DNA from: Gordonia bronchialis DSM 43247
GTDB taxonomy: Bacteria; Actinomycetota; Actinomycetes; Mycobacteriales; Mycobacteriaceae
Length of the DNA stretch: 64,000 nt
Assembly: GCF_000024785.1 (NCBI RefSeq)
Contig: NC_013441.1
Location: 2,046,001 to 2,110,000 of the forward strand
Reading direction: 5' to 3'
Each line of letters starts with the position of its first letter. Position 1 is the first letter of the stretch. A program made the translations under genes and the position numbers. Shown in pieces: positions 1 through 64,000 of this stretch. Under the pieces are notes generated by a model. That model had not been told where the DNA came from, did no database searches, and saw only the letters and a list, made by a program, of their open reading frames with translations.

Positions 1-58
1 ACGACGGTCCGAAGATGCCCGACGGGCCGCTCTGCGGGATGACGAGTGCGAGTTTCAT
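1..58 (-). CDS. Periplasmic-binding-fold protein, AmiC-like (partial, 5' end only)
   Basis: Only the first 19 codons lie in the window, on the minus strand from an ATG at 58 and running off the left edge. The peptide begins MKLALVIPQSGPSGIFGPS, which resembles the first beta strand and ligand loop of type I periplasmic-binding proteins of the amide, urea and branched-chain amino acid kind. There is no signal peptide, so a cytoplasmic amide sensor like Pseudomonas AmiC fits better than a transport protein. It starts 25 nt after the MarR stop codon, in the same direction, so it is probably the third gene of the amiB-marR operon. No clear Shine-Dalgarno is visible. The family call rests on 19 residues and on the amidase context, so it is tentative. 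Confidence 0.5.
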   Translation of the reverse strand, partial: MKLALVIPQSGPSGIFGPS

Positions 59-83
59 TGTCTGCGAGTGTGCCCGTGCCCGG

Positions 84-581
84 TTACCCCGAGGTTGCCG
101 ACAGGTCAGTTGCCGACAGGTCAGTTGCAGAACGGTCAGCAGCGTCGTCGCCCGTCGCCGTCTGCGCTCGGATCAGGTGGTCGAGGCCGTCGGTGATCCC
201 CAGATATCGACGGGAGCCGATGGCGCCGGCGAGTTCCCGCTCGATCGCGCGTCGTCGCTCACCGACCGTGGCCGTCGTCTGGGCGCCGTGAGGGCTGAGG
301 AAGACCATCACTCGGCGACGATCCAGCGGATCGGCCCGGCGATACACCAGGGCCAGTGAGATCAGTCGGTCCACGGCCCGGGTGGCACTTGCCGGTGGCA
401 GCACCGCCAGACGTGAGAGGTCCGTCATCGGCAGGCCTTCGCCGGCGGCCAGAACCTCCAGGACCCGCCATTGCTCGCCGGTCACGCCGCAGTCGTCGAG
501 TACGGGTGCCAGTCGATCGGAGATCAGCTGTGCCGCTCGGAGCAATTGCAGCAGCAGCGGGTCCTCGTGCCGCTCAGGCAT
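84..581 (-). CDS. MarR-family transcriptional regulator of the amidase locus
   Basis: A 165-aa protein with a typical MarR layout: N-terminal dimerisation helix (LQLLRAAQLISDRLAPVL), then a winged helix (GEQWRVLEVLAAGEGLPM, LPPASATRAVDRLISLALVY) with the basic wing RRADPLDRRRVMVFLS. The ATG at 581 is preceded by AGGAGAG and overlaps the last 8 nt of the AmiB-like gene, so the two are probably translationally coupled. MarR proteins usually repress nearby genes and release DNA on binding a small ligand; inferred targets are its own operon and divergent amiE. As I recall, the M. smegmatis acetamidase locus also pairs a MarR-like repressor (AmiA) with AmiC. The last residues contain a repeated pentapeptide (ATDLS) encoded by a 15-bp tandem repeat. 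Confidence 0.85.
   Translation of the reverse strand: MPERHEDPLLLQLLRAAQLISDRLAPVLDDCGVTGEQWRVLEVLAAGEGLPMTDLSRLAVLPPASATRAVDRLISLALVYRRADPLDRRRVMVFLSPHGAQTTATVGERRRAIERELAGAIGSRRYLGITDGLDHLIRAQTATGDDAADRSATDLSATDLSATSG
94..138. repeat. Three tandem 15-bp units in the 3' end of the MarR gene
   Basis: The unit GTTGCCGACAGGTCA occurs exactly at 94-108 and 109-123, and with three changes at 124-138. Read on the minus strand it encodes repeated A-T-D-L-S residues at the very C-terminus of the MarR protein, outside the DNA-binding domain. Slippage here would change tail length in steps of five residues without shifting frame. Confidence 0.85.
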
Positions 582-1647
582 CGGACTCTCCTGTCGGTGA
601 GTGGACTTGATCGGTGACCGCGATCCCGGACGGGGTGACGTCGACGCGCACCGTACGTCGTCCTTGTGCGGTGCCCGGCGTGCGAAGGAGTTGTTCGGCG
701 ATGGGTGCATACACCTCGTTGCGCAGTGCCCGATGCAGGTGGCGGGCACCGTAACGATCGTCGAATCCGCGGGTGGCGAGACGGACACGAACCGCTTCGG
801 TGACCTCGCAAAACACCGCTCGGTCTGCCAAATCGTTTGTGAGACGGTCGATCTCGAGATCAACGATGCGGCGGGCCACGCTGCGGTCGATGGAGCGGAA
901 CGTGATGATCTCGTCGAAACGGTTGAACAGTTCCGGATCCAAAAATTCCCGGACCGCGTCGACCACGATCTCGGTCTCGTCACGGTGACGGCCGGCGAGC
1001 CGTCCGGCCGCGGCGGTCATCCGCCGTCGGTACCCGCGCTTCGAGCGCAGGTCGTGTACCTCGCGGGAGCCCAGATTGGAGGTCAGCAGGACGATCGCAT
1101 TGCGGAAGTCGATCGAGGTGGTCCCCGACGCGAGCCGCAGAGTGCCGGCGTCGAGGATCTGCAGGAGCGCACGCAGCACGCTCGGATGTGCCTTCTCGAT
1201 CTCGTCGAAGAGCACGACGCCCGGCCGGGACAGGGAACCTTCGATCTTGTCGCGCTCGAAGAGGGTGAACTGCTCCTTGGAACCCGCGTATCCGGGCGGT
1301 GCGCCGGACAGGGATGCGGCATAGTGCTCCTGCGCGAGCGAGTTCATGTCGATGCGACACAGGTTGTCGGCGTCGCCGCGGACGAGGGCGGCGACCCGGC
1401 GGGCAAGCTCCGTCTTGCCGACGCCGGTGGGGCCCACCAGGAGCAACGAGGCGATCGGGCGACGACGATCGCCCAAACCCGCGGCTGCGATCGTCAACGC
1501 ACGCACCACCGCGTCGACGGCGTGGTCCTGCCCGACGATCGCATCCGACAGGCCGTGGCGCAGGTCGTCGATCGACCGGACGTCGCCCAGGCGAAAACCG
1601 GTGGTGGAGTCGAGGTCGTGGAACCTTGTCGCCAGGTGTCCGGACAT
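574..1647 (-). CDS. amiB: AmiB-like AAA+ ATPase (single Clp D2-type module)
   Basis: A 357-aa protein made essentially of one Clp/Hsp100 D2-type AAA+ module. Visible motifs are Walker A GPTGVGKT (72-79), Walker B VVLFDEIEKAH (144-154), a pore-loop-like GAPPGYAG (115-122), sensor 1 VLLTSNLG (about 185-192), an arginine-finger region ELFNRFDEI and a sensor 2 GARHLHRAL near residue 307. The N-domain, D1 ring and ClpP-binding loop region of full ClpB/ClpC are absent. AmiB of the Pseudomonas aeruginosa amidase operon is likewise a short Clp-related ATPase (about 370 aa), and the divergent neighbour here is amiE, so I assign it as amiB. Its job is not settled; it may remodel amidase subunits or energise uptake. 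First gene of a minus-strand operon with marR and the AmiC-like gene. Confidence 0.8.
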   Translation of the reverse strand: MSGHLATRFHDLDSTTGFRLGDVRSIDDLRHGLSDAIVGQDHAVDAVVRALTIAAAGLGDRRRPIASLLLVGPTGVGKTELARRVAALVRGDADNLCRIDMNSLAQEHYAASLSGAPPGYAGSKEQFTLFERDKIEGSLSRPGVVLFDEIEKAHPSVLRALLQILDAGTLRLASGTTSIDFRNAIVLLTSNLGSREVHDLRSKRGYRRRMTAAAGRLAGRHRDETEIVVDAVREFLDPELFNRFDEIITFRSIDRSVARRIVDLEIDRLTNDLADRAVFCEVTEAVRVRLATRGFDDRYGARHLHRALRNEVYAPIAEQLLRTPGTAQGRRTVRVDVTPSGIAVTDQVHSPTGESDA

Positions 1648-1652
1648 GACCG

Positions 1653-1804
1653 CCTTCCGTTCGCTACCGATTGAAAGTAGATCACGCGAGCCACTGTCGT
1701 GTCGTCTGAGTGCCCGTCACGTGATCAATACCCCTAGGAAACCTCGCCGCAATCGCCTGTGCGTTACCGTCGAAGCGCCTATCCTTCCGTTTGGAAGTAA
1801 ATCA
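1653..1804. promoter_or_regulatory. Divergent amiB/amiE control region with a repeated element
   Basis: CCTTCCGTT plus a TTGRAAGTARATCA element occurs twice in the same orientation. Copy one is CCTTCCGTT at 1653-1661 and TTGAAAGTAGATCA at 1671-1684, just upstream of the amiB start. Copy two is CCTTCCGTT at 1783-1791 running directly into TTGGAAGTAAATCA at 1791-1804, just upstream of the amiE ribosome binding site. The 14-mers match at 12 positions. Copy two also forms a perfect inverted repeat CTTCC-GTTT-GGAAG (1784-1797). These are candidate MarR operators or activator sites; binding is inferred. Confidence 0.5.
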
Positions 1805-1821
1805 GAAGCAAGGGAGTCGAC

Positions 1822-2859
1822 ATGCGTCACGGTGACATCTCGTCCAGCCCCGATACCGTCGGGGTGGCCGTCGTCAACTACAAGATGCCGCGCCTGCACA
1901 CGCGAGCGGAGGTCATCGACAACGCGAAGGCGATCGCCGAGATGGTGGTCGGGATGAAAAGCGGTCTGCCCGGGATGGATCTCGTGGTGTTCCCGGAATA
2001 CTCGACGCAGGGCATCATGTACGACGACGACGAGATGTATGCCACGGCGTCGACGATCCCCGGCGACGAGACCGACATCTTCTCGGCTGCCTGCCGGGAG
2101 GCCAAGACCTGGGGAGTTTTCTCGATCACCGGCGAACGGCACGAGGATCACCCGAACAAGCCCCCGTACAACACGCTCGTCCTGATCAACGACGCCGGCG
2201 AGATCGTGCAGCGCTATCGAAAGATCCTGCCGTGGACGCCCATCGAGGGCTGGTATCCGGGTGGCCAGACCTATGTGACCGACGGCCCCAAGGGTCTCAA
2301 GATCTCGCTGATCATCTGCGACGACGGCAACTACCCGGAGATCTGGCGTGACTGCGCGATGAAGGGTGCCGAGCTGATCGTGCGCCCGCAGGGCTACATG
2401 TACCCCGCCAAGGACCAGCAGGTGCTGATGGCCAAGGCGATGGCCTGGGCCAACAACTGCTACGTGGCGGTGGCCAATGCCACCGGCTGGGACGGCGTGT
2501 ACTCCTACTTCGGGCACAGCTCGATCATCGGGTTCGACGGTCGCACGCTCGGCGAGTGCGGCGAGGAGGAGTACGGCGTGCAGTACGCGCAACTGTCGCT
2601 GTCCACCATCCGGGACGCACGGCGCAACGATCAGTCGCAGAACCACCTGTTCAAACTCCTGCACCGCGGGTACACCGGGGTGCTCGCCGGCGGCGACGGT
2701 GACAAGGGGATCGCCGAGTGCCCCTTCGACTTCTATCGCAACTGGGTGACCGACGCAGAGGCCACCCGCAAACAGGTGGAGGCGATCACCCGCGAGACGA
2801 TCGGCGTGGCCGACTGCCCGGTGTATGACCTGCCGACCGAGAAGGTGATGGAGGCCTGA
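1822..2859 (+). CDS. amiE: Aliphatic amidase (acylamide amidohydrolase)
   Basis: A 345-aa cytoplasmic enzyme of the nitrilase superfamily that hydrolyses short aliphatic amides such as acetamide to the acid and ammonia, and can transfer the acyl group to hydroxylamine. Recalled P. aeruginosa AmiE (346 aa) is near-identical over long stretches, starting MRHGDISSS. The catalytic triad is E59 (FPEYS), K134 (YRKIL) and C166 ([12 protein letters not shown]). The ATG is preceded by AAGGGAG at a good distance. It is transcribed away from the amiB-marR-amiC-like operon and ends in a strong terminator shared with the convergent monooxygenase gene. Expression is probably amide-inducible through the linked MarR and AmiC-like proteins. 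No amiS-type channel gene follows it here. Confidence 0.97.
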
Positions 2860-2873
2860 CCGCGACGACGAGC

Positions 2874-2908
2874 GGTGCTCCCCGGAATCCACTTCCGGGG
2901 AGCACCTT
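2874..2908. terminator. Bidirectional terminator between amiE and the monooxygenase gene
   Basis: A perfect 14-bp stem, GGTGCTCCCCGGAA (2874-2887) with TTCCGGGGAGCACC (2893-2906), closes a 5-nt loop. It lies between two convergent stop codons (2859 and 2933) and can serve both strands. Only a short T run follows on the plus strand. Confidence 0.85.
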
Positions 2909-2932
2909 GCTCTGGGGTTCGTCAGCTCAGGG

Positions 2933-4780
2933 TCAGCTCAGGTGATGGACCTCCTGCAGTCCGTAGACCGGCGTGGGGATGCCTTCGTAGCGTGCCTTGA
3001 GTTGCAGGGCGAGATAGAGCGAGTAGTGCCGCGACTGATGCAGGTTGCCGCCGTGGAACCACAACCCGGGCTGCTGGGTGGGCTTCCACATGTTGCGCTG
3101 TTCGCCCTCCCACGGACCAGGGTCCTTGGTGGTGTCCGAGCCCAGGCCCCACACCTTGCCGACGCGGTCGGCGACCTCCTGGCCCATCAGATCGGCCGCC
3201 CAACCGTTCATCGACCCGTAGCCGGTGGCGTATACCACCACATCGGCCGGGAGTTCGGTGCCGTCGGCGAGGACCACGCTGGTCTCGGTGAGGTGATCCA
3301 CCTCGCCGTGGGCCAGCTTGATGGTGCCGTCGGCGACGAGGTCGCAGGCGCCGACGTCGATGTAGTAGCCCGAGCCGCGTCGGAGGTACTTCATGAACAG
3401 ACCCGAGTCGTCGTCGCCGAAGTCGAGGTCGAAACCGGCGGCTTCGAGACGATCGTAGAAGTCCTTGTCGCGCCGGCGGATCTCGTCGTAGATGGGGATC
3501 TGGAACTCGTGCATGATGCGGTACGGCAGCGAGGCGAAGGTCAGGTCGGCCTTCTTGGTGGTCATCCCGGACTCCACCGCCTGCTCGCTGTAGAGCGAGC
3601 CGAGGCCGACCTCCATCAGCGAGTCGGACCGGACGATGTGGGTCGACGACCGTTGCACCATCGTGGTGTCGATCCCGTTCTCCACCAGAGCTTTACAGAT
3701 GTCATGCGCCGAGTTGTTGGCCCCGATCACCACCACCTTCTTGCCGCGGTAACCGTCGGGTCCGGGGTGGGCGCTCGAGTGATGCTGCTCGCCTGCGAAG
3801 ACATCCTGGCCGGGGAAGGAGGGCACGTTGGCCTTGCCGGACATACCGGTGGCCAGGACGAGTTGCGTGGGATGCAGTGTCATCTTCTCGCCGTCGCGGT
3901 TCACCTCGACCGTCCACTGGCCGGCGGCCTCGTCGTAGGTTGCGCTCAGGCACTCGGTGCGGCTCCAGTAGGGGACCTCCATCACCTTGGTGTAGAACTC
4001 GAGCCAGTCGCCGATCTTGTCCTTGGGCGCGAAGACCGGCCAGTTCGCGGGGAAGGGCAGATACGGCAGATGGTCGTACCAGACGGGGTCGTGCAGGCAC
4101 AGTGACTTGTAGCGTTTGCGCCACTGGTCGCCGGGCCGGTCGTGCTTGTCGACCACGATCGAGGGCACGCCGAGCTGACGCAGCCGGGCACCGAGCGCTA
4201 TGCCGCCCTGGCCGCCGCCGATGACCAGCACATAGGGCTGCACCGTGCGGCCGAGTTCGGCGTCCTCGGCCTCCTTCTTCTCCGCCCACGAGCGGGGGTC
4301 GGGATCGGAGCCGTGGACCGCGCCGCGGCGACGGGTGTACCCGGCGGGCTCCTCGTGACCCTTGAGCTCCTGCAGTGTTGTCAGCAGTGTCCACGCGAGG
4401 TCCTCGCCCGTCTCGGTATCCGGGCGCAGTCGCAGGTGGCCTTCGCAGCGTCCGACGGCGGTCTCGAAAGCGATGAAGGCCGACGCGACGCCGTCCTCGT
4501 CGGTAGCGGGTTCGACGGTGCGAAAGCCCGCCGGATCGGTGCCGGCCAGCCGCTCGCCGAGCATGTCGGCGATCTGTTCGCGACCCTCGACGGTCCTGAT
4601 GTTCCAGGTGAAGGCGACCAGGTCACGCCAGTAGCTGTCGACGGCGAAGAGCGAGATCACCCGCTCGATGTCCCGGGTGGCCAGGGCGGATTCGAACTTC
4701 TGTAACCAGAGCTCCACCCGCTGCTGGGCGGTCCCTGGTTCGTCGGCTGCCCGGGTGTCGGGCTCGAGGATCTGGGTCAT
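2933..4780 (-). CDS. Flavin-dependent NAD(P)H monooxygenase with N-terminal NTF2-like domain
   Basis: A 615-aa protein in two parts. Residues about 20-140 look like an NTF2/SnoaL-like alpha+beta barrel (WLQKFESALATRDIERVISL, YWRDLVAFTW). Residues 180-615 are an FMO/Baeyer-Villiger-like flavoprotein with the FAD Rossmann motif GGGQGG (188-193), a second nucleotide-binding motif VVVIGANNSAHD (349-360) and the late VVYATGYGS segment. It should use NAD(P)H and O2 to oxygenate an organic substrate; the substrate cannot be read from the sequence. The ATG at 4780 follows AGGAGGTG; upstream in-frame codons lie in the operator region. Divergent from a GAF-domain regulator that is its likely activator, and convergent with amiE. 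Confidence 0.85.
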   Translation of the reverse strand: MTQILEPDTRAADEPGTAQQRVELWLQKFESALATRDIERVISLFAVDSYWRDLVAFTWNIRTVEGREQIADMLGERLAGTDPAGFRTVEPATDEDGVASAFIAFETAVGRCEGHLRLRPDTETGEDLAWTLLTTLQELKGHEEPAGYTRRRGAVHGSDPDPRSWAEKKEAEDAELGRTVQPYVLVIGGGQGGIALGARLRQLGVPSIVVDKHDRPGDQWRKRYKSLCLHDPVWYDHLPYLPFPANWPVFAPKDKIGDWLEFYTKVMEVPYWSRTECLSATYDEAAGQWTVEVNRDGEKMTLHPTQLVLATGMSGKANVPSFPGQDVFAGEQHHSSAHPGPDGYRGKKVVVIGANNSAHDICKALVENGIDTTMVQRSSTHIVRSDSLMEVGLGSLYSEQAVESGMTTKKADLTFASLPYRIMHEFQIPIYDEIRRRDKDFYDRLEAAGFDLDFGDDDSGLFMKYLRRGSGYYIDVGACDLVADGTIKLAHGEVDHLTETSVVLADGTELPADVVVYATGYGSMNGWAADLMGQEVADRVGKVWGLGSDTTKDPGPWEGEQRNMWKPTQQPGLWFHGGNLHQSRHYSLYLALQLKARYEGIPTPVYGLQEVHHLS

Positions 4781-4825
4781 GTCGGGCACCTCCTGATCGT
4801 GGTCATGCGCCGTCGGTCGGCGATG

Positions 4826-4922
4826 TGTGATCCACAGCACATACCGTCGGACGATGTGCGGCAAGGGTTGCAATGGGTTGCGGAAGCGGCGGGCTTTGCC
4901 CCCGGGTGTGATCGAGAGCACA
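4826..4922. promoter_or_regulatory. Paired TGTG-N8-CACA inverted repeats in a divergent promoter
   Basis: Two nearly identical 16-mers, TGTGATCCACAGCACA (4826-4841) and TGTGATCGAGAGCACA (4907-4922), lie 81 bp apart between the monooxygenase and GAF-regulator genes. They share the half-sites TGTG and CACA and differ only in central positions. The second ends 10 nt before the regulator start codon. The arrangement suggests a dimeric regulator, probably the adjacent GAF protein, binding two sites to control both genes. Inferred from sequence only. Confidence 0.6.
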
Positions 4923-4932
4923 ATCGAAGGCG

Positions 4933-6165
4933 ATGTCGAATACGAGATCTGTTCCTGAACCGGCCGTCGCCGCCGGCGACGACCCGCGTCAGTTCGCCGA
5001 GGTGCTGAGCGCCGTCTACGACGCCGCGATGGCCGGCGAGCGGTTACCGGCCCGGCCCCGCGAGGTGATCAGCGATTCCTGGGACCGGGTGGCCAGCGCC
5101 GGGGTCGACCCGGACCGCGGCGGCCCCGACGACGCCCTGGGCGTCGGTGATCTCGAGGCGCGCCGCCAGGACTCCGATCTGCGGCTGGTCCTCGACGTGC
5201 TGACCAACGGTCTCGAGACGGTCACCGCCGACGGTGACAACATCCTGGTCGTCGCCGATCCGCTGGGACGTGTGCTGTGGCGCAGCGGCGCCACCCGCGT
5301 GCTCGGCAAGGCCGATCGGCTCGGTTTCGTGGAGGGTGCGAGCTGGGCGGAGAACACCGTCGGCACCAATGCGATCGGGACCGCGCTGATGTCGGGCCGC
5401 GCGGTACAGGTGTTCTCCGCCGAGCACTTCGTCCGCAGTCACCACGCCTGGACCTGCACGGGCGCGCCCGTCACCGATCCCCGCACCGGTGCGGTGCTCG
5501 GCGTCGTCGACGTCAGCGGACCGGCCGCGACCATCCATCCGACGACCCTGGCGCTCGTGGACGCGGTCGCGAAACTCGCCGAGGCCGCGTTGCGCGATCA
5601 CCACCGCGAGAGTCTCGACCTCCTGCGGTCGGTCGCGGCGCCGATCCTCGCGCGCTCGGGCGGGCCGGCGCTGGCGGTCGACAACCACGGGTGGGTGGCG
5701 GCGGTGGGCGCGACACCGCCGCAACGGCGCGTGATGCTGCCGCGGGGGGTGAGTCCCGGACGCGCCCGGGTGGCCGGCCTCGGGGAATGCGAGCTCGATC
5801 CGCTGCCCGGCGGGTGGCTCGTCCGGGTCATCGAGGGCGGCGCGTCCAGTGCGTCGACGACGGTCGAACTCGAGTTACGCGGACCGCGTCCGGTGGTGCG
5901 GGTCGCCGGCGGGGCCGGATGCTGGACCCACGAGCCGTCACCGCGGCATGCGCAGATCCTGGAGATCCTTGCGGGCGGGCGCTGCACGGCGGCGCAGATG
6001 TCGCGTCACGTGTTCGGCACCGACGATCGCACGATTACTGTGCGGGCCGAGATCTCCCGACTGCGCAAGAGTCTCGGCGGACTGATCGTCGGGAATCCGT
6101 ACCGGTTCGCCGACGGCGTCGACGTCGTCGTGCGACACGCGACACCTGCTGAGACGGACCACTAG
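4933..6165 (+). CDS. GAF-domain transcriptional regulator (AcoR-like N-terminus, no sigma-54 module)
   Basis: A 410-aa protein. Residues about 60-220 form a GAF-type sensor domain as in AcoR-family activators, including GFVEGASWAENTVGTNAIGT and SHHAWTCTGAPVTDPRTG. The sigma-54-interacting AAA+ module of true AcoR proteins is missing. The last 90 residues (HAQILEILAGGRCTAAQMS, RTITVRAEISRLRKSLG) look like a winged-helix DNA-binding domain. It is divergent from the flavin monooxygenase and separated from it by paired TGTG-N8-CACA repeats, so it most likely senses the monooxygenase substrate and controls both genes. The ATG at 4933 has only a weak GAAGG upstream. The glutaminase gene starts 10 nt after its stop, suggesting co-transcription. 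Confidence 0.8.
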   Translation: MSNTRSVPEPAVAAGDDPRQFAEVLSAVYDAAMAGERLPARPREVISDSWDRVASAGVDPDRGGPDDALGVGDLEARRQDSDLRLVLDVLTNGLETVTADGDNILVVADPLGRVLWRSGATRVLGKADRLGFVEGASWAENTVGTNAIGTALMSGRAVQVFSAEHFVRSHHAWTCTGAPVTDPRTGAVLGVVDVSGPAATIHPTTLALVDAVAKLAEAALRDHHRESLDLLRSVAAPILARSGGPALAVDNHGWVAAVGATPPQRRVMLPRGVSPGRARVAGLGECELDPLPGGWLVRVIEGGASSASTTVELELRGPRPVVRVAGGAGCWTHEPSPRHAQILEILAGGRCTAAQMSRHVFGTDDRTITVRAEISRLRKSLGGLIVGNPYRFADGVDVVVRHATPAETDH

Positions 6166-6175
6166 ATTCAACGCC

Positions 6176-7627
6176 ATGGCCTCTCACGTCGGCGGGTATC
6201 TCCGTCACATCATGGACACCTGTGCCCAGAACCGGTCGGGACAGGTTGCCGATTACATCCCGGAACTGGCGGCCGTCGACCCGGACGGTTACGGGCTCTC
6301 GCTGTGCGTGCACGACGGGCACACCTACTCGTGCGGCGACAGCGACCACGAGTTCACCATCCAGTCGGTCTCGAAACCGCTGACCTATGCGATGGTGCTC
6401 AGTCGTCTCGGCGCGGTGGCCGCGGACCCCAAGATCGGTGTGGAACCGTCCGGGGAGGCGTTCAACGAGATCAGCGTCGACGCCCGGCGCCGCCCACGTA
6501 ACCCGATGATCAACGCCGGCGCCATCATGTCGGCGTCGTTGTTGCTGCCGCCGGTCCGCGACGTCGCCGAGAGCGTGATCGTTTCCACCTTTGCCGAGAT
6601 CGTGGATTTCTACTCGGCCTGCGCCGGCCGGCGGCTCACGATGGACGAGGCCGTCTATACCTCCGAGTCGCGGACGGGGTCCCGCAATCGCGCGATCGCC
6701 TACATGCTGGACAGCTTCGGAACCCTCGACACCAGCCCGGATGCCGCCCTCGACCTGTACTACCGGCAGTGCTCGATCCGGGTGACCACCGACGATCTCG
6801 CGGTCATCGCCGCCACCATCGCCAACGGCGGACTCAACCCGCGCACCGGTCGGCACGTCTTCAATCAGGAAGTGGCCCAGCGGGTGCTGTCGGTGATGAC
6901 CACCTGCGGCATGTATGACGGTGCCGGTGACTGGGTGACCAGTGTCGGGTTGCCGGCCAAGAGCGGTGTCGGCGGGGCGATCATGGCGGTCCTGCCGGGA
7001 CAGCTCGGGATCGGGGTGTACTCACCGCGGCTCGACGAGCACGGGAACAGTGTGCGCGGTGGCGAGACATGCCGGCATCTGTCGACCGACCTGGGGCTGC
7101 ACATGTTCAACGTCACCCGGGAGAGCCGGGTGACCATCCGGGCGGTCTACGACATCAGCGACGTCCCGGTCGGCACGGAGTGGTCCGAGCAGGAGCGGGG
7201 GTTCCTGCGCACGTGCCGCGATCGGGTGCGCGTCTACGAACTCCAGGGTGATCTGACCTTCGGCGGCGCGGAGAGCGCACTGCGTCGGCTCGAGACCGAC
7301 ATGGACGACTTTGTGGTGGCCATCGTCGAGATCTCGCGGATCGGGGTGATCGACCCGGTGGCCCGCACAATGATCCTCAGCATGAAGCGCACCCTCGAGG
7401 AGCGGGGGCGCCAGGCGATGCTCGTCGATCCAGACGGCGTGATGCGCGACAGCGTCGACCGTCATCGCCACGACGCAATCGCGCCGGATCTCAATGTGCC
7501 AGAGGACCTTCGCGGGCTCGACCCCACTCTGCCGCACGTGCACGCGACGATGGACGCCGCGGTGGCCGACGCGGAAGAATTTCTGCTCAAGCGCGCCCGG
7601 GACGAAACGGTTCGCGACTCGGGCTAG
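6176..7627 (+). CDS. glsA: Glutaminase A with C-terminal STAS domain
   Basis: A 483-aa protein. The first 300 residues are a serine-dependent beta-lactamase-fold glutaminase that hydrolyses L-glutamine to glutamate and ammonia: the S64-x-x-K67 motif lies in TIQSVSKPLTY, with NPMINAGAI and SRTGSRNRAIAYML also typical. Bacterial GlsA is usually about 310 aa. The extra C-terminal part, from about residue 350 (VYELQGDLTFGGAESAL, VVAIVEISRIGVIDPVAR), is a STAS/anti-sigma-antagonist-like domain, suggesting regulatory binding or oligomer control. The ATG lies 10 nt downstream of the GAF regulator stop, without a strong ribosome binding site. Plasma or cytosolic location is not evident; there is no signal peptide. 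Confidence 0.92.
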   Translation: MASHVGGYLRHIMDTCAQNRSGQVADYIPELAAVDPDGYGLSLCVHDGHTYSCGDSDHEFTIQSVSKPLTYAMVLSRLGAVAADPKIGVEPSGEAFNEISVDARRRPRNPMINAGAIMSASLLLPPVRDVAESVIVSTFAEIVDFYSACAGRRLTMDEAVYTSESRTGSRNRAIAYMLDSFGTLDTSPDAALDLYYRQCSIRVTTDDLAVIAATIANGGLNPRTGRHVFNQEVAQRVLSVMTTCGMYDGAGDWVTSVGLPAKSGVGGAIMAVLPGQLGIGVYSPRLDEHGNSVRGGETCRHLSTDLGLHMFNVTRESRVTIRAVYDISDVPVGTEWSEQERGFLRTCRDRVRVYELQGDLTFGGAESALRRLETDMDDFVVAIVEISRIGVIDPVARTMILSMKRTLEERGRQAMLVDPDGVMRDSVDRHRHDAIAPDLNVPEDLRGLDPTLPHVHATMDAAVADAEEFLLKRARDETVRDSG

Positions 7628-7646
7628 TGTTCGGTGCAGACCACTA

Positions 7647-7666
7647 GTATGTGAGTGACGTCATAC
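7647..7666. promoter_or_regulatory. Inverted repeat GTATG-N10-CATAC before the desaturase
   Basis: GTATG (7647-7651) and CATAC (7662-7666) are exact 5-bp arms around a 10-bp centre, ending just before the AGGGAG of the desaturase. It could bind a TetR/FadR-like lipid regulator. The arms are short, so chance is possible. Confidence 0.3.
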
Positions 7667-7680
7667 CCAGGGAGTAGTTG

Positions 7681-8655
7681 ATGCCGCACGTGATGACCGA
7701 CATGGAGATTCTGACCGAGCTGGAACCGGTCGTCGACGACAACCTCAACCGGCACCTGTCCATCGCGAAGGACTGGTACCCGCACGACTACATCCCGTGG
7801 AGTCAGGGCCGCGACTACGCGGCGATGGGCGGTGAGGACTGGGACATCGAACAATCGCAGCTCTCCGAGGTCGCCCGCGTCGCGATGATCACCAACCTCC
7901 TGACCGAGGACAACCTGCCGTCCTATCACCGCACGATCGCCGAGAACTTCACCCTCGACGGCGCCTGGGGCACCTGGATCGGCCGGTGGACGGCCGAGGA
8001 GAACCGTCACGGGGTGGCGATGCGTGACTACCTGGTGGTGACCCGCGGCGTCGACCCGGTGCAGCTGGAGAACGACCGGATGGTTCACATGACCCGCGGC
8101 GTCCACGCCCCGGACGAGTTCCAGGGTCCGCTCGACCAGGTCGCCTACGTCAGTTTTCAGGAGCTGGCCACCCGAGTGAGCCACCGCCAGACGGGCCTGG
8201 TCTGCAACGATCCGGTGGCCGACGCGATGCTCAAGCGCATCGCTCTCGACGAGAACCTGCACATGATCTTCTACCGGAATCTGGCCGGTGCGGCCTTCGA
8301 TCTCACGCCGGATCAGGCCATCACCTCGGTCACCAAGATCATCAAGGGTTTCGGGATGCCCGGCACCGGCATGCCGAACTGGCGGCGCAACGGCGCGATG
8401 ATGGTCAAACACGGCATCTACGACCTCCGTCAGCATCTCGACGAGGTGGTTCGGCCGATCCTGAAGATCTGGCGGGTGTTCGACCGGGGCGATTACGGGC
8501 CCGAGGGGCAGAAATCGCTCGAGGAACTGGGCCTGTTCCTCGAGCAACTCGAACGTGACGTGCTCAAGTTCGAGGAGAGTCGTGCTCGCCTCGTTGCGCG
8601 GTTGCGCGCCAAGGCCGAACGCGAGGAGGACGTCGCGACACTCGTCGGCGACTAG
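7681..8655 (+). CDS. Acyl-ACP desaturase (DesA family)
   Basis: A 324-aa ferritin-like di-iron enzyme that would insert a double bond into an acyl-ACP chain using O2 and reductant. Both iron-binding E-x-x-H motifs are present: EENRH near residue 106 and DENLH near 191, along with [10 protein letters not shown], where another ligand glutamate lies. Length and order match mycobacterial DesA1/DesA2. The chosen start is the ATG at 7681, preceded by AGGGAG with good spacing; an in-frame TTG directly before it and an ATG 12 nt later are alternatives. The upstream gap contains a 20-bp imperfect palindrome. nucS begins 37 nt downstream on the same strand. Confidence 0.92.
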
Positions 8656-8692
8656 GGCATGTTCTCGTAGCCGGACCACTAGGCTCGGACGA

Positions 8693-9376
8693 GTGCGTTT
8701 GGTCATTGCTGAGTGTCAGGTCGACTACGTGGGTCGGCTCACCGCCCATCTCCCCATGGCACGGCGGTTGCTGCTGATCAAGGCCGATGGGTCGGTGAGC
8801 GTGCATGCCGACGACCGCGCCTACAAGCCGCTGAACTGGATGAGCCCGCCGTGCTGGCTCACCGAGACACCGGTTCCCGACGGGGTGCAGGCGCGGGCGC
8901 ACTGGGTGGTCACCAACAAGGCCGGCGAGGAGTTGCGCATCACTCTTGCCGCGATCGAGCATGACTCGACCCATGAACTCGGCATCGATCCGGGACTCGT
9001 CAAGGACGGGGTGGAGGCCCATCTGCAGGAGTTGCTCGCCGAACACGTGGAGACCCTCGGTGCCGGCCACACGCTGATCCGGCGTGAGTACATGACCGCG
9101 ATCGGCCCGGTGGATCTGCTGTGCCGGGACGCGTCCGGTGCGACGGTCGCGGTGGAGATCAAACGCCGCGGTGAGATCGACGGCGTCGAGCAGCTCACCC
9201 GCTACCTCGAACTGCTCAACCGGGATCCCACGCTGGCGCCGGTGGTCGGCGTGTTCGCCGCCCAGCAGATCAAACCGCAGGCGCGCACACTCGCCGAAGA
9301 TCGCGGAATTCGTTGCCTCGTACTGGATTACGACGCGCTTCGCGGCGCCGAGAGTACCGAGTTCCGACTCTTCTGA
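8693..9376 (+). CDS. nucS: Mismatch-specific endonuclease NucS (EndoMS)
   Basis: A 227-aa protein starting at GTG 8693 ([20 protein letters not shown]), close in length and sequence to mycobacterial NucS. NucS cuts both strands at mismatches and provides non-canonical mismatch repair in actinobacteria that lack MutS/MutL. The N-terminal dimerisation/DNA-binding half is followed by a RecB-like nuclease core with [10 protein letters not shown] and [12 protein letters not shown], giving the D-x(n)-E-x-K active site. The C-terminus ends EFRLF, consistent with the short sliding-clamp-binding tail reported for actinobacterial EndoMS. No Shine-Dalgarno is obvious; an AGG-containing -10-like element lies close by, so the message may be leaderless. 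Its stop codon directly abuts that of the convergent DivIVA-like gene. Confidence 0.95.
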
Positions 9377-10297
9377 CTAGCGCGCCGGCTGGGACAGTCG
9401 CTCGTCGAGCAGGGCGCGGTCGTCGGCGTCGGTGCGCGCGTTGTAGTCAACGTCGTCGGGACGGACCAGCAGTTCGGGTAGATCCGCGATCCGGTTGCGT
9501 AACCGCTCGAGATTGGTCGCGACGTCCTGCCGGGACCGATCGGCCTGCGCGGCCAGTTCCCGCGAACGGGCCAGCCGTGCCGTGGCGATGTCGAGGGCGG
9601 CCTGCTTGATGCGGGCCGCCTCGTTCTCGGCGCGTTCGCGTTCGGCCGCGAGTTCGGCCTCATGCCGTTCGCGTGCGGCCCGCCGCTCGGCCGATCCGGT
9701 GGCCTCGAGTTCGTCGGCATGGGCTCGGGCCGATTCGACGATGCGCTTGGCCTCGGCGTGTGCAGCCTCCATGGTCTTGGCGTGCTCGGCTTCCATGGCG
9801 GCGGTGCGTTCGGCGATCAGCCGAGCCGACTCCGACTCGTGCGCCGCCGCGGACTCCTTGACCTCGCGAGCCCGACGATCGGCATCATCCACCAGCGACT
9901 TGGCCGCGGCGGCCGCCTCGGCCCGGATCCGGTCGGCCTCCTGCCGGGCCACCGAGAGCGTCTCGGCGGCTTCCGCACTGGCCTCCGCGCGCATCTCCGA
10001 CGCCTCGTCGGAGGCCAGTTGCAGCATGCGCGAGAGACGTTCGCTCATGCCCTGTGCGGTGGTCGGGGGGACCGAGAGCTTGTCGATCTCGCGGCGCAAC
10101 TCGTCGATCTCGTCGCGCGCCTCCTGCAGATGCGCGGCGAGTTCGTGCGCATTCGCCGTCGCGGCGTCGCGATCGGCCGCGAGCACGCGCAACTCGGCGT
10201 CGAGCCGTTGCAGGCGGTCGGCGACCTGGTCGCGGTCGTAGCCGCGCATCACGATGGCAAAGGGCAATTGCCGTGGGGCAGGGGGCATGCCGCCCAT
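9377..10297 (-). CDS. DivIVA-like coiled-coil protein
   Basis: A 306-aa protein with a short N-terminal DivIVA-type segment (LPFAIVMRGYDRDQVADRLQRLDAEL), then a long, highly charged coiled coil of about 220 residues rich in Ala, Glu and Arg (for example AEAAAAAKSLVDDADRRARE). DivIVA/Wag31 relatives sit at curved membrane and organise polar growth or division; this one is a paralogue of unknown specific role. The start at 10297 (MGGMPPAP) is uncertain; an ATG at 10288 is equally possible. There is no clear ribosome binding site, and ATG follows a TAGA element, so leaderless translation is possible. It lies 32 nt downstream of the epimerase gene on the same strand. Confidence 0.75.
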   Translation of the reverse strand: MGGMPPAPRQLPFAIVMRGYDRDQVADRLQRLDAELRVLAADRDAATANAHELAAHLQEARDEIDELRREIDKLSVPPTTAQGMSERLSRMLQLASDEASEMRAEASAEAAETLSVARQEADRIRAEAAAAAKSLVDDADRRAREVKESAAAHESESARLIAERTAAMEAEHAKTMEAAHAEAKRIVESARAHADELEATGSAERRAARERHEAELAAERERAENEAARIKQAALDIATARLARSRELAAQADRSRQDVATNLERLRNRIADLPELLVRPDDVDYNARTDADDRALLDERLSQPAR

Positions 10298-10329
10298 TCT
10301 AGCGGCCGATCCCGGGAGGGCCGTGGACG

Positions 10330-10803
10330 TCAGTGACCGGAATCGGCCGCCGGTTCGACGAGCTCCAGCAGGACGCCACCTGCATCTTTGGGATGGACGA
10401 AGTTGATCCGCGAGTCGGCGGTCCCGCGCTTGGCGGCGGGGTAGAGAACCCGGATGCCGGCGTCGGTGAGGCGGGCGGTGACCGCGTCGACGTCGGTGAC
10501 GCGGACGGCGAGCTGCTGCAGTCCGGGCCCGTTGCGATCGATGAACTTCGCGATCGTCGACGATGCGTCGAGCGGGGCGAGCAGCTGGATCACCGTGCCA
10601 CCTCCGGCCGGTCCGACCATCGCCTCCTCGACACCCTGCTCGGTGTTGGTCTCCTGGTGCAGCGTCTCGAACCCGAGGTGGGTCGCGTACCACTGCTTGG
10701 CGGCGTCGAGGTCGGGTACGGCGATACCGACGTGGTCGATGGCGACGACGAGATCGGCGATGACAGCGGTGGCGCTGTTGGGGTCTGCTGCTGATGTGGT
10801 CAT
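10330..10803 (-). CDS. mce: Methylmalonyl-CoA epimerase
   Basis: A 157-aa protein of the vicinal oxygen chelate (glyoxalase) fold, matching the position and length of Rv1322A. It interconverts (R)- and (S)-methylmalonyl-CoA, linking propionyl-CoA carboxylation to methylmalonyl-CoA mutase; in mycolic-acid bacteria this also feeds methyl-branched lipids. Metal-ligand segments are the N-terminal [25 protein letters not shown] and the C-terminal [10 protein letters not shown]. The ATG at 10803 has no strong Shine-Dalgarno. It is divergent from the thiolase, with a palindromic operator-like site between them, and is probably co-transcribed with the DivIVA-like gene. Confidence 0.92.
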
Positions 10804-10837
10804 GCGTTAACGGTAGCGTTGAGGCGCACAGCGTACA

Positions 10838-10851
10838 GAGCGGGCGCTCGG
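10838..10851. promoter_or_regulatory. Palindromic operator-like site shared with the fas upstream region
   Basis: The core GAGCGGGCGCTCGG lies between divergent mce and the thiolase. The same 14-mer, followed by a similar YCTGC tail, occurs at 57744-57757 upstream of fas. Here the wider arms ACAGAGCG/CGCTCGGT match at seven of eight positions. It looks like a TetR-type operator that may coordinate thiolase, epimerase and FAS-I expression. Confidence 0.55.
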
Positions 10852-10883
10852 TCTGCCGCTCAGGAACCTCGGAGGTTGAGCTC

Positions 10884-12116
10884 ATGTCCTCGGATTCGGA
10901 CAAGTCCACTGTCATCGTCGCGGGGGCGCGCACACCGTTCGGCCGTTTGCTCGGCTCGCTGAAGGGGTTCAGCGGCGTCGACCTGGGAGCGATCGCGATC
11001 AAGGGCGCACTCGAGCGCTCGGGGGTGCCGGCGAGCGAGGTCCGGTACGTGATCATGGGGCAGGTTCTCACCGCCGGCGCCGGTCAGATGCCCGCCCGGC
11101 AGTCGTCGGTCAAGGCCGGCATCGGCTGGGACGTGCCGACGCTGTCCATCAACAAGATGTGCCTGTCGGGTATCGACGCCATCGCGCTGGCCGATCAGCT
11201 GATCCGCGCCGGGGAGTTCGACGTCGTCGTCGCCGGCGGCCAGGAATCGATGACCCAGGCGCCGCATCTGCTCCCGGGCAGCCGTGGCGGCTTCAAGTAC
11301 GGCAACACCGAACTCGTCGACCACATGGCCTTCGACGGTTTGTGGGACGCCTTCACCGATCAGCCGATGGGTGCGCTCACCGAGGAGGGCAACGACGTCG
11401 GGTCCTCGGTCGGGGCGGGGGAGAAGACCCGTGGCATCACCCGCGCGGAGCAGGACGAGTTCGCCGCACGCAGCCATCAGCTCGCGGCATCGGCCTGGAA
11501 GAACGGTCTGTTCGCCGACGAGGTGGTGCCGGTGAGCATCCCGCAGCGCAAGGGCGACCCGATCGAGTTCGCCGAGGACGAGGGCATCCGGGCGGACACC
11601 TCGGCCGATTCGCTGGCCGGTCTGCGTCCGGCGTTCCGCAAGGACGGCACCATCACCGCGGGCAACTCGTCGCAGATCTCCGACGGCGCGGCCGCGGTCG
11701 TGGTGATGAGCAAGGCCAAGGCCGCCGAGCTGGGCGTCTCCTGGCTCGCCGAGATCGGTCCGCACGGCGTCGTCGCCGGACCGGACTCGTCGCTGCAGGC
11801 CCAGCCGGCCAATGCGATCGCCAAAGCCTGTGCGCGTGAAGGAATTTCGCCCACCGACCTGGATCTGATCGAGATCAACGAGGCGTTCGCGGCGGTCGGT
11901 ATCGCCTCCGCCCGGGAGCTCGGGGTCGACCCGGAGATCGTCAACGTCAACGGCGGTGCGATCGCCCTCGGACATCCGATCGGCACCTCGGGTGCGCGCA
12001 TCACGCTGCATCTGGCGTTGGAGCTCGCGCGTCGCGGTGGCGGTATCGGTGCGGCCGCGCTGTGTGGCGCGGGTGGTCAGGGCGACGCGCTGATCGTTCG
12101 CGTCCCGAAGTCGTGA
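10884..12116 (+). CDS. fadA4: Acetyl-CoA C-acetyltransferase (thiolase)
   Basis: A 410-aa thiolase equivalent by position to Rv1323 (FadA4). It condenses two acetyl-CoA to acetoacetyl-CoA or runs the reverse cleavage. The acyl-accepting cysteine is C93 in [10 protein letters not shown]; the catalytic histidine is in [10 protein letters not shown] and the second cysteine in [15 protein letters not shown] is also present. The ATG at 10884 is chosen over upstream codons because it follows CGGAGGTTGAG and starts the conserved [12 protein letters not shown] region after a short leader. It is divergent from mce, with which it shares a palindromic control site. Confidence 0.95.
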
Positions 12117-12133
12117 CGCACCGACGAGACTTT

Positions 12134-12150
12134 TACTACACCATGTAGTA
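12134..12150. promoter_or_regulatory. Perfect palindrome TACTACA-CCA-TGTAGTA
   Basis: Seven-bp arms with a 3-bp centre lie 23 nt upstream of the DUF3817 gene and 17 nt after the thiolase stop. It is AT-rich against the local background and positioned over the likely promoter of the DUF3817/thiamine/MFS/thioredoxin run, so it is a good operator candidate. The regulator is unknown. Confidence 0.5.
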
Positions 12151-12172
12151 CTCACATGTCCGATTCGGCACA

Positions 12173-12532
12173 ATGGGACCCATGAATCAGATCTTCGACC
12201 TGTCCACACCCGCCAAACGATTCCGCTTCGTCGCCGTCGCCGAAGCGATCACCTGGGCGGCCCTGCTGGTGGCGATGTTCTTCAAATGGGTCCTCGGCCA
12301 CGAGGAAGCGGTCGCGATCCCGGGCATGGTGCACGGCATCGTGTTCGTGATCTTCGTGGCGGTCTCGCTGCTCACCTGGCATCAGCTGAAGTGGAGCGTC
12401 GGGGTCACCGCACTCGCCCTGATCTCGAGCATCCCGCCGTTCGGCACCCTCGTCTTCGAGTGGTGGGCACGCCGTAACGGGCACCTCGCCGAGCTCTCCG
12501 ACGCCTCCGCCGCGCCACGCGTGGCGGTCTGA
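12173..12532 (+). CDS. DUF3817 membrane protein
   Basis: A 119-aa integral membrane protein with three predicted transmembrane helices (about 18-40, 48-72 and 75-97), including AITWAALLVAMFFKWVLG and a conserved central H-G (MVHGIVFVIFVA). It belongs to DUF3817, whose function is not known. A paralogue lies at 33782-34132 in this window. Start could be ATG 12173 or ATG 12182 (MNQIF); neither has a ribosome binding site, and the promoter-like palindrome just upstream suggests a leaderless message. It heads a run of four closely spaced plus-strand genes. Confidence 0.8.
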   Translation: MGPMNQIFDLSTPAKRFRFVAVAEAITWAALLVAMFFKWVLGHEEAVAIPGMVHGIVFVIFVAVSLLTWHQLKWSVGVTALALISSIPPFGTLVFEWWARRNGHLAELSDASAAPRVAV

Positions 12533-12544
12533 CCGGAGAAGGCC

Positions 12545-12895
12545 GTGATCGTCGCGTTCAGTCTCTCCCCGTCCGGCGGCGAAGCCGTCGACGACGACGG
12601 CGGGATGAGTGCGGCGGTCGCGTCGGCGGTCCGGGTGGTCCGCGACTCCGGACTGCCGAATCAGACGACCGCGATGTTCACCTATATCGAAGGTGACTGG
12701 GACGAGGTGATGGCCGTGGTGAAGGCGGCCGCCGACGCCGTCGCTGAACACGCGCCCCGGGTCGGACTGGTACTCAAGGCCGACATCCGGCCCGGCCGGA
12801 CCGGCGAGCTCACCGGGAAACCCGCCCGCGTCGAGGAACATCTTCGAGTGCCGGTGCCGGAATCGCCTGTGCCGGAATTTTCTGCGCCAGAATGA
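12545..12895 (+). CDS. Thiamine-binding protein, MTH1187/YkoF-like (DUF77)
   Basis: A 116-aa ferredoxin-like-fold protein of the MTH1187 family, small cytoplasmic proteins that bind thiamine or related pyrimidines. Visible features are the N-terminal strand VAFSLSPSG, the segment [20 protein letters not shown] and [13 protein letters not shown]. Start is GTG 12545 after GGAGAAGG. Its last codons overlap the start of the MFS transporter in an ATGA arrangement, so the two are translationally coupled. This suggests a joint role in thiamine or thiamine-precursor handling, which is inference from context. The final 20 residues are Pro/Glu-rich and probably disordered. Confidence 0.8.
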
Positions 12896-14127
12896 GCCAC
12901 ACCGGAACCGGCACCATGCGGGCGTCGGTGGCGGCGATCTTCGGGCTCAACGGCTTTCTCGCCGCGATGTGGGTCGCGCATATCCCGGTCATCGCCGAGG
13001 CCACCGGGGTGGGGCACGACGAACTCGGCGGCCTGCTACTCCTGCTCGGTGGCAGTGCCTTCGTCGGGATGCAGATCTGCGGACCGCTCATCGACCGTTG
13101 GGGGTCGCGGCCGCTGACCATCGCGGCCGCGGTGCTGCTGTCCGGGGTCATCATCACGCCGGTCCTCGCGACCAGCGCCCTGACGCTGGCCGGCGCACTG
13201 GCCGCCTTCGGGTTCGCCAACGGGTGTCTCGACGTGTCGATGAATTCCCAGGCCGTTGCTGTCGAACGGGTCTACCGGCGACCCATCATGTCGGCTTTCC
13301 ACGGGTTCTTCTCGGTCGGCGGCCTGCTGGGATCCGGAGTGGTCGCGGTGACCCTCTGGGCCGAGGTCAATGTGGTCGCGACCGTCGGCGTCGCGGCGAT
13401 CGGCGGCCTCATCCTGACCGCCGTCACCGCGCGCGGACTCGCGGGTCGCGAAGTGGGGATCGTCGCCGACGGACAGCCTGCGGCATCGGCCGGTGACGCT
13501 CGCCGGCCGCGGTGGTGGCACGGCGTGGATCTGCGTCGGCTCATCCTGCTCGCCGCGGTCGCCTTCGCGCTGATGCTCGCCGAGGGAACTGCCTACGACT
13601 GGAGTGCGCTGCACGTGGTGGAGACCTTCGGTACCACCGATGCCATTGGAGCGATCGCCTTCGGTGCCTTCAGTGCGGCGATGACCGTCTCCCGGTTCCT
13701 GATCGATCGCGTCTCCGCGGCCGTCGGCCCGGTGACCGTGGTTCGGGTGGGAGCGTCCATCGGTCTGATCGGCATGCTCATCGCCGTGGTGGCGCCGTCG
13801 TCGGCGATCGCGGTGGCCGGCTGGACGATCTTCGGGATCGGCCTCGCCGGACTCATCCCGCAGATCTTCACCGCCGCCGGCAACCTGACGGACCGAGCGG
13901 GCGGACGGTCGATCTCGCTCGTCGTCGGTTGCGGTTACCTCGGGATGCTCGCCGGTCCCGCGGTGGTCGGATTCATCAGCGGCCGCACCACTCTGGGCAC
14001 CGGACTGCTCGCCGCGGTCGTCGCCCTGGCGTTCGCGATCGTGGTCGCCGGTGTCGTCGCACCCCGCGATGCAAGCCCGGCCTCAGTCGCCGAACGCGGC
14101 GACGGTCATGCCACACTAGAGGGGTGA
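12892..14127 (+). CDS. MFS transporter (YbjJ/FucP-like)
   Basis: A 411-aa major facilitator with about 12 hydrophobic segments. The loop 2-3 region carries [14 protein letters not shown], in the place of the MFS motif A, and the N-terminal half contains [20 protein letters not shown] and [17 protein letters not shown], typical of the YbjJ/fucose-permease-like subgroup. A cytoplasmic loop of about 35 residues separates the halves. The substrate is unknown; coupling by ATGA to a thiamine-binding protein makes thiamine or hydroxymethylpyrimidine a reasonable guess. Its stop overlaps the thioredoxin-like start by GTGA. Confidence 0.85.
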
Positions 14128-15134
14128 GCAGACCAACCAATCGGCAGCAGGCCGCCGCGGCGGCCCGACAGCAGGCTGCCGCAGCCGTAGCGATGTCCGG
14201 GGCCGTCGATCTCGCCGGTCTCAAGGCGCGTGCCGAAGCGCAGCGCGCACAGGCGGGCGGCGGGCCCGGCGGGGTGCCGTCGTCCCCGCCCGTCCCCGAT
14301 CGGCCGCAGTCCACGCCGGCGTCGGCGCCCGGGACCGCTGCCGCGGGTGCTGCCGTCATCGACGTCACCGACGCGTCCTTCGAGGACGACGTCCTCAACC
14401 GCTCCACCGCCCAGCTCGTGCTGGTGGATTTGTGGGCCGAGTGGTGCGGGCCGTGCAAGCAGCTCTCTCCGGTGCTGGAGAAGCTGGCCAACGCGTCGGG
14501 CGGGCGCTGGGTGCTGGCCAAGGTCGACGTCGACGCCAACCAGCGTGTCGCGCAGGCATTCCGGGTCCAGTCGATCCCGATGGTGGTGGCCATCGTGCAC
14601 GGGCAGCCGGTCGCCGCCTTCAACGGCGTGCGCTCCGAGGCCGAGATCACCGCCTGGATCGACGAGATCCTCGCGCAGGTGGGTGACTCGCTGACCGGCG
14701 TGCCCGGGCCGGCCGCCGAACCCGAACCGGAGGACCCGCGGATGGTCGCCGCGGAGGAGAAGATGAACGCGGGCGACTTCGACGGAGCCCTCGCCGATTA
14801 CCGTGCCATCGCCGAGTCCGAACCGGATAACACCGAAGCCGCCTCTGCCGCACGGAATCTCGAGTTCGTGCTGCGAGCGCAGGCCCATGACCCGGCGATC
14901 GTGCAGACGGCGGCTCCTGGCGACGTCGACGCCCAGCTCGCGGCCGCGGACGTCCTCCTGCTCTCCCAGCAGCCCGAAGAGGCGTTCGACCGGATCATCG
15001 GCGTGGTGAAGGCAACTTCCGGCGACGATCGCACCCGCGCGCGGACCCGGTTGCTCGAACTCTTCGAGCTGTTCGACCCGGCCGAGCCGTTCGTCGTCGC
15101 CGCACGCCGGAAGCTGGCCAGCGCGCTGTATTGA
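14124..15134 (+). CDS. Thioredoxin-like protein with C-terminal TPR-like region (CnoX/YbbN type)
   Basis: A 336-aa protein from GTG 14124, overlapping the MFS stop. Residues 1-75 are Ala/Gln/Pro-rich and low complexity. A thioredoxin domain follows (about 78-190) with the active site WCGPCK near 107-112 and cis-proline SIPM. Residues about 205-336 are helical and TPR-like (AAEEKMNAGDFDGALADYRA), as in CnoX/YbbN chaperedoxins, which protect folding proteins under oxidative stress. Position matches Rv1324. It is cytoplasmic, with no signal peptide. Convergent with glgB, only 9 nt away, and no terminator is seen between them. Confidence 0.9.
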   Translation: MSRPTNRQQAAAAARQQAAAAVAMSGAVDLAGLKARAEAQRAQAGGGPGGVPSSPPVPDRPQSTPASAPGTAAAGAAVIDVTDASFEDDVLNRSTAQLVLVDLWAEWCGPCKQLSPVLEKLANASGGRWVLAKVDVDANQRVAQAFRVQSIPMVVAIVHGQPVAAFNGVRSEAEITAWIDEILAQVGDSLTGVPGPAAEPEPEDPRMVAAEEKMNAGDFDGALADYRAIAESEPDNTEAASAARNLEFVLRAQAHDPAIVQTAAPGDVDAQLAAADVLLLSQQPEEAFDRIIGVVKATSGDDRTRARTRLLELFELFDPAEPFVVAARRKLASALY

Positions 15135-15143
15135 CGGGTTGCG

Positions 15144-17369
15144 TCAGCCCTTGGGCGCCAGCCAGATCGCCGAGTTTGCCGGCAGCATGACCCGTGCCGA
15201 CGCCGGACGTCCGTGCCACGACGGGCCGTCGGCGGTGACGACACCCATGTTGCCGCGGCCGGCGCCGGCGTACGCCTCGGCGTCGGTGTTCAGGATCTCC
15301 TCCCACACACCGTCTTTCGGGAGGCCGACCTGATAGCTGTCCCGGTCGGCGCCGGAGAAGTTGAACAGGCAGGCGACCATCGAGCCGTCGGAGCCGAAGC
15401 GCAGGAAGCTGATGACGTTGTTGGCGGTGTCGTTGGCGTCGATCCACTCGTAGCCCAGCGGATCTGTGTCCTGGCTGTAGAGGGCCGGTGAGCTGCGGTA
15501 GACGCGGTTGAGGTCGGTGACCAGCGTCGAGATCCCGGCGTGCAATTCACCCTCCCAGCCCTCGAGCTGGTGCCAGTCCAGGCTCCGATTGTCGGCCCAT
15601 TCGCCGGTCTGCCCGAACTCCTGACCCATGAACAACAGCTGCTTGCCGGGATGAGACCACATGTAGGCCAACAGGTTCCGGACGCCGGCTGCTTTGACGA
15701 AGGAGTTGCCGGGCATGCGCGACCACAGCGTTCCCTTGCCGTGGACCACCTCGTCGTGACTGATCGGCAGGACAAAGTTCTCGCTCCAGGCGTACATCAG
15801 CGAGAACGTGATCTCGTGATGATGGAAGCTGCGGTGCACCTGATCACGGCCGAAATAACCCAGAGTGTCGTGCATCCAGCCCATGTTCCATTTGAAGCTG
15901 AAACCCAGCCCGCCCAGATCGGTCATCCGGGTGACACCCGGCCACGCCGTCGATTCCTCGGCGACGGTCACGATGCCGGGGAAGTGTTTGTGGACCGTCG
16001 CGTTCATCTCCTGTAGGAACTGCACGGCCTCGAGGTTCTCGCGGCCGCCGTAGACGTTGGGACGCCATCCGCCCTCGGGCCGGGAGTAGTCCAGGTACAG
16101 CATCGACGCGACCGCGTCGACGCGCAGGCCGTCGATGTGGAACTGATCGATCCAGTACAGCGCGTTGGCCACCAGGAAGTTGCGTACCTCGTGGCGTCCG
16201 AAGTCGAAAACGTATGTGCCCCAGTCCAGCTGCTCACCACGCATCGGGTCGGCGTTTTCGTATAGCGGGGTGCCGTCGAAGCGGGCGAGCGCCCAGTCGT
16301 CCTTCGGGAAGTGGGCGGGCACCCAGTCCACGAGCACACCGATGCCCTGCGAGTGGAGATGGTCGACGAGGTAGCGGAAGTCGTCGGGTGTGCCGAACCG
16401 TGCGGTCGGCGCGTAGTACGAGGTGACCTGATAGCCCCACGACCCGCCGAAGGGATGCTCGGCGACGGGCAGGAACTCGACGTGGGTGAACCCCTTCTCG
16501 GTGACGTAGTCGGCGAGTTCGTGGGCCATCGCACGATAGTCCAGGCCGGCCCGCCAGGACGCCATGTGGACTTCGTAGACGCTCATCGGCTCGGCCGCCG
16601 GGGTCGATTCGGCGCGCCGGGCGATCCAGGCGTCGTCGCCCCATTCGTAGTCGGAGACACTCACCACCGAGGCGGTGGCCGGTGGGTGGGTGGTCCGGAA
16701 TGCCATCGGATCGGCCTTCTCGCGGATCACGCCGTCGGCACCGTGGATGCGGAACTTGTAGGCGGCGCCGTCGCCGACGTCGGGGACGAACACCTCCCAG
16801 ATTCCGCTGCTGCCGATGGCCCGCATCGGTGCGAGCCGACCGGCCCAGGCGTCGAAGTCGCCGATGACCACTACGCCGTGTGCGTTGGGAGCCCAGACCG
16901 AGAAGGCAGTGCCGACGACTTCGCCGTCGGGCGTGGTGTAGGAGACCACGCGGGCGCCCAGGATCTTCCACAACGCCTCGTGCCGTCCCTCGGCGAATAG
17001 GTGTTCGTCCATCTCACCCAGGCTCGGCAGGAACCGGTAGCCGTCGGCGACCAGGTACTCGGCGGTGCCACCGTCGCCGGCCGGGTAGACCACGCGGTAG
17101 CGATAGTCGATGAGACCGTCGATCGGCACCGTCGCGACGAACAGATCGTCGGTCTGTCGTTGCATCGGGTGGTCGACGCCACCGATGACCGCGGTCACCG
17201 AGATCGCGTCGGGACGCAGCGTCCGCAGGATCGTGTGGCCGCCCGGCGCGTCGTGCGCGCCGAGAAAGGCGTGCGGGTCGGGGTGGGTCAGGGCGAAGAG
17301 CCTGCGTAGGTCGTGGTCGGATGCGAACGGCTCTGGTGCAGATGGCTCCGGTGCGGATGTCTCGGTCAC
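15144..17369 (-). CDS. glgB: 1,4-alpha-glucan branching enzyme
   Basis: A 741-aa GH13 enzyme that forms alpha-1,6 branches in glucan. An N-terminal carbohydrate-binding domain pair ([38 protein letters not shown]) precedes the catalytic barrel, with conserved regions [25 protein letters not shown] (nucleophile Asp), [14 protein letters not shown] (acid/base Glu) and [12 protein letters not shown] (third Asp), and an all-beta C-terminal domain. Length is close to mycobacterial GlgB (731 aa). The start is GTG. It begins 7 nt after glgE, so the two form an operon for converting maltose-1-phosphate into branched alpha-glucan, which in this group also feeds capsule-like glucan. Confidence 0.97.
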
Positions 17370-17376
17370 GGCAACC

Positions 17377-19473
17377 TCATCGAATCCGGTAGGAGAGTCG
17401 CTGTGCGGCCGCGGGATCCAGACGCGGCAGCGCGACGATATGGGCCACGGCGCGCCAGGGCTCGAGTCGGATGTAATTGGCCTGTCCCCACCAGAACTCC
17501 TCTCCGGTCACCTCGTCGCGCACCGGGAACCGATCCTGCCAGTCGCAGCCGAGAGCGGGCATGTCCAGCCACAGGGTCGAGGACTCCGGGCCGAACGGAT
17601 TCAGGTTGATCACCACGATGACACGGTCGCCGGACACCGGATCCAGTTTCGAGTAGGCGATCAGCGCCGGGTTGTCGAGGTGATGGAAGGTGATGTTGCG
17701 CAGCTGCTGCAGCGCGGGGTGGCGTCGTCGGATCGCGTTGAGCGAGGTGATCCACGGTTCCAGCGACTCACCGCGACTCGCGGCGGCCTTGTAGTCGCGG
17801 GGACGCAACTCGTACTTCTCCGAGTGCAGATACTCTTCGCTGCCCTCGTGCACGGCCACGTGCTCGTAGAGTTCGTAGCCGCTGTAGACGCCCCAGGTCG
17901 GTGCGAGAGTCGCGGCCAGCGCGGCGCGCAACGCGAACATCCCCGGCCCGCCGTGCTGCAGGCTCGCGTGCAGGATGTCCGGGGTGTTGACGAACAGGTT
18001 GGGCCGGGCCTCGTCGGCGTGCTCGGCGATCTCCCGGCCGAACTCCTCGATCTCCCACTTCTCGGTCTTCCAGGTGAAGTAGGTGTAGGACTGGGTGAAT
18101 CCGAGCCGCGCCAGACCGTAGAGCCGCGCCGGCCGGGTGAATGCCTCGGCGAGGAACAGCACATCCGGATTGCGCTTCTTGACCTCGGTGATGATCCATT
18201 CCCAGAAGTTCGGCGGCTTGGTGTGCGGGTTGTCGACGCGGAAGATGTGCACCCCGAGTTTCACCCAGTGCAGCACCACCTTCAGCACGGCGTGGTAGAT
18301 GCCGTTGCGGTCGTTGTCGAAGTTCAGCGGGTAGATGTCCTGGTATTTCTTCGGCGGGTTCTCCGCGTACGCAATCGTGCCGTCGGGCAGCACCGTGAAC
18401 CAGTCGGGATGCTCGAGAGCCCACGGATGGTCGGGCGCGCATTGCAGTGCGAGGTCGAGCGCGACCTCCAGGCCGAGTTCGCGCGCCCGGGCGACGAAGT
18501 ACTCGAAGTCCTCGACGCTGCCGAGGCCGGGATGGATCGCGTCGTGACCGCCCTCGTCGGAGCCGATGGCCCACGGCGACCCCACGTCGTCGGGCCCGGC
18601 GACCAGGGTGTTGTTGCGGCCCTTGCGATTGACCTTGCCGATCGGGTGGATCGGGGGCAGGTAGACGACGTCGAATCCCATGTCGGCGATGCGGGGGAGG
18701 TCCTGTGCCGCGGTGAGGAAGGTGCCGTGCACGGGATTGCCCTCCCCGTCCCAGCCGCCGGTGGACCGCGGGAACAGCTCGTACCAGGAACCGACGAGGG
18801 CGCGCCGACGATCCGCCCAGACCCGGTAGGTGCGGCTCTTGGTCACCAGCTCGCGCACCGGATGAGCGGCGAGCAACTCGACGATCTCGTCGGAGACCGC
18901 CAGGCTCACCCGGTTCTCCACCCGCCGGCGCGCCGAGCGCAGCAGGCGGACGGCATCGGTGACGAGTTCGCGGACGTCGTCGGGCACGAGCCCGGCGGCC
19001 TCGGTCAGCAGACGTGCGCCGATCTCGAGTTCGTTGGTCAGATCCGCCGCACCCTGACCGGCGTCGATCTTCTTGAGGATGCCCGATCGCCAGGTGCGGT
19101 AGGGGTCGCTCCAGGCCTCGATACGGAACGTCCAGAACCCGACGGCGTCGGGGACGAAGGCGGCGTTGAACACATCCGGCTCGACCGACGGCGACATCGG
19201 GATGTCGACGACCTCGCGCCGGGGCGTCTCCACGTGCAGGGTCACCCCGATCGCGTCGTGGCCCTCGCGCCACGCCGTGGCGCTCACCGGAACAAACTCG
19301 CCCACAACGGCTTTGGCGGGCTGATGCCCGGCCGAGACGAGGGGTTGGATGTCGTCGATACCCATCCGCCCGATCACTGGGGGCCTCCTTTCGTCAGCCC
19401 CCGCGTCCGGCCTGGGTGCGCTGCTGGTCTCACCGTCGTTGGTATCACCGCCTACAAACCTAGTGGTTCGCAT
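17377..19473 (-). CDS. glgE: Alpha-1,4-glucan:maltose-1-phosphate maltosyltransferase
   Basis: A 698-aa GH13_3 enzyme transferring maltosyl from maltose-1-phosphate to the non-reducing end of alpha-1,4-glucan. Recalled M. tuberculosis GlgE (701 aa) matches across its length: [83 protein letters not shown] (nucleophile Asp) and [10 protein letters not shown] (acid/base Glu). The extra N-terminal 35 residues are polar. ATG 19473 follows AGGAC. It lies 36 nt after dinG and 7 nt before glgB. In mycobacteria the substrate arises from trehalose via TreS and Pep2 or from GlgM; those genes are not in this window. Confidence 0.97.
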
Positions 19474-19509
19474 CGACGTTTGTCCTGTCGTCGGGCACCG
19501 ACACCCGAG

Positions 19510-21609
19510 TCACGCCGTGGTGGTCTTGGTGAGCCGGGCGAGTGCCGAGCGCACGGTCGCCGGATCGGTGGTCCGCCAGAACGGTGGCAACGACGCCATC
19601 AGGTATCCGCCGTAACCGGCGGTCGCCAGCCGCGGGTCGAGGACGGCGACGACCCCGCGGTCGTCCACCGATCGCAGGAGCCGCCCGGCACCCTGCGCCA
19701 GCAACAGCGCCGCGTGATTGGCCGCCACCGACAGGAAACCGTTGCCGCCCCGGGCGTCGACGGCACGCTGGCGTGCGGTCAGCAGCGGATCGTCGGGCCG
19801 GGGAAAGGGAATGCGGTCGATGACCACCAGGCTCAGCGACGGCCCCGGCACATCGACGCCCTGCCACAGCGACAGCGTGCCGAACAGACATGTCCGGGGG
19901 TCCTCGGTGAACCGGCGGACCAGCGACGAGGTGGTGTCCTCGCCCTGACACAGAACCGGGTGATCACACCGCTCGCGGATCGCCTCGGCAGCCTCCTTCG
20001 CCGCGCGCATCGACGAGAACAAGCCTAACGTCCGGCCACCCGCGGCGTCGATGAGCTCGGCCAGCTCGGTCATCGTCTTCTCGGCGATGCCGTCACGCCC
20101 CGGCCGCGGCAGATGCCGGGCGACGTAGAGGATGGCCGAGCGCGGGTAATCGAACGGGGACCCGGCGTCCAGGCCGGTCCACCGGACACGCTGCTCATCG
20201 CGGGGAACGGCCTTGCCCGACGCGGTGACATCCGACACCGGATTCGCTCCAGCGCCGGCGGGAGCGTCGACGGCCGGGGTGTCGGCGCCGCGACCGGACG
20301 CGGGCAGTCCCCAGGTCGCGGCGAGCGCGTCGAAGGAGCCACCGATGGCCAGCGTGGCCGATGTGAGGATGACGGTCGACTGCGCGAACAGGGTCGCCCG
20401 CAGCAGGCCGCCCACCGACAGTGGGGCGATGTGCAGGACCGGGCGGGTGTCGGCCGACGGCGACCGCGAGGTGCGTTCCTCGGCGACCCACACGACGTCG
20501 CGACGTTTGGACTCGTCGGGTTCGTCGAAGGCGCCGAGGAGACGGACGATGGTGTCGTGCAGTTCGTCCAGGGAGGTCAGCGCCGCAGACCGGGCCGCGG
20601 CGGCCGACTCGTCGGCGGCCCCGCTCATCCGGATCGGCCCGATCGACGTGCGGGTCTGCCACAGCCGGTCGCGTAGCGCCACCAACACACTGGCCGCCGA
20701 GGCGGGCAGACTCATCCACTGTCGATGCGGGGCATCGGCGAGCAGCTCGCCGAACTGCTCACCGGCCGCCTCCAGCGCGTCCACGGTCTCCTCGTCGACG
20801 AGTTTCCCGCATCGCCGCGCGAGGAGGGCGATGGTTGCCGCCGACACCTCCGCGGTGGAGACCGACGTAATGCGGTCCACCAGTTCGTGCGCCTCGTCGA
20901 TGATCACCACGTCGTGTTCGGGCAGGATGCTGGCCGGGCTGGTGGCGTCGATGGACAGCAGGGCATGGTTGGTCACCACGACGTCGACCTTCGCCGAACG
21001 ACGCCGCGCGACCTCGGCGAAACAGTCCTCGCCGTAGGAGCAGTTCGCGGCCCCCAGACACTCGCGGGCGGTGACGCTGACCTGCCGCCAGGCGCGATCG
21101 TTGACGCCCGGGGTGAGATCGTCGCGGTCGCCGGTTTCGGTGTCGCTGCTCCACTCCCGCAGCCGCGTCACCTCCCGGCCGGTCCGGGACAGCTCGAACG
21201 GATCGAACAGCTCGGTATCCGGTTCGTCGGCGGTACCTGCGTGAATCTTGTTGAGGCACAGGTAATTTCCGCGCCCCTTGAGAATTGCGAAGGTGGGCTC
21301 GCGCCCGAGCGGACCCTTGAGCGCGCCGGCCAGCCGCGGCAGGTCCCGTTCGATGAGCTGGCGTTGCAGGGCGATGGTGGCCGTGGAGACCACCACGGTA
21401 CGGCCACTGTCGACGGCATGCCGGATGGCCGGAACGAGATAGGCGAGCGACTTACCCGTGCCGGTCCCGGCCTGCACAGCCAGGTGTTCGCCGGTGTCGA
21501 TGGCGTGGGCCACGGCAGAGGCCATCGTGACCTGGCCGTCGCGGCGAGCGCCGCCGAGGGCGGTGACGGCCGCGTCGAGCAGCGCGGTCACCGAGGGAAG
21601 TTGTGACAT
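19510..21609 (-). CDS. dinG: DinG/XPD-like ATP-dependent DNA helicase
   Basis: A 699-aa superfamily 2, XPD-family helicase equivalent to Rv1329c. Walker A is AGTGTGKS (47-54) and the DEAH box is at 238-241. Four cysteines positioned for a 4Fe-4S cluster are C118, C184, C190 and C196, inserted between motifs I and II as in DinG/XPD. C-terminal motifs include LFSSMRAAKEAA, FGTLSLWQGVDVPG and LLAQGAGRLLRS. It should unwind 5'-3' at forked or damage-related structures. The start is set at ATG 21609, 19 nt after pncA, because the longer reading frame would overlap pncA. Ribosome binding is weak. It lies in a minus-strand row pncB-pncA-dinG-glgE-glgB. Confidence 0.93.
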   Translation of the reverse strand: MSQLPSVTALLDAAVTALGGARRDGQVTMASAVAHAIDTGEHLAVQAGTGTGKSLAYLVPAIRHAVDSGRTVVVSTATIALQRQLIERDLPRLAGALKGPLGREPTFAILKGRGNYLCLNKIHAGTADEPDTELFDPFELSRTGREVTRLREWSSDTETGDRDDLTPGVNDRAWRQVSVTARECLGAANCSYGEDCFAEVARRRSAKVDVVVTNHALLSIDATSPASILPEHDVVIIDEAHELVDRITSVSTAEVSAATIALLARRCGKLVDEETVDALEAAGEQFGELLADAPHRQWMSLPASAASVLVALRDRLWQTRTSIGPIRMSGAADESAAAARSAALTSLDELHDTIVRLLGAFDEPDESKRRDVVWVAEERTSRSPSADTRPVLHIAPLSVGGLLRATLFAQSTVILTSATLAIGGSFDALAATWGLPASGRGADTPAVDAPAGAGANPVSDVTASGKAVPRDEQRVRWTGLDAGSPFDYPRSAILYVARHLPRPGRDGIAEKTMTELAELIDAAGGRTLGLFSSMRAAKEAAEAIRERCDHPVLCQGEDTTSSLVRRFTEDPRTCLFGTLSLWQGVDVPGPSLSLVVIDRIPFPRPDDPLLTARQRAVDARGGNGFLSVAANHAALLLAQGAGRLLRSVDDRGVVAVLDPRLATAGYGGYLMASLPPFWRTTDPATVRSALARLTKTTTA

Positions 21610-21628
21610 GGGGGCTGATGGCGGGGTG

Positions 21629-22234
21629 TCAGGAACGGCTCGCACCGTCATAGAGCAGATCACCGACCAATTCCACGCCGGCTTCGCGCATCTCGGCCAG
21701 GGCCGACCGGGTGGTCTCGGCAGCCACTGCGGCAGTGAAGTTCAGGAGCACGCGGGTGGTGAAGCCCGCCTCCGCGGCGTCGAGCGCGGTGGCGCGGACA
21801 CAATGGTCCGTCGCGATCCCGACGACGTCGACCCTTTTGGCGCCGGCAGCACGCAACCAGGACGACAGTGTGGTCCCGTCGGCCGTGGCGCCTTCGAATC
21901 CGGAGTAGGCGGCGCTGTACTCGCCCTTGGAGAACACCTCGTCGGCGCGGCCGGCGTCGAAGGCGGGATGGAAGGCGACGCCGTCGGTCCCGACGCGGCA
22001 ATGCGGCGGCCAGGAGTCCACGTAATCGGGGTCGTCGGAGAAATGATCACCCGGCTCGATGTGATAGTCGCGGGTGGCGACGACGGTGCGGTACTCGGGC
22101 AGCAGCGTGGTGACGGCGCCGGCGACAGCAGTACCGCCGTCGACGCCGAGCGCGCCGCCCTCACAGAAGTCGTTCTGCACGTCGACGACGATCAGCACGT
22201 CGCCCGGACGGTCGCGGTCATCGGTAGTGCTCAT
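21629..22234 (-). CDS. pncA: Nicotinamidase
   Basis: A 201-aa isochorismatase-fold hydrolase that turns nicotinamide into nicotinate and ammonia (and activates pyrazinamide in mycobacteria). The catalytic triad is D18 (VVDVQNDF), K103 (FSKGEY) and C145 (IATDHCVRAT). Metal ligands are D56 and H58 in RDYH and H64 in GDHF. ATG 22234 follows GGGGAGGAACCG. It lies 26 nt after pncB, giving a two-step nicotinamide to nicotinate mononucleotide salvage operon. In M. tuberculosis pncA is elsewhere in the genome, so this pairing is a local difference. Confidence 0.96.
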   Translation of the reverse strand: MSTTDDRDRPGDVLIVVDVQNDFCEGGALGVDGGTAVAGAVTTLLPEYRTVVATRDYHIEPGDHFSDDPDYVDSWPPHCRVGTDGVAFHPAFDAGRADEVFSKGEYSAAYSGFEGATADGTTLSSWLRAAGAKRVDVVGIATDHCVRATALDAAEAGFTTRVLLNFTAAVAAETTRSALAEMREAGVELVGDLLYDGASRS

Positions 22235-22260
22235 CGGTTCCTCCCCGGAAAGTGTGTGGT

Positions 22261-23580
22261 CTAGACCTTCGGCGCTGCGTCGAGCACATAGCGCGTGGGG
22301 ACCGCGGGGTCCCCGTGGGAGAGCCCCAGACCTTCCCACGGCAGGCTGACGAGCCCGTCAGCGAGATGCGCCCGTGCGTCGGTGAGCGTCGGCAGTCCCG
22401 GGACGGGGTCGCCGCCGCGCACGAGTGGGATCTGAAGATCACGCAAGGTTAGACCGTCGGACGCCGGTTTCGGTTCCCCGCTGCGGTAGACGATCTCCTC
22501 GACGATGGTGCCGGTGGGCCGGGCGGCGCGGATCGCGGTCTTGGCGCCACCACGGGATTCCTTGTGGCTGGCGCGTTTTGCCACTGGGACGCCGTCGACC
22601 TCCACGAGTTTGTACACCATGCCGGCGGTGGGTGCGCCGCTGCCGGTGACCAGGGAGGTGCCGACGCCGTAGGTGTCCACCGGTTCAGCGCGCAGCGACG
22701 CGATGGCGTACTCGTCGAGGTCGCCGGAGACCACGATTCTGGTCTCGGTGGCGCCGAGATCGTCGAGCTGATGGCGGACCTGACGTGCCAGCACGCCGAG
22801 GTCTCCGGAGTCGATGCGAACCGCGCCGAGGCCGGTGCCGCCGACCTCGATGGCGTTGCGGACGCCCGCAGTGATGTCGTAGGTGTCCACCAGCAGCGTG
22901 GTGCCGACGCCGAGCGCGTCGATCTGGGCGGCGAAGGCGGCTTTCTCGTCGGGTCCCCCGGGACCGGTGAAGGCCAGGGTGAAGGCGTGTGCGGCGGTCC
23001 CCGCGCTGGGTACGCCGTAGCGTCGGGCGGCTTCCAGGTTGGACGTCGCGGCGACGCCGGCGATGTAGGCGGCCCGCGACGACGCGACCGCGGCACGCTC
23101 GTGGGTACGCCGCGAACCCATCTCGATGATGGGTCGCGTGCCGGCGGCGCTGACCATCCGCGCCGCGGCCGAGGCGATCGCGCTGTCATGGTTGAGGATC
23201 GACAGGATCAGTGTCTCGAGCAGCACCCCCTCGGCGAATTCGGCGCGCACGGTGAGGATGGGCGAACCGGGGAAATACAGCTCGCCCTCGCGGTAACCAT
23301 CGATGTCACCGGAGAATCGGTAGTCGCGCAGCCAGGCCACGGTCTCGGCGTCGAGGAACTTCTCGACGATCGCGATCTCCTCGTCGCCGAACCGGAAGTG
23401 CGCGAGTTCGTCGATGACACGTCCGGTACCGGCGACCACGCCGTAGCGGCGGCCGTCGGGCAGCCGGCGGGCGAACACCTCGAACACGCAGCTCCGGTGC
23501 GCGATCGGTTGCCGCAGCGCGGCGGCGACCATGGTCAGCTCGTACTGATCGGTGAGCAGGGCGGTGTTCTCGAAGGTCAC
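22261..23580 (-). CDS. pncB: Nicotinate phosphoribosyltransferase
   Basis: A 439-aa enzyme joining nicotinate to PRPP with ATP hydrolysis to give nicotinate mononucleotide, the entry step of the Preiss-Handler NAD route. Recognisable segments are the start [50 protein letters not shown] and [21 protein letters not shown]. Start is GTG 23580, only 20 nt from the divergent clpS start, so the promoters overlap and both messages have very short or no leaders. Position matches Rv1330c. pncA follows on the same strand. Confidence 0.96.
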
Positions 23581-23600
23581 AATCGCCTACCCTAGTTCGT

Positions 23601-23939
23601 ATGTCGCCTGACGTAACTCGTGCGCACGAGGCTACCCCCGGCGGCCCCGGCAGCGGGGGAGCCGCGGTCGCCGATCCCGAGGTGGCCGACGGCGCAACGG
23701 ACCTCGATCGGCCATGGATGACGATCGTGTGGGACGACCCCGTCAACCTGATGCGATATGTCACCTTCGTGTTCCAGAAGATCTTCGGGTACTCCGAATC
23801 CAAGGCGAATCAGCTGATGATGCAGGTGCACACCGAGGGCAAGGCCGTGGTCTCCTCGGGCGACCGCGACAAGGTCGAGACCGATGTCCGTAAACTCCAC
23901 GCGGCAGGCCTCTGGGCCACCATGCAGCGGGATACCTGA
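23601..23939 (+). CDS. clpS: ATP-dependent Clp protease adaptor ClpS
   Basis: A 112-aa adaptor that hands N-degron substrates to ClpC/ClpP. The first 37 residues are Gly/Ala-rich and disordered, as is usual. The folded core contains [20 protein letters not shown], with the Asp/Asn-rich pocket for N-terminal residues, and [18 protein letters not shown], the ClpC-binding side. ATG 23601 lies immediately after a TAGTT-type -10 region, so translation is probably leaderless. Divergent from pncB; a DUF2017 gene follows after 29 nt, as in Rv1331-Rv1332. Confidence 0.95.
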
Positions 23940-23968
23940 CCGACGAGCTGACCGGGATTCGACGAGAC

Positions 23969-24553
23969 GTGCGGACATGGAAACGCAAGGGCCGGGGCGC
24001 GGGGGTGCGCATCTGTTCCCAACTCGACCCGCACGAGGCCGAACTGCTGGCGTCGATGGTCACCTCGATGTGCGAACTGCTCACCGAGCGGGAGCAGAGT
24101 GCCCCGCGCGATGATCTCGCCGACCTCACCGGTATTCGGGTGGGCCATGTCGAAGCTCCCCGCGATGCCACCCTCGGGCGCCTGCTGCCCGACTTCCACC
24201 GTCCCGACCAGGATCGTGAACTGTCCGCCGACGTGGTGAACGGCAAACTTAACGCAGCGCTGCGCAGCGTGAACGAACCGAAGATCATCGACGCGAAACT
24301 CGCTGCCGCGCAGGTGGTTCTGGACACACTGCCCAGCGGTGGCGGCGACATCGCACTCACCGAGGACCAGGCAGCCGGGTGGCTGAGCGCGCTCAACGAC
24401 GTACGGCTGGCGCTCGGAGCGATGCTGGGGATCTCCGAGGACACCCCCGATCAGCTCCCGCCGGATCATCCGCATGCCGCCCACCTCGACGTCTACCACT
24501 GGCTCACCGTGATGCAGGACCTGCTCGTCGAGACCCTGATGACGAGCCGATGA
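23969..24553 (+). CDS. DUF2017 protein
   Basis: A 194-aa predicted cytoplasmic, mostly helical protein equivalent to Rv1332. Actinobacteria keep DUF2017 beside clpS, which suggests a link to regulated proteolysis, but its activity is unknown. Visible features are the basic N-terminus (VRTWKRKGRG), a charged central region and the C-terminal helix HAAHLDVYHWLTVMQDLLVE. Start is GTG 23969. Its stop overlaps the P1 peptidase start in an ATGA arrangement. Confidence 0.85.
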   Translation: MRTWKRKGRGAGVRICSQLDPHEAELLASMVTSMCELLTEREQSAPRDDLADLTGIRVGHVEAPRDATLGRLLPDFHRPDQDRELSADVVNGKLNAALRSVNEPKIIDAKLAAAQVVLDTLPSGGGDIALTEDQAAGWLSALNDVRLALGAMLGISEDTPDQLPPDHPHAAHLDVYHWLTVMQDLLVETLMTSR

Positions 24554-25608
24554 TAACGAGCCGCGCCGGTAATCGCATCACCGACGTCGGTGGTGTCACC
24601 GTCGGCCACCATCACCGGATCGAGGAACCGCAGTGGGCCACCGGAACCACCGTCGTGCGGGTGGCCGGGGAAGGCGACCGCGTGCCGATGGTCGCCGTCG
24701 ACGTCCGCGGTGGTGGCCCGGGCACCCGCGAGACCGACCTGCTCGATCCGTCGAACACGGTGCAGACCGCGCACGCGATCGTGCTGACCGGCGGCAGCGC
24801 ATACGGACTCGCCGCCGCCGACGGCGTGATGGGTGTGCTGGAGAGCGAAGGCGTCGGGCTGCCGATGGACGAGCAGGGCCATGTGGTGCCGATCGTCCCC
24901 GCCGCGGTGATCTTCGATCTGCCGGTCGGCGAATGGCACGCCCGTCCCGATGCGGAGTTCGGTGCCCGTGCCGCCTGGTCCGCGGGCGTCGACTTCGAGG
25001 TCGGCAGTGTCGGTGCAGGCGCCGGGGCCCGGGCCGGGGCTCTCAAAGGCGGAGTGGGCACGGCATCGGTGCGCATCCCCGACGGTCCCGCCGCCGGGAT
25101 CACCGTCGGAGCGCTGATGGTGGCCAACCCGGTCGGAACGGTCATCGACCCCGACACCGGATTGCCCTGGGCCGCAGGTAAAGACGATCTCGAACGGCAC
25201 GGCCTGCGGACGCCGTCGGGGCCCGAGATCGCGAGGCTGGCCGAACTGCAGGAGAAGGCCAAGGTGCTCAACACCACCATCGGGGTCCTCGCCACCGACG
25301 CCGCCTTCGATGCGGCGATGACGCGGCGCGTCGCGATGGCCGGACACGACGGTCTGGCCCGGGCCATTCGGCCGGCGCATTCGCCGCTCGACGGTGACAC
25401 GATCTTCGCGCTCGCTACCGGAGCCGTCGCGCCCGGCGCCGGCGGACCCATCCCGCCCGGGATGTACCCGCAGGTGGCCGTGCTCGCCGAGGTCTGCCGC
25501 CACGCCGCCCACGTGGTGGCCAGGGCCATCGTCGACGCGGTGATCTCCGCGACGCCGGTCGGCGAACTTGCCGCCTATACGCAGGTGGCGCCGTCAGCTT
25601 TGCGCTGA
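24550..25608 (+). CDS. P1 (DmpA/S58)-family aminopeptidase
   Basis: A 352-aa protein of the DmpA-like Ntn-hydrolase family, equivalent to Rv1333. Members are made as inactive precursors that cleave themselves to free a catalytic Ser or Thr; they release N-terminal residues from peptides or act on beta-peptides and amides. Seen here are the start NRITDVGGVTVGHHH, the Gly-rich AIVLTGGSAYGLAAADGVM and the KGGVGTASVRI region (about 167-177), where self-cleavage is likely. The exact nucleophile cannot be fixed by eye. ATG 24550 overlaps the DUF2017 stop. A strong terminator hairpin covers its stop codon. Confidence 0.88.
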   Translation: MITSRAGNRITDVGGVTVGHHHRIEEPQWATGTTVVRVAGEGDRVPMVAVDVRGGGPGTRETDLLDPSNTVQTAHAIVLTGGSAYGLAAADGVMGVLESEGVGLPMDEQGHVVPIVPAAVIFDLPVGEWHARPDAEFGARAAWSAGVDFEVGSVGAGAGARAGALKGGVGTASVRIPDGPAAGITVGALMVANPVGTVIDPDTGLPWAAGKDDLERHGLRTPSGPEIARLAELQEKAKVLNTTIGVLATDAAFDAAMTRRVAMAGHDGLARAIRPAHSPLDGDTIFALATGAVAPGAGGPIPPGMYPQVAVLAEVCRHAAHVVARAIVDAVISATPVGELAAYTQVAPSALR

Positions 25609-25619
25609 CGACGCCACCT
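25583..25619. terminator. Hairpin terminator overlapping the P1 peptidase stop
   Basis: AGGTGGCG (25583-25590) pairs with CGCCACCT (25612-25619), and after one mismatch CGTCAGC (25592-25598) pairs with GCTGACG (25604-25610), around a 5-nt loop. It contains the stop codon of the P1 peptidase and lies between two convergent genes, so it may act on both strands. Confidence 0.75.
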
Positions 25620-25638
25620 GAAGAGCCGGCCGATCCGG

Positions 25639-26034
25639 TCAGTCGTGTGCGCTCGTGCACGCCCAGTAGACGATCTCGGCGCCGGACCCCGAGTAATACA
25701 GAGCTTCGGACTGGGCGCTGTAGAGCGATGAACCGTTGCCGAAGCCCCAGTAGCTCGGCGACTCGGCAATCGCACCGCAGCCGTTCGCGAAGCGGGTCAC
25801 CACCTTGCAATCCGCGTAGCCACAGGCGCGCAGGGCGGCCTGGCTGGCCTCGGCGTAGGAGTCATAGTCGAGGGCGCGACCGACGTAGCGTTCGCTGGTG
25901 GACAGCGCCAGCGCGCCGTAGTAGTAGCCGTAGGCGTGGGCCGGTGCCGGCTCGGAGACCGATGGCAGGATCAGCGCGCCGACGACGCCCGCGAGCGTCA
26001 GCGCCAGGATGGACAGCCGCTTGCGAAGGCTCAT
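25639..26034 (-). CDS. Secreted DUF4189 protein
   Basis: A 131-aa protein with a Sec signal peptide (basic RKR, hydrophobic LSILALTLAGVVGALIL, cleavage near PAHA-YGYYYG). The mature part carries paired cysteines (CGYADC, NGCGAIA, WACTS) and the aromatic pattern of DUF4189 domains, found in exported actinobacterial proteins of unknown function. The start at ATG 26034 is chosen because it follows GAGGAG and directly gives the signal peptide; a longer frame exists upstream. Convergent with the P1 peptidase gene. Confidence 0.8.
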   Translation of the reverse strand: MSLRKRLSILALTLAGVVGALILPSVSEPAPAHAYGYYYGALALSTSERYVGRALDYDSYAEASQAALRACGYADCKVVTRFANGCGAIAESPSYWGFGNGSSLYSAQSEALYYSGSGAEIVYWACTSAHD

Positions 26035-26114
26035 CGTTACTCCTCTGGACGTGGTGGTGGGGGACGTCTGATGCGTCGTCGACGGGGCGGGTTGCTCTGC
26101 GAGGTGAGTCATCG

Positions 26115-26942
26115 TCAGTTCCCAGCGGGGATGCGGGTCTGCTGGCCCGGGGTGGGGGTACCGCTCGGTGTCTCGGTCGGCGTGTGGATATCAGCCGGCC
26201 GCGAGATGTCGGTGGTGGTGTTCCACTTGGTCAGGTTGATGGTGATCGACGCCCGGGGATCGGCCGGGTTGGGTGGGAACTGCAGGCGGGCAAGCTGATT
26301 GGTACCCGAGGTCAGCCACACGGTGACCGGCACCAGTTGATCGCCGCCGGGAACGGTGGCCCGCGGTCCGGTCAGCTGGGCGAGGACGCTGGCCTTGACC
26401 TGTCCGCTGATCTTGGCGGTCTCGACGCCGTCGATGGTCTCGGTGCCGCTCTTGACCGGGTTCGTCAGGTTGCGCAGCACGTTGGCCAGGCCCTTGTCCT
26501 TGTTGAGGATGACGCTGACGTCGTAGATGGAGCGTCCGTCGCCGTAGCCCAGGAATCCGGCGTTGTCGACGTTGGCGTAGAGCGTGTTCTCGATATAGAC
26601 GAACGGTGCTTGGATCTCCCGGGGCGCGACGCGGCCGAAGACGACGGTCGCGGTCCCCTTGGCGGCGTAGGGGTTGGTGTTGATGTCGGCCACCACCGAC
26701 TTGGCGTTGAGGTTCGGGACCTCGCCGGCGACGTCGAGCTGCAGGTGGGCGCCGCTGAGCGCGGCCGTGTTGTCGGCGGCTGCGCGCACCTGTGCGGCGG
26801 GGTCGGCGATGACGGTGGTCTGCACCGACGAACTCGTCGAGGAGTTCGAGTCCGAATTCGACGTCGAACATCCGGTCAGCATGATGGCGGTGATCACGGC
26901 CGACGACATGGTCGCGGCTGCCACGCGATGAACTCGCTGCAT
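26115..26942 (-). CDS. LppX/LprAFG-family lipoprotein (LprG-like)
   Basis: A 275-aa exported lipoprotein. The signal peptide ends in the lipobox LTGC, with lipidated C25, followed by a Ser/Asn/Thr-rich linker. The remainder resembles the LppX_LprAFG fold, a half-barrel with a lipid-binding pocket (LSGAHLQLDVAGEVPNLNAK, PFVYIENTLYANVDNAGFLG, ETIDGVETAKISGQV). Relatives carry triacylated lipids to the outer envelope; LprG works with the Rv1410c exporter, but no such gene is adjacent here. The last 30 residues are Pro/Thr-rich. ATG 26942 follows GAGGGGA. It lies upstream of the DUF4189 gene by 80 nt. Confidence 0.85.
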   Translation of the reverse strand: MQRVHRVAAATMSSAVITAIMLTGCSTSNSDSNSSTSSSVQTTVIADPAAQVRAAADNTAALSGAHLQLDVAGEVPNLNAKSVVADINTNPYAAKGTATVVFGRVAPREIQAPFVYIENTLYANVDNAGFLGYGDGRSIYDVSVILNKDKGLANVLRNLTNPVKSGTETIDGVETAKISGQVKASVLAQLTGPRATVPGGDQLVPVTVWLTSGTNQLARLQFPPNPADPRASITINLTKWNTTTDISRPADIHTPTETPSGTPTPGQQTRIPAGN

Positions 26943-27145
26943 CAGAAACAATTCCCCTCGATAGACGGATCGTCGACGCCGGAGTCCGGACGTCGGAGGG
27001 GAACGTAACAGAGGACATGAGGTGAACTGGGTGAGTGTGCGCCGATCAGATGACACCGGCGGCGGAATAGGCTGAGTGCACACGAACGTTGCTCAGGCCA
27101 AGTGGGTTCGAGCTACCCGGACACGGGTGGGGAGTACGGGAGCAC

Positions 27146-27553
27146 ATGCTGAGAATTGGTCAGGACCTCATCGACGCGATGGTCGCGCACGCGCGCGCCG
27201 ATCACCCCGACGAGGCGTGCGGTGTCATCGCCGGACCCGACGGCAGCGATTCGCCGGAGCGGTTCATCGCGATGACCAACGCCGAGCGGTCGCCGACCTT
27301 CTACCGCTTCGACTCCGCCGAACAGCTCAAGGTGTGGCGCGAGATGGACCGTGCGGACGAGGAACCCGTCGTCATCTATCACTCCCACACGGCCACCGAG
27401 GCGTATCCGAGCCGCACCGACATCTCCTACGCCAGTGAGCCCAACGCGCATTACGTCCTCGTGTCCACTCGCGACCCCGAGACCACGGAGATCCGCAGCT
27501 ATCGCATCGTCGACGGCGAGGTCACCGAAGAACCCATCGAGATCAGGAGCTGA
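27146..27553 (+). CDS. mec: Mec, JAMM metalloprotease that hydrolyses CysO-cysteine
   Basis: A 135-aa Zn-dependent JAMM/MPN+ peptidase equivalent to Rv1334. It releases cysteine from the CysO-cysteine adduct. The catalytic pattern is E23 followed by H79-S-H81 and S89/D92 (YHSHTATEAYPSRTD). ATG 27146 gives a start just before the conserved LRIGQDLIDAMVAHA; a longer in-frame ORF begins 57 nt upstream but adds non-conserved residues. Followed after 3 nt by cysO and then cysM, giving a complete ubiquitin-like sulfur-carrier route to cysteine. Confidence 0.95.
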   Translation: MLRIGQDLIDAMVAHARADHPDEACGVIAGPDGSDSPERFIAMTNAERSPTFYRFDSAEQLKVWREMDRADEEPVVIYHSHTATEAYPSRTDISYASEPNAHYVLVSTRDPETTEIRSYRIVDGEVTEEPIEIRS

Positions 27554-27556
27554 ACC

Positions 27557-28812
<1,256 letters not shown>

Positions 28813-28862
28813 CCCGGCGCTTACCTCGCAGTGACCGGCATTCGTGACCAGGAAGTGTGGAG

Positions 28863-29492
28863 ATGACCTACCCCGCGCCGAATCAGCAGGCGCCCGCGCC
28901 CACCGGCAAGCCGCTCTGGCTGCGCTCGGTGATCATCACCGTGTGCATCGTGGCGGGGCTGTTCATCATCGAGGCGATCGACGCCGCAACCCGATTCCGG
29001 TTGGACGACAACGGAATCGAGCCGCGTCAGATCGACGGGCTGGACGGCATCATCTGGGCGCCGCTGCTGCACGCGGACTGGGCCCACCTGTTCGCCAATC
29101 TGATCCCCGGTGTGGTGCTGTGCTTCCTGCTGCTGCTGACCCGGCGGTTCCTGATCGTCACCGGCATCGTCTGGGTCGTCTCCGGGCTCGGGGTCTGGCT
29201 GTTCGCGCCGCCCTACAGCATCACCGTCGGCGCCTCGGGCATCATCTTCGGTTGGCTCACCTTCCTGTTGATCCGTGGTCTGTTCAACCGTGATCTGTGG
29301 CAGATCCTCGGCGGTGTCGTGCTTTTCCTGATCTATGGATCGATCCTGTGGGGTGTGCTGCCGTCTAATCCGACGGTGTCGTGGCAGGCCCATCTGTTCG
29401 GCGCGATCGGCGGTGTCCTCGCGGCCTGGTTCCTCGCCGACCGGGATCGGCGACGGCGGGCCACGACCTCGACGCCGGGGGTCCGGACATAG
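28863..29492 (+). CDS. Rhomboid-family intramembrane serine protease
   Basis: A 209-aa, six-helix membrane protein equivalent to Rv1337. The catalytic serine is in GASGIIFG and the histidine in HLFGAIGG, with HLFANLIPG in an earlier helix as the oxyanion-side segment. A Pro-rich N-terminal tail precedes the first helix. It cleaves transmembrane substrates that are not known here. ATG 28863 is preferred, with AGGAAG upstream; GTG 28857 is an alternative. Its TAG stop overlaps the apparent murI start. Confidence 0.9.
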
Positions 29493-30304
29493 GCGCCGGG
29501 GCGTCGCGCGAGGCGCCGATCGGCGTCTTCGACTCGGGGGTGGGCGGACTCACCGTCGCGCGCGCGATCATCGACCTATTGCCCGACGAGGACATCGTCT
29601 ACATCGGTGACACCGCCAACGGGCCGTACGGTCCGCTGACGATCCCGGAGATCCGTAGGCATGCACTCGCGATCGGCGACGACCTCGCCGCGCGCGGGGT
29701 CAAGGCCATCGTCATCGCGTGCAACACCGCCTCGGCGGCCTGCTTGCGCGACGCCCGGGAACGCTATGCGCCGATTCCGGTGGTGGAGGTGGTGCTACCG
29801 GCGGTACGGCGCGCGGTGGTGGCCACCAAGACCGGTCGCATCGGCGTGATCGGCACGGAGGCGACCATCGCGTCAAGGGCCTACCAGGATTCGTTTGCGG
29901 CGGCCCGCGACGCGGTGATCACCGCCGTGGCCTGCCCGCGGTTCGTCGACTTCGTCGAGCGCGGCATCACCAGTGGCCGTCAGATCCTCGGCCTGGCGCA
30001 GGGCTACCTCGAGCCGTTGCAGGAGGCCGGTGTCGACACCGTCGTCCTCGGTTGCACGCACTACCCGCTGCTGTCCGGGGTCATTCAGCTCGCCATGGGC
30101 GACGAGGTCACCCTGGTCTCATCCGCCGAGGAGACCGCGAAGGACCTGTTCCGGGTGCTCACCGAGGCCGACCTGTTGCACTCGCATTCCGACCGCGTCG
30201 CCGACCGGGTGTTCCAGGCAACCGGCGATCCGGAGTTCTTCGCGCGGTTGTCGAGCCGGTTCCTCGGCCCGGTGATCGCCGACGTCCAGCACATCCGGGC
30301 CTGA
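29489..30304 (+). CDS. murI: Glutamate racemase
   Basis: A 271-aa cofactor-independent racemase that supplies D-glutamate for peptidoglycan, equivalent to Rv1338 (also 271 aa). Both catalytic cysteines are present (IACNTAS and LGCTHYP), with the N-terminal [12 protein letters not shown] and [11 protein letters not shown]. The start is odd: there is no in-frame ATG, GTG or TTG between 29384 and the FDSG motif. The listed start is ATA 29489, which overlaps the rhomboid TAG stop as ATAG, has a GGGGG tract 8 nt upstream and gives the expected length. The nearest standard start is GTG 29381, inside the rhomboid gene, adding 36 unlikely residues; CTG 29426 is another option. The enzyme call is firm, the start is not. 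Confidence 0.93.
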
Positions 30305-30410
30305 CATGTGTGCGTCGCCCGGTGGCGTCGCATCGGTCTCACAGCGAGTCGAGTTGGACTTGTGACCGGTATGTGGTCTGCCCGCCGGACACTCATGGCA
30401 AGGTAGGCGT

Positions 30411-31172
30411 ATGCGTCTGACGGTCCTCGGATGTTCGGGAAGCGTGGGCGGGCCAGGAGCGGCCTGCTCCGGCTACCTGCTCTCCGTGCCGGGCGAACAA
30501 CCGGTCCTCATCGACTGCGGTCCGGGCGTCCTCGGCGAGCTGCAGCGCGTCACCGATCCCAACAACGTGGCCGTCGTCCTGTCTCATCTGCACGCCGACC
30601 ACTGCATGGATCTGCCGGCGATGCTGGTCTGGCGGCGGTACGCACCGCAATCCGCGGTGGGCAGGGCGCCGCTGTACGGACCACCCGGAACCGCGATGCG
30701 GATCGGGGCCGGATCCTCGGAGTTCCCCGGTCAGATCGACGACATCACCGACACCTTCGATGTCCACGAATGGCACGACGGTATGTCGGTCACGCTCGGC
30801 GGTATGACGCTCGACGCCTTCGAGGTCGACCATCCGCCCTCGACCTTCGGTCTGCGGGTGACCGGACCCGCGGGTGAGACGCTCGCGTTCAGCGGGGACA
30901 CCGCGATGTGTGACGAACTCATCGACCTGGCCGCCGACGCCGATCTCTTCCTGTGCGAGGCGTCCTGGACCCACGCGCCCTCCGAACGCCCACCGCATCT
31001 GCATCTGTCCGGGATCGAGGCCGGCGAGGCCGCCACCAAGGCCAACGTCAAGGCACTCGCACTCACCCACATCGCGCCGTGGTCCGATGTCGACGCGATC
31101 GTCGCCGAAGCGACGAGTACCTACTCCGGACCCATCCATCTCATGCATCAGGGCCAGGTCATCGACCTCTGA
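30411..31172 (+). CDS. Metallo-beta-lactamase-fold phosphodiesterase (Rv1339-like)
   Basis: A 253-aa hydrolase of the metallo-beta-lactamase fold with the metal motif SHLHADHCMDL, plus FSGDTAMCDEL and LTHIAPWSD later ligand regions. It matches Rv1339, reported as an atypical class II cAMP phosphodiesterase; tRNase Z-like or other phosphodiester substrates remain possible. Start ATG 30411 follows AAGG. It is separated from murI by 106 nt containing a plausible promoter and is followed after 24 nt by rph. Confidence 0.88.
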   Translation: MRLTVLGCSGSVGGPGAACSGYLLSVPGEQPVLIDCGPGVLGELQRVTDPNNVAVVLSHLHADHCMDLPAMLVWRRYAPQSAVGRAPLYGPPGTAMRIGAGSSEFPGQIDDITDTFDVHEWHDGMSVTLGGMTLDAFEVDHPPSTFGLRVTGPAGETLAFSGDTAMCDELIDLAADADLFLCEASWTHAPSERPPHLHLSGIEAGEAATKANVKALALTHIAPWSDVDAIVAEATSTYSGPIHLMHQGQVIDL

Positions 31173-31196
31173 TCGGCGCTGACTACAGTTGAGCGG

Positions 31197-31952
31197 GTGA
31201 CCACACGAGCTGACGGCAGAGCCGACGACGAACTGCGTCCCATCTCCTTCACCCGCGGATTCACCTCGCATCCGGCGGGTTCGGTTCTGGTGGAATTCGG
31301 GCAGACCCGCGTGATGTGCACCGCGAGTGTGAACGACGGCGTACCGCCGTGGCGGCGCGGATCCGGTCTCGGCTGGCTGACCGCGGAGTATGCGATGCTG
31401 CCGGCGGCGACACATGAACGGTCCTCGCGCGAGTCGGTCAAGGGTCGGGTCGGAGGCCGGACCCACGAGATCAGCCGGCTGGTCGGCCGGTCATTGCGCG
31501 CATGTATCGATCTCGGGGCGCTGGGGGAGAACACCATCGCCCTGGATTGCGATGTCCTGCAGGCCGATGGCGGCACGCGGACCGCGGCGATCACCGGTGC
31601 GTATGTGGCGCTCGCCGACGCGGTCACCTGGTTGCGCGCCGCCGGGAAGCTCAGCGACCCGCAGCCCCTGTCGTGTGCGATCGCGGCGGTCAGCGTGGGT
31701 GTCGTCGACGGGCGGGTCCGTCTGGACCTTCCGTACGAGGAGGATTCGCGGGCCGAGGTCGACATGAACGTGGTGGCCACCGACGCGGGCACGCTGGTGG
31801 AGGTGCAGGGCACCGGTGAGGGGGCGACCTTCGCGCGCAGCACCCTCGACGCGCTGTTGGACGTCGCCGCGGTGGGCACCGAGAAACTGTTCGAGGCGCA
31901 GCGCGAAGTGCTCGCGGCGCCGTATCCCGGTGAACTGCCGGGCAAGTCCTGA
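31197..31952 (+). CDS. rph: Ribonuclease PH
   Basis: A 251-aa phosphorolytic 3'-5' exoribonuclease that trims tRNA precursors, equivalent to Rv1340. Typical segments are [34 protein letters not shown]-rich [39 protein letters not shown] and the DMNVVAT motif. Start GTG 31197 ([15 protein letters not shown]). The stop overlaps the rdgB start by one base (TGATG), so the two are coupled. Confidence 0.96.
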
Positions 31953-32569
31953 TGTCGCGTCTCCTGCTCGCCAGCCGCAACGCCAAGAAGCTCGCCGAGT
32001 TGCAGCGGGTCGTCGATGCGGCCGGCATCACCGGCCTCGAGGTGATCGGCCTCGACGCGGTTCCCGAGTTCCCGGAGGAACCCGAGACCGGAGCGACCTT
32101 CGAGGACAATGCGCTGATCAAGGCGCGTTCCGGCGCGCGGGCCACCGGATTGCCCTGTCTGGCAGACGATTCCGGCATCACCGTGGATGCTCTCAACGGC
32201 ATGCCGGGTGTCTTGTCGGCCCGGTGGTCGGGACGCCACGGCGACGACGCGGCGAACAACGAGTTGCTGCTCGGCCAGATCTCCGATGTGCCCGATGACC
32301 GTCGTGGTGGCGGCTTCGTCTCGGCGTGCGCCCTGGTCCGGCCCGACGGGTCGGAGGTGGTGGTTCGCGGCGAGTGGCGCGGGGTGATCCTGCGGGAACC
32401 GCGCGGCCCCAACGGGTTCGGCTACGACCCGTTGTTCGCACCCGACGATGAGGTGGCGGCCGGGCGGTCGGCGGCCGAACTCGACCCCGCCGAGAAGGAC
32501 TCGCTGAGTCATCGCGGAAAGGCGTTGGCGCAGTTGGTTCCCGCACTGCGTGATCTGGCGGATTCCTAG
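31952..32569 (+). CDS. rdgB: dITP/XTP pyrophosphatase
   Basis: A 205-aa Ham1/RdgB-family enzyme that removes non-canonical purine triphosphates (dITP, XTP) from the nucleotide pool, equivalent to Rv1341. It starts with LLASRNAKKLAEL and includes ETGATFEDNALIKA, CLADDSGITVDALNG, GPNGFGYDPLF and SHRGKAL. It is the last gene of the plus-strand run and ends just before a strong terminator. Confidence 0.96.
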   Translation: MSRLLLASRNAKKLAELQRVVDAAGITGLEVIGLDAVPEFPEEPETGATFEDNALIKARSGARATGLPCLADDSGITVDALNGMPGVLSARWSGRHGDDAANNELLLGQISDVPDDRRGGGFVSACALVRPDGSEVVVRGEWRGVILREPRGPNGFGYDPLFAPDDEVAAGRSAAELDPAEKDSLSHRGKALAQLVPALRDLADS

Positions 32570-32582
32570 GACTCGTCGGGCC

Positions 32583-32625
32583 GAGGTTGCGATGTGGCTC
32601 GCCAGGCGAGCCAGATCGCAACCTC
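32583..32625. terminator. Long bidirectional terminator after rdgB
   Basis: GAGGTTGCGAT (32583-32593) pairs exactly with ATCGCAACCTC (32615-32625), and after one mismatch TGGCTCGCC (32595-32603) pairs with GGCGAGCCA (32605-32613). This near-perfect 43-bp hairpin separates rdgB from the convergent glycosyltransferase gene and overlaps the latter's stop codon at 32624-32626. Confidence 0.85.
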
Positions 32626-33736
32626 AGGCCGTCGTCGAGTTGTGCACGCTCAGCATTCGGGTCACGGAGTCCGGCCAGCGATAGCGAGTGGCACGTTCAC
32701 GAGCAGCCCGTTCGCGGTCGGGTTGCGGCAGGGACAACACCCGCTCGATCGCGTCGGCGAAACCCGAGCCAGAGTTCTCCGACACCGCGCCACAGGTGTC
32801 GTCGACGAGTCCGGCGACCGCCGAGGACCGTGATCCGACCACCGGCGTGCCGGCCGCGAGCGATTCGAGCGCCGAGAGGCAGAACGTCTCGTGTGGTCCG
32901 GGCGCCAGCGAGATGTCGGCGCTGGCGAGCAGCGACGCCACCCGATGACGGTCGCCGACATGTCCGAGGAAGGTCACCGGCAGGCCGCGCGCCATCTGCT
33001 GTAGCGGCGTGCGCATCGGGCCGTCGCCGGCCACCACGAGGTGGGCCGGAACACCTTTGCGATGGAGGCGGGCCACCGCCGTGATGCTGCGATCGGCGCG
33101 TTTCTCCACCGACAGCCGCCCACAGTGCGCGATCAGGGTGCCATGACCGCCCGTCCATCGGGTGGTGAGATCGGGGTCGATGTGGCGGGGATCGAAGACG
33201 TCGAGGTCCACTCCGAGGGGCGCGTGCACCAGGTTGTCGGCGCCGACACGGAGGAACTCTGCCGCGGCGAACTCGGTGGTGCAGACCACGGTGTCAAAGG
33301 ATCGTGCGGTGTCGGCATTGGCGGCGTCGGCGAGTCGGCACGCGGCGACCGTGGGCATGAGTTGGGCCAGCAGACGGTCGAGACGCTCGTGCGACACCAT
33401 CGTCGCGTGGACGTCGCGGCGCCTGGCCCAGCGCCCGAATCCCCGCAGCGTCAACCGATCCGACACCTCGATGGCGTCGGGTCGCAAGGAGTCGAGGATG
33501 CCGGCCACCCGCCGCGCGGACGCCAGCCGGTACCCGCCGGAACACGGAATGCGGGCCGCCGGAACAGAGATCCGCGTCACGCCGGAGGGCAGGAGTTCCT
33601 CGTGTGGATGACTGCCGGGCACCACCAGGACGACCTCGTGCCCGGCGGACACATACCCGGCGCCCCAGCGGTCGACAGCTGTTCGGAGGCCACCGGAACG
33701 GGAGCCGTAGAAGTTCGCGAGTTGGACGATCCGCAT
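32624..33736 (-). CDS. GT4-family glycosyltransferase
   Basis: A 370-aa GT-B glycosyltransferase. The N-terminal domain begins MRIVQLANFYGSRSGGLRTA with a Gly-rich acceptor loop. The C-terminal donor domain has HCGRLSVEKRADRSI, VVAGDGPM and the GT4 signature PGPHETFCLSALESLAAGTPVVG, including the E-x(7)-E motif. Family members use GDP-mannose or other nucleotide sugars to glycosylate lipids or glycans; the closest characterised role cannot be told by eye, though mannosyl transfer onto envelope lipids is plausible. It follows the DUF3817 gene by 45 nt in the same direction, so all three minus-strand genes here may form an operon. Confidence 0.85.
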   Translation of the reverse strand: MRIVQLANFYGSRSGGLRTAVDRWGAGYVSAGHEVVLVVPGSHPHEELLPSGVTRISVPAARIPCSGGYRLASARRVAGILDSLRPDAIEVSDRLTLRGFGRWARRRDVHATMVSHERLDRLLAQLMPTVAACRLADAANADTARSFDTVVCTTEFAAAEFLRVGADNLVHAPLGVDLDVFDPRHIDPDLTTRWTGGHGTLIAHCGRLSVEKRADRSITAVARLHRKGVPAHLVVAGDGPMRTPLQQMARGLPVTFLGHVGDRHRVASLLASADISLAPGPHETFCLSALESLAAGTPVVGSRSSAVAGLVDDTCGAVSENSGSGFADAIERVLSLPQPDRERAARERATRYRWPDSVTRMLSVHNSTTA

Positions 33737-33781
33737 CCGCCCAGTCAGCCGGAGGGCGGTGAATGGGGTGCTGCGACGCTC

Positions 33782-34132
33782 TTAGCGCAGGTTGAACTGC
33801 GTCTTTACTTCCTTGGTGCGGATGTGCTCGACCCAGAACGACAGGAACGGGATGGTGCCGGCGATCGCGGTGACGATGATCTTGCCCAGCGGCCAGCGGA
33901 CCTTGATGGACAGATCGATGGCGCAGATGAGGTACACGAAGTACACCCAGCCGTGCACGATCGGGACGAAGTCCAGCGAGTCGTTGCCGAAGCCGTACTT
34001 CATGATCAACTCGGCCACCAGCAGGAGCAACCACAGGCCGGTGATCCACGCGAGCACGCGATACCGCAGCAGTGCGCTCTGGACCTTCTCGACGGGGGTC
34101 GTCACCTCGGCGGGTTCGGCTGTTTCGGTCAC
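33782..34132 (-). CDS. DUF3817 membrane protein (Rv1342c-like)
   Basis: A 116-aa membrane protein with three predicted helices (ITGLWLLLLVAELIMKY, FVPIVHGWVYFVYLICAI, IIVTAIAGTIPFLSFWV) and the conserved VHGW motif of DUF3817. It is equivalent by position to Rv1342c, function unknown. The GTG start at 34132 overlaps the stop of the upstream LprD-like gene by 4 nt. A second, divergent copy of the family lies at 12173-12532. Confidence 0.87.
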   Translation of the reverse strand: MTETAEPAEVTTPVEKVQSALLRYRVLAWITGLWLLLLVAELIMKYGFGNDSLDFVPIVHGWVYFVYLICAIDLSIKVRWPLGKIIVTAIAGTIPFLSFWVEHIRTKEVKTQFNLR

Positions 34133-34572
34133 CGGGTTCCTCTCTGCGATGCGTTCGGAGCGTCGTCGGATAGGGGCTGATCCTGTGCGTCGAGCTCCGC
34201 GAGATAGCGGTTGTAGTCAGCCAGCGCGGAATCCTCGGCGGCATCCGGCCTCGCGGCCAGCGACGATGCGCTGGGCGTCGTCGGACGCTCCGGCAGCAGG
34301 CCGTCGGGGATCTCGGTGACCCCCTTGGCGCGTACCGCCTGCGCGCGTTGTTCCTCAGGAGCGCGCTCGAGGACCACGAAGCGACGGTAGGCGTAGATGA
34401 CCGCCACCGCGAATGCCGGCCACTGCAGCGCATACCCCAGGTTCTGGGCGGTTCCCGACGACGATTCGTAGCGATCCCACTGCCACCACGCAAGCGCCAG
34501 ACACGCCAACGCCGCCACCGCGACCAGCACGATGAGTGCCGGACGATGGGTGCGGCGGGGGGTCGACGACAT
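34129..34572 (-). CDS. LprD-like membrane protein (Rv1343c position)
   Basis: A 147-aa protein with two hydrophobic segments (ALIVLVAVAALACLALAWWQW and YALQWPAFAVAVIYAYRRFVV), followed by a long polar, Ala/Asp-rich cytoplasmic tail. It occupies the position of Rv1343c (LprD). A cysteine in the first hydrophobic stretch (ALAC) is not in a clear lipobox, so I describe it as a membrane protein, not a proven lipoprotein. Start is ATG 34572, after GAGGGT. Function unknown; coupled to the DUF3817 gene by a GTGA overlap. Confidence 0.7.
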   Translation of the reverse strand: MSSTPRRTHRPALIVLVAVAALACLALAWWQWDRYESSSGTAQNLGYALQWPAFAVAVIYAYRRFVVLERAPEEQRAQAVRAKGVTEIPDGLLPERPTTPSASSLAARPDAAEDSALADYNRYLAELDAQDQPLSDDAPNASQRGTR

Positions 34573-34592
34573 ACCCTCGACGGTACCTGGCC

Positions 34593-34621
34593 TGCACCGA
34601 TCGACGCACAGGCGGTAGGGT
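34593..34621 (+). promoter_or_regulatory. Putative promoter of tRNA-Leu
   Basis: TGCACC (34593-34598) and TAGGGT (34616-34621) are separated by 17 bp and end 24 nt before the tRNA. This is a fair fit to a housekeeping sigma factor promoter. It overlaps the 5' region of the divergent LprD-like gene. Confidence 0.4.
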
Positions 34622-34645
34622 TGGCTCGGCCACACCGGTGGTCAT

Positions 34646-34727
<82 letters not shown>

Positions 34728-34741
34728 CCGCTCGGTACTCG

Positions 34742-35410
34742 TCAGGGCCGCGACGCCGGGCACCGCGACGCCCGTGGGTTGTGGGGCGACTCGCATTCGC
34801 CGCGCAATCCGTATGCGTTGAACGCAACAGCCGGCGGGCCGGCGTCGACCGGGTGGTCGCTGACGATCGCGGCACGGACGGGCCGTCCATCACTCCACCG
34901 GCCCAGGTAGCGCAGATCGGCGTCGCAGTCACGACCGGTAAGAGAACAGCTTTGCAGGGCATCGCCGGTACGGAAGATTCCGTAGAACCGGATGGCATCG
35001 TTCGGAGCGAGAATGCTGTTGGGGGACAGGTGTGTCGCGTCGAGCCGCGTGAGCGGTCCGCGGATATCGCTGCGCACCAGCACATGTACCTTCTGATCAA
35101 GCGGGACGGTGTAGGCCGCGAACTCCTCGATGCCGACGCGGGTGTCGAGAATGTCGTCGTGGTCGTAGTTCTCCACGACGATGCGCGTGTGCGGGGGCAC
35201 GGTGATGGGGCCGTCTCCCACACCGGTTGCGAACGCCGGTGCGAGTTGGAACAGCCATAGTGCCGAGGTTCCCCAGTGTGGTGCGACAGCTCATTGCGCC
35301 AGGTAGAGGACGGCGCCGCCGCCCATCGAATGTCCGACAAACCCCACGCGGCTGAAATCGCCACGGGGAGCGAGGCTCTGCGCAACCGCCAGGCCTGGTC
35401 CTCCTCGCAT
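34742..35410 (-). pseudogene. Alpha/beta hydrolase remnant, truncated and interrupted by TGA
   Basis: Reading the minus strand in one frame gives RVGFVGHSMGGGAVLYLAQ, the nucleophile elbow of an alpha/beta hydrolase, then a TGA at 35291-35293, then an unbroken continuation (AVAPHWGTSALWLFQLAPAF, TRIVVENYDHDD, KVHVLVRSD) to a stop at 34742. The later LDATHLSPNS segment is in the right place for the catalytic histidine. The 5' part of the gene is missing: upstream of about 35410 the frame no longer looks like a hydrolase and runs antisense to a cupin fragment. A GTG at 35221 could in theory restart translation, but that product would lack the active serine. Called a pseudogene from one in-frame stop plus 5' truncation. 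Confidence 0.65.
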
Positions 35411-35456
35411 GAACGGACGGCGCCGAGCGGCATGGTCCGTTGGCCCCGAGGCCGTG

Positions 35457-35771
35457 CGTCGGCTGTGGTGGTGGCCGGAGTGGTTCCTCGGCTCGGACGT
35501 CGGGAACAGCAGGCTCATCCGGATGATCCGCGATGCCGACGCCGATCCCGTGATGGCGAACCGGTCGCCCGGTGCGCTTGATCACCTCTACGTCGTCAGC
35601 GGTGGGATCGAGGTGGGCCCGGTCGGGGACACAGTGATCCTGGGCGCTGGTGACTTTGCGCGATACCCCGTCGACGTTCCTCATCTACGCCGGTGCGTGA
35701 CGAAGTCGGCCGTCGCGCATGTGGTCACGACTCTGCCGCAACTCCACCAGTTCGACGCTCGGCCGTCATGA
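35457..35771 (+). pseudogene. C-terminal cupin fragment of an XRE/cupin-type regulator
   Basis: A plus-strand frame ends at 35771 and encodes a cupin-like barrel half (ALDHLYVVSGGIEVGPVGDT, VILGAGDFARYPVDVPHL), as found at the C-terminus of XRE-type repressors with sugar- or amino-acid-sensing cupins. There is no helix-turn-helix and no credible start; the frame runs into DNA antisense to the truncated hydrolase. I read it as a remnant joined to the hydrolase fragment by an old deletion. The family assignment is from pattern only. Confidence 0.5.
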
Positions 35772-35904
35772 GCGAGGCTGCCGACGCCGAGGGTCGTCGG
35801 GTGAACGGAGGAATGTGCTCGTGACCGGGGGCCACGGGACCCGCGGGCGCCTACGCTGCACCGTGGACAAACCCGAGCGGATGGACCGACGAGAGGTGGC
35901 GGAA

Positions 35905-36393
35905 GTGACTCGGAATTCAGTGATCAGACGGAGCATCGGGGCGATGCTGTTCGCGGGTGCGATCGGTGCCGCGGTGGTGGCACCGGGACAAGCGTCGGCG
36001 GCGCCACACAACGAAACGGCGCCGGGGTCCAGCGTTGTCGATCAGATCCCCGGGCGGCACGACGCGGCATCGCGGTTCGTCGGCACCTGGACCGGGCACG
36101 GCCGGGGTATCACCCTGTATCCCAATGGATTCGCCAAGGTGTCCCTGGCATCGGGTGCCGCCAACTGGGAGCGTTGGGATGCTCGCTGGCGTCCTGCTGG
36201 GCGCGGTATCTCGGTGACGTACGTCAAGCGCACCGCGAGCCAGGGTTACGTCGGGACGGGCATCCACCGGGGTACCCAGTGGTACGGCTCGCTCAAGCGG
36301 GTTCGCGGTCATACCGTGCTCGAGTTCAACCGTCTGTCCGGCATCTATTGGTGCACCCCGCGCGGCAACAACGCGGGCCTCTGCGGTGCATGA
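35905..36393 (+). CDS. Small secreted protein of unknown function
   Basis: A 162-aa exported protein. The N-terminus RNSVIRRSIGAMLFAGAIGA, then AVVAPGQASA-AP, is a clear Sec signal peptide. The mature domain of about 120 residues is rich in Gly, Trp and Arg (FVGTWTGHGRGITLYPNGFA) and ends with a two-cysteine loop, CTPRGNNAGLC, likely a disulfide. It looks like a small beta-barrel or lipocalin-like fold, but I do not recognise a family. Start GTG 35905 follows AGAGGTGG; ATG 35881 is an alternative that adds eight charged residues. It lies in the decayed strip but is itself intact. Confidence 0.75.
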   Translation: MTRNSVIRRSIGAMLFAGAIGAAVVAPGQASAAPHNETAPGSSVVDQIPGRHDAASRFVGTWTGHGRGITLYPNGFAKVSLASGAANWERWDARWRPAGRGISVTYVKRTASQGYVGTGIHRGTQWYGSLKRVRGHTVLEFNRLSGIYWCTPRGNNAGLCGA

Positions 36394-36417
36394 GCCTCGC
36401 AGTGATGCGACCCCCGG

Positions 36418-38124
36418 TCAGTTGACGGTGGGGACGGTCAGACCGGGAATCTGCGGGAGTCCGGGGACCATCGGCGCCGGCCGCTGAGCGGACCGGCGCG
36501 GCGCGGTCGAGCGACTCGCGTTCGGCGAACTCCGACGCGGTGTCGAGGTCGGTGTGGACGCCGATGTCGAGGTGGGCTTGGTCGCCCGGTCACGGTTGTT
36601 CTCCGCACCGCGGCCGGTGCCGGTGGTGTCGTCCTCGCGCAGGCACATCGAGCGAACCGCGTTGTGGTAGTTGATGAGTCCGTAGGTGAGCGGCGGCGTA
36701 CCGAGCTGTGCGATGACGCGGGTGGGGGACAAGAAGCCCACCGTCGGCGAACCGAGTACCTGGCCCTCCAGCAGACCGCCGACGGTGGCGAACAACGAAA
36801 CCGACAGGTACCAGGTGTAGTACACGGCGGTGATCGACTTCGTCACTGTCAGATCGGCGAGTGGAACGGTGGCGCGCAGATCGTCGCCCTGCCCGATGTT
36901 GTGGCCGAGGCCGAGGATGATGTCGAGCGGCGCTCCGCCCACGTAGGGGATGAATCCGCCGAGGACCGAGGCGATCTGTTCGGCGTCGCTGAAGTCGGCC
37001 GGGTCGGCCGGGATCAGGTTCAGCGGGATCTGGGTGTGGCGCATGCCGTTCAGGATGCGGTTGGCCTCGGCGCGGATCGTCCGTTTCTGGGCGGCGGTCT
37101 GCGCCAGCGACTGTGCGTACTCGCTGGTGCGGGTGACGATGCGGCTCAGTGACAGTTCGCTGATCGGCTTGCAGGTCTCGTCGTCGGCGAGCGCGAGCTG
37201 ATTGGCGGTCTCTTGAATGATCGGTGCGATCGGGATGTCGAAGGCCACCGAGTCGCTCGGCCGTCCCGCCTCGGCCATCTGCTCGTCGGTCACCTGCGCC
37301 ACACACTGATTGATCATCGTGTTGGAGATCAGCTGGTAGAGGCGCTGCACACCGATCTGACCGCCGAGGGTGACGATGCTCAGCAGGGTGTTGTAGGTGA
37401 CGTAGCCCTGGAAGGCCGAGAGCGGCGTGTTCGACAACGGGCTGCCGAGGAACGGCATCAACCCGGTGATCACGCGGGCCGGCGCGATGATCGTGGCGAA
37501 GATGTAGGTGAACGCGGTCTCCACGGCCTGGCTCACCGTGATGTTCTCGAGCGCGATCGCCTCACTCTGCCGCCCATCGCGGATCTTGAGGAGATCCGAC
37601 ACGATCAGTTGCGAGATCGGGCCGCGGTACAGGGTGCCGTTGTCGTTGCGATCCGCACCGAGCGCCATCGGATTCTCCGTGACGGCCAGCGTCGACACAT
37701 GGATACGCTCCATGTCCCGATGTGCCTGGGCGCGTTGAGCGTTGGCCGTGGCCCTGAGGTTCGGCGGCAGGGTCGGGTAGAGGATTCGAAAAGCGAGTCA
37801 TAGACCACCGACAGCGTGGTGAACTCGCCGCTCACGCAGGTGGTGTCCGTGCCCTCGTTCTCGGCGAGCGGGCGTAACAGCGAGCGTTTCGACTGCGCGA
37901 TGCGGTCGATGCGTTCCTGATAGGTCTCGACCTTCGGCTTCTTCTTGTTGAGCTGGCTGCCGTGCGAGACCGGTGACGTGATGCCCTGGTAGGGCGTCTG
38001 CGATACGACCGCCGCCGACCCGTTGGCGGTGCCCGTCGCCATGCAGAGGCGCAAGAGTGGCCACGGCGGTGGTCCGGACAAACCATTTTCTTGCCTGACC
38101 CGAACCACGACGGCGTTCTTGCAC
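36418..38124 (-). pseudogene. Large secreted or envelope protein with two apparent frameshifts
   Basis: Three minus-strand frames join into one protein of about 565 aa. GTG 38124 (after AGGGAG) starts a signal peptide (KWFVRTTAVATLA) that must shift at about 38048-38049, where one extra base interrupts, into LCMATGTANGSAAV. That frame continues through NKKKPKVETYQERIDRIAQS and TTCVSGEFTTLSVVYDSL, then must shift again at a four-A run (37789-37792) into RILYPTLPPNLRATANAQRA and the rest, ending in a Ser/Thr/Pro-rich tail at 36418. The last part alone is an open frame of 431 codons from 37713. Codon bias is good across all pieces. Either the gene is recently broken or the sequence has two indel errors. 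I do not recognise the family; hydrophobic stretches suggest an exported or membrane-associated protein. Confidence 0.6.
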
Positions 38125-38221
38125 GCTCACTCCCTGCACTTTCACTCGTATTACCCCCCCCGAGCCCCGCGATGCGTCCCCGACGTGACCGCCCGACAGG
38201 CCGACTCAGCCTGAAAGGAAA

Positions 38222-38243
38222 GTTACCCTGAGTAACTGTTACC
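38222..38243. promoter_or_regulatory. GTTAC repeat cluster upstream of the large secreted gene
   Basis: GTTAC (38222-38226) and GTAAC (38232-38236) form an inverted repeat around CCTGA, and GTTACC recurs at 38238-38243. The cluster is AT-richer than its surroundings and lies about 100 bp upstream of the secreted gene start, where a promoter or operator is expected. Confidence 0.45.
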
Positions 38244-38283
38244 TAACGGCGTCGCGGTGGGCTGTGTCACTCGGCATCGAAAG

Positions 38284-38316
38284 CCCGATGACCCCGCTGG
38301 TTGCGGGGTCATCGGG
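38284..38316. terminator. Terminator of the inositol operon
   Basis: CCCGATGACCCCGC (38284-38297) pairs perfectly with GCGGGGTCATCGGG (38303-38316) across a 5-nt loop. It lies 31 nt downstream of the iolH stop codon on the minus strand and so closes the catabolic operon. Confidence 0.85.
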
Positions 38317-38347
38317 GGATGGTTCGCCGAGTCGTCAGGTGCGAGGC

Positions 38348-39223
38348 TCAGTTGCGATACTTCGCCACGTACTCGCCCATGGTGGCGAGCTGATAGCGCG
38401 ACACCTCGTGGGCGTTCTCGTTCTCGGCGAAGACACTCGAGACCATGACGGAGTCGTCGCGATCGTAGAAGCCGATCTCGCCCAGGGTCGAGAAGAACTC
38501 GTCCCAGTTGACGTCACCATCGCCGATCTTGAGGTGCTGGTGGACGCGTACGGCGTTGCCCGGCGGGTTGGTGATGTACCGAAGTCCGTGCGACGCATGG
38601 TGATCCATGGTGTCGGCGACATGCACCAGGCGCAGCATGTCGCCGGCCGTGGTCATGATCTCGCGCATGTTGCCGCCCATGTGGAAACCGTGACAGGCCA
38701 CGTACACCATGCCGATGTTGGGGGAGTTGACACCGCGGATGACGCGAATGGCGGCCAGCCCGTCTTCGACGAAATCGTCGGGGTGCGGGTCGATGCGGAC
38801 GTCGATGCCCTCACGCTCGATGATCGGCAGCAGTTCCTCCATCGAACGGTAGAACGCGCGCTCGGACTCCTCCGGCTTCTCCGGGCGCCCGGAGAACTCG
38901 GTGTTCATCACGTTGACGCCCAGGTCGACGGTGATCTGGATGGCACGCTTCCAGTACCGGACGGCGGCCTCGCGGGCGTCCTCGTCGGGGCCCGACCAGC
39001 GCAGCACCGGCAGGACCGAGGCGATCCCGACCCCGGCGTCGGCGCATGCCTTGCGGAATTTCGCCACCAGGGCGTCGTCGGCCTTGGGGTGGTTGTAGAA
39101 CGGGATCATGTCGACGTGCGGGGTCAACTGCAGGTACTCGAAGCCGAGTTCGGCGACCACGGCGGGCAGTTCGAGCAGCGAGTGACTGTGGTGGAACGGC
39201 GTGGGATCGAGTGCGACCTTCAT
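38348..39223 (-). CDS. iolH: IolH-like sugar phosphate isomerase/epimerase
   Basis: A 291-aa TIM-barrel protein of the AP endonuclease 2/xylose isomerase-like family, starting MKVALDPTPFHHSHSLLELP. Metal-ligand candidates are in NTEFSGRPE, DPHPDDF, YVACHGFH and HQHLKIGDGDV. Sequence and setting match IolH of actinobacterial myo-inositol clusters, whose exact reaction is not settled. ATG 39223 follows AAGGAGAT. It is the last gene of the minus-strand operon, 14 nt after the IolE-like gene. Confidence 0.8.
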   Translation of the reverse strand: MKVALDPTPFHHSHSLLELPAVVAELGFEYLQLTPHVDMIPFYNHPKADDALVAKFRKACADAGVGIASVLPVLRWSGPDEDAREAAVRYWKRAIQITVDLGVNVMNTEFSGRPEKPEESERAFYRSMEELLPIIEREGIDVRIDPHPDDFVEDGLAAIRVIRGVNSPNIGMVYVACHGFHMGGNMREIMTTAGDMLRLVHVADTMDHHASHGLRYITNPPGNAVRVHQHLKIGDGDVNWDEFFSTLGEIGFYDRDDSVMVSSVFAENENAHEVSRYQLATMGEYVAKYRN

Positions 39224-39237
39224 GATGATGATCTCCT

Positions 39238-40143
39238 TCAGCTGAAGCGGACCGCGGGAATCCCGCAGCCGCCCAGATACTTACGGGTGCGCTGGGCGAT
39301 GGGCAGCGGGGCGTCCACCGCACACGGGTACATGTCCTGTTCGACGATGGCGAAGATGTCGATGTCGAGACCGGCCACGGCGTCGAGCAGCGGCGGCATC
39401 TCCGGGATACCGCGCGGGGGCTCGGTCATCGCCCCGAGCTTGACCGCCTCGCCGAACGGCAGATCGTCGGCGGCGACCTTGGCACGCACCTCCTCGTCGA
39501 CCTGCTTGAGGTGCAGGTAGCCGATGCGCTCAGGATGCTTGGTGATGATGGCGAGATTGTCTCCGCCGCAATAGCTCACGTGTCCGGTGTCGAGGCACAG
39601 GTTCACGAACTCGCCGTCGGTGTTCTCCAGGAAGCGGTAGATGTGCTCCTCGGTGTCGACGTGGCTGTCCGCATGCGGATGGTATTGCGCACGCACGCCG
39701 TACTTTTCGAACATCGCCTTGCCGAGTTCGTTCATGCCCTCGGTCTTCTTGCGCCACTGCTCGTCGGTCAGGTCGCGGTCCTCGAGGACCGCACCGCTGG
39801 CCGGGTCACGCCACATCTCCGGGATGACCACCACGTGCTTGCCGCCGACGGCGGCGGTCAGCTTGGCGACGTCCTCGATCTGCGACCACACCGCATCCCA
39901 CGAGTCGTCCTGATGCAAATGCTCGAAAACCGTTCCGGCCGAGAGCTTCAGGCCGCGCTGACCGAGCTCGTCGAGCAGGCGGGCCGGGTCGGTGGGCAGA
40001 TAGCCGTACGGGCCCAGCTCGATCCACTCGTAACCCGACGCCGAGACCTCGTCGAGGAACCGGGTGTAGGGGGTCTGCTGGGGGTCGTCGGGGAACCAGA
40101 CGCCCCAGGAGTCGGGTGCGGAGCCGACGATGATGCTGCTCAT
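39238..40143 (-). CDS. IolE-like sugar phosphate isomerase/epimerase
   Basis: A 301-aa TIM-barrel protein beginning IIVGSAPDSWGVWFPDD, a hallmark of IolE-like inosose dehydratases. Putative metal ligands lie in HPHADSHVDTEE, CLDTGHVSYCGGDN and YLHLKQVD. It would dehydrate or isomerise the keto-inositol made by the neighbouring dehydrogenase. ATG 40143 follows AAAGGACAC. It lies 30 nt after iolG. A different inosose or ketosugar specificity is possible, as iolC, iolD and iolB are not in the window. Confidence 0.8.
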   Translation of the reverse strand: MSSIIVGSAPDSWGVWFPDDPQQTPYTRFLDEVSASGYEWIELGPYGYLPTDPARLLDELGQRGLKLSAGTVFEHLHQDDSWDAVWSQIEDVAKLTAAVGGKHVVVIPEMWRDPASGAVLEDRDLTDEQWRKKTEGMNELGKAMFEKYGVRAQYHPHADSHVDTEEHIYRFLENTDGEFVNLCLDTGHVSYCGGDNLAIITKHPERIGYLHLKQVDEEVRAKVAADDLPFGEAVKLGAMTEPPRGIPEMPPLLDAVAGLDIDIFAIVEQDMYPCAVDAPLPIAQRTRKYLGGCGIPAVRFS

Positions 40144-40173
40144 GATGTGTGTCCTTTCAGGGGTGGTGCCGAT

Positions 40174-41199
40174 TCAACCGACGGAGTTCAGTGCGGGGTA
40201 GGTGATCTGCTCGGCTTGGCCGGTGCGCAGGGAGGTGGCGGCGGCTTCGGCGATCGCCTGTGCCTTGAGTGCCTCGTGCAGCGACGGGCCGATCTGGGTG
40301 CCGGACGCGACCGCGGACACGAAGTGATCCAGGGCGCTGCGGTAGGTCGGGGCGACCCGCTCGAACCACCCCGGGTGCAGGCCGTCAAGAGTGACCTGGC
40401 CACGTCCGTAGCGTGTCACCGCTCCGGTGCGCTGACGGTCGGATTCGGCCATCCCGTCGGAACCGAGGACCTCGATCCGCTCGTCGTAGCCGTAGGCGGT
40501 GCGGCGGACACTGTCGATCTGCACCAGGGTGCCGCTCGGCATCCGCAGCGTGACGGCGGAGGTGTCGACGTCGCCGAGATCGGCCATCCGCGGGTCGGTG
40601 AACACCGTTCCGGTGGCGTACACCGATTCCGGGTCCTCACCGGTGATCCAGCGGGCCAGGTCGAAGAAGTGCACGGTCTGATCACGCATCTGGCCGCCGG
40701 ACACGGCGATGTAGTCCAACGGGGGAAGCACGGGGCCGCGGGTGGTCATCTGAACGAGTTCGACGGTGCCCAGCGCACCGTCGCCCGCCAGGCGGGCGAG
40801 CTCGGCGTAGTCGCGGTCGAAGCGACGGTTGAAGTCGACCATCATCGGCCGGGCGTTCGCGCCGACCCCGGACGCGACCTCCGACACGACCTCGGTGGCC
40901 AGCTGCAGGTCGAGGTCGATCGGCTTCTCACACAGGCACGCCAGTCCGGCGGCGGCCGCGGCCCGCAGGTGTTGGGCGTGGGTGTCGGTCGACGACGCGA
41001 TGAGCACGGCGTCGACGACGGCGGGGTCGAGGGCTTCGGCCACGTCGAGCGCGCGGGTTTCGTGCCGGTCGGCGAGTGCGACGGCGCGCGCGGTGTCGAT
41101 GTCGGCGACACCCACGAACTCGACGCCCGGATGGGCCGCGAGGTTGGTGGCGTGGACGGAACCGATGAAGCCGGCGCCGATCAGGGACATACGGATCAT
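40174..41199 (-). CDS. iolG: Inositol 2-dehydrogenase (Gfo/Idh/MocA)
   Basis: A 341-aa NAD(P)-dependent oxidoreductase. The Rossmann motif GAGFIG lies at the N-terminus (SLIGAGFIGSVHATNLA). The family E-K-P motif is CEKPIDLDLQ, and D-x(3)-H (MRDQTVHFFDLARW) is in the substrate domain, as in IolG/IdhA. It oxidises myo-inositol to 2-keto-inositol, or a related polyol. ATG 41199 overlaps the upstream oxidoreductase stop by ATGA. Confidence 0.85.
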   Translation of the reverse strand: MIRMSLIGAGFIGSVHATNLAAHPGVEFVGVADIDTARAVALADRHETRALDVAEALDPAVVDAVLIASSTDTHAQHLRAAAAAGLACLCEKPIDLDLQLATEVVSEVASGVGANARPMMVDFNRRFDRDYAELARLAGDGALGTVELVQMTTRGPVLPPLDYIAVSGGQMRDQTVHFFDLARWITGEDPESVYATGTVFTDPRMADLGDVDTSAVTLRMPSGTLVQIDSVRRTAYGYDERIEVLGSDGMAESDRQRTGAVTRYGRGQVTLDGLHPGWFERVAPTYRSALDHFVSAVASGTQIGPSLHEALKAQAIAEAAATSLRTGQAEQITYPALNSVG

Positions 41200-42419
41200 G
41201 CTGATACTCCGGAGGTTTCGAGAGTGGACGGGGCGGGATCGGCCGGGACCGGGGTGAACGCGGTGGGTAGCCGGGCGCCACCGCGGGAGTGGGAGTCCAC
41301 GACGGCTTCGACGAATTCCACGCCGATCAGACCGTCGATACCGGTGGGGTAGGACAGCTCACGTCGCGGCGGCGGCACGCCATCGCGTCGGGCCGTCCAT
41401 GCCTCGGCGAGGTCGGCGTAGAAGTTGGCGAAGGCCTCCAGGAAGCCCTCGGGATGTCCGAGACCGGCCCGGGAGAGGCGCAGGGCGTCGTCGGACAGGC
41501 GTGGCGAACCCTCGACGAGGACCGTCTCGGTGCCGCTGTGGTCGCGGACGCGCAGCCGGCCGGGATCGTGGTGGTCCCATTCCAGCGCCGCGTGCTCGCC
41601 GAACACGCGGATGCGCAAACCGTGCGGATTGCCGGTGGCCACCATCGACGCCCACAGTGTGGCCCGGGCGCCGTCGGTCAGATCGAGACCCACGGTGGCG
41701 TTGTCGTAGACCGCGCGACCGGGTACCAGCGTGTCGAGGTGTGCCGCGACGAAGGTGGGTTCGAGACCACTGATGTAGCGGAGCAGATGCAGGGCGTGCG
41801 TACCGAGGTCGGCGACCACGCTCGCCCGGCCGCCCACCGCGGGGTCGGTGCGCCACCGGGCGCCGGGATGTTCGCCCGTCTCCACCGCCGTCGCGGCCCA
41901 GCCGGACGCATGCTCGACGGCGATGAAACGGATCGCACCCAGATCGCCGTCGCGCACCATCCGGGCTGCCTGCCGAACCATGGCATAGGCCGAATAGCAG
42001 TGCGGCACGGCGAGAATCGCCCCCGATGCGTCGGCGACCGCGACCAGCTCGCGCGACTGTGCGGCATCGAGGGTGAGCGGCTTCTCGCAGACCACCGAGA
42101 TGCCCGCGGCGAGGAACTCCCGCGCGATCGCGTAGTGGCTGTCATTGGGGGTGACGATGACGGCGACGTCGATGCCGTCCGCCCGGGCGGCCTCGGCAGC
42201 GGCCATCTCGGCGGGGTCGCGGTACACGCGGTCGGATGACACGCCGAGTGTCGTCGCGAACTGCGATGACGCCGTGTGGTCACGGCCGAAGACACCGGCG
42301 ACGAGTTCGTAGGTGCCGTCGAGGTTCATCGCCGCGCGATGGGTCTTGCCGATGTCGGCGCCCGCACCACCGCCGACCATTCCGGCGCTCAGCCGGTGGC
42401 GGACCTTCGCTGGGGTCAT
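41196..42419 (-). CDS. Gfo/Idh/MocA-family oxidoreductase
   Basis: A 407-aa dehydrogenase, the first gene of the operon. It has the nucleotide-binding motif GMVGGGAGADIGKTH, CEKPLTLDAAQ and the substrate-domain DLGTHALHLLRY. The domain order and length (about 390) match the larger IolW/AfrA-like branch, often acting on scyllo-inositol or other inositol isomers; the substrate is not certain. ATG 42419 is chosen because upstream codons lie in the operator region and add non-conserved residues. It is divergent from the LacI gene and coupled to iolG by a 4-nt overlap. Confidence 0.82.
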   Translation of the reverse strand: MTPAKVRHRLSAGMVGGGAGADIGKTHRAAMNLDGTYELVAGVFGRDHTASSQFATTLGVSSDRVYRDPAEMAAAEAARADGIDVAVIVTPNDSHYAIAREFLAAGISVVCEKPLTLDAAQSRELVAVADASGAILAVPHCYSAYAMVRQAARMVRDGDLGAIRFIAVEHASGWAATAVETGEHPGARWRTDPAVGGRASVVADLGTHALHLLRYISGLEPTFVAAHLDTLVPGRAVYDNATVGLDLTDGARATLWASMVATGNPHGLRIRVFGEHAALEWDHHDPGRLRVRDHSGTETVLVEGSPRLSDDALRLSRAGLGHPEGFLEAFANFYADLAEAWTARRDGVPPPRRELSYPTGIDGLIGVEFVEAVVDSHSRGGARLPTAFTPVPADPAPSTLETSGVSA

Positions 42420-42457
42420 CGTCGGATGCTGCCTTTCATCTCGAGAACCGGGGGTTG

Positions 42458-42497
42458 TGGGACGAGCCCGGCTGGGACAATACTGGGACCGGTCCCA
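42458..42497. promoter_or_regulatory. Clustered TGGGAC operator with a 14-bp palindrome
   Basis: The perfect palindrome TGGGACCGGTCCCA lies at 42484-42497. Two further TGGGAC half-sites, in the same orientation, are at 42458-42463 and 42473-42478. The palindrome with a CG-type centre is typical of LacI-family operators, and the site is in the gap between the inositol operon and the LacI gene, so autoregulation plus operon repression is likely. Confidence 0.7.
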
Positions 42498-42543
42498 CTC
42501 ACCGTACGTGGTCGAGGTCACAAGAGCAATAGGATGGTCGATC

Positions 42544-43584
42544 GTGACAGAAAGCGAAGTACGCGCGGCCGGTAACGACCTGCGCCGGGCGGCGACGATC
42601 CGCGACGTCGCGGCGCACGCCGGCGTGTCCAAGTCGGTCGTCTCACGAGTGCTGCGCGACGAGCCGAATGTCAGCGAGGAGCGTCGCACCCGGGTACGCG
42701 AGGCGATGGCCGAACTGGGCTATCGCCCCAACTCGATCGCACGGGGCCTCTCCCAATCCCGGAGCGGCACCGTCGGAGTCGTGATCAACGACCTGCGCAA
42801 CCCCTGGTACGTCGATCTTCTGGAGGGACTCGCGACCACGTTCGACGCCGTGGACATCGCTCCTCTGCTGGTCGATGCCCGCCTCGATCACCGGGTGGGA
42901 CGCGACACCGTCGAAACGCTGCTCTCCCGCCAGGTGGACGGTCTGGTGGTCGTCGGTACCTCCGACGCGCGGGTTGCGGTGGAGCGCGCTGCCCGGTCGG
43001 TGCCGGTGGTGCTCGCCGGGACGGTTGAACCCGATCTCCCGACCGTCGACGTGGCGGTGGATGACGACCTCGTCGGCGCACGTCTGGCCACCGCCCATCT
43101 GCTCGGGCTCGGGCACCGGCGGCTCGCCCATCTGCAGGGGCCCGGTGTGGTCGGTGAGTTGCGCCGCAAGGGGTTCGAGGACACGGTGGCCGACGCCGGT
43201 GCGGTGGGGGTGGTGGACTACTCCGGTATGACCGAGGAAGGCGGCCATGCAGCGGCCGCCCGGCTACTCGACTCATCCGACCCCCCGACCGCGATCGTCG
43301 CGTTCAACGACATGGCCTGCCTGGGTGCGCTGTCGGCGGCCGACGAACGCGGGCTCTCGGTGCCGGGTGACCTGTCCCTGATCGGCTACGACGACACGCA
43401 GCTGGCCAAGTTGCGGCACATCTCGCTGACCTCGGTGGACAACGGAAACTTCACGGTCGGGGTGCAGGCGGCCAAGATGCTCCTCGCTCGCGCCGAACGA
43501 CTCGACGCCCCGCGTCGGACCTATCGGCACACACCCGATCTGGTGGTCCGCCGCACCACGTCCGCCCCGCGCGCCGCCGGCTGA
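42544..43584 (+). CDS. LacI-family transcriptional repressor of the inositol operon
   Basis: A 346-aa LacI/GalR protein. The N-terminal helix-turn-helix and hinge read RDVAAHAGVSKSVVSRVLRD and ELGYRPNSIARGLSQSRS, followed by a periplasmic-binding-like effector domain (GTVGVVINDLRNPWYVDLLEG, IVAFNDMACLGALSAADERG, IGYDDTQLAKL). It should repress the divergent oxidoreductase-iolG-iolE-iolH operon until an inositol derivative binds. Start GTG 42544 lies about 10 nt after TAGGAT, so the message may be almost leaderless. Corynebacterial inositol genes use a GntR-type IolR, so this choice of regulator family differs. Confidence 0.9.
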   Translation: MTESEVRAAGNDLRRAATIRDVAAHAGVSKSVVSRVLRDEPNVSEERRTRVREAMAELGYRPNSIARGLSQSRSGTVGVVINDLRNPWYVDLLEGLATTFDAVDIAPLLVDARLDHRVGRDTVETLLSRQVDGLVVVGTSDARVAVERAARSVPVVLAGTVEPDLPTVDVAVDDDLVGARLATAHLLGLGHRRLAHLQGPGVVGELRRKGFEDTVADAGAVGVVDYSGMTEEGGHAAAARLLDSSDPPTAIVAFNDMACLGALSAADERGLSVPGDLSLIGYDDTQLAKLRHISLTSVDNGNFTVGVQAAKMLLARAERLDAPRRTYRHTPDLVVRRTTSAPRAAG

Positions 43585-43623
43585 ACCCGACGTCGTCCGG
43601 CACCGGCTCGGTACGCTTTGCGG

Positions 43624-45168
43624 GTGCCCCCCGCTGCCCACTCGTCTGCTGCCCATTCGTCCGCTGCTCCCTTGACCGACCCCGCCGTCGTCGACGCTCT
43701 CGGGGTGGATCTGCGATCCGCCGGCTACTCCGTGGACGGCGTCGCCGCCTTTTTGCCCGACGATGTCAACGCGGCACTGGGGCGCGGGGTCTGGTGGCCG
43801 GCTCTCGCCCTCACCCGCGGTGTCGACGCTGCCGTGGCGCCGCTGGCCACCATCATCCGCCTGTTCATCCTGGGCTCGGAGGAACCGGAAGAGTTGGTGG
43901 CGCAGTCATTTCCGTCGCTGACAGCCCAGGCGCTGATCGGTGCGGGTGTGCTCGAGCGGGTTTCCGGCGGTCTGCTGCGAGCATCGCTCGACATCCGGCC
44001 ACATGGCGACGATCAGCGCGAATACCTGGTGATCTCCGATCAGGACGCGGCGATGCGGTCGGGGCCGGTCGCCCACGACCATGTGCTCGGTATCGGTGGG
44101 GCGTCGGTGTCGTTGGCGCGCGCGATCATCCGCGAACCGGTCGGCCGTGCACTCGACCTCGGCACCGGATGCGGAATCCAGGCCCTGCACCTCGACGGCC
44201 ACTGCGCGGAGATCGTCGCGACCGACACCAACGACCGCGCCCTGCGACTGGCGGCCGCGACCGCCCGGATCAACGGGATGTCGTGGGATCTGCGCGCGGG
44301 CAGCCTCTTCGAGCCGGTCGAGGGTGAGCGCTTCGATCTCATCGTGTCCAACCCGCCCTTCGTGGTGGGGGCGGGAGACCGCGATTACATCTACCGCGAT
44401 TCCGGAATGGCGGGAGATGCGTTGTGCGAGAGTCTTATCCGAGGGATTCCCGATCACCTCAACCCGGGTGGCACGGCTCAGTTGCTCGCGAACTGGGTGA
44501 TCGGCGAGGGAGTCGACTGGCGAGACCGCGTGCGCGGCTGGCTGGACGGAACGGGACTCGACGCGTGGGTGGTGCAACGCGAGGCCGCCGACCCGATCGA
44601 CTACATCTCGCTGTGGCTTTCCGACGCGGGGGAGCGGCCGGAGGATTCCGCCCGTCGCGGCGCCGACTGGCTGGCGTTCTTCGAACAGGCCGGCATATCG
44701 GCAATCGGCATGGGGGTCATCACCTTACGCGCACCCGACGAGCCCGGCCGGCGCGCGCCGGACGTCGTCATCGAGGAGATCACCGGTGCCGGCGAGGAGG
44801 TCACCGGCTTCGAGGCCCAGGCATTCCTGGCGCGCCGGACGTACCTGCGAACGACCTCCGACGATCAGCTCATGCGACGCCGGTTGACCACCGCGCCCGT
44901 CTTCCTGGAGGACCAGTCGCTCCCCGGATCAGAAGGCTGGCAACGGGTTTCGGCCACAGTCCGCCGCCCGGGCGGGCCCGGTGCGGTGCTCGGCGTCGAC
45001 GAGGTGTCGCGCGCGCTGCTGGCCGGCTGCCGCGGCGAGGTCCCGCTGGGGGTCCTCATCGACCTCCTCGCCGGACACCACGGCGTCGACGCCGATGCCC
45101 TCGCGCAAGCGGCGCTGCCGGTGGTGCGGGAGGCGATCGGTCGTGGAATCCTCTACGAGGCAGAGTGA
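43624..45168 (+). CDS. Class I SAM-dependent methyltransferase (PrmC/RsmC-like)
   Basis: A 514-aa protein with a central Rossmann methyltransferase domain: AdoMet motif ALDLGTGCGIQALHLDGH (about 180-197), acidic motif II VATDTNDRALRLA, and the N-P-P-F motif VSNPPFVVGAG of enzymes that methylate exocyclic amide or amine nitrogens. An N-terminal helical domain of about 140 residues and a C-terminal domain of about 170 flank it. Targets may be a base in RNA or a glutamine side chain; not determined. Mycobacterial relatives of similar size are known. GTG 43624 is chosen; TTG 43618 lies just upstream, and a TACGCT element suggests leaderless translation. Confidence 0.82.
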   Translation: MPPAAHSSAAHSSAAPLTDPAVVDALGVDLRSAGYSVDGVAAFLPDDVNAALGRGVWWPALALTRGVDAAVAPLATIIRLFILGSEEPEELVAQSFPSLTAQALIGAGVLERVSGGLLRASLDIRPHGDDQREYLVISDQDAAMRSGPVAHDHVLGIGGASVSLARAIIREPVGRALDLGTGCGIQALHLDGHCAEIVATDTNDRALRLAAATARINGMSWDLRAGSLFEPVEGERFDLIVSNPPFVVGAGDRDYIYRDSGMAGDALCESLIRGIPDHLNPGGTAQLLANWVIGEGVDWRDRVRGWLDGTGLDAWVVQREAADPIDYISLWLSDAGERPEDSARRGADWLAFFEQAGISAIGMGVITLRAPDEPGRRAPDVVIEEITGAGEEVTGFEAQAFLARRTYLRTTSDDQLMRRRLTTAPVFLEDQSLPGSEGWQRVSATVRRPGGPGAVLGVDEVSRALLAGCRGEVPLGVLIDLLAGHHGVDADALAQAALPVVREAIGRGILYEAE

Positions 45169-45184
45169 TTCACGTTCTGGTGAG

Positions 45185-45202
45185 CCGCCGTCACCCCGGC
45201 GG
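45185..45202. terminator. Weak hairpin between convergent genes
   Basis: CCGCCG (45185-45190) pairs with CGGCGG (45197-45202) over a 6-nt loop, in the 79-bp gap between the methyltransferase and the convergent PLP enzyme. The stem is short but pure G:C, so it may help termination. Confidence 0.4.
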
Positions 45203-45247
45203 ATTCGTGGTCAGGGAGCGCTGCGGGCTGCGCCGGTGGATCCAGAC

Positions 45248-46420
45248 TCAGCCCGCCGCGAAGGTCCGGTCGAGTGCTGCGGAAAGGTCGGCGCGGAGGT
45301 CGTCGGCGTCTTCGAGACCCACCGAGAACCGCAGGTGACCCCAGCGGCGGAACTCGTCGGGGTAAGCGGCCACGCGCGGGCCGTCGGTTCCCACATGGAC
45401 GATGAGTGATTCGTCGTGTCCGAGCGAGACCGCCGAGGTGACGATCTGCAGGTGGGAGACGAAGCGGTTCTGGGTGGCCGAGTCGCCGCGCACCGCGAAG
45501 GCCATCATCGCGCCGTGGCCGCGCCCACCGAATTGCCTTGTCGCCAGGTCATGTTGCGGGTGCGACGCCAGTCCGGGGTAGGCGACGTAGGCGATGCGCT
45601 CGTCCTCGGCGAGGAACTGCGCCAGCGTGGCGGCGGTGTTCTGGTGCTGGCGCAGGCGCAGCGGCAGCGTGATCGAGCCGCGGGCGATCAGCCAGGCGTT
45701 GAACGGCGAGATGACACCCCCGACGTCGACCATCGCCTGGGCGCGGATGGGATCGAGCAACTCGGTACGGCCGAGGATCGCGCCGCCCATCGCGTCGCCG
45801 TGACCGTTGATGTACTTCGTCAGCGAATGCACCACGAGATCGGCCCCGTCGGCGAGTGGCCGGTAGAGCGGGGGCGGTGTGAAGGTGGAGTCCACCACCA
45901 GCAGGGCATCGGCGTCGTGGGTGACGGCGGCAAGGGCGGCGATGTCGGCGATCTTGGTCGTCGGGTTGGCGATGGCCTCGACGATCATCATCCGGGTGTT
46001 CGGCCGGAAAGCGGCGCGGACCGCGTCCGAATCGGTGACGTCGACGAAGGTGGCCTCGATGCCGTACTTCTCCGGCAGCAGTCGCGACCACAGTTTCCAC
46101 GTCGCCTCGTAGGTCGTGTCGGAGACCACCACGTGATCACCGGTGCGCAGCAGCGTGAAGAACACCGCGTGCAGCGCCGCGACCCCCGACGCCAGGACCA
46201 CCGCGTCCTCGGCGTGCTCCATCGCGGCCAGCTTGGTCTGCAGCGCAACCTGATTGGCCCCGCTGTTGCGGGTGTAGAAGAGCTGCTCGGTGCCCGACCA
46301 GTCGAGTGTCTCGGGATTGTCGGGCAGGTGATATGAGTTGGCCATGGTGATCGGCGTGCGGACCGACGGGCCGCTGCTGTCATTGCCGCTGTGCACGCTC
46401 ATGGTCATATCGCCGGTCAT
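45248..46420 (-). CDS. Cys/Met-metabolism PLP-dependent enzyme (cystathionine gamma-synthase/lyase family)
   Basis: A 390-aa fold type I PLP enzyme of the trans-sulfuration family. The cofactor lysine lies in HSLTKYINGHGDAMGG; VVSDTTYEATWKLW, EAIANPTTKI and VVDSTFTPPPLYRPL are family landmarks. It may be a cystathionine gamma-lyase, methionine gamma-lyase or O-acylhomoserine sulfhydrylase; the active-site residues that separate these cannot be settled by eye. ATG 46420 follows AGGAGT and overlaps the stop of the acyltransferase gene by 4 nt, an unusual coupling. Confidence 0.85.
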   Translation of the reverse strand: MTGDMTMSVHSGNDSSGPSVRTPITMANSYHLPDNPETLDWSGTEQLFYTRNSGANQVALQTKLAAMEHAEDAVVLASGVAALHAVFFTLLRTGDHVVVSDTTYEATWKLWSRLLPEKYGIEATFVDVTDSDAVRAAFRPNTRMMIVEAIANPTTKIADIAALAAVTHDADALLVVDSTFTPPPLYRPLADGADLVVHSLTKYINGHGDAMGGAILGRTELLDPIRAQAMVDVGGVISPFNAWLIARGSITLPLRLRQHQNTAATLAQFLAEDERIAYVAYPGLASHPQHDLATRQFGGRGHGAMMAFAVRGDSATQNRFVSHLQIVTSAVSLGHDESLIVHVGTDGPRVAAYPDEFRRWGHLRFSVGLEDADDLRADLSAALDRTFAAG

Positions 46421-47700
46421 CGGGATACTCCTGCGGTCATTGGGTCCCTCGACCGCTCGGGGTCGTCGGGATCGCGGGGTTCGGGATCGTGTGGTTCGGG
46501 ACCCCGGGATCGGGAGACCGGGGCGTCGGGAGCCACCGAAAGGTCACCCGTGGTGTCCGGCGCGGGCCGGCGCCGACCTCGTGGGTTCCCGCGGTCGAAC
46601 ATCGACGACGCCAGGATCATCGGGACCCGGTGGAGCTTGTCGATGTGCGCCGCACGACGGACCTCGGCCCATCCCCAGCACAGACCGAACACGAGCAGGG
46701 CCGCCGCAGCGGCGGTGTTCTTGGTCCACGGCTGATGGGCCACGTGCAGTGGCACCATCACCAGCGCGACCGCCTGGATGACGTAGGAGTCCAGACTCCT
46801 CGCACCGGTCATCACGAGTGGGCGCAGCCAGTCGCGGTGCATCCACTTCAGGACCAGCCGGAACACGCCGTAGATCGCGGCCACGGCGATCCACGCCCCG
46901 ATCGCGCGGGCGGGCGCGAAGTCGAGTTTGTCGGCGAAATGCGGTTCCAGGTGCGCCAGCGGGCCGGTATCGATGACATGACGGAAGATCATGGCGACCC
47001 CGTACGCGGCGGCAACGATCGCGACGAGCCACCTGTCGATGTGATCGCGAAGTCGCCATCGTTCCCAGTTCCAGCCGACGACGAGGGCCGGGATGAACAT
47101 GATCTGCCACGCCGCCCAGTTCTCGGTCCGCGGGGCGGCTTTGTGGGCGGTGATGTAGAACCAGTCGGGGCTGTGGAACTGCGAGTACACGTACAGCGCG
47201 AGCGAGGCCCCCAGAACCACCGGCCACCATCCGCGCCGGAGCATCGGCAGCAGCACGAACATCGACGCCATCAAGATCATGTACAGCAGCAGGATGTTCC
47301 CGCCGATCGGCAGATACTGCATCGTCACGGCGAGCCGGAGACCGTCGGCCCAGGAGTCGATGGTGAGCAGACCGGTCAGCCAACGATGTCCGGCCATGGC
47401 CGCGGCGACCGCCACGAGCGCGATGGTGAGCTGGCACAGGTAGAGAACCGCGAGCCGTTTGATGAGCTTGAGGTAGGCGAACATCAGCGTGTGCCGATCG
47501 ATCCAGCGGTGATACACCATCCCCAGCACCAGGCCGGACAGCATGACGAACACCGACATCCCGTCCACGTACGGAAAGGAATGCGTCGGGGTGGCGAGAA
47601 TGGTTCCGGTCCCGAAATGCGCCGTGATCATGCTCCAGATGGCGAGGCCGCGGGTGGCGTCGATCGCCAGGTCGCGTCGCATCGTCTCCGGCTCCTTCAT
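46417..47700 (-). CDS. OpgC-like membrane acyltransferase
   Basis: A 427-aa protein with about ten transmembrane helices, starting RDLAIDATRGLAIWSMITAHFG, the signature of OpgC proteins that succinylate periplasmic glucans or related glycans. Further landmarks are PYVDGMSVFVMLSGLVLG and WQIMFIPALVVGW. In mycolic-acid bacteria, relatives succinylate envelope polysaccharides such as arabinan. The C-terminal 60 residues are a polar Arg/Asp/Pro-rich tail (SRGPEPHDPEPRDPDDPER). ATG 47700 is the likely start; longer starts at 47709 or 47727 lack ribosome binding sites. It precedes and overlaps the PLP enzyme. Confidence 0.82.
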   Translation of the reverse strand: MKEPETMRRDLAIDATRGLAIWSMITAHFGTGTILATPTHSFPYVDGMSVFVMLSGLVLGMVYHRWIDRHTLMFAYLKLIKRLAVLYLCQLTIALVAVAAAMAGHRWLTGLLTIDSWADGLRLAVTMQYLPIGGNILLLYMILMASMFVLLPMLRRGWWPVVLGASLALYVYSQFHSPDWFYITAHKAAPRTENWAAWQIMFIPALVVGWNWERWRLRDHIDRWLVAIVAAAYGVAMIFRHVIDTGPLAHLEPHFADKLDFAPARAIGAWIAVAAIYGVFRLVLKWMHRDWLRPLVMTGARSLDSYVIQAVALVMVPLHVAHQPWTKNTAAAAALLVFGLCWGWAEVRRAAHIDKLHRVPMILASSMFDRGNPRGRRRPAPDTTGDLSVAPDAPVSRSRGPEPHDPEPRDPDDPERSRDPMTAGVSR

Positions 47701-47732
47701 CGACCACACCCTAGTCGGCCCGGACACGCCGA

Positions 47733-47770
47733 CGGCCCCGCGCCCCGGGTGTGTCCGGGATACGGGGCCG
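47733..47770. terminator. Putative terminator after the acyl-CoA synthetase gene
   Basis: CGGCCCCG (47733-47740) pairs with CGGGGCCG (47763-47770). A nested or competing pair is CCGGACAC (47720-47727) with GTGTCCGG (47751-47758). These lie between the fadD15-like stop (47782) and the acyltransferase start on the minus strand, so partial termination or attenuation is possible. Confidence 0.5.
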
Positions 47771-47781
47771 CCAGCAGACCG

Positions 47782-49569
47782 TCAGGTGTACAGATCGGCG
47801 ATCGCGCGCTGATAGGACTCGTGGATCACGTTGCGCTTGAGCTTCATGGTCGGCGTCAGCTCGCCCGACTCGATGGTGAAGTCGGTGTCGAGGATCGCGA
47901 ACTTCTTGATGGCCTCGGCCTTGGAGACCTTGGTGTTGGCCTCCTTCACCGCGGCGTCGATCTCGGCGTTGAGCTTCTCGTTCTTCGCGAGCTCCGCCAG
48001 CGGGGTGTCGGCGGGCAGATGGTTGCGTTCCAGCCAGCCCGGGACGGCTTCCGGGTCAAGGGTGATCAGGGACGCGATGAACGGCTTGTTGTCGCCGACC
48101 ACCAGGCACTGGCTGACCATCGGATGTGCGCGGATCGCATCCTCGAGCTGTGCGGGGGAGACGTTCTTACCGCCGGCGGTGACGATGAGTTCCTTCTTGC
48201 GTCCGGTGATGTAGAGGTAGCCGTCCTCGAGCTTGCCGATGTCGCCGGTGTGGAACCAGCCATCCTTGATCGCGTCGGCGGTGGCCTCGGCGTTGCGCCA
48301 GTACCCGCCGAACACCACCGGACCCTTGAGAAGGATCTCGCCGTCGTCGTCGATGGCGACCGTCACACCGGGCACCGGACGCCCCACCGATCCCACCCGC
48401 TGATGCTCGTCGTTGTTGGCAGTGACCGCAGCGGTGGTCTCCGAGAGGCCGTAGCCCTCGTAGACCGGGATTCCGACGCCGCGGAAGAAGTGGCCGAGGC
48501 GCGCACCGAGCGGGGCGCCGCCGGAGATCGCGCCTTCGCAGCGCCCGCCGAGTGCGGCACGCAGCTTGCCGTAGACGAGGCGGTCGAACAGCGCGTGACG
48601 AAGTTTCAGGAGCAGACCGATGTTGCCCGACTCCATCGCCTTCGAGTATTCGATGGCGGTGTCGGCGGCCCGATCGAAGATCTTGCCCTTACCGCCGTCG
48701 TAGGCCTTCTGCTTGGCCGAGTTGTACACCTTCTCGAACACGCGGGGCACCGACAACACGTAGTGGGGCTGGAAGGTGCCGAGATTCTCGATCAGGTTCG
48801 GGATGTCGTTGGTGTGCCCGAGGATGACGCCGTTCTCCACACACCCCACCGCGACCACCCGCGCGAAGACATGTGCCAGCGGCAGGAACAACAGGGTGGA
48901 CTTGCCTTCGGCGAGACCGGCGCCCACCGCATCCCGGGTGGCCGCACACTCGGCGAGGAAGTTTGCGTGCGTGAGTACCACACCCTTCGGCCGGCCGGTG
49001 GTCCCCGAGGTGTAGATCAAGGTCGCCGCATCCGACGAGAGCGCGTTGGCCTGACGACGATCGAGTTCGTCCTCGGGGAGCTTGGCCCCGCGCTTGGTGA
49101 TGGTGGCCAGCGCGTGATCGTCGATGACGAGGGTCTCGCCGAGCGCGGGCGCCTCGTCGATGATGCGGATGTGCTTGGTGTACTGCGGGTGATTCTCGAC
49201 GAAGAGGAGCTTGGTCCCGGAGTCCTCCAGAATCCACTTCACCTGGTCGGGCGCGGAGGTCTCGTAGATGGCGACGGTGGTGGCGCCGGCACGCCAGATG
49301 GCGTAGTCCAGGACGGTCCACTCGTAGCGCGTGGAGGACAGGATGGCCACCCGGTCGCCCGCCTCGACGCCCGACGCGATCAGTCCCTTGGCCACCGCGT
49401 CGACCTCGTCGGCGAAGTGCTTGGCCGTCACATTGACCCACTGACCGCCCGATTGCCGCTTGAACAGCGGCATCGTCGGCCGCTCGGACCGGTAGCGGAG
49501 GATCGCGTCGACCGTGGTCGCCTTGTCGTCCACGGTGAGATCCGACGGGGTGGCGTATTCCTGCTTCAT
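47782..49569 (-). CDS. Long-chain fatty-acid-CoA ligase (FadD15-like)
   Basis: A 595-aa ANL-superfamily enzyme that activates long-chain fatty acids with ATP and CoA. The P-loop is IYTSGTTGRPKGVVLTH; also present are EGYGLSETTAAVTANN, GWFHTGDIGKLEDGYLYITG and GRKKELIVTAGGKNVSPAQL with the final-domain lysine region (LTPTMKLKRN). Length matches M. tuberculosis FadD15 (about 600 aa). ATG 49569 follows AGGAG and is preferred over ATG 49650. It lies divergent to deaD. With FAS-I, the desaturase and the thiolase it adds to the lipid theme of the window. Confidence 0.92.
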   Translation of the reverse strand: MKQEYATPSDLTVDDKATTVDAILRYRSERPTMPLFKRQSGGQWVNVTAKHFADEVDAVAKGLIASGVEAGDRVAILSSTRYEWTVLDYAIWRAGATTVAIYETSAPDQVKWILEDSGTKLLFVENHPQYTKHIRIIDEAPALGETLVIDDHALATITKRGAKLPEDELDRRQANALSSDAATLIYTSGTTGRPKGVVLTHANFLAECAATRDAVGAGLAEGKSTLLFLPLAHVFARVVAVGCVENGVILGHTNDIPNLIENLGTFQPHYVLSVPRVFEKVYNSAKQKAYDGGKGKIFDRAADTAIEYSKAMESGNIGLLLKLRHALFDRLVYGKLRAALGGRCEGAISGGAPLGARLGHFFRGVGIPVYEGYGLSETTAAVTANNDEHQRVGSVGRPVPGVTVAIDDDGEILLKGPVVFGGYWRNAEATADAIKDGWFHTGDIGKLEDGYLYITGRKKELIVTAGGKNVSPAQLEDAIRAHPMVSQCLVVGDNKPFIASLITLDPEAVPGWLERNHLPADTPLAELAKNEKLNAEIDAAVKEANTKVSKAEAIKKFAILDTDFTIESGELTPTMKLKRNVIHESYQRAIADLYT

Positions 49570-49760
49570 GGCACTCCTGAGACGCGAAAGCCTGGACAAA
49601 ACGGACACCGAGCGACTCGTGTGTGCGGACGCCTCGGATGTGAGTGGCACTGACAGTACCAGTATCCGTGGGGCGGATCACACGGCCCGAAGTGGGTGGC
49701 CACCAGACACTTCGCGCGCGATGCGACCAACCGGCCGCGCGCGGATTAGAGTTGTCACCG

Positions 49761-49784
49761 ATGAATGAGACCAGCCGCGCATGA
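49761..49784 (+). other. Seven-codon leader ORF overlapping the deaD start
   Basis: ATG 49761 opens a seven-codon frame (MNETSRA) whose TGA stop overlaps the deaD ATG as ATGA. A TAGAGT element at 49747-49752 is placed for a transcript starting at or near this ATG, so the leader could be read by leaderless ribosomes that then re-initiate at deaD, which has no obvious Shine-Dalgarno of its own. Confidence 0.45.
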
Positions 49785-51574
49785 GCACCGACGATACCGC
49801 TTCCCCGTCCCCCGATGCGCCGGACGGTTTGACCTTCGACGACCTCGACATCGACTCCCGAGTCCGGGCCGCCGTCTCCGACGTCGGGTACGAGACCCCC
49901 TCGCCGATCCAGGCCGCCACCATCCCGCCGCTGATGGCGGGTCGCGATGTCGTCGGGTTGGCCCAGACCGGAACCGGCAAGACCGCGGCCTTTGCCATCC
50001 CGATCCTGTCGCGCCTGGAAGGTGCGGGTGACGGATCGGGTCCGCGTAAACCGCAGGCGCTGGTTCTCGCGCCCACCCGTGAACTCGCACTGCAGGTGGC
50101 CGAGGCCTTCGGCCGGTACTCGGCGCACATGCCCGAGGTGCGGGTCCTGCCCATCTACGGCGGTCAGAGCTACGGCGTGCAGCTCGCCGGGCTCCGGCGT
50201 GGCGCGCAGGTGATCGTCGGGACCCCGGGCCGGGTCATCGATCATCTCGATCGCGGCACCCTCGACATCTCCGAACTGCGTTTCCTCGTCCTCGACGAGG
50301 CCGACGAGATGCTCACCATGGGCTTCGCCGAAGACGTCGAGCGCATTCTGGCCGAGACACCGGACGACAAGCAGGTCGCCTTGTTCTCGGCCACCATGCC
50401 GAGTGCGATCCGCCGGCTGGCGCAGCGCTATCTGAACGATCCGCAGGAGATCACCGTCAAGTCCAAGACGGCGACGGCGCAGAACATTACCCAGCGCTAT
50501 CTGCAGGTCTCCCACCAGCGCAAACTGGATGCGCTGACCCGTTTCCTCGAGGTCGAGACCTTCGACGCGATGATCGTGTTCGTCCGGACCAAGCAGGCGA
50601 CCGAGGAACTCGCCGAGAAGCTGCGTTCGCGCGGGTTCTCCGCGGTCGCGATCAACGGTGACATGGCGCAAGCGCAGCGCGAACGCACCATCAATCAGCT
50701 CAAGAGCGGTGGCATCGACATTCTCGTCGCCACCGACGTGGCCGCCCGCGGACTCGACGTCGACCGCATCTCCCACGTCGTCAACTACGACATCCCGCAC
50801 GACACCGAGTCCTACGTGCACCGCATCGGACGCACCGGGCGGGCGGGCCGCGCCGGCAATGCGCTGCTGTTCGTCTCGCCGCGCGAACGCCATCTGCTCC
50901 GCTCGATCGAGCGGGCCACGCGGTCGACGCTCACCGAGATCGGCCTGCCCAGCGTCGAGGACGTCAACGCCCAGCGGGTGGCCCGGTTCGCCGATTCGAT
51001 CACCGAGAACCTGTCGTCGGACAACCTCGACATGTTCCGGCAGCTGATCGAGAACTATGCCCGCGACAACGACGTGGCGATGGCCGACATCGCTGCGGCA
51101 CTCGCGCTCGAGACCCGCGACGGCGGGTTCCTGATGGCTCCGGACCCACCCGAGGGTGACCGTCCGCCGCGCCGCGAGCGTGCACCGCGCCGGGCCGGCG
51201 GCAGTTTCGCCACCTACCGGATCGCCGTCGGCCGCAAACACAAGGTGTCGCCCGGTGCCATCGTGGGTGCCATCGCGAACGAGGGCGGTCTGACCCGGGG
51301 TGATTTCGGCAACATCAGCATCCGGGACGACTTCAGCCTGGTGGAGTTGCCCGACGACCTCGACAACGAGACCCTCTCGGCGCTGCGGGACACCCGCATC
51401 GGCCGCAACCCCATCGACATCCGGCGCGATCTCGGGGCACCGAGGGCGCGGGGTGGGGCAAAACGAGGTGGACAGGGTCACCGCGGCGGCCGCGACGGTG
51501 GCGGCAAACGCGTCGAGGGCTGGGGCAAGCGCGGGAACCCGCGAGTCGCCGGGCGTGGTCGCGGCAATCACTGA
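49781..51574 (+). CDS. deaD: DEAD-box ATP-dependent RNA helicase
   Basis: A 597-aa CsdA/DeaD-type helicase that unwinds structured RNA in ribosome assembly, decay and cold adaptation. Motifs in order: Q motif (YETPSPIQAATIP), motif I AQTGTGKT, PTRELALQ, TPGR, DEAD in VLDEADEM, SAT, and HRIGRTGRAGR. A DbpA-like RNA-binding domain follows (about 475-545; YRIAVGRKHKVSPGAIVGAI), then a Gly/Arg-rich tail (ARGGAKRGGQGHRGGRDGG) as in mycobacterial DeaD (Rv1253). ATG 49781 overlaps the stop of a short leader ORF. Divergent from the fadD15-like gene. Confidence 0.95.
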   Translation: MSTDDTASPSPDAPDGLTFDDLDIDSRVRAAVSDVGYETPSPIQAATIPPLMAGRDVVGLAQTGTGKTAAFAIPILSRLEGAGDGSGPRKPQALVLAPTRELALQVAEAFGRYSAHMPEVRVLPIYGGQSYGVQLAGLRRGAQVIVGTPGRVIDHLDRGTLDISELRFLVLDEADEMLTMGFAEDVERILAETPDDKQVALFSATMPSAIRRLAQRYLNDPQEITVKSKTATAQNITQRYLQVSHQRKLDALTRFLEVETFDAMIVFVRTKQATEELAEKLRSRGFSAVAINGDMAQAQRERTINQLKSGGIDILVATDVAARGLDVDRISHVVNYDIPHDTESYVHRIGRTGRAGRAGNALLFVSPRERHLLRSIERATRSTLTEIGLPSVEDVNAQRVARFADSITENLSSDNLDMFRQLIENYARDNDVAMADIAAALALETRDGGFLMAPDPPEGDRPPRRERAPRRAGGSFATYRIAVGRKHKVSPGAIVGAIANEGGLTRGDFGNISIRDDFSLVELPDDLDNETLSALRDTRIGRNPIDIRRDLGAPRARGGAKRGGQGHRGGRDGGGKRVEGWGKRGNPRVAGRGRGNH

Positions 51575-51759
51575 GTGCCACGCGTCGGCTGCCCCCTGGC
51601 TGGGGTTCTGATCGGTTGCGGGGGCGCACCAGTGGGACGCAACTTGTCAGATCGAGATATTTCCGTAACCTTTTGAGGTGGGGCAGCGACGTACCGAAGA
51701 GACGCTGTAATCGCCAGCGCGAGAAACACACACGAGTTACAGGAAATGGTGAGTCACCA

Positions 51760-52092
51760 GTGTCAGTGGTGAATTCGATCTCAGCCGCCGAGGCCATCGA
51801 CCACAGTCGTCACGGCGAGGCCGTGATGGTGGATGCACGCCCCCAGGTCATGCGACATCAGGGCAGCCTGCCCGGTGCGGTCGTGGTGGAGCCGGGTGAT
51901 GTACCGGCTCGATTCACGCCCACGCCGTCGGGCACCTTCCCGGTGGTGCGCGACCGCGACACCGAGATCGCGGTGGTCTCCGTGCGTTCGCAGGCACCCC
52001 GGATCGCCGAACAGATCGCCGACCTCGGCTACACCAACGTCCGTTACGTCGACGGCGGATATCCGGCGCTGCGCTCCAACCCGACCGTCTGA
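51760..52092 (+). CDS. Rhodanese-fold protein lacking the catalytic cysteine
   Basis: A 110-aa single rhodanese-like domain (SISAAEAIDHSRHGEAVMVD, SLPGAVVVEP, IADLGYTNVRYVDGGYPAL). The active-site loop that usually carries Cys reads VVSVRSQAPRIAEQI, with no cysteine, and there is no Cys anywhere in the protein, so sulfur transfer is excluded. It may bind anions or proteins. Start GTG 51760 is likely because it begins the domain; an upstream in-frame start at 51616 adds 48 basic residues that do not look conserved. It lies between deaD and the large helicase gene, 115 nt upstream of the latter. Confidence 0.7.
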   Translation: MSVVNSISAAEAIDHSRHGEAVMVDARPQVMRHQGSLPGAVVVEPGDVPARFTPTPSGTFPVVRDRDTEIAVVSVRSQAPRIAEQIADLGYTNVRYVDGGYPALRSNPTV

Positions 52093-52207
52093 GCCACCGC
52101 CTGCTCGAGTCACCCGCCGTGGCGAGTCGACGAGTCCCGCGCACCTGACCGGCGGCTTGGTAGCTTTGGGGTCCCGCCGGAGCCGCGCAGACGCAGGAGG
52201 TCGACAC

Positions 52208-55200
52208 ATGCAGGACGGTGCGCACGACGAGATCCGCGACCAGGTCACCCGCTTGGTGGGGTTCCTGCGTGAGCTCGTCCGCTCGCGCACCGAGTCCATC
52301 GCCGACGTCGACGCACAGCCCGGCGTCGTCTGGATCGGAGCGTCGACACCTCTGAGTCCGCGGACCTCGGCGGCGCCGGGTCAGGTGATCGTCGAGGCTC
52401 GGGAAGGATCCGGTGCCTACGACGAGCTCGATCGCCTCGTCGACGAACTCCACGAGAACCCCGACACGCTCGAACTCGTGGTGGCCAATGCGCTCCTGAC
52501 GGTCGGCGAGGCGGAGAACGACACCGCCCCGCTGATTCGCGAGCACCTGCTCACCCAGCACGTCGTCGCCGAGCGCGACGGTGACGGGCTGATCCGCGTC
52601 AGTCTGGGTGGTGGTTCGGCACCGATGGTGCACGACACCCATTTCCTCGCCGCGATCGACGGTATCAACCTGTCCGGTGCGCTCAAGGCACGCACGGCGC
52701 TGTCCGAGCAGGCGAGCGTGCTGGGCACCAAGGTCACCGATCTGGTGGCGGACTGGATGAGCCGGATCGACATCGACGCCGATCGGGTGACGGTCGCACT
52801 GGATATGCGGCCGGCGATCGTGTTGCGCACCCGCGGGACCGCGTCGGCGCTGGCGTTCTACGACGCCATCCTGGCGAACCTGCGTGACCCGGCCGTGCCG
52901 GTACCGATGGGTCTGGCGCAACTCGTGCGACCCATCGAAGCGGCACAACGACTTTCGGCGCTCGAATCGACCGGCGCGATCGGCGCCGACGAGTTGGTGC
53001 GCGATGCGCTCTTCCCGCTGGCGTCCAACGTCGAACAGCGCGATGTCCTCGGTCGGCTCGGCGTCGACAGCGGGGTGGTGGTCGAGGGGCCGCCGGGCAC
53101 CGGCAAGACCCATACCATCGCCAACGTGATGTCGGCCCTGCTCGCCAAGGGGCAGCGGGTGCTGGTGGTCAGCGAGAAGGCACATGCCCTGCACGTCCTG
53201 CGGGACATGCTCCCCGCCGACATCCGTGACCTGACGGTGTCCATCGCCGATGTCAGCCAGGACGGTTTCGACGCCGTGGTGCGCGGTGTCGAGGCACTCG
53301 CCCAACGCAAGTCCGTCTTCTCCGCACCGGTCGCCGACGCCGAGATCGACGATCTGTGCGCGCGCCGCGACCATGCGCTGACCCGCCGGGATCGTGTCCT
53401 GCGCGAGCTCTGGGAACTGCGGGCGGCGGAGACCGAGGTGCACGACTGGGTGGCCGGCGACTATCAGGGCACCGCGGTGCAGATCGTCCGGCAGGTCCTC
53501 GCCGACGCCGAACGGTTCGAGTGGCTCCCGGGCCCACTCGACGGCGGTGTTCCTCCGTTGGACAGCGAGGAGTTCGATGGGCTCGTCGCCCTGCTGCGCA
53601 GTACCGGTGGGTCCACCACCCGTCTGACGCAACGTTTTCCGAATCTCGCCGAGCACTTGCCGGATCCGGTGGTGATGGATCACATCTGCGCACGCATCGC
53701 GGGCCGACCGCAGGAGCCGATGACCGGAACCGGGTCGCTGCTGTCGGTCCTCGACGGGGTCGACAGTGCTCGTCTCATCCGGATCAAGGAGCTGTGTGAG
53801 CAGCTCGCGGTCACCTCGGCAGAGGTCGGGTCCTTCCCGGCGCCCGTCGTCGATATGGCCGACCGGCTGCTCGCCGGGCAGGCGGCGCACCTGTGGTCGC
53901 GGGTGACGACGCTGTCACCGGTGATCGGGGCTGCGGCGCAACGGGATCGGGATCTCGGTGCGCACACGGTGGTGGTGGACGGCGCCGGACCCGGTGACGC
54001 CGCCATCTTCGACGCAGCGGCCGATCATCTCCGCGATGGCGGGCAGTGGCGGGGCAGGTTGCGCCGCTCCGCGCAACAGCGCGCCGTCGAGGAATCCGGG
54101 ATCCGGGCCACCGTGGACGGCCATCCGCCCACCGACGAACGGTCCCTGCGTCGCGTTGCCGACCACCTGACCGTCGTCGAAGCCGTGCACCAGGCACACC
54201 GGCTGCTCGCCGATCTGCACGTCCCGGTGGACACCTCGGGCTCGCGGTCGGCTCAGCTCAATCAGCTCGTGCGGCTTGATCATCAGCTTGCCTGGATCTC
54301 GGATCTGGTGGCCGGACGCGACCGGCTGGTCCGCGAACTCGAGGCGATCAGTCCCGGTGGGCCGCGGCCCCGCAGCGTCGACGAGGTGGCGCGCGTCGCC
54401 GGAGAGGCCCGGTTGATCGCGGCGACCAACGACGCCGTCCTGGCCGAACAGGAGCTCGCCGAATGCGCATATGCGTTGTCGGCGGAGGTGGAACGGGGTC
54501 CGTCGCCCGAGGGGGATGCGCTGGTGGCCGCCCTCGCACATGCCGATGCCGATGCGATCCGTTCGGCGCGGCGGGCCTTTGTCGCGGCGCGCGCCGAGTA
54601 CGACGATCAACTCGCCGTCGACCTGCTGGGTCTACGACTGCGCGCCAAGGCCCCCGACCTGTATGCACAACTCGTGGCGACCGCCGATGATCCGGTGTGG
54701 GACAAGCGCGGTCGTGACCTGTCGGCGGCCTGGTCGTGGCGGCGGGCGCACACGTGGGTACTCGAACACAGTGATCCGGAGGCGGAGTCGCGGTGCCAGG
54801 ACGAACTCGACGGCATCGAGGTGGATCTGGCTCAGGTCACCACCAAGCTCGCCGCCGCACGTGCCTGGCGTGCATCGGTGCAGCGAACCAGCGTGACCCA
54901 GATCCAGGCACTGCAGTCCTACCGCGACCACATGATCAATCTCGGCAAGGGATCGGGCAAGCATGCCAATCGATTTCGGTCGGCGGCGCGGTCTGCGATG
55001 GCCGAGGCCGCCGGTGCCGTCCCGGCGTGGATCATGTCGATCAGCCAGGTGGCCGAAACGCTGCCGCCACGACCGGACCAGTTCGACGTCGTCATCGTCG
55101 ACGAGGCCAGCCAGGCCGACATCACCAGCGCGTTCCTGCTCTGGCTGGCGCCGCGGGTCATCGTCGTCGGCGACGACCGACAGTGTGCGCCCACCGGTTT

Positions 55201-56371
55201 GACCGGGACCACGCTTGATGATGCCTTTGCCAAACTCGACGCGCAGCTGCCGGATCTGCCGGCCTATCTGCGGGACGGTCTCACCCCCCGGTCTAGCCTG
55301 TTCTCGTTGCTGCGCAGCCGATTCGGACACGTCGTCGGTCTCCGTGAGCATTTCCGGTGCATGCCCGAGATCATCGAGTACTCCTCACGCCAGTTCTATC
55401 GTGGTTCACCGCTGATCCCGGTGCGTCAGTACGGTGCCAACCGGCTCGATCCGCTGCGCACGGTCCGCGTCGAGGGCGCGGCCACCGGTCAGAAGTCGGC
55501 TCTGGTCAACGAGGCCGAGGCGAATGCCATCGCAACCGCAGTCGCGGACTGTCTTGCCGACTCCGCTTATGACGGAGCAGATTTCGGTGTCATCGCGCTG
55601 CAGGGAACCAAGCAGGTCGACATTCTCGAGCGGGCCCTGCGCAGTCGGATCGATGCCCAGCAGTGGCGGGAGCGTCGGATACGAGTCGGGTCGCCGCCGG
55701 ATTTCCAGGGCGACGAGCGTTCGGTCATCTTCTGCTCGATGGTCGTCTCCGATCCGTCGGCCGTCACCGCGCTCACCCGTGCGGAATCGCAGCGACGATT
55801 CAACGTGGCCGCATCGCGGGCGATGGATCAGCTGTGGTTGTTCCACTCGGTCGACCTCGACGACCTGAGCCCGCGCGATCTGCGCTATTCGTTGCTGGGC
55901 TACCTGCAGGCCAACGCCGGACCGGTGATCGCCCCGATGCCCACCGGCGTACCCGACGACGAACGTGTCGAACCGTTCGACGATCTGCTCGAACAGCGGG
56001 TGTTCAACCGGCTGGCCGCCCTCGGCTATCATGTCACGCCGAAGATGGTGATCAACAACCGGATGATCGATCTGGTGGTGCTGGGTGCCGACGCGCGAAT
56101 GGCCGTCGAATGTGACGGCTCCGAGTTCCGCAGCACGGGCCGGCAGGCGCGTTCGGATCTCGAGCGCGAGCGTGAATTGCGCCGGTGCGGTTGGGAATTC
56201 GCGCGCGTTCGGGCCTCGGAGTTCGAGCTCGATGCCGATCGTGTGATGGCCACGGTGACAGCCGCTCTCGATGCTCGCGGTTGCAAGCCCGGCTCGGTGG
56301 GGGCGGCGCCGGCCGTCGACGTGGCACAGGCGCCGACGTGGGAGCCGATCGATCTCAGCGCAGGGGAGTGA
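52208..56371 (+). CDS. Large SF1 (Upf1/COG1112-like) helicase with C-terminal nuclease-like domain
   Basis: A 1387-aa protein. Residues 1-280 are an N-terminal domain of unknown fold. The helicase core is split: Walker A EGPPGTGKTH (about 293-302), then a long helical insertion of some 600 residues, then Walker B VVIVDEASQADI (about 961-972), VVGDDRQCAP, LREHFRCMPEI, DFQGDERSVIF and RRFNVAASRA, the order of Upf1/DNA2-like superfamily 1 helicases. The last 110 residues (from about 1275) look like a Vsr/DUF559-type PD-(D/E)XK domain: MIDLVVLGADARMAVECDGSE, then LERERELRRCGWEFARVRASEF. Fusions like this occur both in conserved actinobacterial proteins (compare recalled Rv1251c near deaD) and in phage-defence genes. 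ATG 52208 follows AGGAGG. Cytoplasmic. Confidence 0.85.
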   Translation: MQDGAHDEIRDQVTRLVGFLRELVRSRTESIADVDAQPGVVWIGASTPLSPRTSAAPGQVIVEAREGSGAYDELDRLVDELHENPDTLELVVANALLTVGEAENDTAPLIREHLLTQHVVAERDGDGLIRVSLGGGSAPMVHDTHFLAAIDGINLSGALKARTALSEQASVLGTKVTDLVADWMSRIDIDADRVTVALDMRPAIVLRTRGTASALAFYDAILANLRDPAVPVPMGLAQLVRPIEAAQRLSALESTGAIGADELVRDALFPLASNVEQRDVLGRLGVDSGVVVEGPPGTGKTHTIANVMSALLAKGQRVLVVSEKAHALHVLRDMLPADIRDLTVSIADVSQDGFDAVVRGVEALAQRKSVFSAPVADAEIDDLCARRDHALTRRDRVLRELWELRAAETEVHDWVAGDYQGTAVQIVRQVLADAERFEWLPGPLDGGVPPLDSEEFDGLVALLRSTGGSTTRLTQRFPNLAEHLPDPVVMDHICARIAGRPQEPMTGTGSLLSVLDGVDSARLIRIKELCEQLAVTSAEVGSFPAPVVDMADRLLAGQAAHLWSRVTTLSPVIGAAAQRDRDLGAHTVVVDGAGPGDAAIFDAAADHLRDGGQWRGRLRRSAQQRAVEESGIRATVDGHPPTDERSLRRVADHLTVVEAVHQAHRLLADLHVPVDTSGSRSAQLNQLVRLDHQLAWISDLVAGRDRLVRELEAISPGGPRPRSVDEVARVAGEARLIAATNDAVLAEQELAECAYALSAEVERGPSPEGDALVAALAHADADAIRSARRAFVAARAEYDDQLAVDLLGLRLRAKAPDLYAQLVATADDPVWDKRGRDLSAAWSWRRAHTWVLEHSDPEAESRCQDELDGIEVDLAQVTTKLAAARAWRASVQRTSVTQIQALQSYRDHMINLGKGSGKHANRFRSAARSAMAEAAGAVPAWIMSISQVAETLPPRPDQFDVVIVDEASQADITSAFLLWLAPRVIVVGDDRQCAPTGLTGTTLDDAFAKLDAQLPDLPAYLRDGLTPRSSLFSLLRSRFGHVVGLREHFRCMPEIIEYSSRQFYRGSPLIPVRQYGANRLDPLRTVRVEGAATGQKSALVNEAEANAIATAVADCLADSAYDGADFGVIALQGTKQVDILERALRSRIDAQQWRERRIRVGSPPDFQGDERSVIFCSMVVSDPSAVTALTRAESQRRFNVAASRAMDQLWLFHSVDLDDLSPRDLRYSLLGYLQANAGPVIAPMPTGVPDDERVEPFDDLLEQRVFNRLAALGYHVTPKMVINNRMIDLVVLGADARMAVECDGSEFRSTGRQARSDLERERELRRCGWEFARVRASEFELDADRVMATVTAALDARGCKPGSVGAAPAVDVAQAPTWEPIDLSAGE

Positions 56372-56429
56372 CGCTGCCCGGTCGATGAGTTCTGCTGCAC
56401 GGTCGACGATTTCGTGCGCACGGTCGACA

Positions 56430-57224
56430 CTAGCTCAGGCGACGGACGAGTCCGGGTAGGCCGGTGGCGGCCGTCATGGCGATCCGGTGTCGCGCGATCG
56501 GGCTGAGCGCGGAGGGCTCGGGGTTGACTTCGATCACCGGGATGCCCTCGCGCGCAGCGCGTTCGGGTAATCCGGCCGCCGGGTAGACGATACCGCTCGT
56601 ACCGACGACCAGGACCACGTCGCTGCCACGGAACGCCTGTTCGGCACGTTCCCAGGCCTGCGCCGGCAGGGCCTCGCCGAACCACACGATGCCGGGACGG
56701 ACCAGGCCGCCGCAGAACGAACAGGACGGTGGGGGGATGCGTCCGCCGTCTCCGATCGCGTCGATCCCGATGGTGTCGGGTGCCTCGTCGAGCGACGGGC
56801 CGGGAGCGTAGGGACGTCCGCACACCGCGCACCGCGGTGCGAAGAGACTGCCGTGCAGGTGGCTGATCACCTCGCTGCCGGCCCGCTCGTGCAGATCGTC
56901 GACATTCTGGGTGACGACCATGACCGTGCGCAGCCCGGCCAGGTCGACCAGGGCGAGGTGTCCGGCGTTGGGCCGGGCAGCCCGCACCTGCCGGGCACGC
57001 CACGAATACCACCCCCACACCAGCGCCGGATCGCGGTCCCACGCCTCCGGGGTGGCGAGATCGGTCGGATCGAAGTTCTCCCAGAGCCCGGTCCGGGCGT
57101 CGCGGAAGGTTGCGATGCCGCTCTCCGCCGACATCCCCGCGCCGGTGAAGACGGTGACCCATTCGGCGTCCTGGATCAGCGCGACGACGTCATCGGGGAT
57201 CTCCGGGGCGGATGTGTCGGCCAT
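56430..57224 (-). CDS. Sirtuin NAD-dependent deacylase, class III (CobB/SIRT5-like)
   Basis: A 264-aa sirtuin. NAD-binding motifs are FTGAGMSAESGIATFRD and TQNVDDLHERAG; H124 in SHLHGS is the catalytic histidine; zinc cysteines are C132, C135, C168 and C171. The Y73-x-x-R76 pair in GWYSWRARQ matches the acyl-pocket signature of CobB/SIRT5 enzymes that remove succinyl and malonyl as well as acetyl groups from lysine. ATG 57224 lies 7 nt after the HIT gene stop. The two minus-strand genes form an operon that ends convergent with the big helicase. Confidence 0.92.
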   Translation of the reverse strand: MADTSAPEIPDDVVALIQDAEWVTVFTGAGMSAESGIATFRDARTGLWENFDPTDLATPEAWDRDPALVWGWYSWRARQVRAARPNAGHLALVDLAGLRTVMVVTQNVDDLHERAGSEVISHLHGSLFAPRCAVCGRPYAPGPSLDEAPDTIGIDAIGDGGRIPPPSCSFCGGLVRPGIVWFGEALPAQAWERAEQAFRGSDVVLVVGTSGIVYPAAGLPERAAREGIPVIEVNPEPSALSPIARHRIAMTAATGLPGLVRRLS

Positions 57225-57231
57225 GGCGGTA

Positions 57232-57654
57232 TCAGGCCGACTCGAGCGCCGCACGCAACGCAGCTGCGGTCGCGTCGGGATGCGCGTCGCGGCGCAGGAT
57301 GAGCCCCTTGGCGAAGCTGAGCTTGTCGCCGTCGTGTCGCGGGATGACGTGCAGGTGCGTGTGGAAGACGGTCTGGAATGCCGCGCGGCCGTCGTTGAGG
57401 GCGAGATTGACGCCGTCGGCGGCCAGCGAGCCCGACCGCATCGCGGCGGCGATCCGCTGGCCGGCGTGGAACAGGGCCGAGCCGAGTGCCGGGTCGAGAT
57501 CGGCGAGACCGGTCGAATGCACCCGGGGTACGAGCAGTGTGTGGCCCCGGGTGATCGGCCGGATGTCGAGAAAGCCCAGCACATCGTCGTCGGAGTAGAT
57601 GATCCGGGCGGGCGAGGTGCCCGCGACGATGGCGCAGAAAACACAGCTGTCCAT
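57232..57654 (-). CDS. HIT-family nucleotide hydrolase
   Basis: A 140-aa histidine-triad protein with CVFCAIVAGTSPARIIY at the N-terminus (paired Cys of a zinc site) and the active-site triad FHTHLHVIPR. Members hydrolyse or transfer nucleoside phosphates, for example AMP-lysine or adenosine phosphoramidates. ATG 57654 is listed; GTG 57657 directly precedes it. A TAGATT -10 lies just upstream on the minus strand, so leaderless translation is likely. It is co-directional with, and 7 nt from, the sirtuin gene; both use nucleotide-derived substrates. Confidence 0.9.
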   Translation of the reverse strand: MDSCVFCAIVAGTSPARIIYSDDDVLGFLDIRPITRGHTLLVPRVHSTGLADLDPALGSALFHAGQRIAAAMRSGSLAADGVNLALNDGRAAFQTVFHTHLHVIPRHDGDKLSFAKGLILRRDAHPDATAAALRAALESA

Positions 57655-57657
57655 CAC

Positions 57658-58143
57658 CCGAATCTAGTGGCGCCCGCGACGGTGTGAATCGGCACCACGC
57701 GCGGGGTGCGTCAGATCACATCACGATTTGATAACGGTCGACCGAGCGGGCGCTCGGCCTGCGGTTTTGCCCCTGAAACGGGGTGTGAACAGTGGTGATC
57801 AGCGGGGCTCGCCGACCCGGGTCGCGGGGGTCCGAAGTTACTCGCGCGGTTACCGGTGGGTATACCCGGCGGTCACCGACAAACATGAGGAATCCCTCAC
57901 TTTCGTGTGTCATCATTGGACTCACGTTCACGCCGACGATGACTCGCAGGTGAGTTGAAGTACGTCAATGTTGTTGAAAGACAGGCGTGTTCGGGTTTTC
58001 GTGCCCGTCAAAGGGTGCGGTACCCGCCCAACCCGAGAACCGAGCAGTGCGCACCGGCAGGCGCAGCAATGGCCGCTGGAGTCCGCCCCCCTGACTTTCA
58101 ACCCCCGACCTCCATCGCAGCAGCCGACCACAGAGGAGACCTT
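57658..58143. promoter_or_regulatory. fas upstream control region (intergenic)
   Basis: This 486-bp gap between the divergent HIT gene and fas holds no convincing ORF. It contains the operator-like palindrome CCGAGCG-GG-CGCTCGG (57742-57757), the 10-bp palindrome GGGTATACCC (57858-57867) and TGAGG-AATC-CCTCA (57886-57899). A Shine-Dalgarno AGAGGAGA lies just before fas. I could not fix the -10/-35 pair. Several symmetrical elements in one leader suggest multi-input control of fatty acid synthesis. Confidence 0.6.
57741..57757. promoter_or_regulatory. TetR-type operator candidate upstream of fas
   Basis: ACCGAGCGGGCGCTCGG is a 7-2-7 perfect inverted repeat. Its core GAGCGGGCGCTCGG is identical to the site at 10838-10851 between mce and the thiolase. 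It lies about 390 bp upstream of the fas start codon. Confidence 0.55.
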
Positions 58144-61100
58144 GTGACCGTCGACCAATTCCGCACCGGCACACCGGGCGCCGCATCCGCAGAGCGTCCG
58201 TCCACCACCCTGATCGACCGGCTCGCGGCCGGCGAGCCGTACGCCATCAGCTTCGGCGGCCAGGGCGGTCCTTGGCTGCCCACGCTGGCCGAACTCGTGG
58301 TCGATGCCGATCTCGAGCACCGCATCGCCAAGATCGTCGAGGCGGCCGAGCAGCTGGTAGAGCCGGTCGTCGACGAGATCACTGTGGCCCGCGCCGACGG
58401 ATTTCACCCGCTCACCTGGGTCCGGGCGCTCGACGCGGGGGAGCAGACCCCCGGTGAGGCCGCCCTCGCCGATTTCACCCTCTCGGGACCGGGCGTCCTG
58501 CTGACCCAGATCGCTGCCGTCGAGGCGCTCAAGAAGCAGGGACTCGACACCACCGCCATTCCGCCACGCTCGGTCATCGGCCACTCGCAGGGCTCCATCG
58601 CGATCGACGCGGTGCCGGTCAACGGTCGCCCGGCCGCCGCCGGCGAGGGTTCGCTGCTCGCCGTCGCCCAGATGCTCGGTGCGGCCGGCGCCCTGATCTC
58701 CCGTCGTCGTGGTCTCGGGGTCTCGACCGAGGGCACCCCGATGCTCGCCATCACCAACATCTCGCCGGCGCGGATCGACGCGATCCTCGCCGAATACCGC
58801 GAGGGTCTCGCCGAGTCCGAGCGCGCCACCGCGCCGGTCGTCGCCATCCGCAACAGCCGCAACGCCCTGGTGCTCTCGGGTGCCCCGCGGCACCTCGCCG
58901 CGTTCACCGCCCTGTGCGAGCGGATCGCCGCCGCCGAGGCCGATGAGCGCAAGCGCAAGCTCACCGGCGGTGAGCCCTTCGCGCCGAAGTTCGATCACCT
59001 CCAGGTCTCCGTGGCCTTTCATCACCCGGGAATGGCCGACGCCGTCGAGCTGGTGGGCGAATGGGCGCAGCGATGCGGCATCGATCCCGAGCTGGCCACC
59101 CGCCACGCCCGCAGCGTGCTCGTCGATCCCGTCGACTGGGTCTCGACCGTCGACGGCGCCGTTGCCGACGGCGCGTCGTGGATCCTGGACTTCGGTCCCG
59201 GCGATCTCGCCACTCGGCTGTCGTCTGCGCTCGTGCGCGGTCAGGGCGTCGGGCTGGTCCCGGCGGCCCTGCGCGTCGGGCAGCGCAATCTGTTCAGCCC
59301 GGGCGGGGTACCCGAGGTCGCACGTCCGTGGATCTCCTTCGCACCGACCCTGGCCGAGTTGCCCGACGGCCGGACCGTCGTCGAGACCGCCTTCACCCGT
59401 CTCACCGGCCGCTCGCCGATGCTGCTCGCCGGCATGACCCCCACCACCGTCGACCCGGCCATCGTCGCCGCGGCGGCCAATGCCGGCCACTGGGCCGAGC
59501 TGGCTGGTGGCGGGCAGGTCACCGAGGACATCTTCGCGCGCAACATCGCCAAGCTGACCGATCTACTGGAGCCCGGACGTGAGGCGCAGTTCAACGCGCT
59601 GTTCCTCGACCCCTACCTGTGGAAGCTGCAGCTCGGTGGCAAGCGCCTGGTGCAGAAGGCACGCGCCCAGGGCGCCCCGATCGACGGCGTCATCGTCTCG
59701 GCGGGTATCCCCGAACTCGAGGACGCGGTCGCCCTTGTCAACGAATTCGTCGAAGCCGGACTGCGTTTCGTCGCCTTCAAGCCGGGCACCGTTGAGCAGA
59801 TCCGTTCCGTCGTCCGGATCGCCGCGGAGGTTCCGCATCACCCGGTGATCGTGCAGATCGAGGGTGGGCGCGCCGGTGGCCACCACTCCTGGGAGGACCT
59901 CGACGACCTGCTGCTCGCAACCTACGGCGAGCTGCGCGCGCGGGCCAACATCGTGGTCTGCGTCGGCGGCGGCATTGGCACCCCGGAGCGCGCCAGCGAA
60001 TACCTCACCGGCACCTGGTCACACGTCTACGGCTACCCGACGATGCCGATGGACGGCATCCTGATCGGCACCGCGGCGATGGCCACCAAGGAGGCCACCA
60101 CCACCGACGAGGTCAAGCAGCTACTGGTCGACACCGTCGGCTGCGACGAGTGGATCGGCGCGGGTCACGCCACCGCCGGAATGGCCTCGGGCCGTTCGCA
60201 GCTCGGCGCCGACATCCATGAGGTCGACAACGCCGCATCGCGCTGCGGCCGGCTGCTCGACGAGGTCGCCGGTGATGCCGATGCCGTCGCCGATCGCCGC
60301 GACGAGATCATCGCCGCCATGGCCGACACCGCCAAGCCCTACTTCGGCGACGTCGCCGAGATGACCTACCGCGGCTGGCTGGACCGCTATGCCGAGCTCG
60401 CCGTGGGCACTCCGGATGCCGATCCGTTGCCGTGGGCCGATATCACCTGGCAGCAGCGCTTCGTCGACATGCTGCAGCGCACCGAGGCGCGGATGAATCC
60501 CCAGGATTCCGGTGAGATCCCGACCATGTTCGGCGAGCTGGCCACCGCCGACGATCCGCATGCCGCGATCGACGCACTCAGCAGCGTCTACCCCGAGATC
60601 GATTCCGACATCCTGCATCCCGCCGACGTCGCGTTCTTCCTGGAACTGTGCCGGACCCCCGGCAAGCCGGTGAACTTCGTGCCGGTCATCGACAAGGACG
60701 TCCGGCGCTGGTGGCGCAGTGACTCGCTGTGGCAGGCACACGATCCCCGTTACGGTGCGGACGCGGTCTGCATCATCCCGGGCCCCGTCGCGGTGGCCGG
60801 GATCACCCGCGTCGACGAGCCGGTCGGCGAACTCCTCGATCGATTCGAGGCGCAGGTCGCCGACGACCTGCGCTCCGCCGGTGCCGCAGCGGTGTCGGTG
60901 GACGCCCGCAAGCGCGCCGGTCTGGTGGAATCCGCCGGTGCCCTGAGCACCATCATCGAAGCCGACGACGTCGACTGGGCCGGCCGCATCGTGCCCAATC
61001 CCGTTGTGCTGCTCGGTGATCGGGAGAGCTGGAGCGTGGTCGGCGTTGATCGCGCCGAGCATGCCCCGAGTGGCGCCGTGCTCGAGCGCGCGGCCGAGAA

Positions 61101-64000
61101 CCGCTTCGACCTCGTGGTGCCGATCGCCCAGTCCTCGGTGCGCATCCCGATGCAGGTCGGTCCCGGCCTGCTCGACGGTGGCAACCCGCTCATCGGCCTC
61201 GACGACGCCGCCGGTGCCATGCGCGAGATCCTGACCGTCGCCGCCGGCGGTGACCTGGCCACCGTGACCGACGGTGAGTCGGTGACCACTGTCGCCTGGG
61301 CGCCGGACTCCGTTGCCGACCACGCCTCGGTTACCGGGTTCTCCCTGCCCGCACACCTGCGGCCCACCACCCCCACCGAGCCCGGTGGCTTCGCCGTGCC
61401 GGACACACTGGTCGGGGCCTCCTGGCCGAGCGTGTTCAGCGTGATCGGCGCGGCGCGTACCGAATCCGGTTCCCCGGTTGTGGAGGGTCTGCTCGACCTC
61501 GTGCACCTCGACCATGCTGTCGAACTCGTCGGCGCGATCCCGGCCGAGGCCGCCGAACTGACCGTCACCGCCCGCACCGGGGCGGTCCGCGACACCGAGG
61601 TGGGTCGCGTGATCGAGGTGTCCGTCGACGTCGCCGGCCCGGCCGGCCCGATCGCGACACTCGACGAGCGGTTCGCCATCCGCGGTCGTCTCGGCGATGC
61701 CGAGCTCACCGATCCGGCCCGCGCCGGCGGAGCGATCTCCGACGAGCGCTCGGCGACCCGGAAGCTGCTGCGCCAGGCCAAGATCACCGCACCCGCGCGG
61801 ATGAACGGCTTCGCCGTGGTGTCCGGTGACCGCAACCCGATCCACACCGACTCCGCGGCTGCCCGGCTGGCCGGTCTTGGCGAGCCGATCGTGCACGGCA
61901 TGTGGCTCTCGGCCGCCGCTCAGCAGGTCGTCACCGCGACCGACGCCAAGAACCCGATCCCGGCCCCGCGGCCGCTGATCGGTTGGACGGCACGCTATCT
62001 GGGCATGGTCCGCACCGGCGACACCATCACCGTGCGCGTCGACCGCGTCGGACTCGACGCCGGCCGCGAGGTCGTCGAGGTCAGCGCCAAGGTCGGCGAC
62101 GACCTGGTGATGAGCGCGACCGGCCTGCTGGCCGCGCCGACCACGGTCTACGCCTTTCCGGGCCAGGGCATCCAGAGCAAGGGCATGGGCCTCGACGCCC
62201 GGTCGCGATCCAAGGCGGCGCGCAAGGTGTGGGATCGTGCCGACAAGCACACCCGTGCGGCACTGGGCTTCTCGATCCTCGCGGTGGTCCGCGACAACCC
62301 GACCACCCTGGTCGCGGGCGGAACCACCTACAACCATCCCGACGGTGTGCTCTATCTGACGCAGTTCACCCAGGTCGCCATGGCGACGCTGGGCGTCGCT
62401 CAGATCGCCGAGCTCAAGGAGGCCGGCGGATTCGTCGAAGGTGCCATCACCTGCGGCCACTCGGTGGGTGAGTACAACGCCCTCGCGGCGTGCGCCGGCG
62501 TGTTGCCGCTCGAGGCCGTCCTCGAGGTGGTCTTCCAGCGCGGTGAGGCCATGCACCACCTGGTTCCGCGAGATGAACTGGGCCGCAGCGACTATCGGAT
62601 GGCAGCGATCCGTCCGAGCCAGTTCGGACTGGCCGACGCCGACGTCACCGATTTCGTCGCCGGCATCGGCGCCGAGATCGGCGAGTTCCTCGAGGTGGTC
62701 AACCTCAATCTGCTCGGCTCGCAGTACGCGATCGCCGGCACGGTGCGCGGCCTGGAGCACCTCGAAGCCGAGATCGAGCGTCGCCGTGCGGAATTCGGCG
62801 GTAAGCGATCGTTCATCCTGGTGCCCGGCATCGACGTCCCGTTCCACTCGACCGTGTTGCGTGCGGGTGTCCCGGAGTTCCGTTCCAAGCTCGAGGACCT
62901 GCTGCCCGAGCACATCGATCCGGACATCCTCGTCGGCCGCTACATCCCGAACCTGGTGCCACGCCTGTTCAACCTCGAGCGGTCCTACATCGAGGAGATC
63001 GCCGCGCTGGTGCCCTCGGATCCGCTGAATGCGGTTCTGGCGGACTGGGACAACTGGGCCGCCAAGCCGAGTCAGCTGCTGCGTGTGGTTCTGATCGAGT
63101 TGCTGGCCTGGCAGTTCGCCAGCCCCGTCCGCTGGATCGAGACTCAGGAACTGTTGTTCGCGGGCCCGGAGCGACACGGTCTGTCCGTGCAGCGCTTCGT
63201 CGAGATCGGCCTCAAGGGTGCGCCGACGCTGGCCGGGCTGGCGTCCAACACCCTCAAGCTCGACGACTATGCGGCCGCCACCACGGAGGTCGTCAACGTC
63301 GAACGCGACAGCGACGTCATCCTGGCCAAGGACGCCGGCCACGAGCCCGACGGTGACGAGGACGAGGCCGCACCGGCCGCCGACGCCGCCGCCGAGCCTG
63401 CCGCGGCAACTCCGGCACCGGCAGCCGCCCCGGCTCCGGCGCCCGCCGCCGCCCCCGCCGGTGGACCCCGCCCCGACGACATCAGCTTCAGCCCGTCCGA
63501 CGCCGTCAAGTCGGTCATCGCGTTGTGGACCAAGATGCGGGTGGACCAGATCGGCTCGGCCGACACCATCGAGGCGCTGTGCGACGGTGTCTCGTCGCGA
63601 CGCAACCAGTTGCTCCTCGACATCGGTGGCGAGCTGGGACTCGGTGCCATCGACGGCGCCGCCGAGGCCGACATGGTCGCGCTGTCCTCGACGGTCGAGA
63701 CCCTCGCCCGCGGCTACCGTCCGCTGGGTGCGGTGCTGACCGACGCGGTCTCCGATCAGGTACGCAAGGTGCTCGGGCCGGTCGGCAAGCGGCAGAGCTA
63801 CATCACCGATCGCGTCTCGAATGTCTGGCAGCTGGGCCCCGGCTGGGGTCTGCACACCACGGTCGCGCTGGCCCTCGGTACCCGCGACGGTGCCAGTGTG
63901 CGCGGCGAGGACCTCGGCAACCTGCTCGACGGCCCGGTGACCGGTCCGGATGCGCTCGACGCGCTGATCGACCGCGCGGTGTCGGCGGTGGGTGCCGTCA
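58144..64000 (+). CDS. fas: Type I fatty acid synthase (5' part, runs off the window)
   Basis: The first 1952 codons of FAS-I, which makes C16-C26 fatty acids from acetyl- and malonyl-CoA and primes mycolate synthesis. Start GTG 58144 follows AGAGGAGA. Domain order matches recalled M. tuberculosis Fas (about 3070 aa): acetyltransferase with GHSQG (Ser near 148); enoyl reductase from about 430 (LLAGMTPTTVDPAIVAAAAN, EGGRAGGHHSWEDLDDLLLA, GGGIGTP); dehydratase hot-dog core near 1230 (RNPIHTDSAAARLAG, IVHGMWLSAAA); malonyl/palmitoyl transferase with GHSVGEYNALAA near 1437; an Ala/Pro-rich linker; and the ACP domain with Ser1817 in GVSSRRNQLLLDIG as the likely pantetheine site. Ketoreductase and ketosynthase lie beyond the edge. 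There is no internal stop. Confidence 0.97.
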   Translation, partial: MTVDQFRTGTPGAASAERPSTTLIDRLAAGEPYAISFGGQGGPWLPTLAELVVDADLEHRIAKIVEAAEQLVEPVVDEITVARADGFHPLTWVRALDAGEQTPGEAALADFTLSGPGVLLTQIAAVEALKKQGLDTTAIPPRSVIGHSQGSIAIDAVPVNGRPAAAGEGSLLAVAQMLGAAGALISRRRGLGVSTEGTPMLAITNISPARIDAILAEYREGLAESERATAPVVAIRNSRNALVLSGAPRHLAAFTALCERIAAAEADERKRKLTGGEPFAPKFDHLQVSVAFHHPGMADAVELVGEWAQRCGIDPELATRHARSVLVDPVDWVSTVDGAVADGASWILDFGPGDLATRLSSALVRGQGVGLVPAALRVGQRNLFSPGGVPEVARPWISFAPTLAELPDGRTVVETAFTRLTGRSPMLLAGMTPTTVDPAIVAAAANAGHWAELAGGGQVTEDIFARNIAKLTDLLEPGREAQFNALFLDPYLWKLQLGGKRLVQKARAQGAPIDGVIVSAGIPELEDAVALVNEFVEAGLRFVAFKPGTVEQIRSVVRIAAEVPHHPVIVQIEGGRAGGHHSWEDLDDLLLATYGELRARANIVVCVGGGIGTPERASEYLTGTWSHVYGYPTMPMDGILIGTAAMATKEATTTDEVKQLLVDTVGCDEWIGAGHATAGMASGRSQLGADIHEVDNAASRCGRLLDEVAGDADAVADRRDEIIAAMADTAKPYFGDVAEMTYRGWLDRYAELAVGTPDADPLPWADITWQQRFVDMLQRTEARMNPQDSGEIPTMFGELATADDPHAAIDALSSVYPEIDSDILHPADVAFFLELCRTPGKPVNFVPVIDKDVRRWWRSDSLWQAHDPRYGADAVCIIPGPVAVAGITRVDEPVGELLDRFEAQVADDLRSAGAAAVSVDARKRAGLVESAGALSTIIEADDVDWAGRIVPNPVVLLGDRESWSVVGVDRAEHAPSGAVLERAAENRFDLVVPIAQSSVRIPMQVGPGLLDGGNPLIGLDDAAGAMREILTVAAGGDLATVTDGESVTTVAWAPDSVADHASVTGFSLPAHLRPTTPTEPGGFAVPDTLVGASWPSVFSVIGAARTESGSPVVEGLLDLVHLDHAVELVGAIPAEAAELTVTARTGAVRDTEVGRVIEVSVDVAGPAGPIATLDERFAIRGRLGDAELTDPARAGGAISDERSATRKLLRQAKITAPARMNGFAVVSGDRNPIHTDSAAARLAGLGEPIVHGMWLSAAAQQVVTATDAKNPIPAPRPLIGWTARYLGMVRTGDTITVRVDRVGLDAGREVVEVSAKVGDDLVMSATGLLAAPTTVYAFPGQGIQSKGMGLDARSRSKAARKVWDRADKHTRAALGFSILAVVRDNPTTLVAGGTTYNHPDGVLYLTQFTQVAMATLGVAQIAELKEAGGFVEGAITCGHSVGEYNALAACAGVLPLEAVLEVVFQRGEAMHHLVPRDELGRSDYRMAAIRPSQFGLADADVTDFVAGIGAEIGEFLEVVNLNLLGSQYAIAGTVRGLEHLEAEIERRRAEFGGKRSFILVPGIDVPFHSTVLRAGVPEFRSKLEDLLPEHIDPDILVGRYIPNLVPRLFNLERSYIEEIAALVPSDPLNAVLADWDNWAAKPSQLLRVVLIELLAWQFASPVRWIETQELLFAGPERHGLSVQRFVEIGLKGAPTLAGLASNTLKLDDYAAATTEVVNVERDSDVILAKDAGHEPDGDEDEAAPAADAAAEPAAATPAPAAAPAPAPAAAPAGGPRPDDISFSPSDAVKSVIALWTKMRVDQIGSADTIEALCDGVSSRRNQLLLDIGGELGLGAIDGAAEADMVALSSTVETLARGYRPLGAVLTDAVSDQVRKVLGPVGKRQSYITDRVSNVWQLGPGWGLHTTVALALGTRDGASVRGEDLGNLLDGPVTGPDALDALIDRAVSAVGAV

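Follow-up and report, generated by a model that had tools for sequence, protein, structure and literature searches.

To our knowledge, AmiB, an ATPase whose gene neighbours that of a soluble hexameric amidase, has gone for decades without an assigned function. In Pseudomonas aeruginosa, AmiB, which we take to be kin to Clp, was reportedly proposed in 1995 to form a two-part amide transporter with AmiS; in the same year, Wilson is said to have found normal amidase expression in P. aeruginosa without AmiB, from which it follows that AmiB cannot be essential there. We know of no place for amiB in the published acetamidase regulon of M. smegmatis, whose AmiA we presume, with some uncertainty, to be MarR-like. 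The titles of papers on the M. smegmatis acetamidase operon name AmiA as a negative regulator and AmiC as a positive regulator. The P. aeruginosa genes amiE-amiB-amiC-amiR-amiS correspond to PA3366-PA3362, and AmiB is listed as a “probable chaperone” in the accessible part of PMC10213629. CbbX and CbbQO are AAA+ proteins devoted to one neighbouring enzyme and need C-terminal residues of their client, and the pore tyrosine of CbbX works on the client tail (excerpts of PMC5437159, PMC5385338, and PMC4660213). CbbQO requires an HK/R tag on Rubisco, as given in the excerpt of PMC4660213. Finally, the ami operon of a P. veronii plasmid encodes a CbbQ/NorQ-type ATPase and a NorD-like protein together with amiE, amiC, and amiR (available portion of PMC13209695). 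The main text of that paper contains no occurrence of AmiB, and its section 3.3 mentions neither a C-terminal tag nor a swap of one machine for another.

The window, a 64,000-nucleotide stretch of Gordonia bronchialis DSM 43247 (contig NC_013441.1, positions 2,046,001 to 2,110,000), carries a locus of this known kind at its left edge. The features are as follows.

1..58, − strand: amiC-like gene, of which the first codons only lie inside the window; it runs left to G000:C1:2045018
84..581, − strand: gene of a MarR-family regulator, 165 aa (PF12802, 1.6e-13; PF01047)
574..1647, − strand: amiB, single-module Clp D2 AAA+ ATPase, 357 aa (PF07724 and PF10431)
1288..1305, − strand: AmiB pore loop 1, GAPPGY, residues 115–120, holding the invariant tyrosine
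1662..1679, no strand: second palindrome copy, amiB-proximal, with 11 of the 14 positions of TACTTYC-N4-GRAAGTA
1782..1799, no strand: operator-like palindrome, amiE-proximal, with 13 of the 14 defined positions of TACTTYC-N4-GRAAGTA
1822..2859, + strand: amiE, aliphatic amidase, 345 aa (NF009802, PF00795)
2794..2856, + strand: AmiE C-terminal tail, residues 325–345, which varies with the AmiB/CbbQ class across loci

As the initial annotation had claimed, amiE is divergent from an amiB-marR-amiC operon, all four genes lie where it had placed them, and marR and amiB overlap, the start of marR running into the amiB frame by 8 nt. It had also read the gene at the left edge as AmiC-like. The complete gene, recovered from the extended stretch around the locus (labelled L007), occupies G000:C1:2045018-2046058, starts at window position 58, and ends at L007:11018; its full 346-aa frame matches P. 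aeruginosa AmiC (1pea) with an E value of 3e-15, which bears out that reading. The protein is closer to urea-binding proteins (E 2e-30) than to 1pea, and the stretches YEG.E.S and GSDY..PR are retained in the alignment to 1pea. On this alignment, the left-edge protein is AmiC-related and a putative amide sensor. The absence of a signal peptide, likewise claimed, agrees with the N-terminus as read by eye rather than by a signal-peptide predictor. To the left of the amiC-like gene lie a gene for UspA and an operon of rRNA genes. No match to amiS (PF02293) was obtained in the whole genome, left extension included, and a scan of positions 1600–2900 for sigma-70 promoters and terminators gave nothing.

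The locus shares with the P. aeruginosa operon an AmiE, a stand-alone AmiB, and an AmiC-type sensor in one place, whereas here neither AmiR nor AmiS was found, a MarR protein is present instead, and amiE is divergent from amiB. With the regulon of M. smegmatis, a member of the same order, it shares, as far as the paper titles tell, the combination of acetamidase, AmiC, and negative regulator, but the gene order differs.

The window AmiE scored 704.6 bits against the NCBIfam aliphatic amidase equivalog NF009802 (cut-off 427) and 661 bits against the P. aeruginosa-type chain 2uxy. The 357 aa of AmiB are filled by AAA_2 (63–247) and the D2-small domain (255–324), with no N domain or D1. Walker A, Walker B, the NR finger, sensor 2, and the pore tyrosine are all conserved; G.PPGY is present in 34 of 34 locus AmiBs, and Y120 of pore loop 1, which matches the feature of CbbX, is invariant among 44 aligned AmiBs. 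Scanning the contigs with AmiB returned 80 loci, all of which except L031 were general Clp proteins at 35–42% identity, and these 79 general Clp loci served as the outgroup. In a quick tree against general Clp D2 modules (40 rows drawn from 78), 34 AmiBs fell on one side of a branch with an SH-aLRT value of 100, the rows of the tree holding no P. aeruginosa AmiB sequence. The motif EHY.A occurs in 33 of these 34 AmiBs and in none of the 79 general Clp proteins.

AmiB was found at E≤1e-60 in 22 of 201 genomes, that of the window included, and AmiE at E≤1e-100 in 27. All 22 AmiB genomes lie within the 27 AmiE genomes, and amiB adjoins amiE. In a wider sample of the order, a stand-alone AmiB was present in 13 of 397 genomes and adjoined AmiE in all 13; the remaining 12 matches were long Clp frames of 853–1071 aa. 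A phylum-wide search detected AmiE in 5 of 396 genomes. The assignment of the ATPase as an amidase-linked AmiB thus holds, by its own clade and its linkage to amiE; the reading of AmiB as a general Clp fragment was rejected in view of the separate clade and the stand-alone AmiBs adjoining AmiE.

The slot after amiE is occupied in other bacteria by a CbbQ-VWA pair of the Rubisco-activase type. Among 90 AmiE rows, 43 have AmiB, 12 have CbbQ/VWA, and 35 have neither; none has both within the retrieved stretch. This exclusion follows large taxonomic groups, and part of it may therefore be ancestry. When CbbQ-like proteins outside the locus were searched for in 11 genomes (E≤1e-15), the window's own genome gave one match far from the locus (31% identity, C1:936295, E 4.5e-17), a second genome (G028) gave one at 32% identity, and the nine others gave none. 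A tubulin-like pair considered as a third alternative to AmiB was rejected because AmiB, too, occurs in 4 of the 12 rows that hold the pair. That the CbbQ/VWA pair occupies the slot of AmiB elsewhere is the new finding here.

AmiE ends in -HR or -HK in all 12 CbbQ/VWA rows and in none of the 78 others (0 of 64 non-CbbQ rows before the final rows were added). All five independent tree pairs agree on this association, at a p value of only 0.0625. The ending had been noticed before the CbbQO tag was looked up, and it is the same HK/R that CbbQO requires on Rubisco. AmiB differs from CbbX and CbbQO in that it is a Clp D2 module with no VWA gene found beside it, its client would be an amidase, and its activase role is putative. 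Neither AmiB as a remodeller of AmiE nor an HK/R end on amidases is discussed in the literature passages surveyed; earlier print in subscription journals is possible.

In the actinobacterial genome loci, at least 21 residues follow R324 of AmiE in 29 of 29 AmiB rows versus 0 of 17 AmiB-less rows, where tail length was counted from the alignment on R324. The length limit was picked post hoc, with the data already seen, and so was the AmiB tail motif. The tail rule was predicted in writing for 14 further genomes before their stretches were retrieved and was correct in all 14. It is looser beyond the first actinobacterial set: 12 of the 35 rows with neither machine have at least 21 residues, including R. 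jostii RHA1, both R. koreensis rows, and three g331 genomes whose tails are long and unrelated. When alignment to residue 343 was considered instead, five AmiB rows (L132, L181, L182, L185, and L198) fell short and four AmiB-less rows (L194 twice, L195, and L208) reached it. After correction for kinship, AmiB and the tail agreed in 1.9 of 4 independent pairs, showed no difference in 2.1, and disagreed in none, an agreement that carries no significance; these pairs come from a careful 89-row tree in which the long row L232 was left out, and a quick 90-row tree gave 2 supported pairs only. The tail covaries with the machine class.

Judging from these patterns, we lean towards a reading in which AmiB is a dedicated remodeller that grips the C-terminal tail of AmiE, and in which MarR and AmiC control both promoters via the twin operators. 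The locus would be an amide-inducible amidase regulon. MarR would repress both divergent promoters by binding the pair of palindromes in the amiB-amiE intergenic region. The AmiC-like protein would sense amide in the cytoplasm and relieve or convert this repression. AmiB, as a single-ring AAA+ protein, would dock on the AmiE hexamer, and the flexible tail of AmiE would be taken into the AmiB pore by the conserved tyrosine. A short ATP-driven pull could open or reset the amidase, and the AmiE step that needs AmiB may be the rescue of a dead-end active site or the finishing of assembly. Elsewhere, the unrelated CbbQ/CbbO-type machine (MoxR and VWA) would perform the job of AmiB. We put forward more tentatively, at a little under even chances, the general proposal that AmiE amidases are clients of interchangeable AAA+ activases, namely an AmiB Clp-D2 ring for its own tail type or CbbQ/CbbO for the HK/R end.

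If these proposals are true, the rescue of an enzyme by its tail, as carried out by CbbX and CbbQO, would have arisen independently once more in AmiB, this time from a disaggregase-type module. The need for mechanical rescue would then not be peculiar to Rubisco but extend to an enzyme of the nitrilase superfamily, and one CbbQO machine with one HK/R handle would serve an enzyme unrelated to Rubisco. Rhodococcus amidases are used for acrylamide and nitrile conversion, where such a dependence could be relevant.

AmiB might instead be an assembly chaperone that acts once per enzyme, helping new AmiE to form its hexamer without any repair; we judge this unlikely but worth weighing seriously. The linkage, tail, and exclusion evidence fit it equally. 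Metal insertion is the process served by NorQD, another MoxR/VWA pair (excerpts of PMC13036017 and PMC9976466), and the available portion of PMC13209695 suggests assembly or activation for CbbQ/NorD of the P. veronii amidase operon. However, the 35 of 90 AmiE rows with neither machine in the retrieved stretch retain 57–85% identity to the window AmiE, which indicates that the AmiE fold itself demands none. Crystal structures of AmiE also exist, presumably from expression without AmiB.

An action of AmiB on the regulators, in which it would separate AmiC from MarR or from DNA and so tune induction, is consistent with the overlap of amiB and marR in the same direction and with the presence of MarR and likewise of AmiC in 20 of 23 kin loci. 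We consider it improbable, given that amiE-amiB occurs with no match to MarR in plasmid stretches of Klebsiella, Parageobacillus, and Peribacillus, that AmiB is missing from nine genomes of a single genus that retain MarR-AmiC-AmiE, and that deletion in P. aeruginosa is said to have had no effect on expression. Less probable still, and disfavoured, is an unfoldase that delivers AmiE or a regulator to ClpP: AmiB belongs to the Clp family with its pore tyrosine intact, and of the 89 testable proteins in the wider AmiB search list, 4 carry a ClpP-loop-like pattern, but the IGF/IGL-type pattern is absent from 24 of 24 testable locus AmiBs, that of the window included (10 of 34 rows being untestable by pattern), and 18 of the 38 general D2 modules have it. 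An AmiB that energises the AmiS amide channel is very improbable and was rejected as a general role, for although both genes stand in the Pseudomonas cluster PA3366-PA3362 (accessible part of PMC10213629) and AmiS lies inside the stretch in 18 of 43 AmiB rows, 16 of the 22 AmiB genomes (that of the window and 15 more) have no match to AmiS anywhere, AmiS occurs in 12 of the rows that lack both AmiB and CbbQ, and AmiB belongs to the Clp D2 modules rather than to the ABC ATPases. AmiB needs neither AmiS nor MarR.

In regard to the control of the amidase locus, the suggestion that MarR takes the place of AmiR fits the wider record: MarR was found in 37 of 46 actinobacterial genome loci versus 0 of 46 for ANTAR (AmiR-type), which also had no match in L007, a result of one query that divergent members may escape. 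The plasmid loci L196–L215 gave ANTAR in 7 of 20 and MarR in 0 of 20, again with one query each that divergent members could escape. In this order, the amidase usually has MarR and AmiC beside it, and the arrangement is not new. Taken by itself, the 14-base palindrome core is not rare in the window, where it matches 4 times versus 2.5 expected. The 18-base palindrome, when up to 3 mismatches are allowed, occurs 3 times in L007 versus 0.48 expected, and one of these occurrences lies within the 23S gene. The operator-like palindromes are conserved.

The window spans C1:2046001-2110000 of the 5.29-Mb genome of Gordonia bronchialis, and the features of its amidase locus were read as follows.

1822-2859, plus strand: amiE (gene reading)
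1782-1799: palindrome TACTTYC-N4-GRAAGTA in the amiB-amiE spacer, by the amiE start
1662-1679: palindrome TACTTYC-N4-GRAAGTA in the same spacer, by the amiB start
574-1647, minus strand: amiB (gene reading)
84-581, minus strand: marR, with an 8-nt overlap into the amiB frame
minus strand, starting 25 nt past marR, first 58 bases inside the window: amiC-like gene

amiE is thus divergent from an amiB-marR-amiC operon, as the initial annotation had described. The AmiC-like product is 346 aa in full. Its nearest sequences were urea-binding proteins (8tg1, E 2e-30), and it also matched Pseudomonas aeruginosa AmiC (1pea, E 3e-15), with the YEG and GSDY..PR stretches kept in the alignment. No recognisable signal sequence was found at its N-terminus, and the earlier reading of the left-edge gene as a signal-less AmiC-like protein holds. 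Beyond amiC come uspA and then an rRNA operon (16S, 23S, 5S; 4658-9955 of the fetched locus L007), the latter on the opposite strand and directly downstream of amiB-marR-amiC-uspA. A whole-genome profile search gave no AmiS (PF02293) match in this genome. All named relatives with a close AmiB are Gordonia strains, and the locus is typical of a group already known.

AmiB consists of one Clp D2 module (PF07724, PF10431). In a quick tree, a branch with SH-aLRT 100 separated 34 AmiBs from 40 D2 modules sampled from the 78 obtained from long Clp proteins (79 loci), and EHY.A ahead of pore loop 1 occurred in 33 of the 34 AmiBs versus 0/79 general Clp rows. The AAA+ protein therefore stands apart from general Clp fragments, in agreement with the initial annotation. 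Among 44 aligned AmiBs (25 from loci and 19 from the protein search), the invariant residues were G72-G75 and G77-T79 in Walker A, D148-E149 in Walker B, Y120 in the pore loop, and T189, N191, N242-R243, G300, and R302. The ClpP-loop pattern was found in none of the 24 testable locus AmiBs (10/34 were untestable by pattern), in 4/89 testable proteins of the AmiB search list, and in 18/38 general Clp D2 modules.

Among 201 genomes, including our own, AmiE was present in 27 (E≤1e-100) and AmiB in 22 (E≤1e-60); all 22 fell within the 27, and the AmiB and AmiE places were adjacent. In the order sample of 397 genomes, where the best five candidates per genome were scored, AmiE was present in 26 and stand-alone AmiB in 13, adjoining AmiE in 13/13; the remaining 12 matches were Clp frames of 853-1071 aa. 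No stand-alone AmiB was found in the 17 + 5 AmiE-bearing, AmiB-less genomes, which gave only Clp frames of at least 687 aa (E≤1e-45). AmiS presence does not track AmiB: the 18 AmiS genomes include just 6 of the 22 AmiB genomes (G081, G087, G095, G106, G124, and G159). At a second amiE locus of genome G028 (L131:6920-8231), the amiB halves lie in different frames, and an open amiB is present at L123 of that genome.

We compared the machines beside amiE after adding plasmid stretches; by tblastn, 64 plasmid records carried an AmiE match, 60 of them listed, and stretches from 29 of the 64 were examined (7 AmiB and 22 AmiE matches). Together with the genome loci, a first tally of 76 AmiE rows gave AmiB in 37, CbbQ in 10, a VWA match only in 2, neither in 27, and both in 0; in the VWA-only row of Ancylobacter, CbbQ is 8.5 kb distant. 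The final 90 rows comprised 43 with AmiB, 12 with CbbQ/VWA, 35 with neither, and none with both, absence meaning absence from several kb on each side of amiE, with some loci shortened by contig ends. The orders amiE-amiS-cbbQ-vwa-amiC-ANTAR in Burkholderia arboris and amiE-cbbQ-vwa-amiC-ANTAR in Paraburkholderia are close to the Pseudomonas set, with CbbQ-VWA in exchange for AmiB. A P. veronii plasmid operon has a CbbQ/NorD pair, whose role is termed unclear there (2026, PMC13209695). The exclusion may partly reflect ancestry, because both classes run along large taxonomic groups. Our own genome also encodes a distant MoxR/CbbQ-like ATPase (C1:936295-936966; 31% to Shinella CbbQ, E 4.5e-17), unlinked to the amidase.

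AmiE identity to the window's protein was 57-95% across loci, and the last residues varied with the machine. A C-terminal -HR/-HK, noted prior to the comparison with CbbQO, ended 12/12 CbbQ/VWA-class AmiEs versus 0/78 remaining rows. On a tail-free tree, 5/5 independent pairs agreed (p 0.0625, the minimum for five pairs). The same HK/R motif is carried by the large subunits of Rubiscos linked to cbbQ and cbbO, and activation requires it (Tsai and colleagues, PMC4660213; PMC5437159). We read this match as strong evidence that AmiEs ending in -HR/-HK are CbbQO-type clients. New in this work are the replacement of AmiB by CbbQO and the occurrence of the HK/R end in AmiE.

The tail tag for AmiB is less sharp. 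In an initial set of 46 actinobacterial genome loci, 29/29 AmiB rows and 0/17 AmiB-less rows had at least 21 residues after R324, a limit set after the rows had been inspected. In one genus (g62), the tail is missing from nine AmiB-less genomes, whose AmiE ends near ITRDTI, whereas the AmiB-bearing G804 of that genus retains it. Applied to the 90 rows together, the length limit was reached by 43/43 AmiB rows and also by 12/35 neither-machine rows, including R. jostii RHA1, R. koreensis, and three genomes of another genus (g331) with long but unrelated tails. For 14 further genomes of one family (f14), AmiB was called before fetching, from the AmiE alignment end in the search table. All 14 calls were correct (6 with AmiB, 8 without; five of the eight lacked stand-alone AmiB genome-wide, and for G925, G934, and G922 the absence applies to the fetched stretch); the formal odds of 1 in 3003 overstate the weight because these genomes are mutually related. 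A careful 89-row tree, in which the trait was whether AmiE aligned as far as residue 343, gave agreement in 1.9 of 4 independent pairs, no difference in 2.1, and disagreement in 0. In two AmiB-less genomes, G766 (L224) and G908 (L249), AmiE as read stops at 340 aa and the match continues beyond an in-frame TGA, as if an early stop removed part of the tail.

The dedicated AAA+ neighbour, the two unrelated machines that share one slot but did not occur together in the loci examined, and the tail that varies with the machine together point to a service role of AmiB and CbbQ-VWA on AmiE. The likeliest action of AmiB, by analogy, would be pulling the AmiE tail via the pore tyrosine, since this residue is conserved. 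Tail pulling has been proposed for CbbX (PMC5385338), and CbbQ is apparently non-threading (PMC5437159, PMC4660213), so AmiB and CbbQ may differ in how they handle the AmiE tail. AmiB may either repair inhibited AmiE or complete AmiE assembly.

In regards to regulation, MarR and AmiC each matched in 20/23 kin loci, and ANTAR in 0/46 actinobacterial genome loci, which fits the proposal that MarR replaces the antiterminator AmiR. In 15 divergent amiB-amiE spacers (two near-identical), palindrome copies scoring at least 10/14 numbered two in 10, one in 4, and none in 1; for the 14 spacers with a copy, out of 300 single-base shuffles 0.7% at most reached the best score, with the pattern derived from the same spacers. 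Published titles describe AmiA as a negative and AmiC as a positive regulator in M. smegmatis. The simplest reading is that MarR would repress both the amiB and amiE promoters and that AmiC would provide relief.

A tubulin-like protein pair (RefSeq name; PF00091 E 1.7e-6; no NCBIfam match) occurs near amiE or amiC in 12/90 rows, of which 4 also have AmiB and 8 lack it (L195:7248-10828; L122, L123, L128, L180, L230, L231, L246-L250), and was not found at the window's amidase locus. A small ORF separates both genes in the loci read in detail. An acetate-CoA ligase gene near amiE at both AmiB and CbbQ loci (L179, L183, L184, L202, and L209) fits acetamide as a carbon source. In another Gordonia group (L117-L121, L131), amiB and amiC are convergent and marR lies farther out; stretches that extend far enough show hrcA-dnaJ at one flank and sulphite reductase genes at the opposite flank. 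Window positions 2933-4921 and 4933-7627 hold an FMO-like monooxygenase with a fused SnoaL-like stretch, followed by a regulator with a GAF domain and a glutaminase carrying a C-terminal STAS domain.
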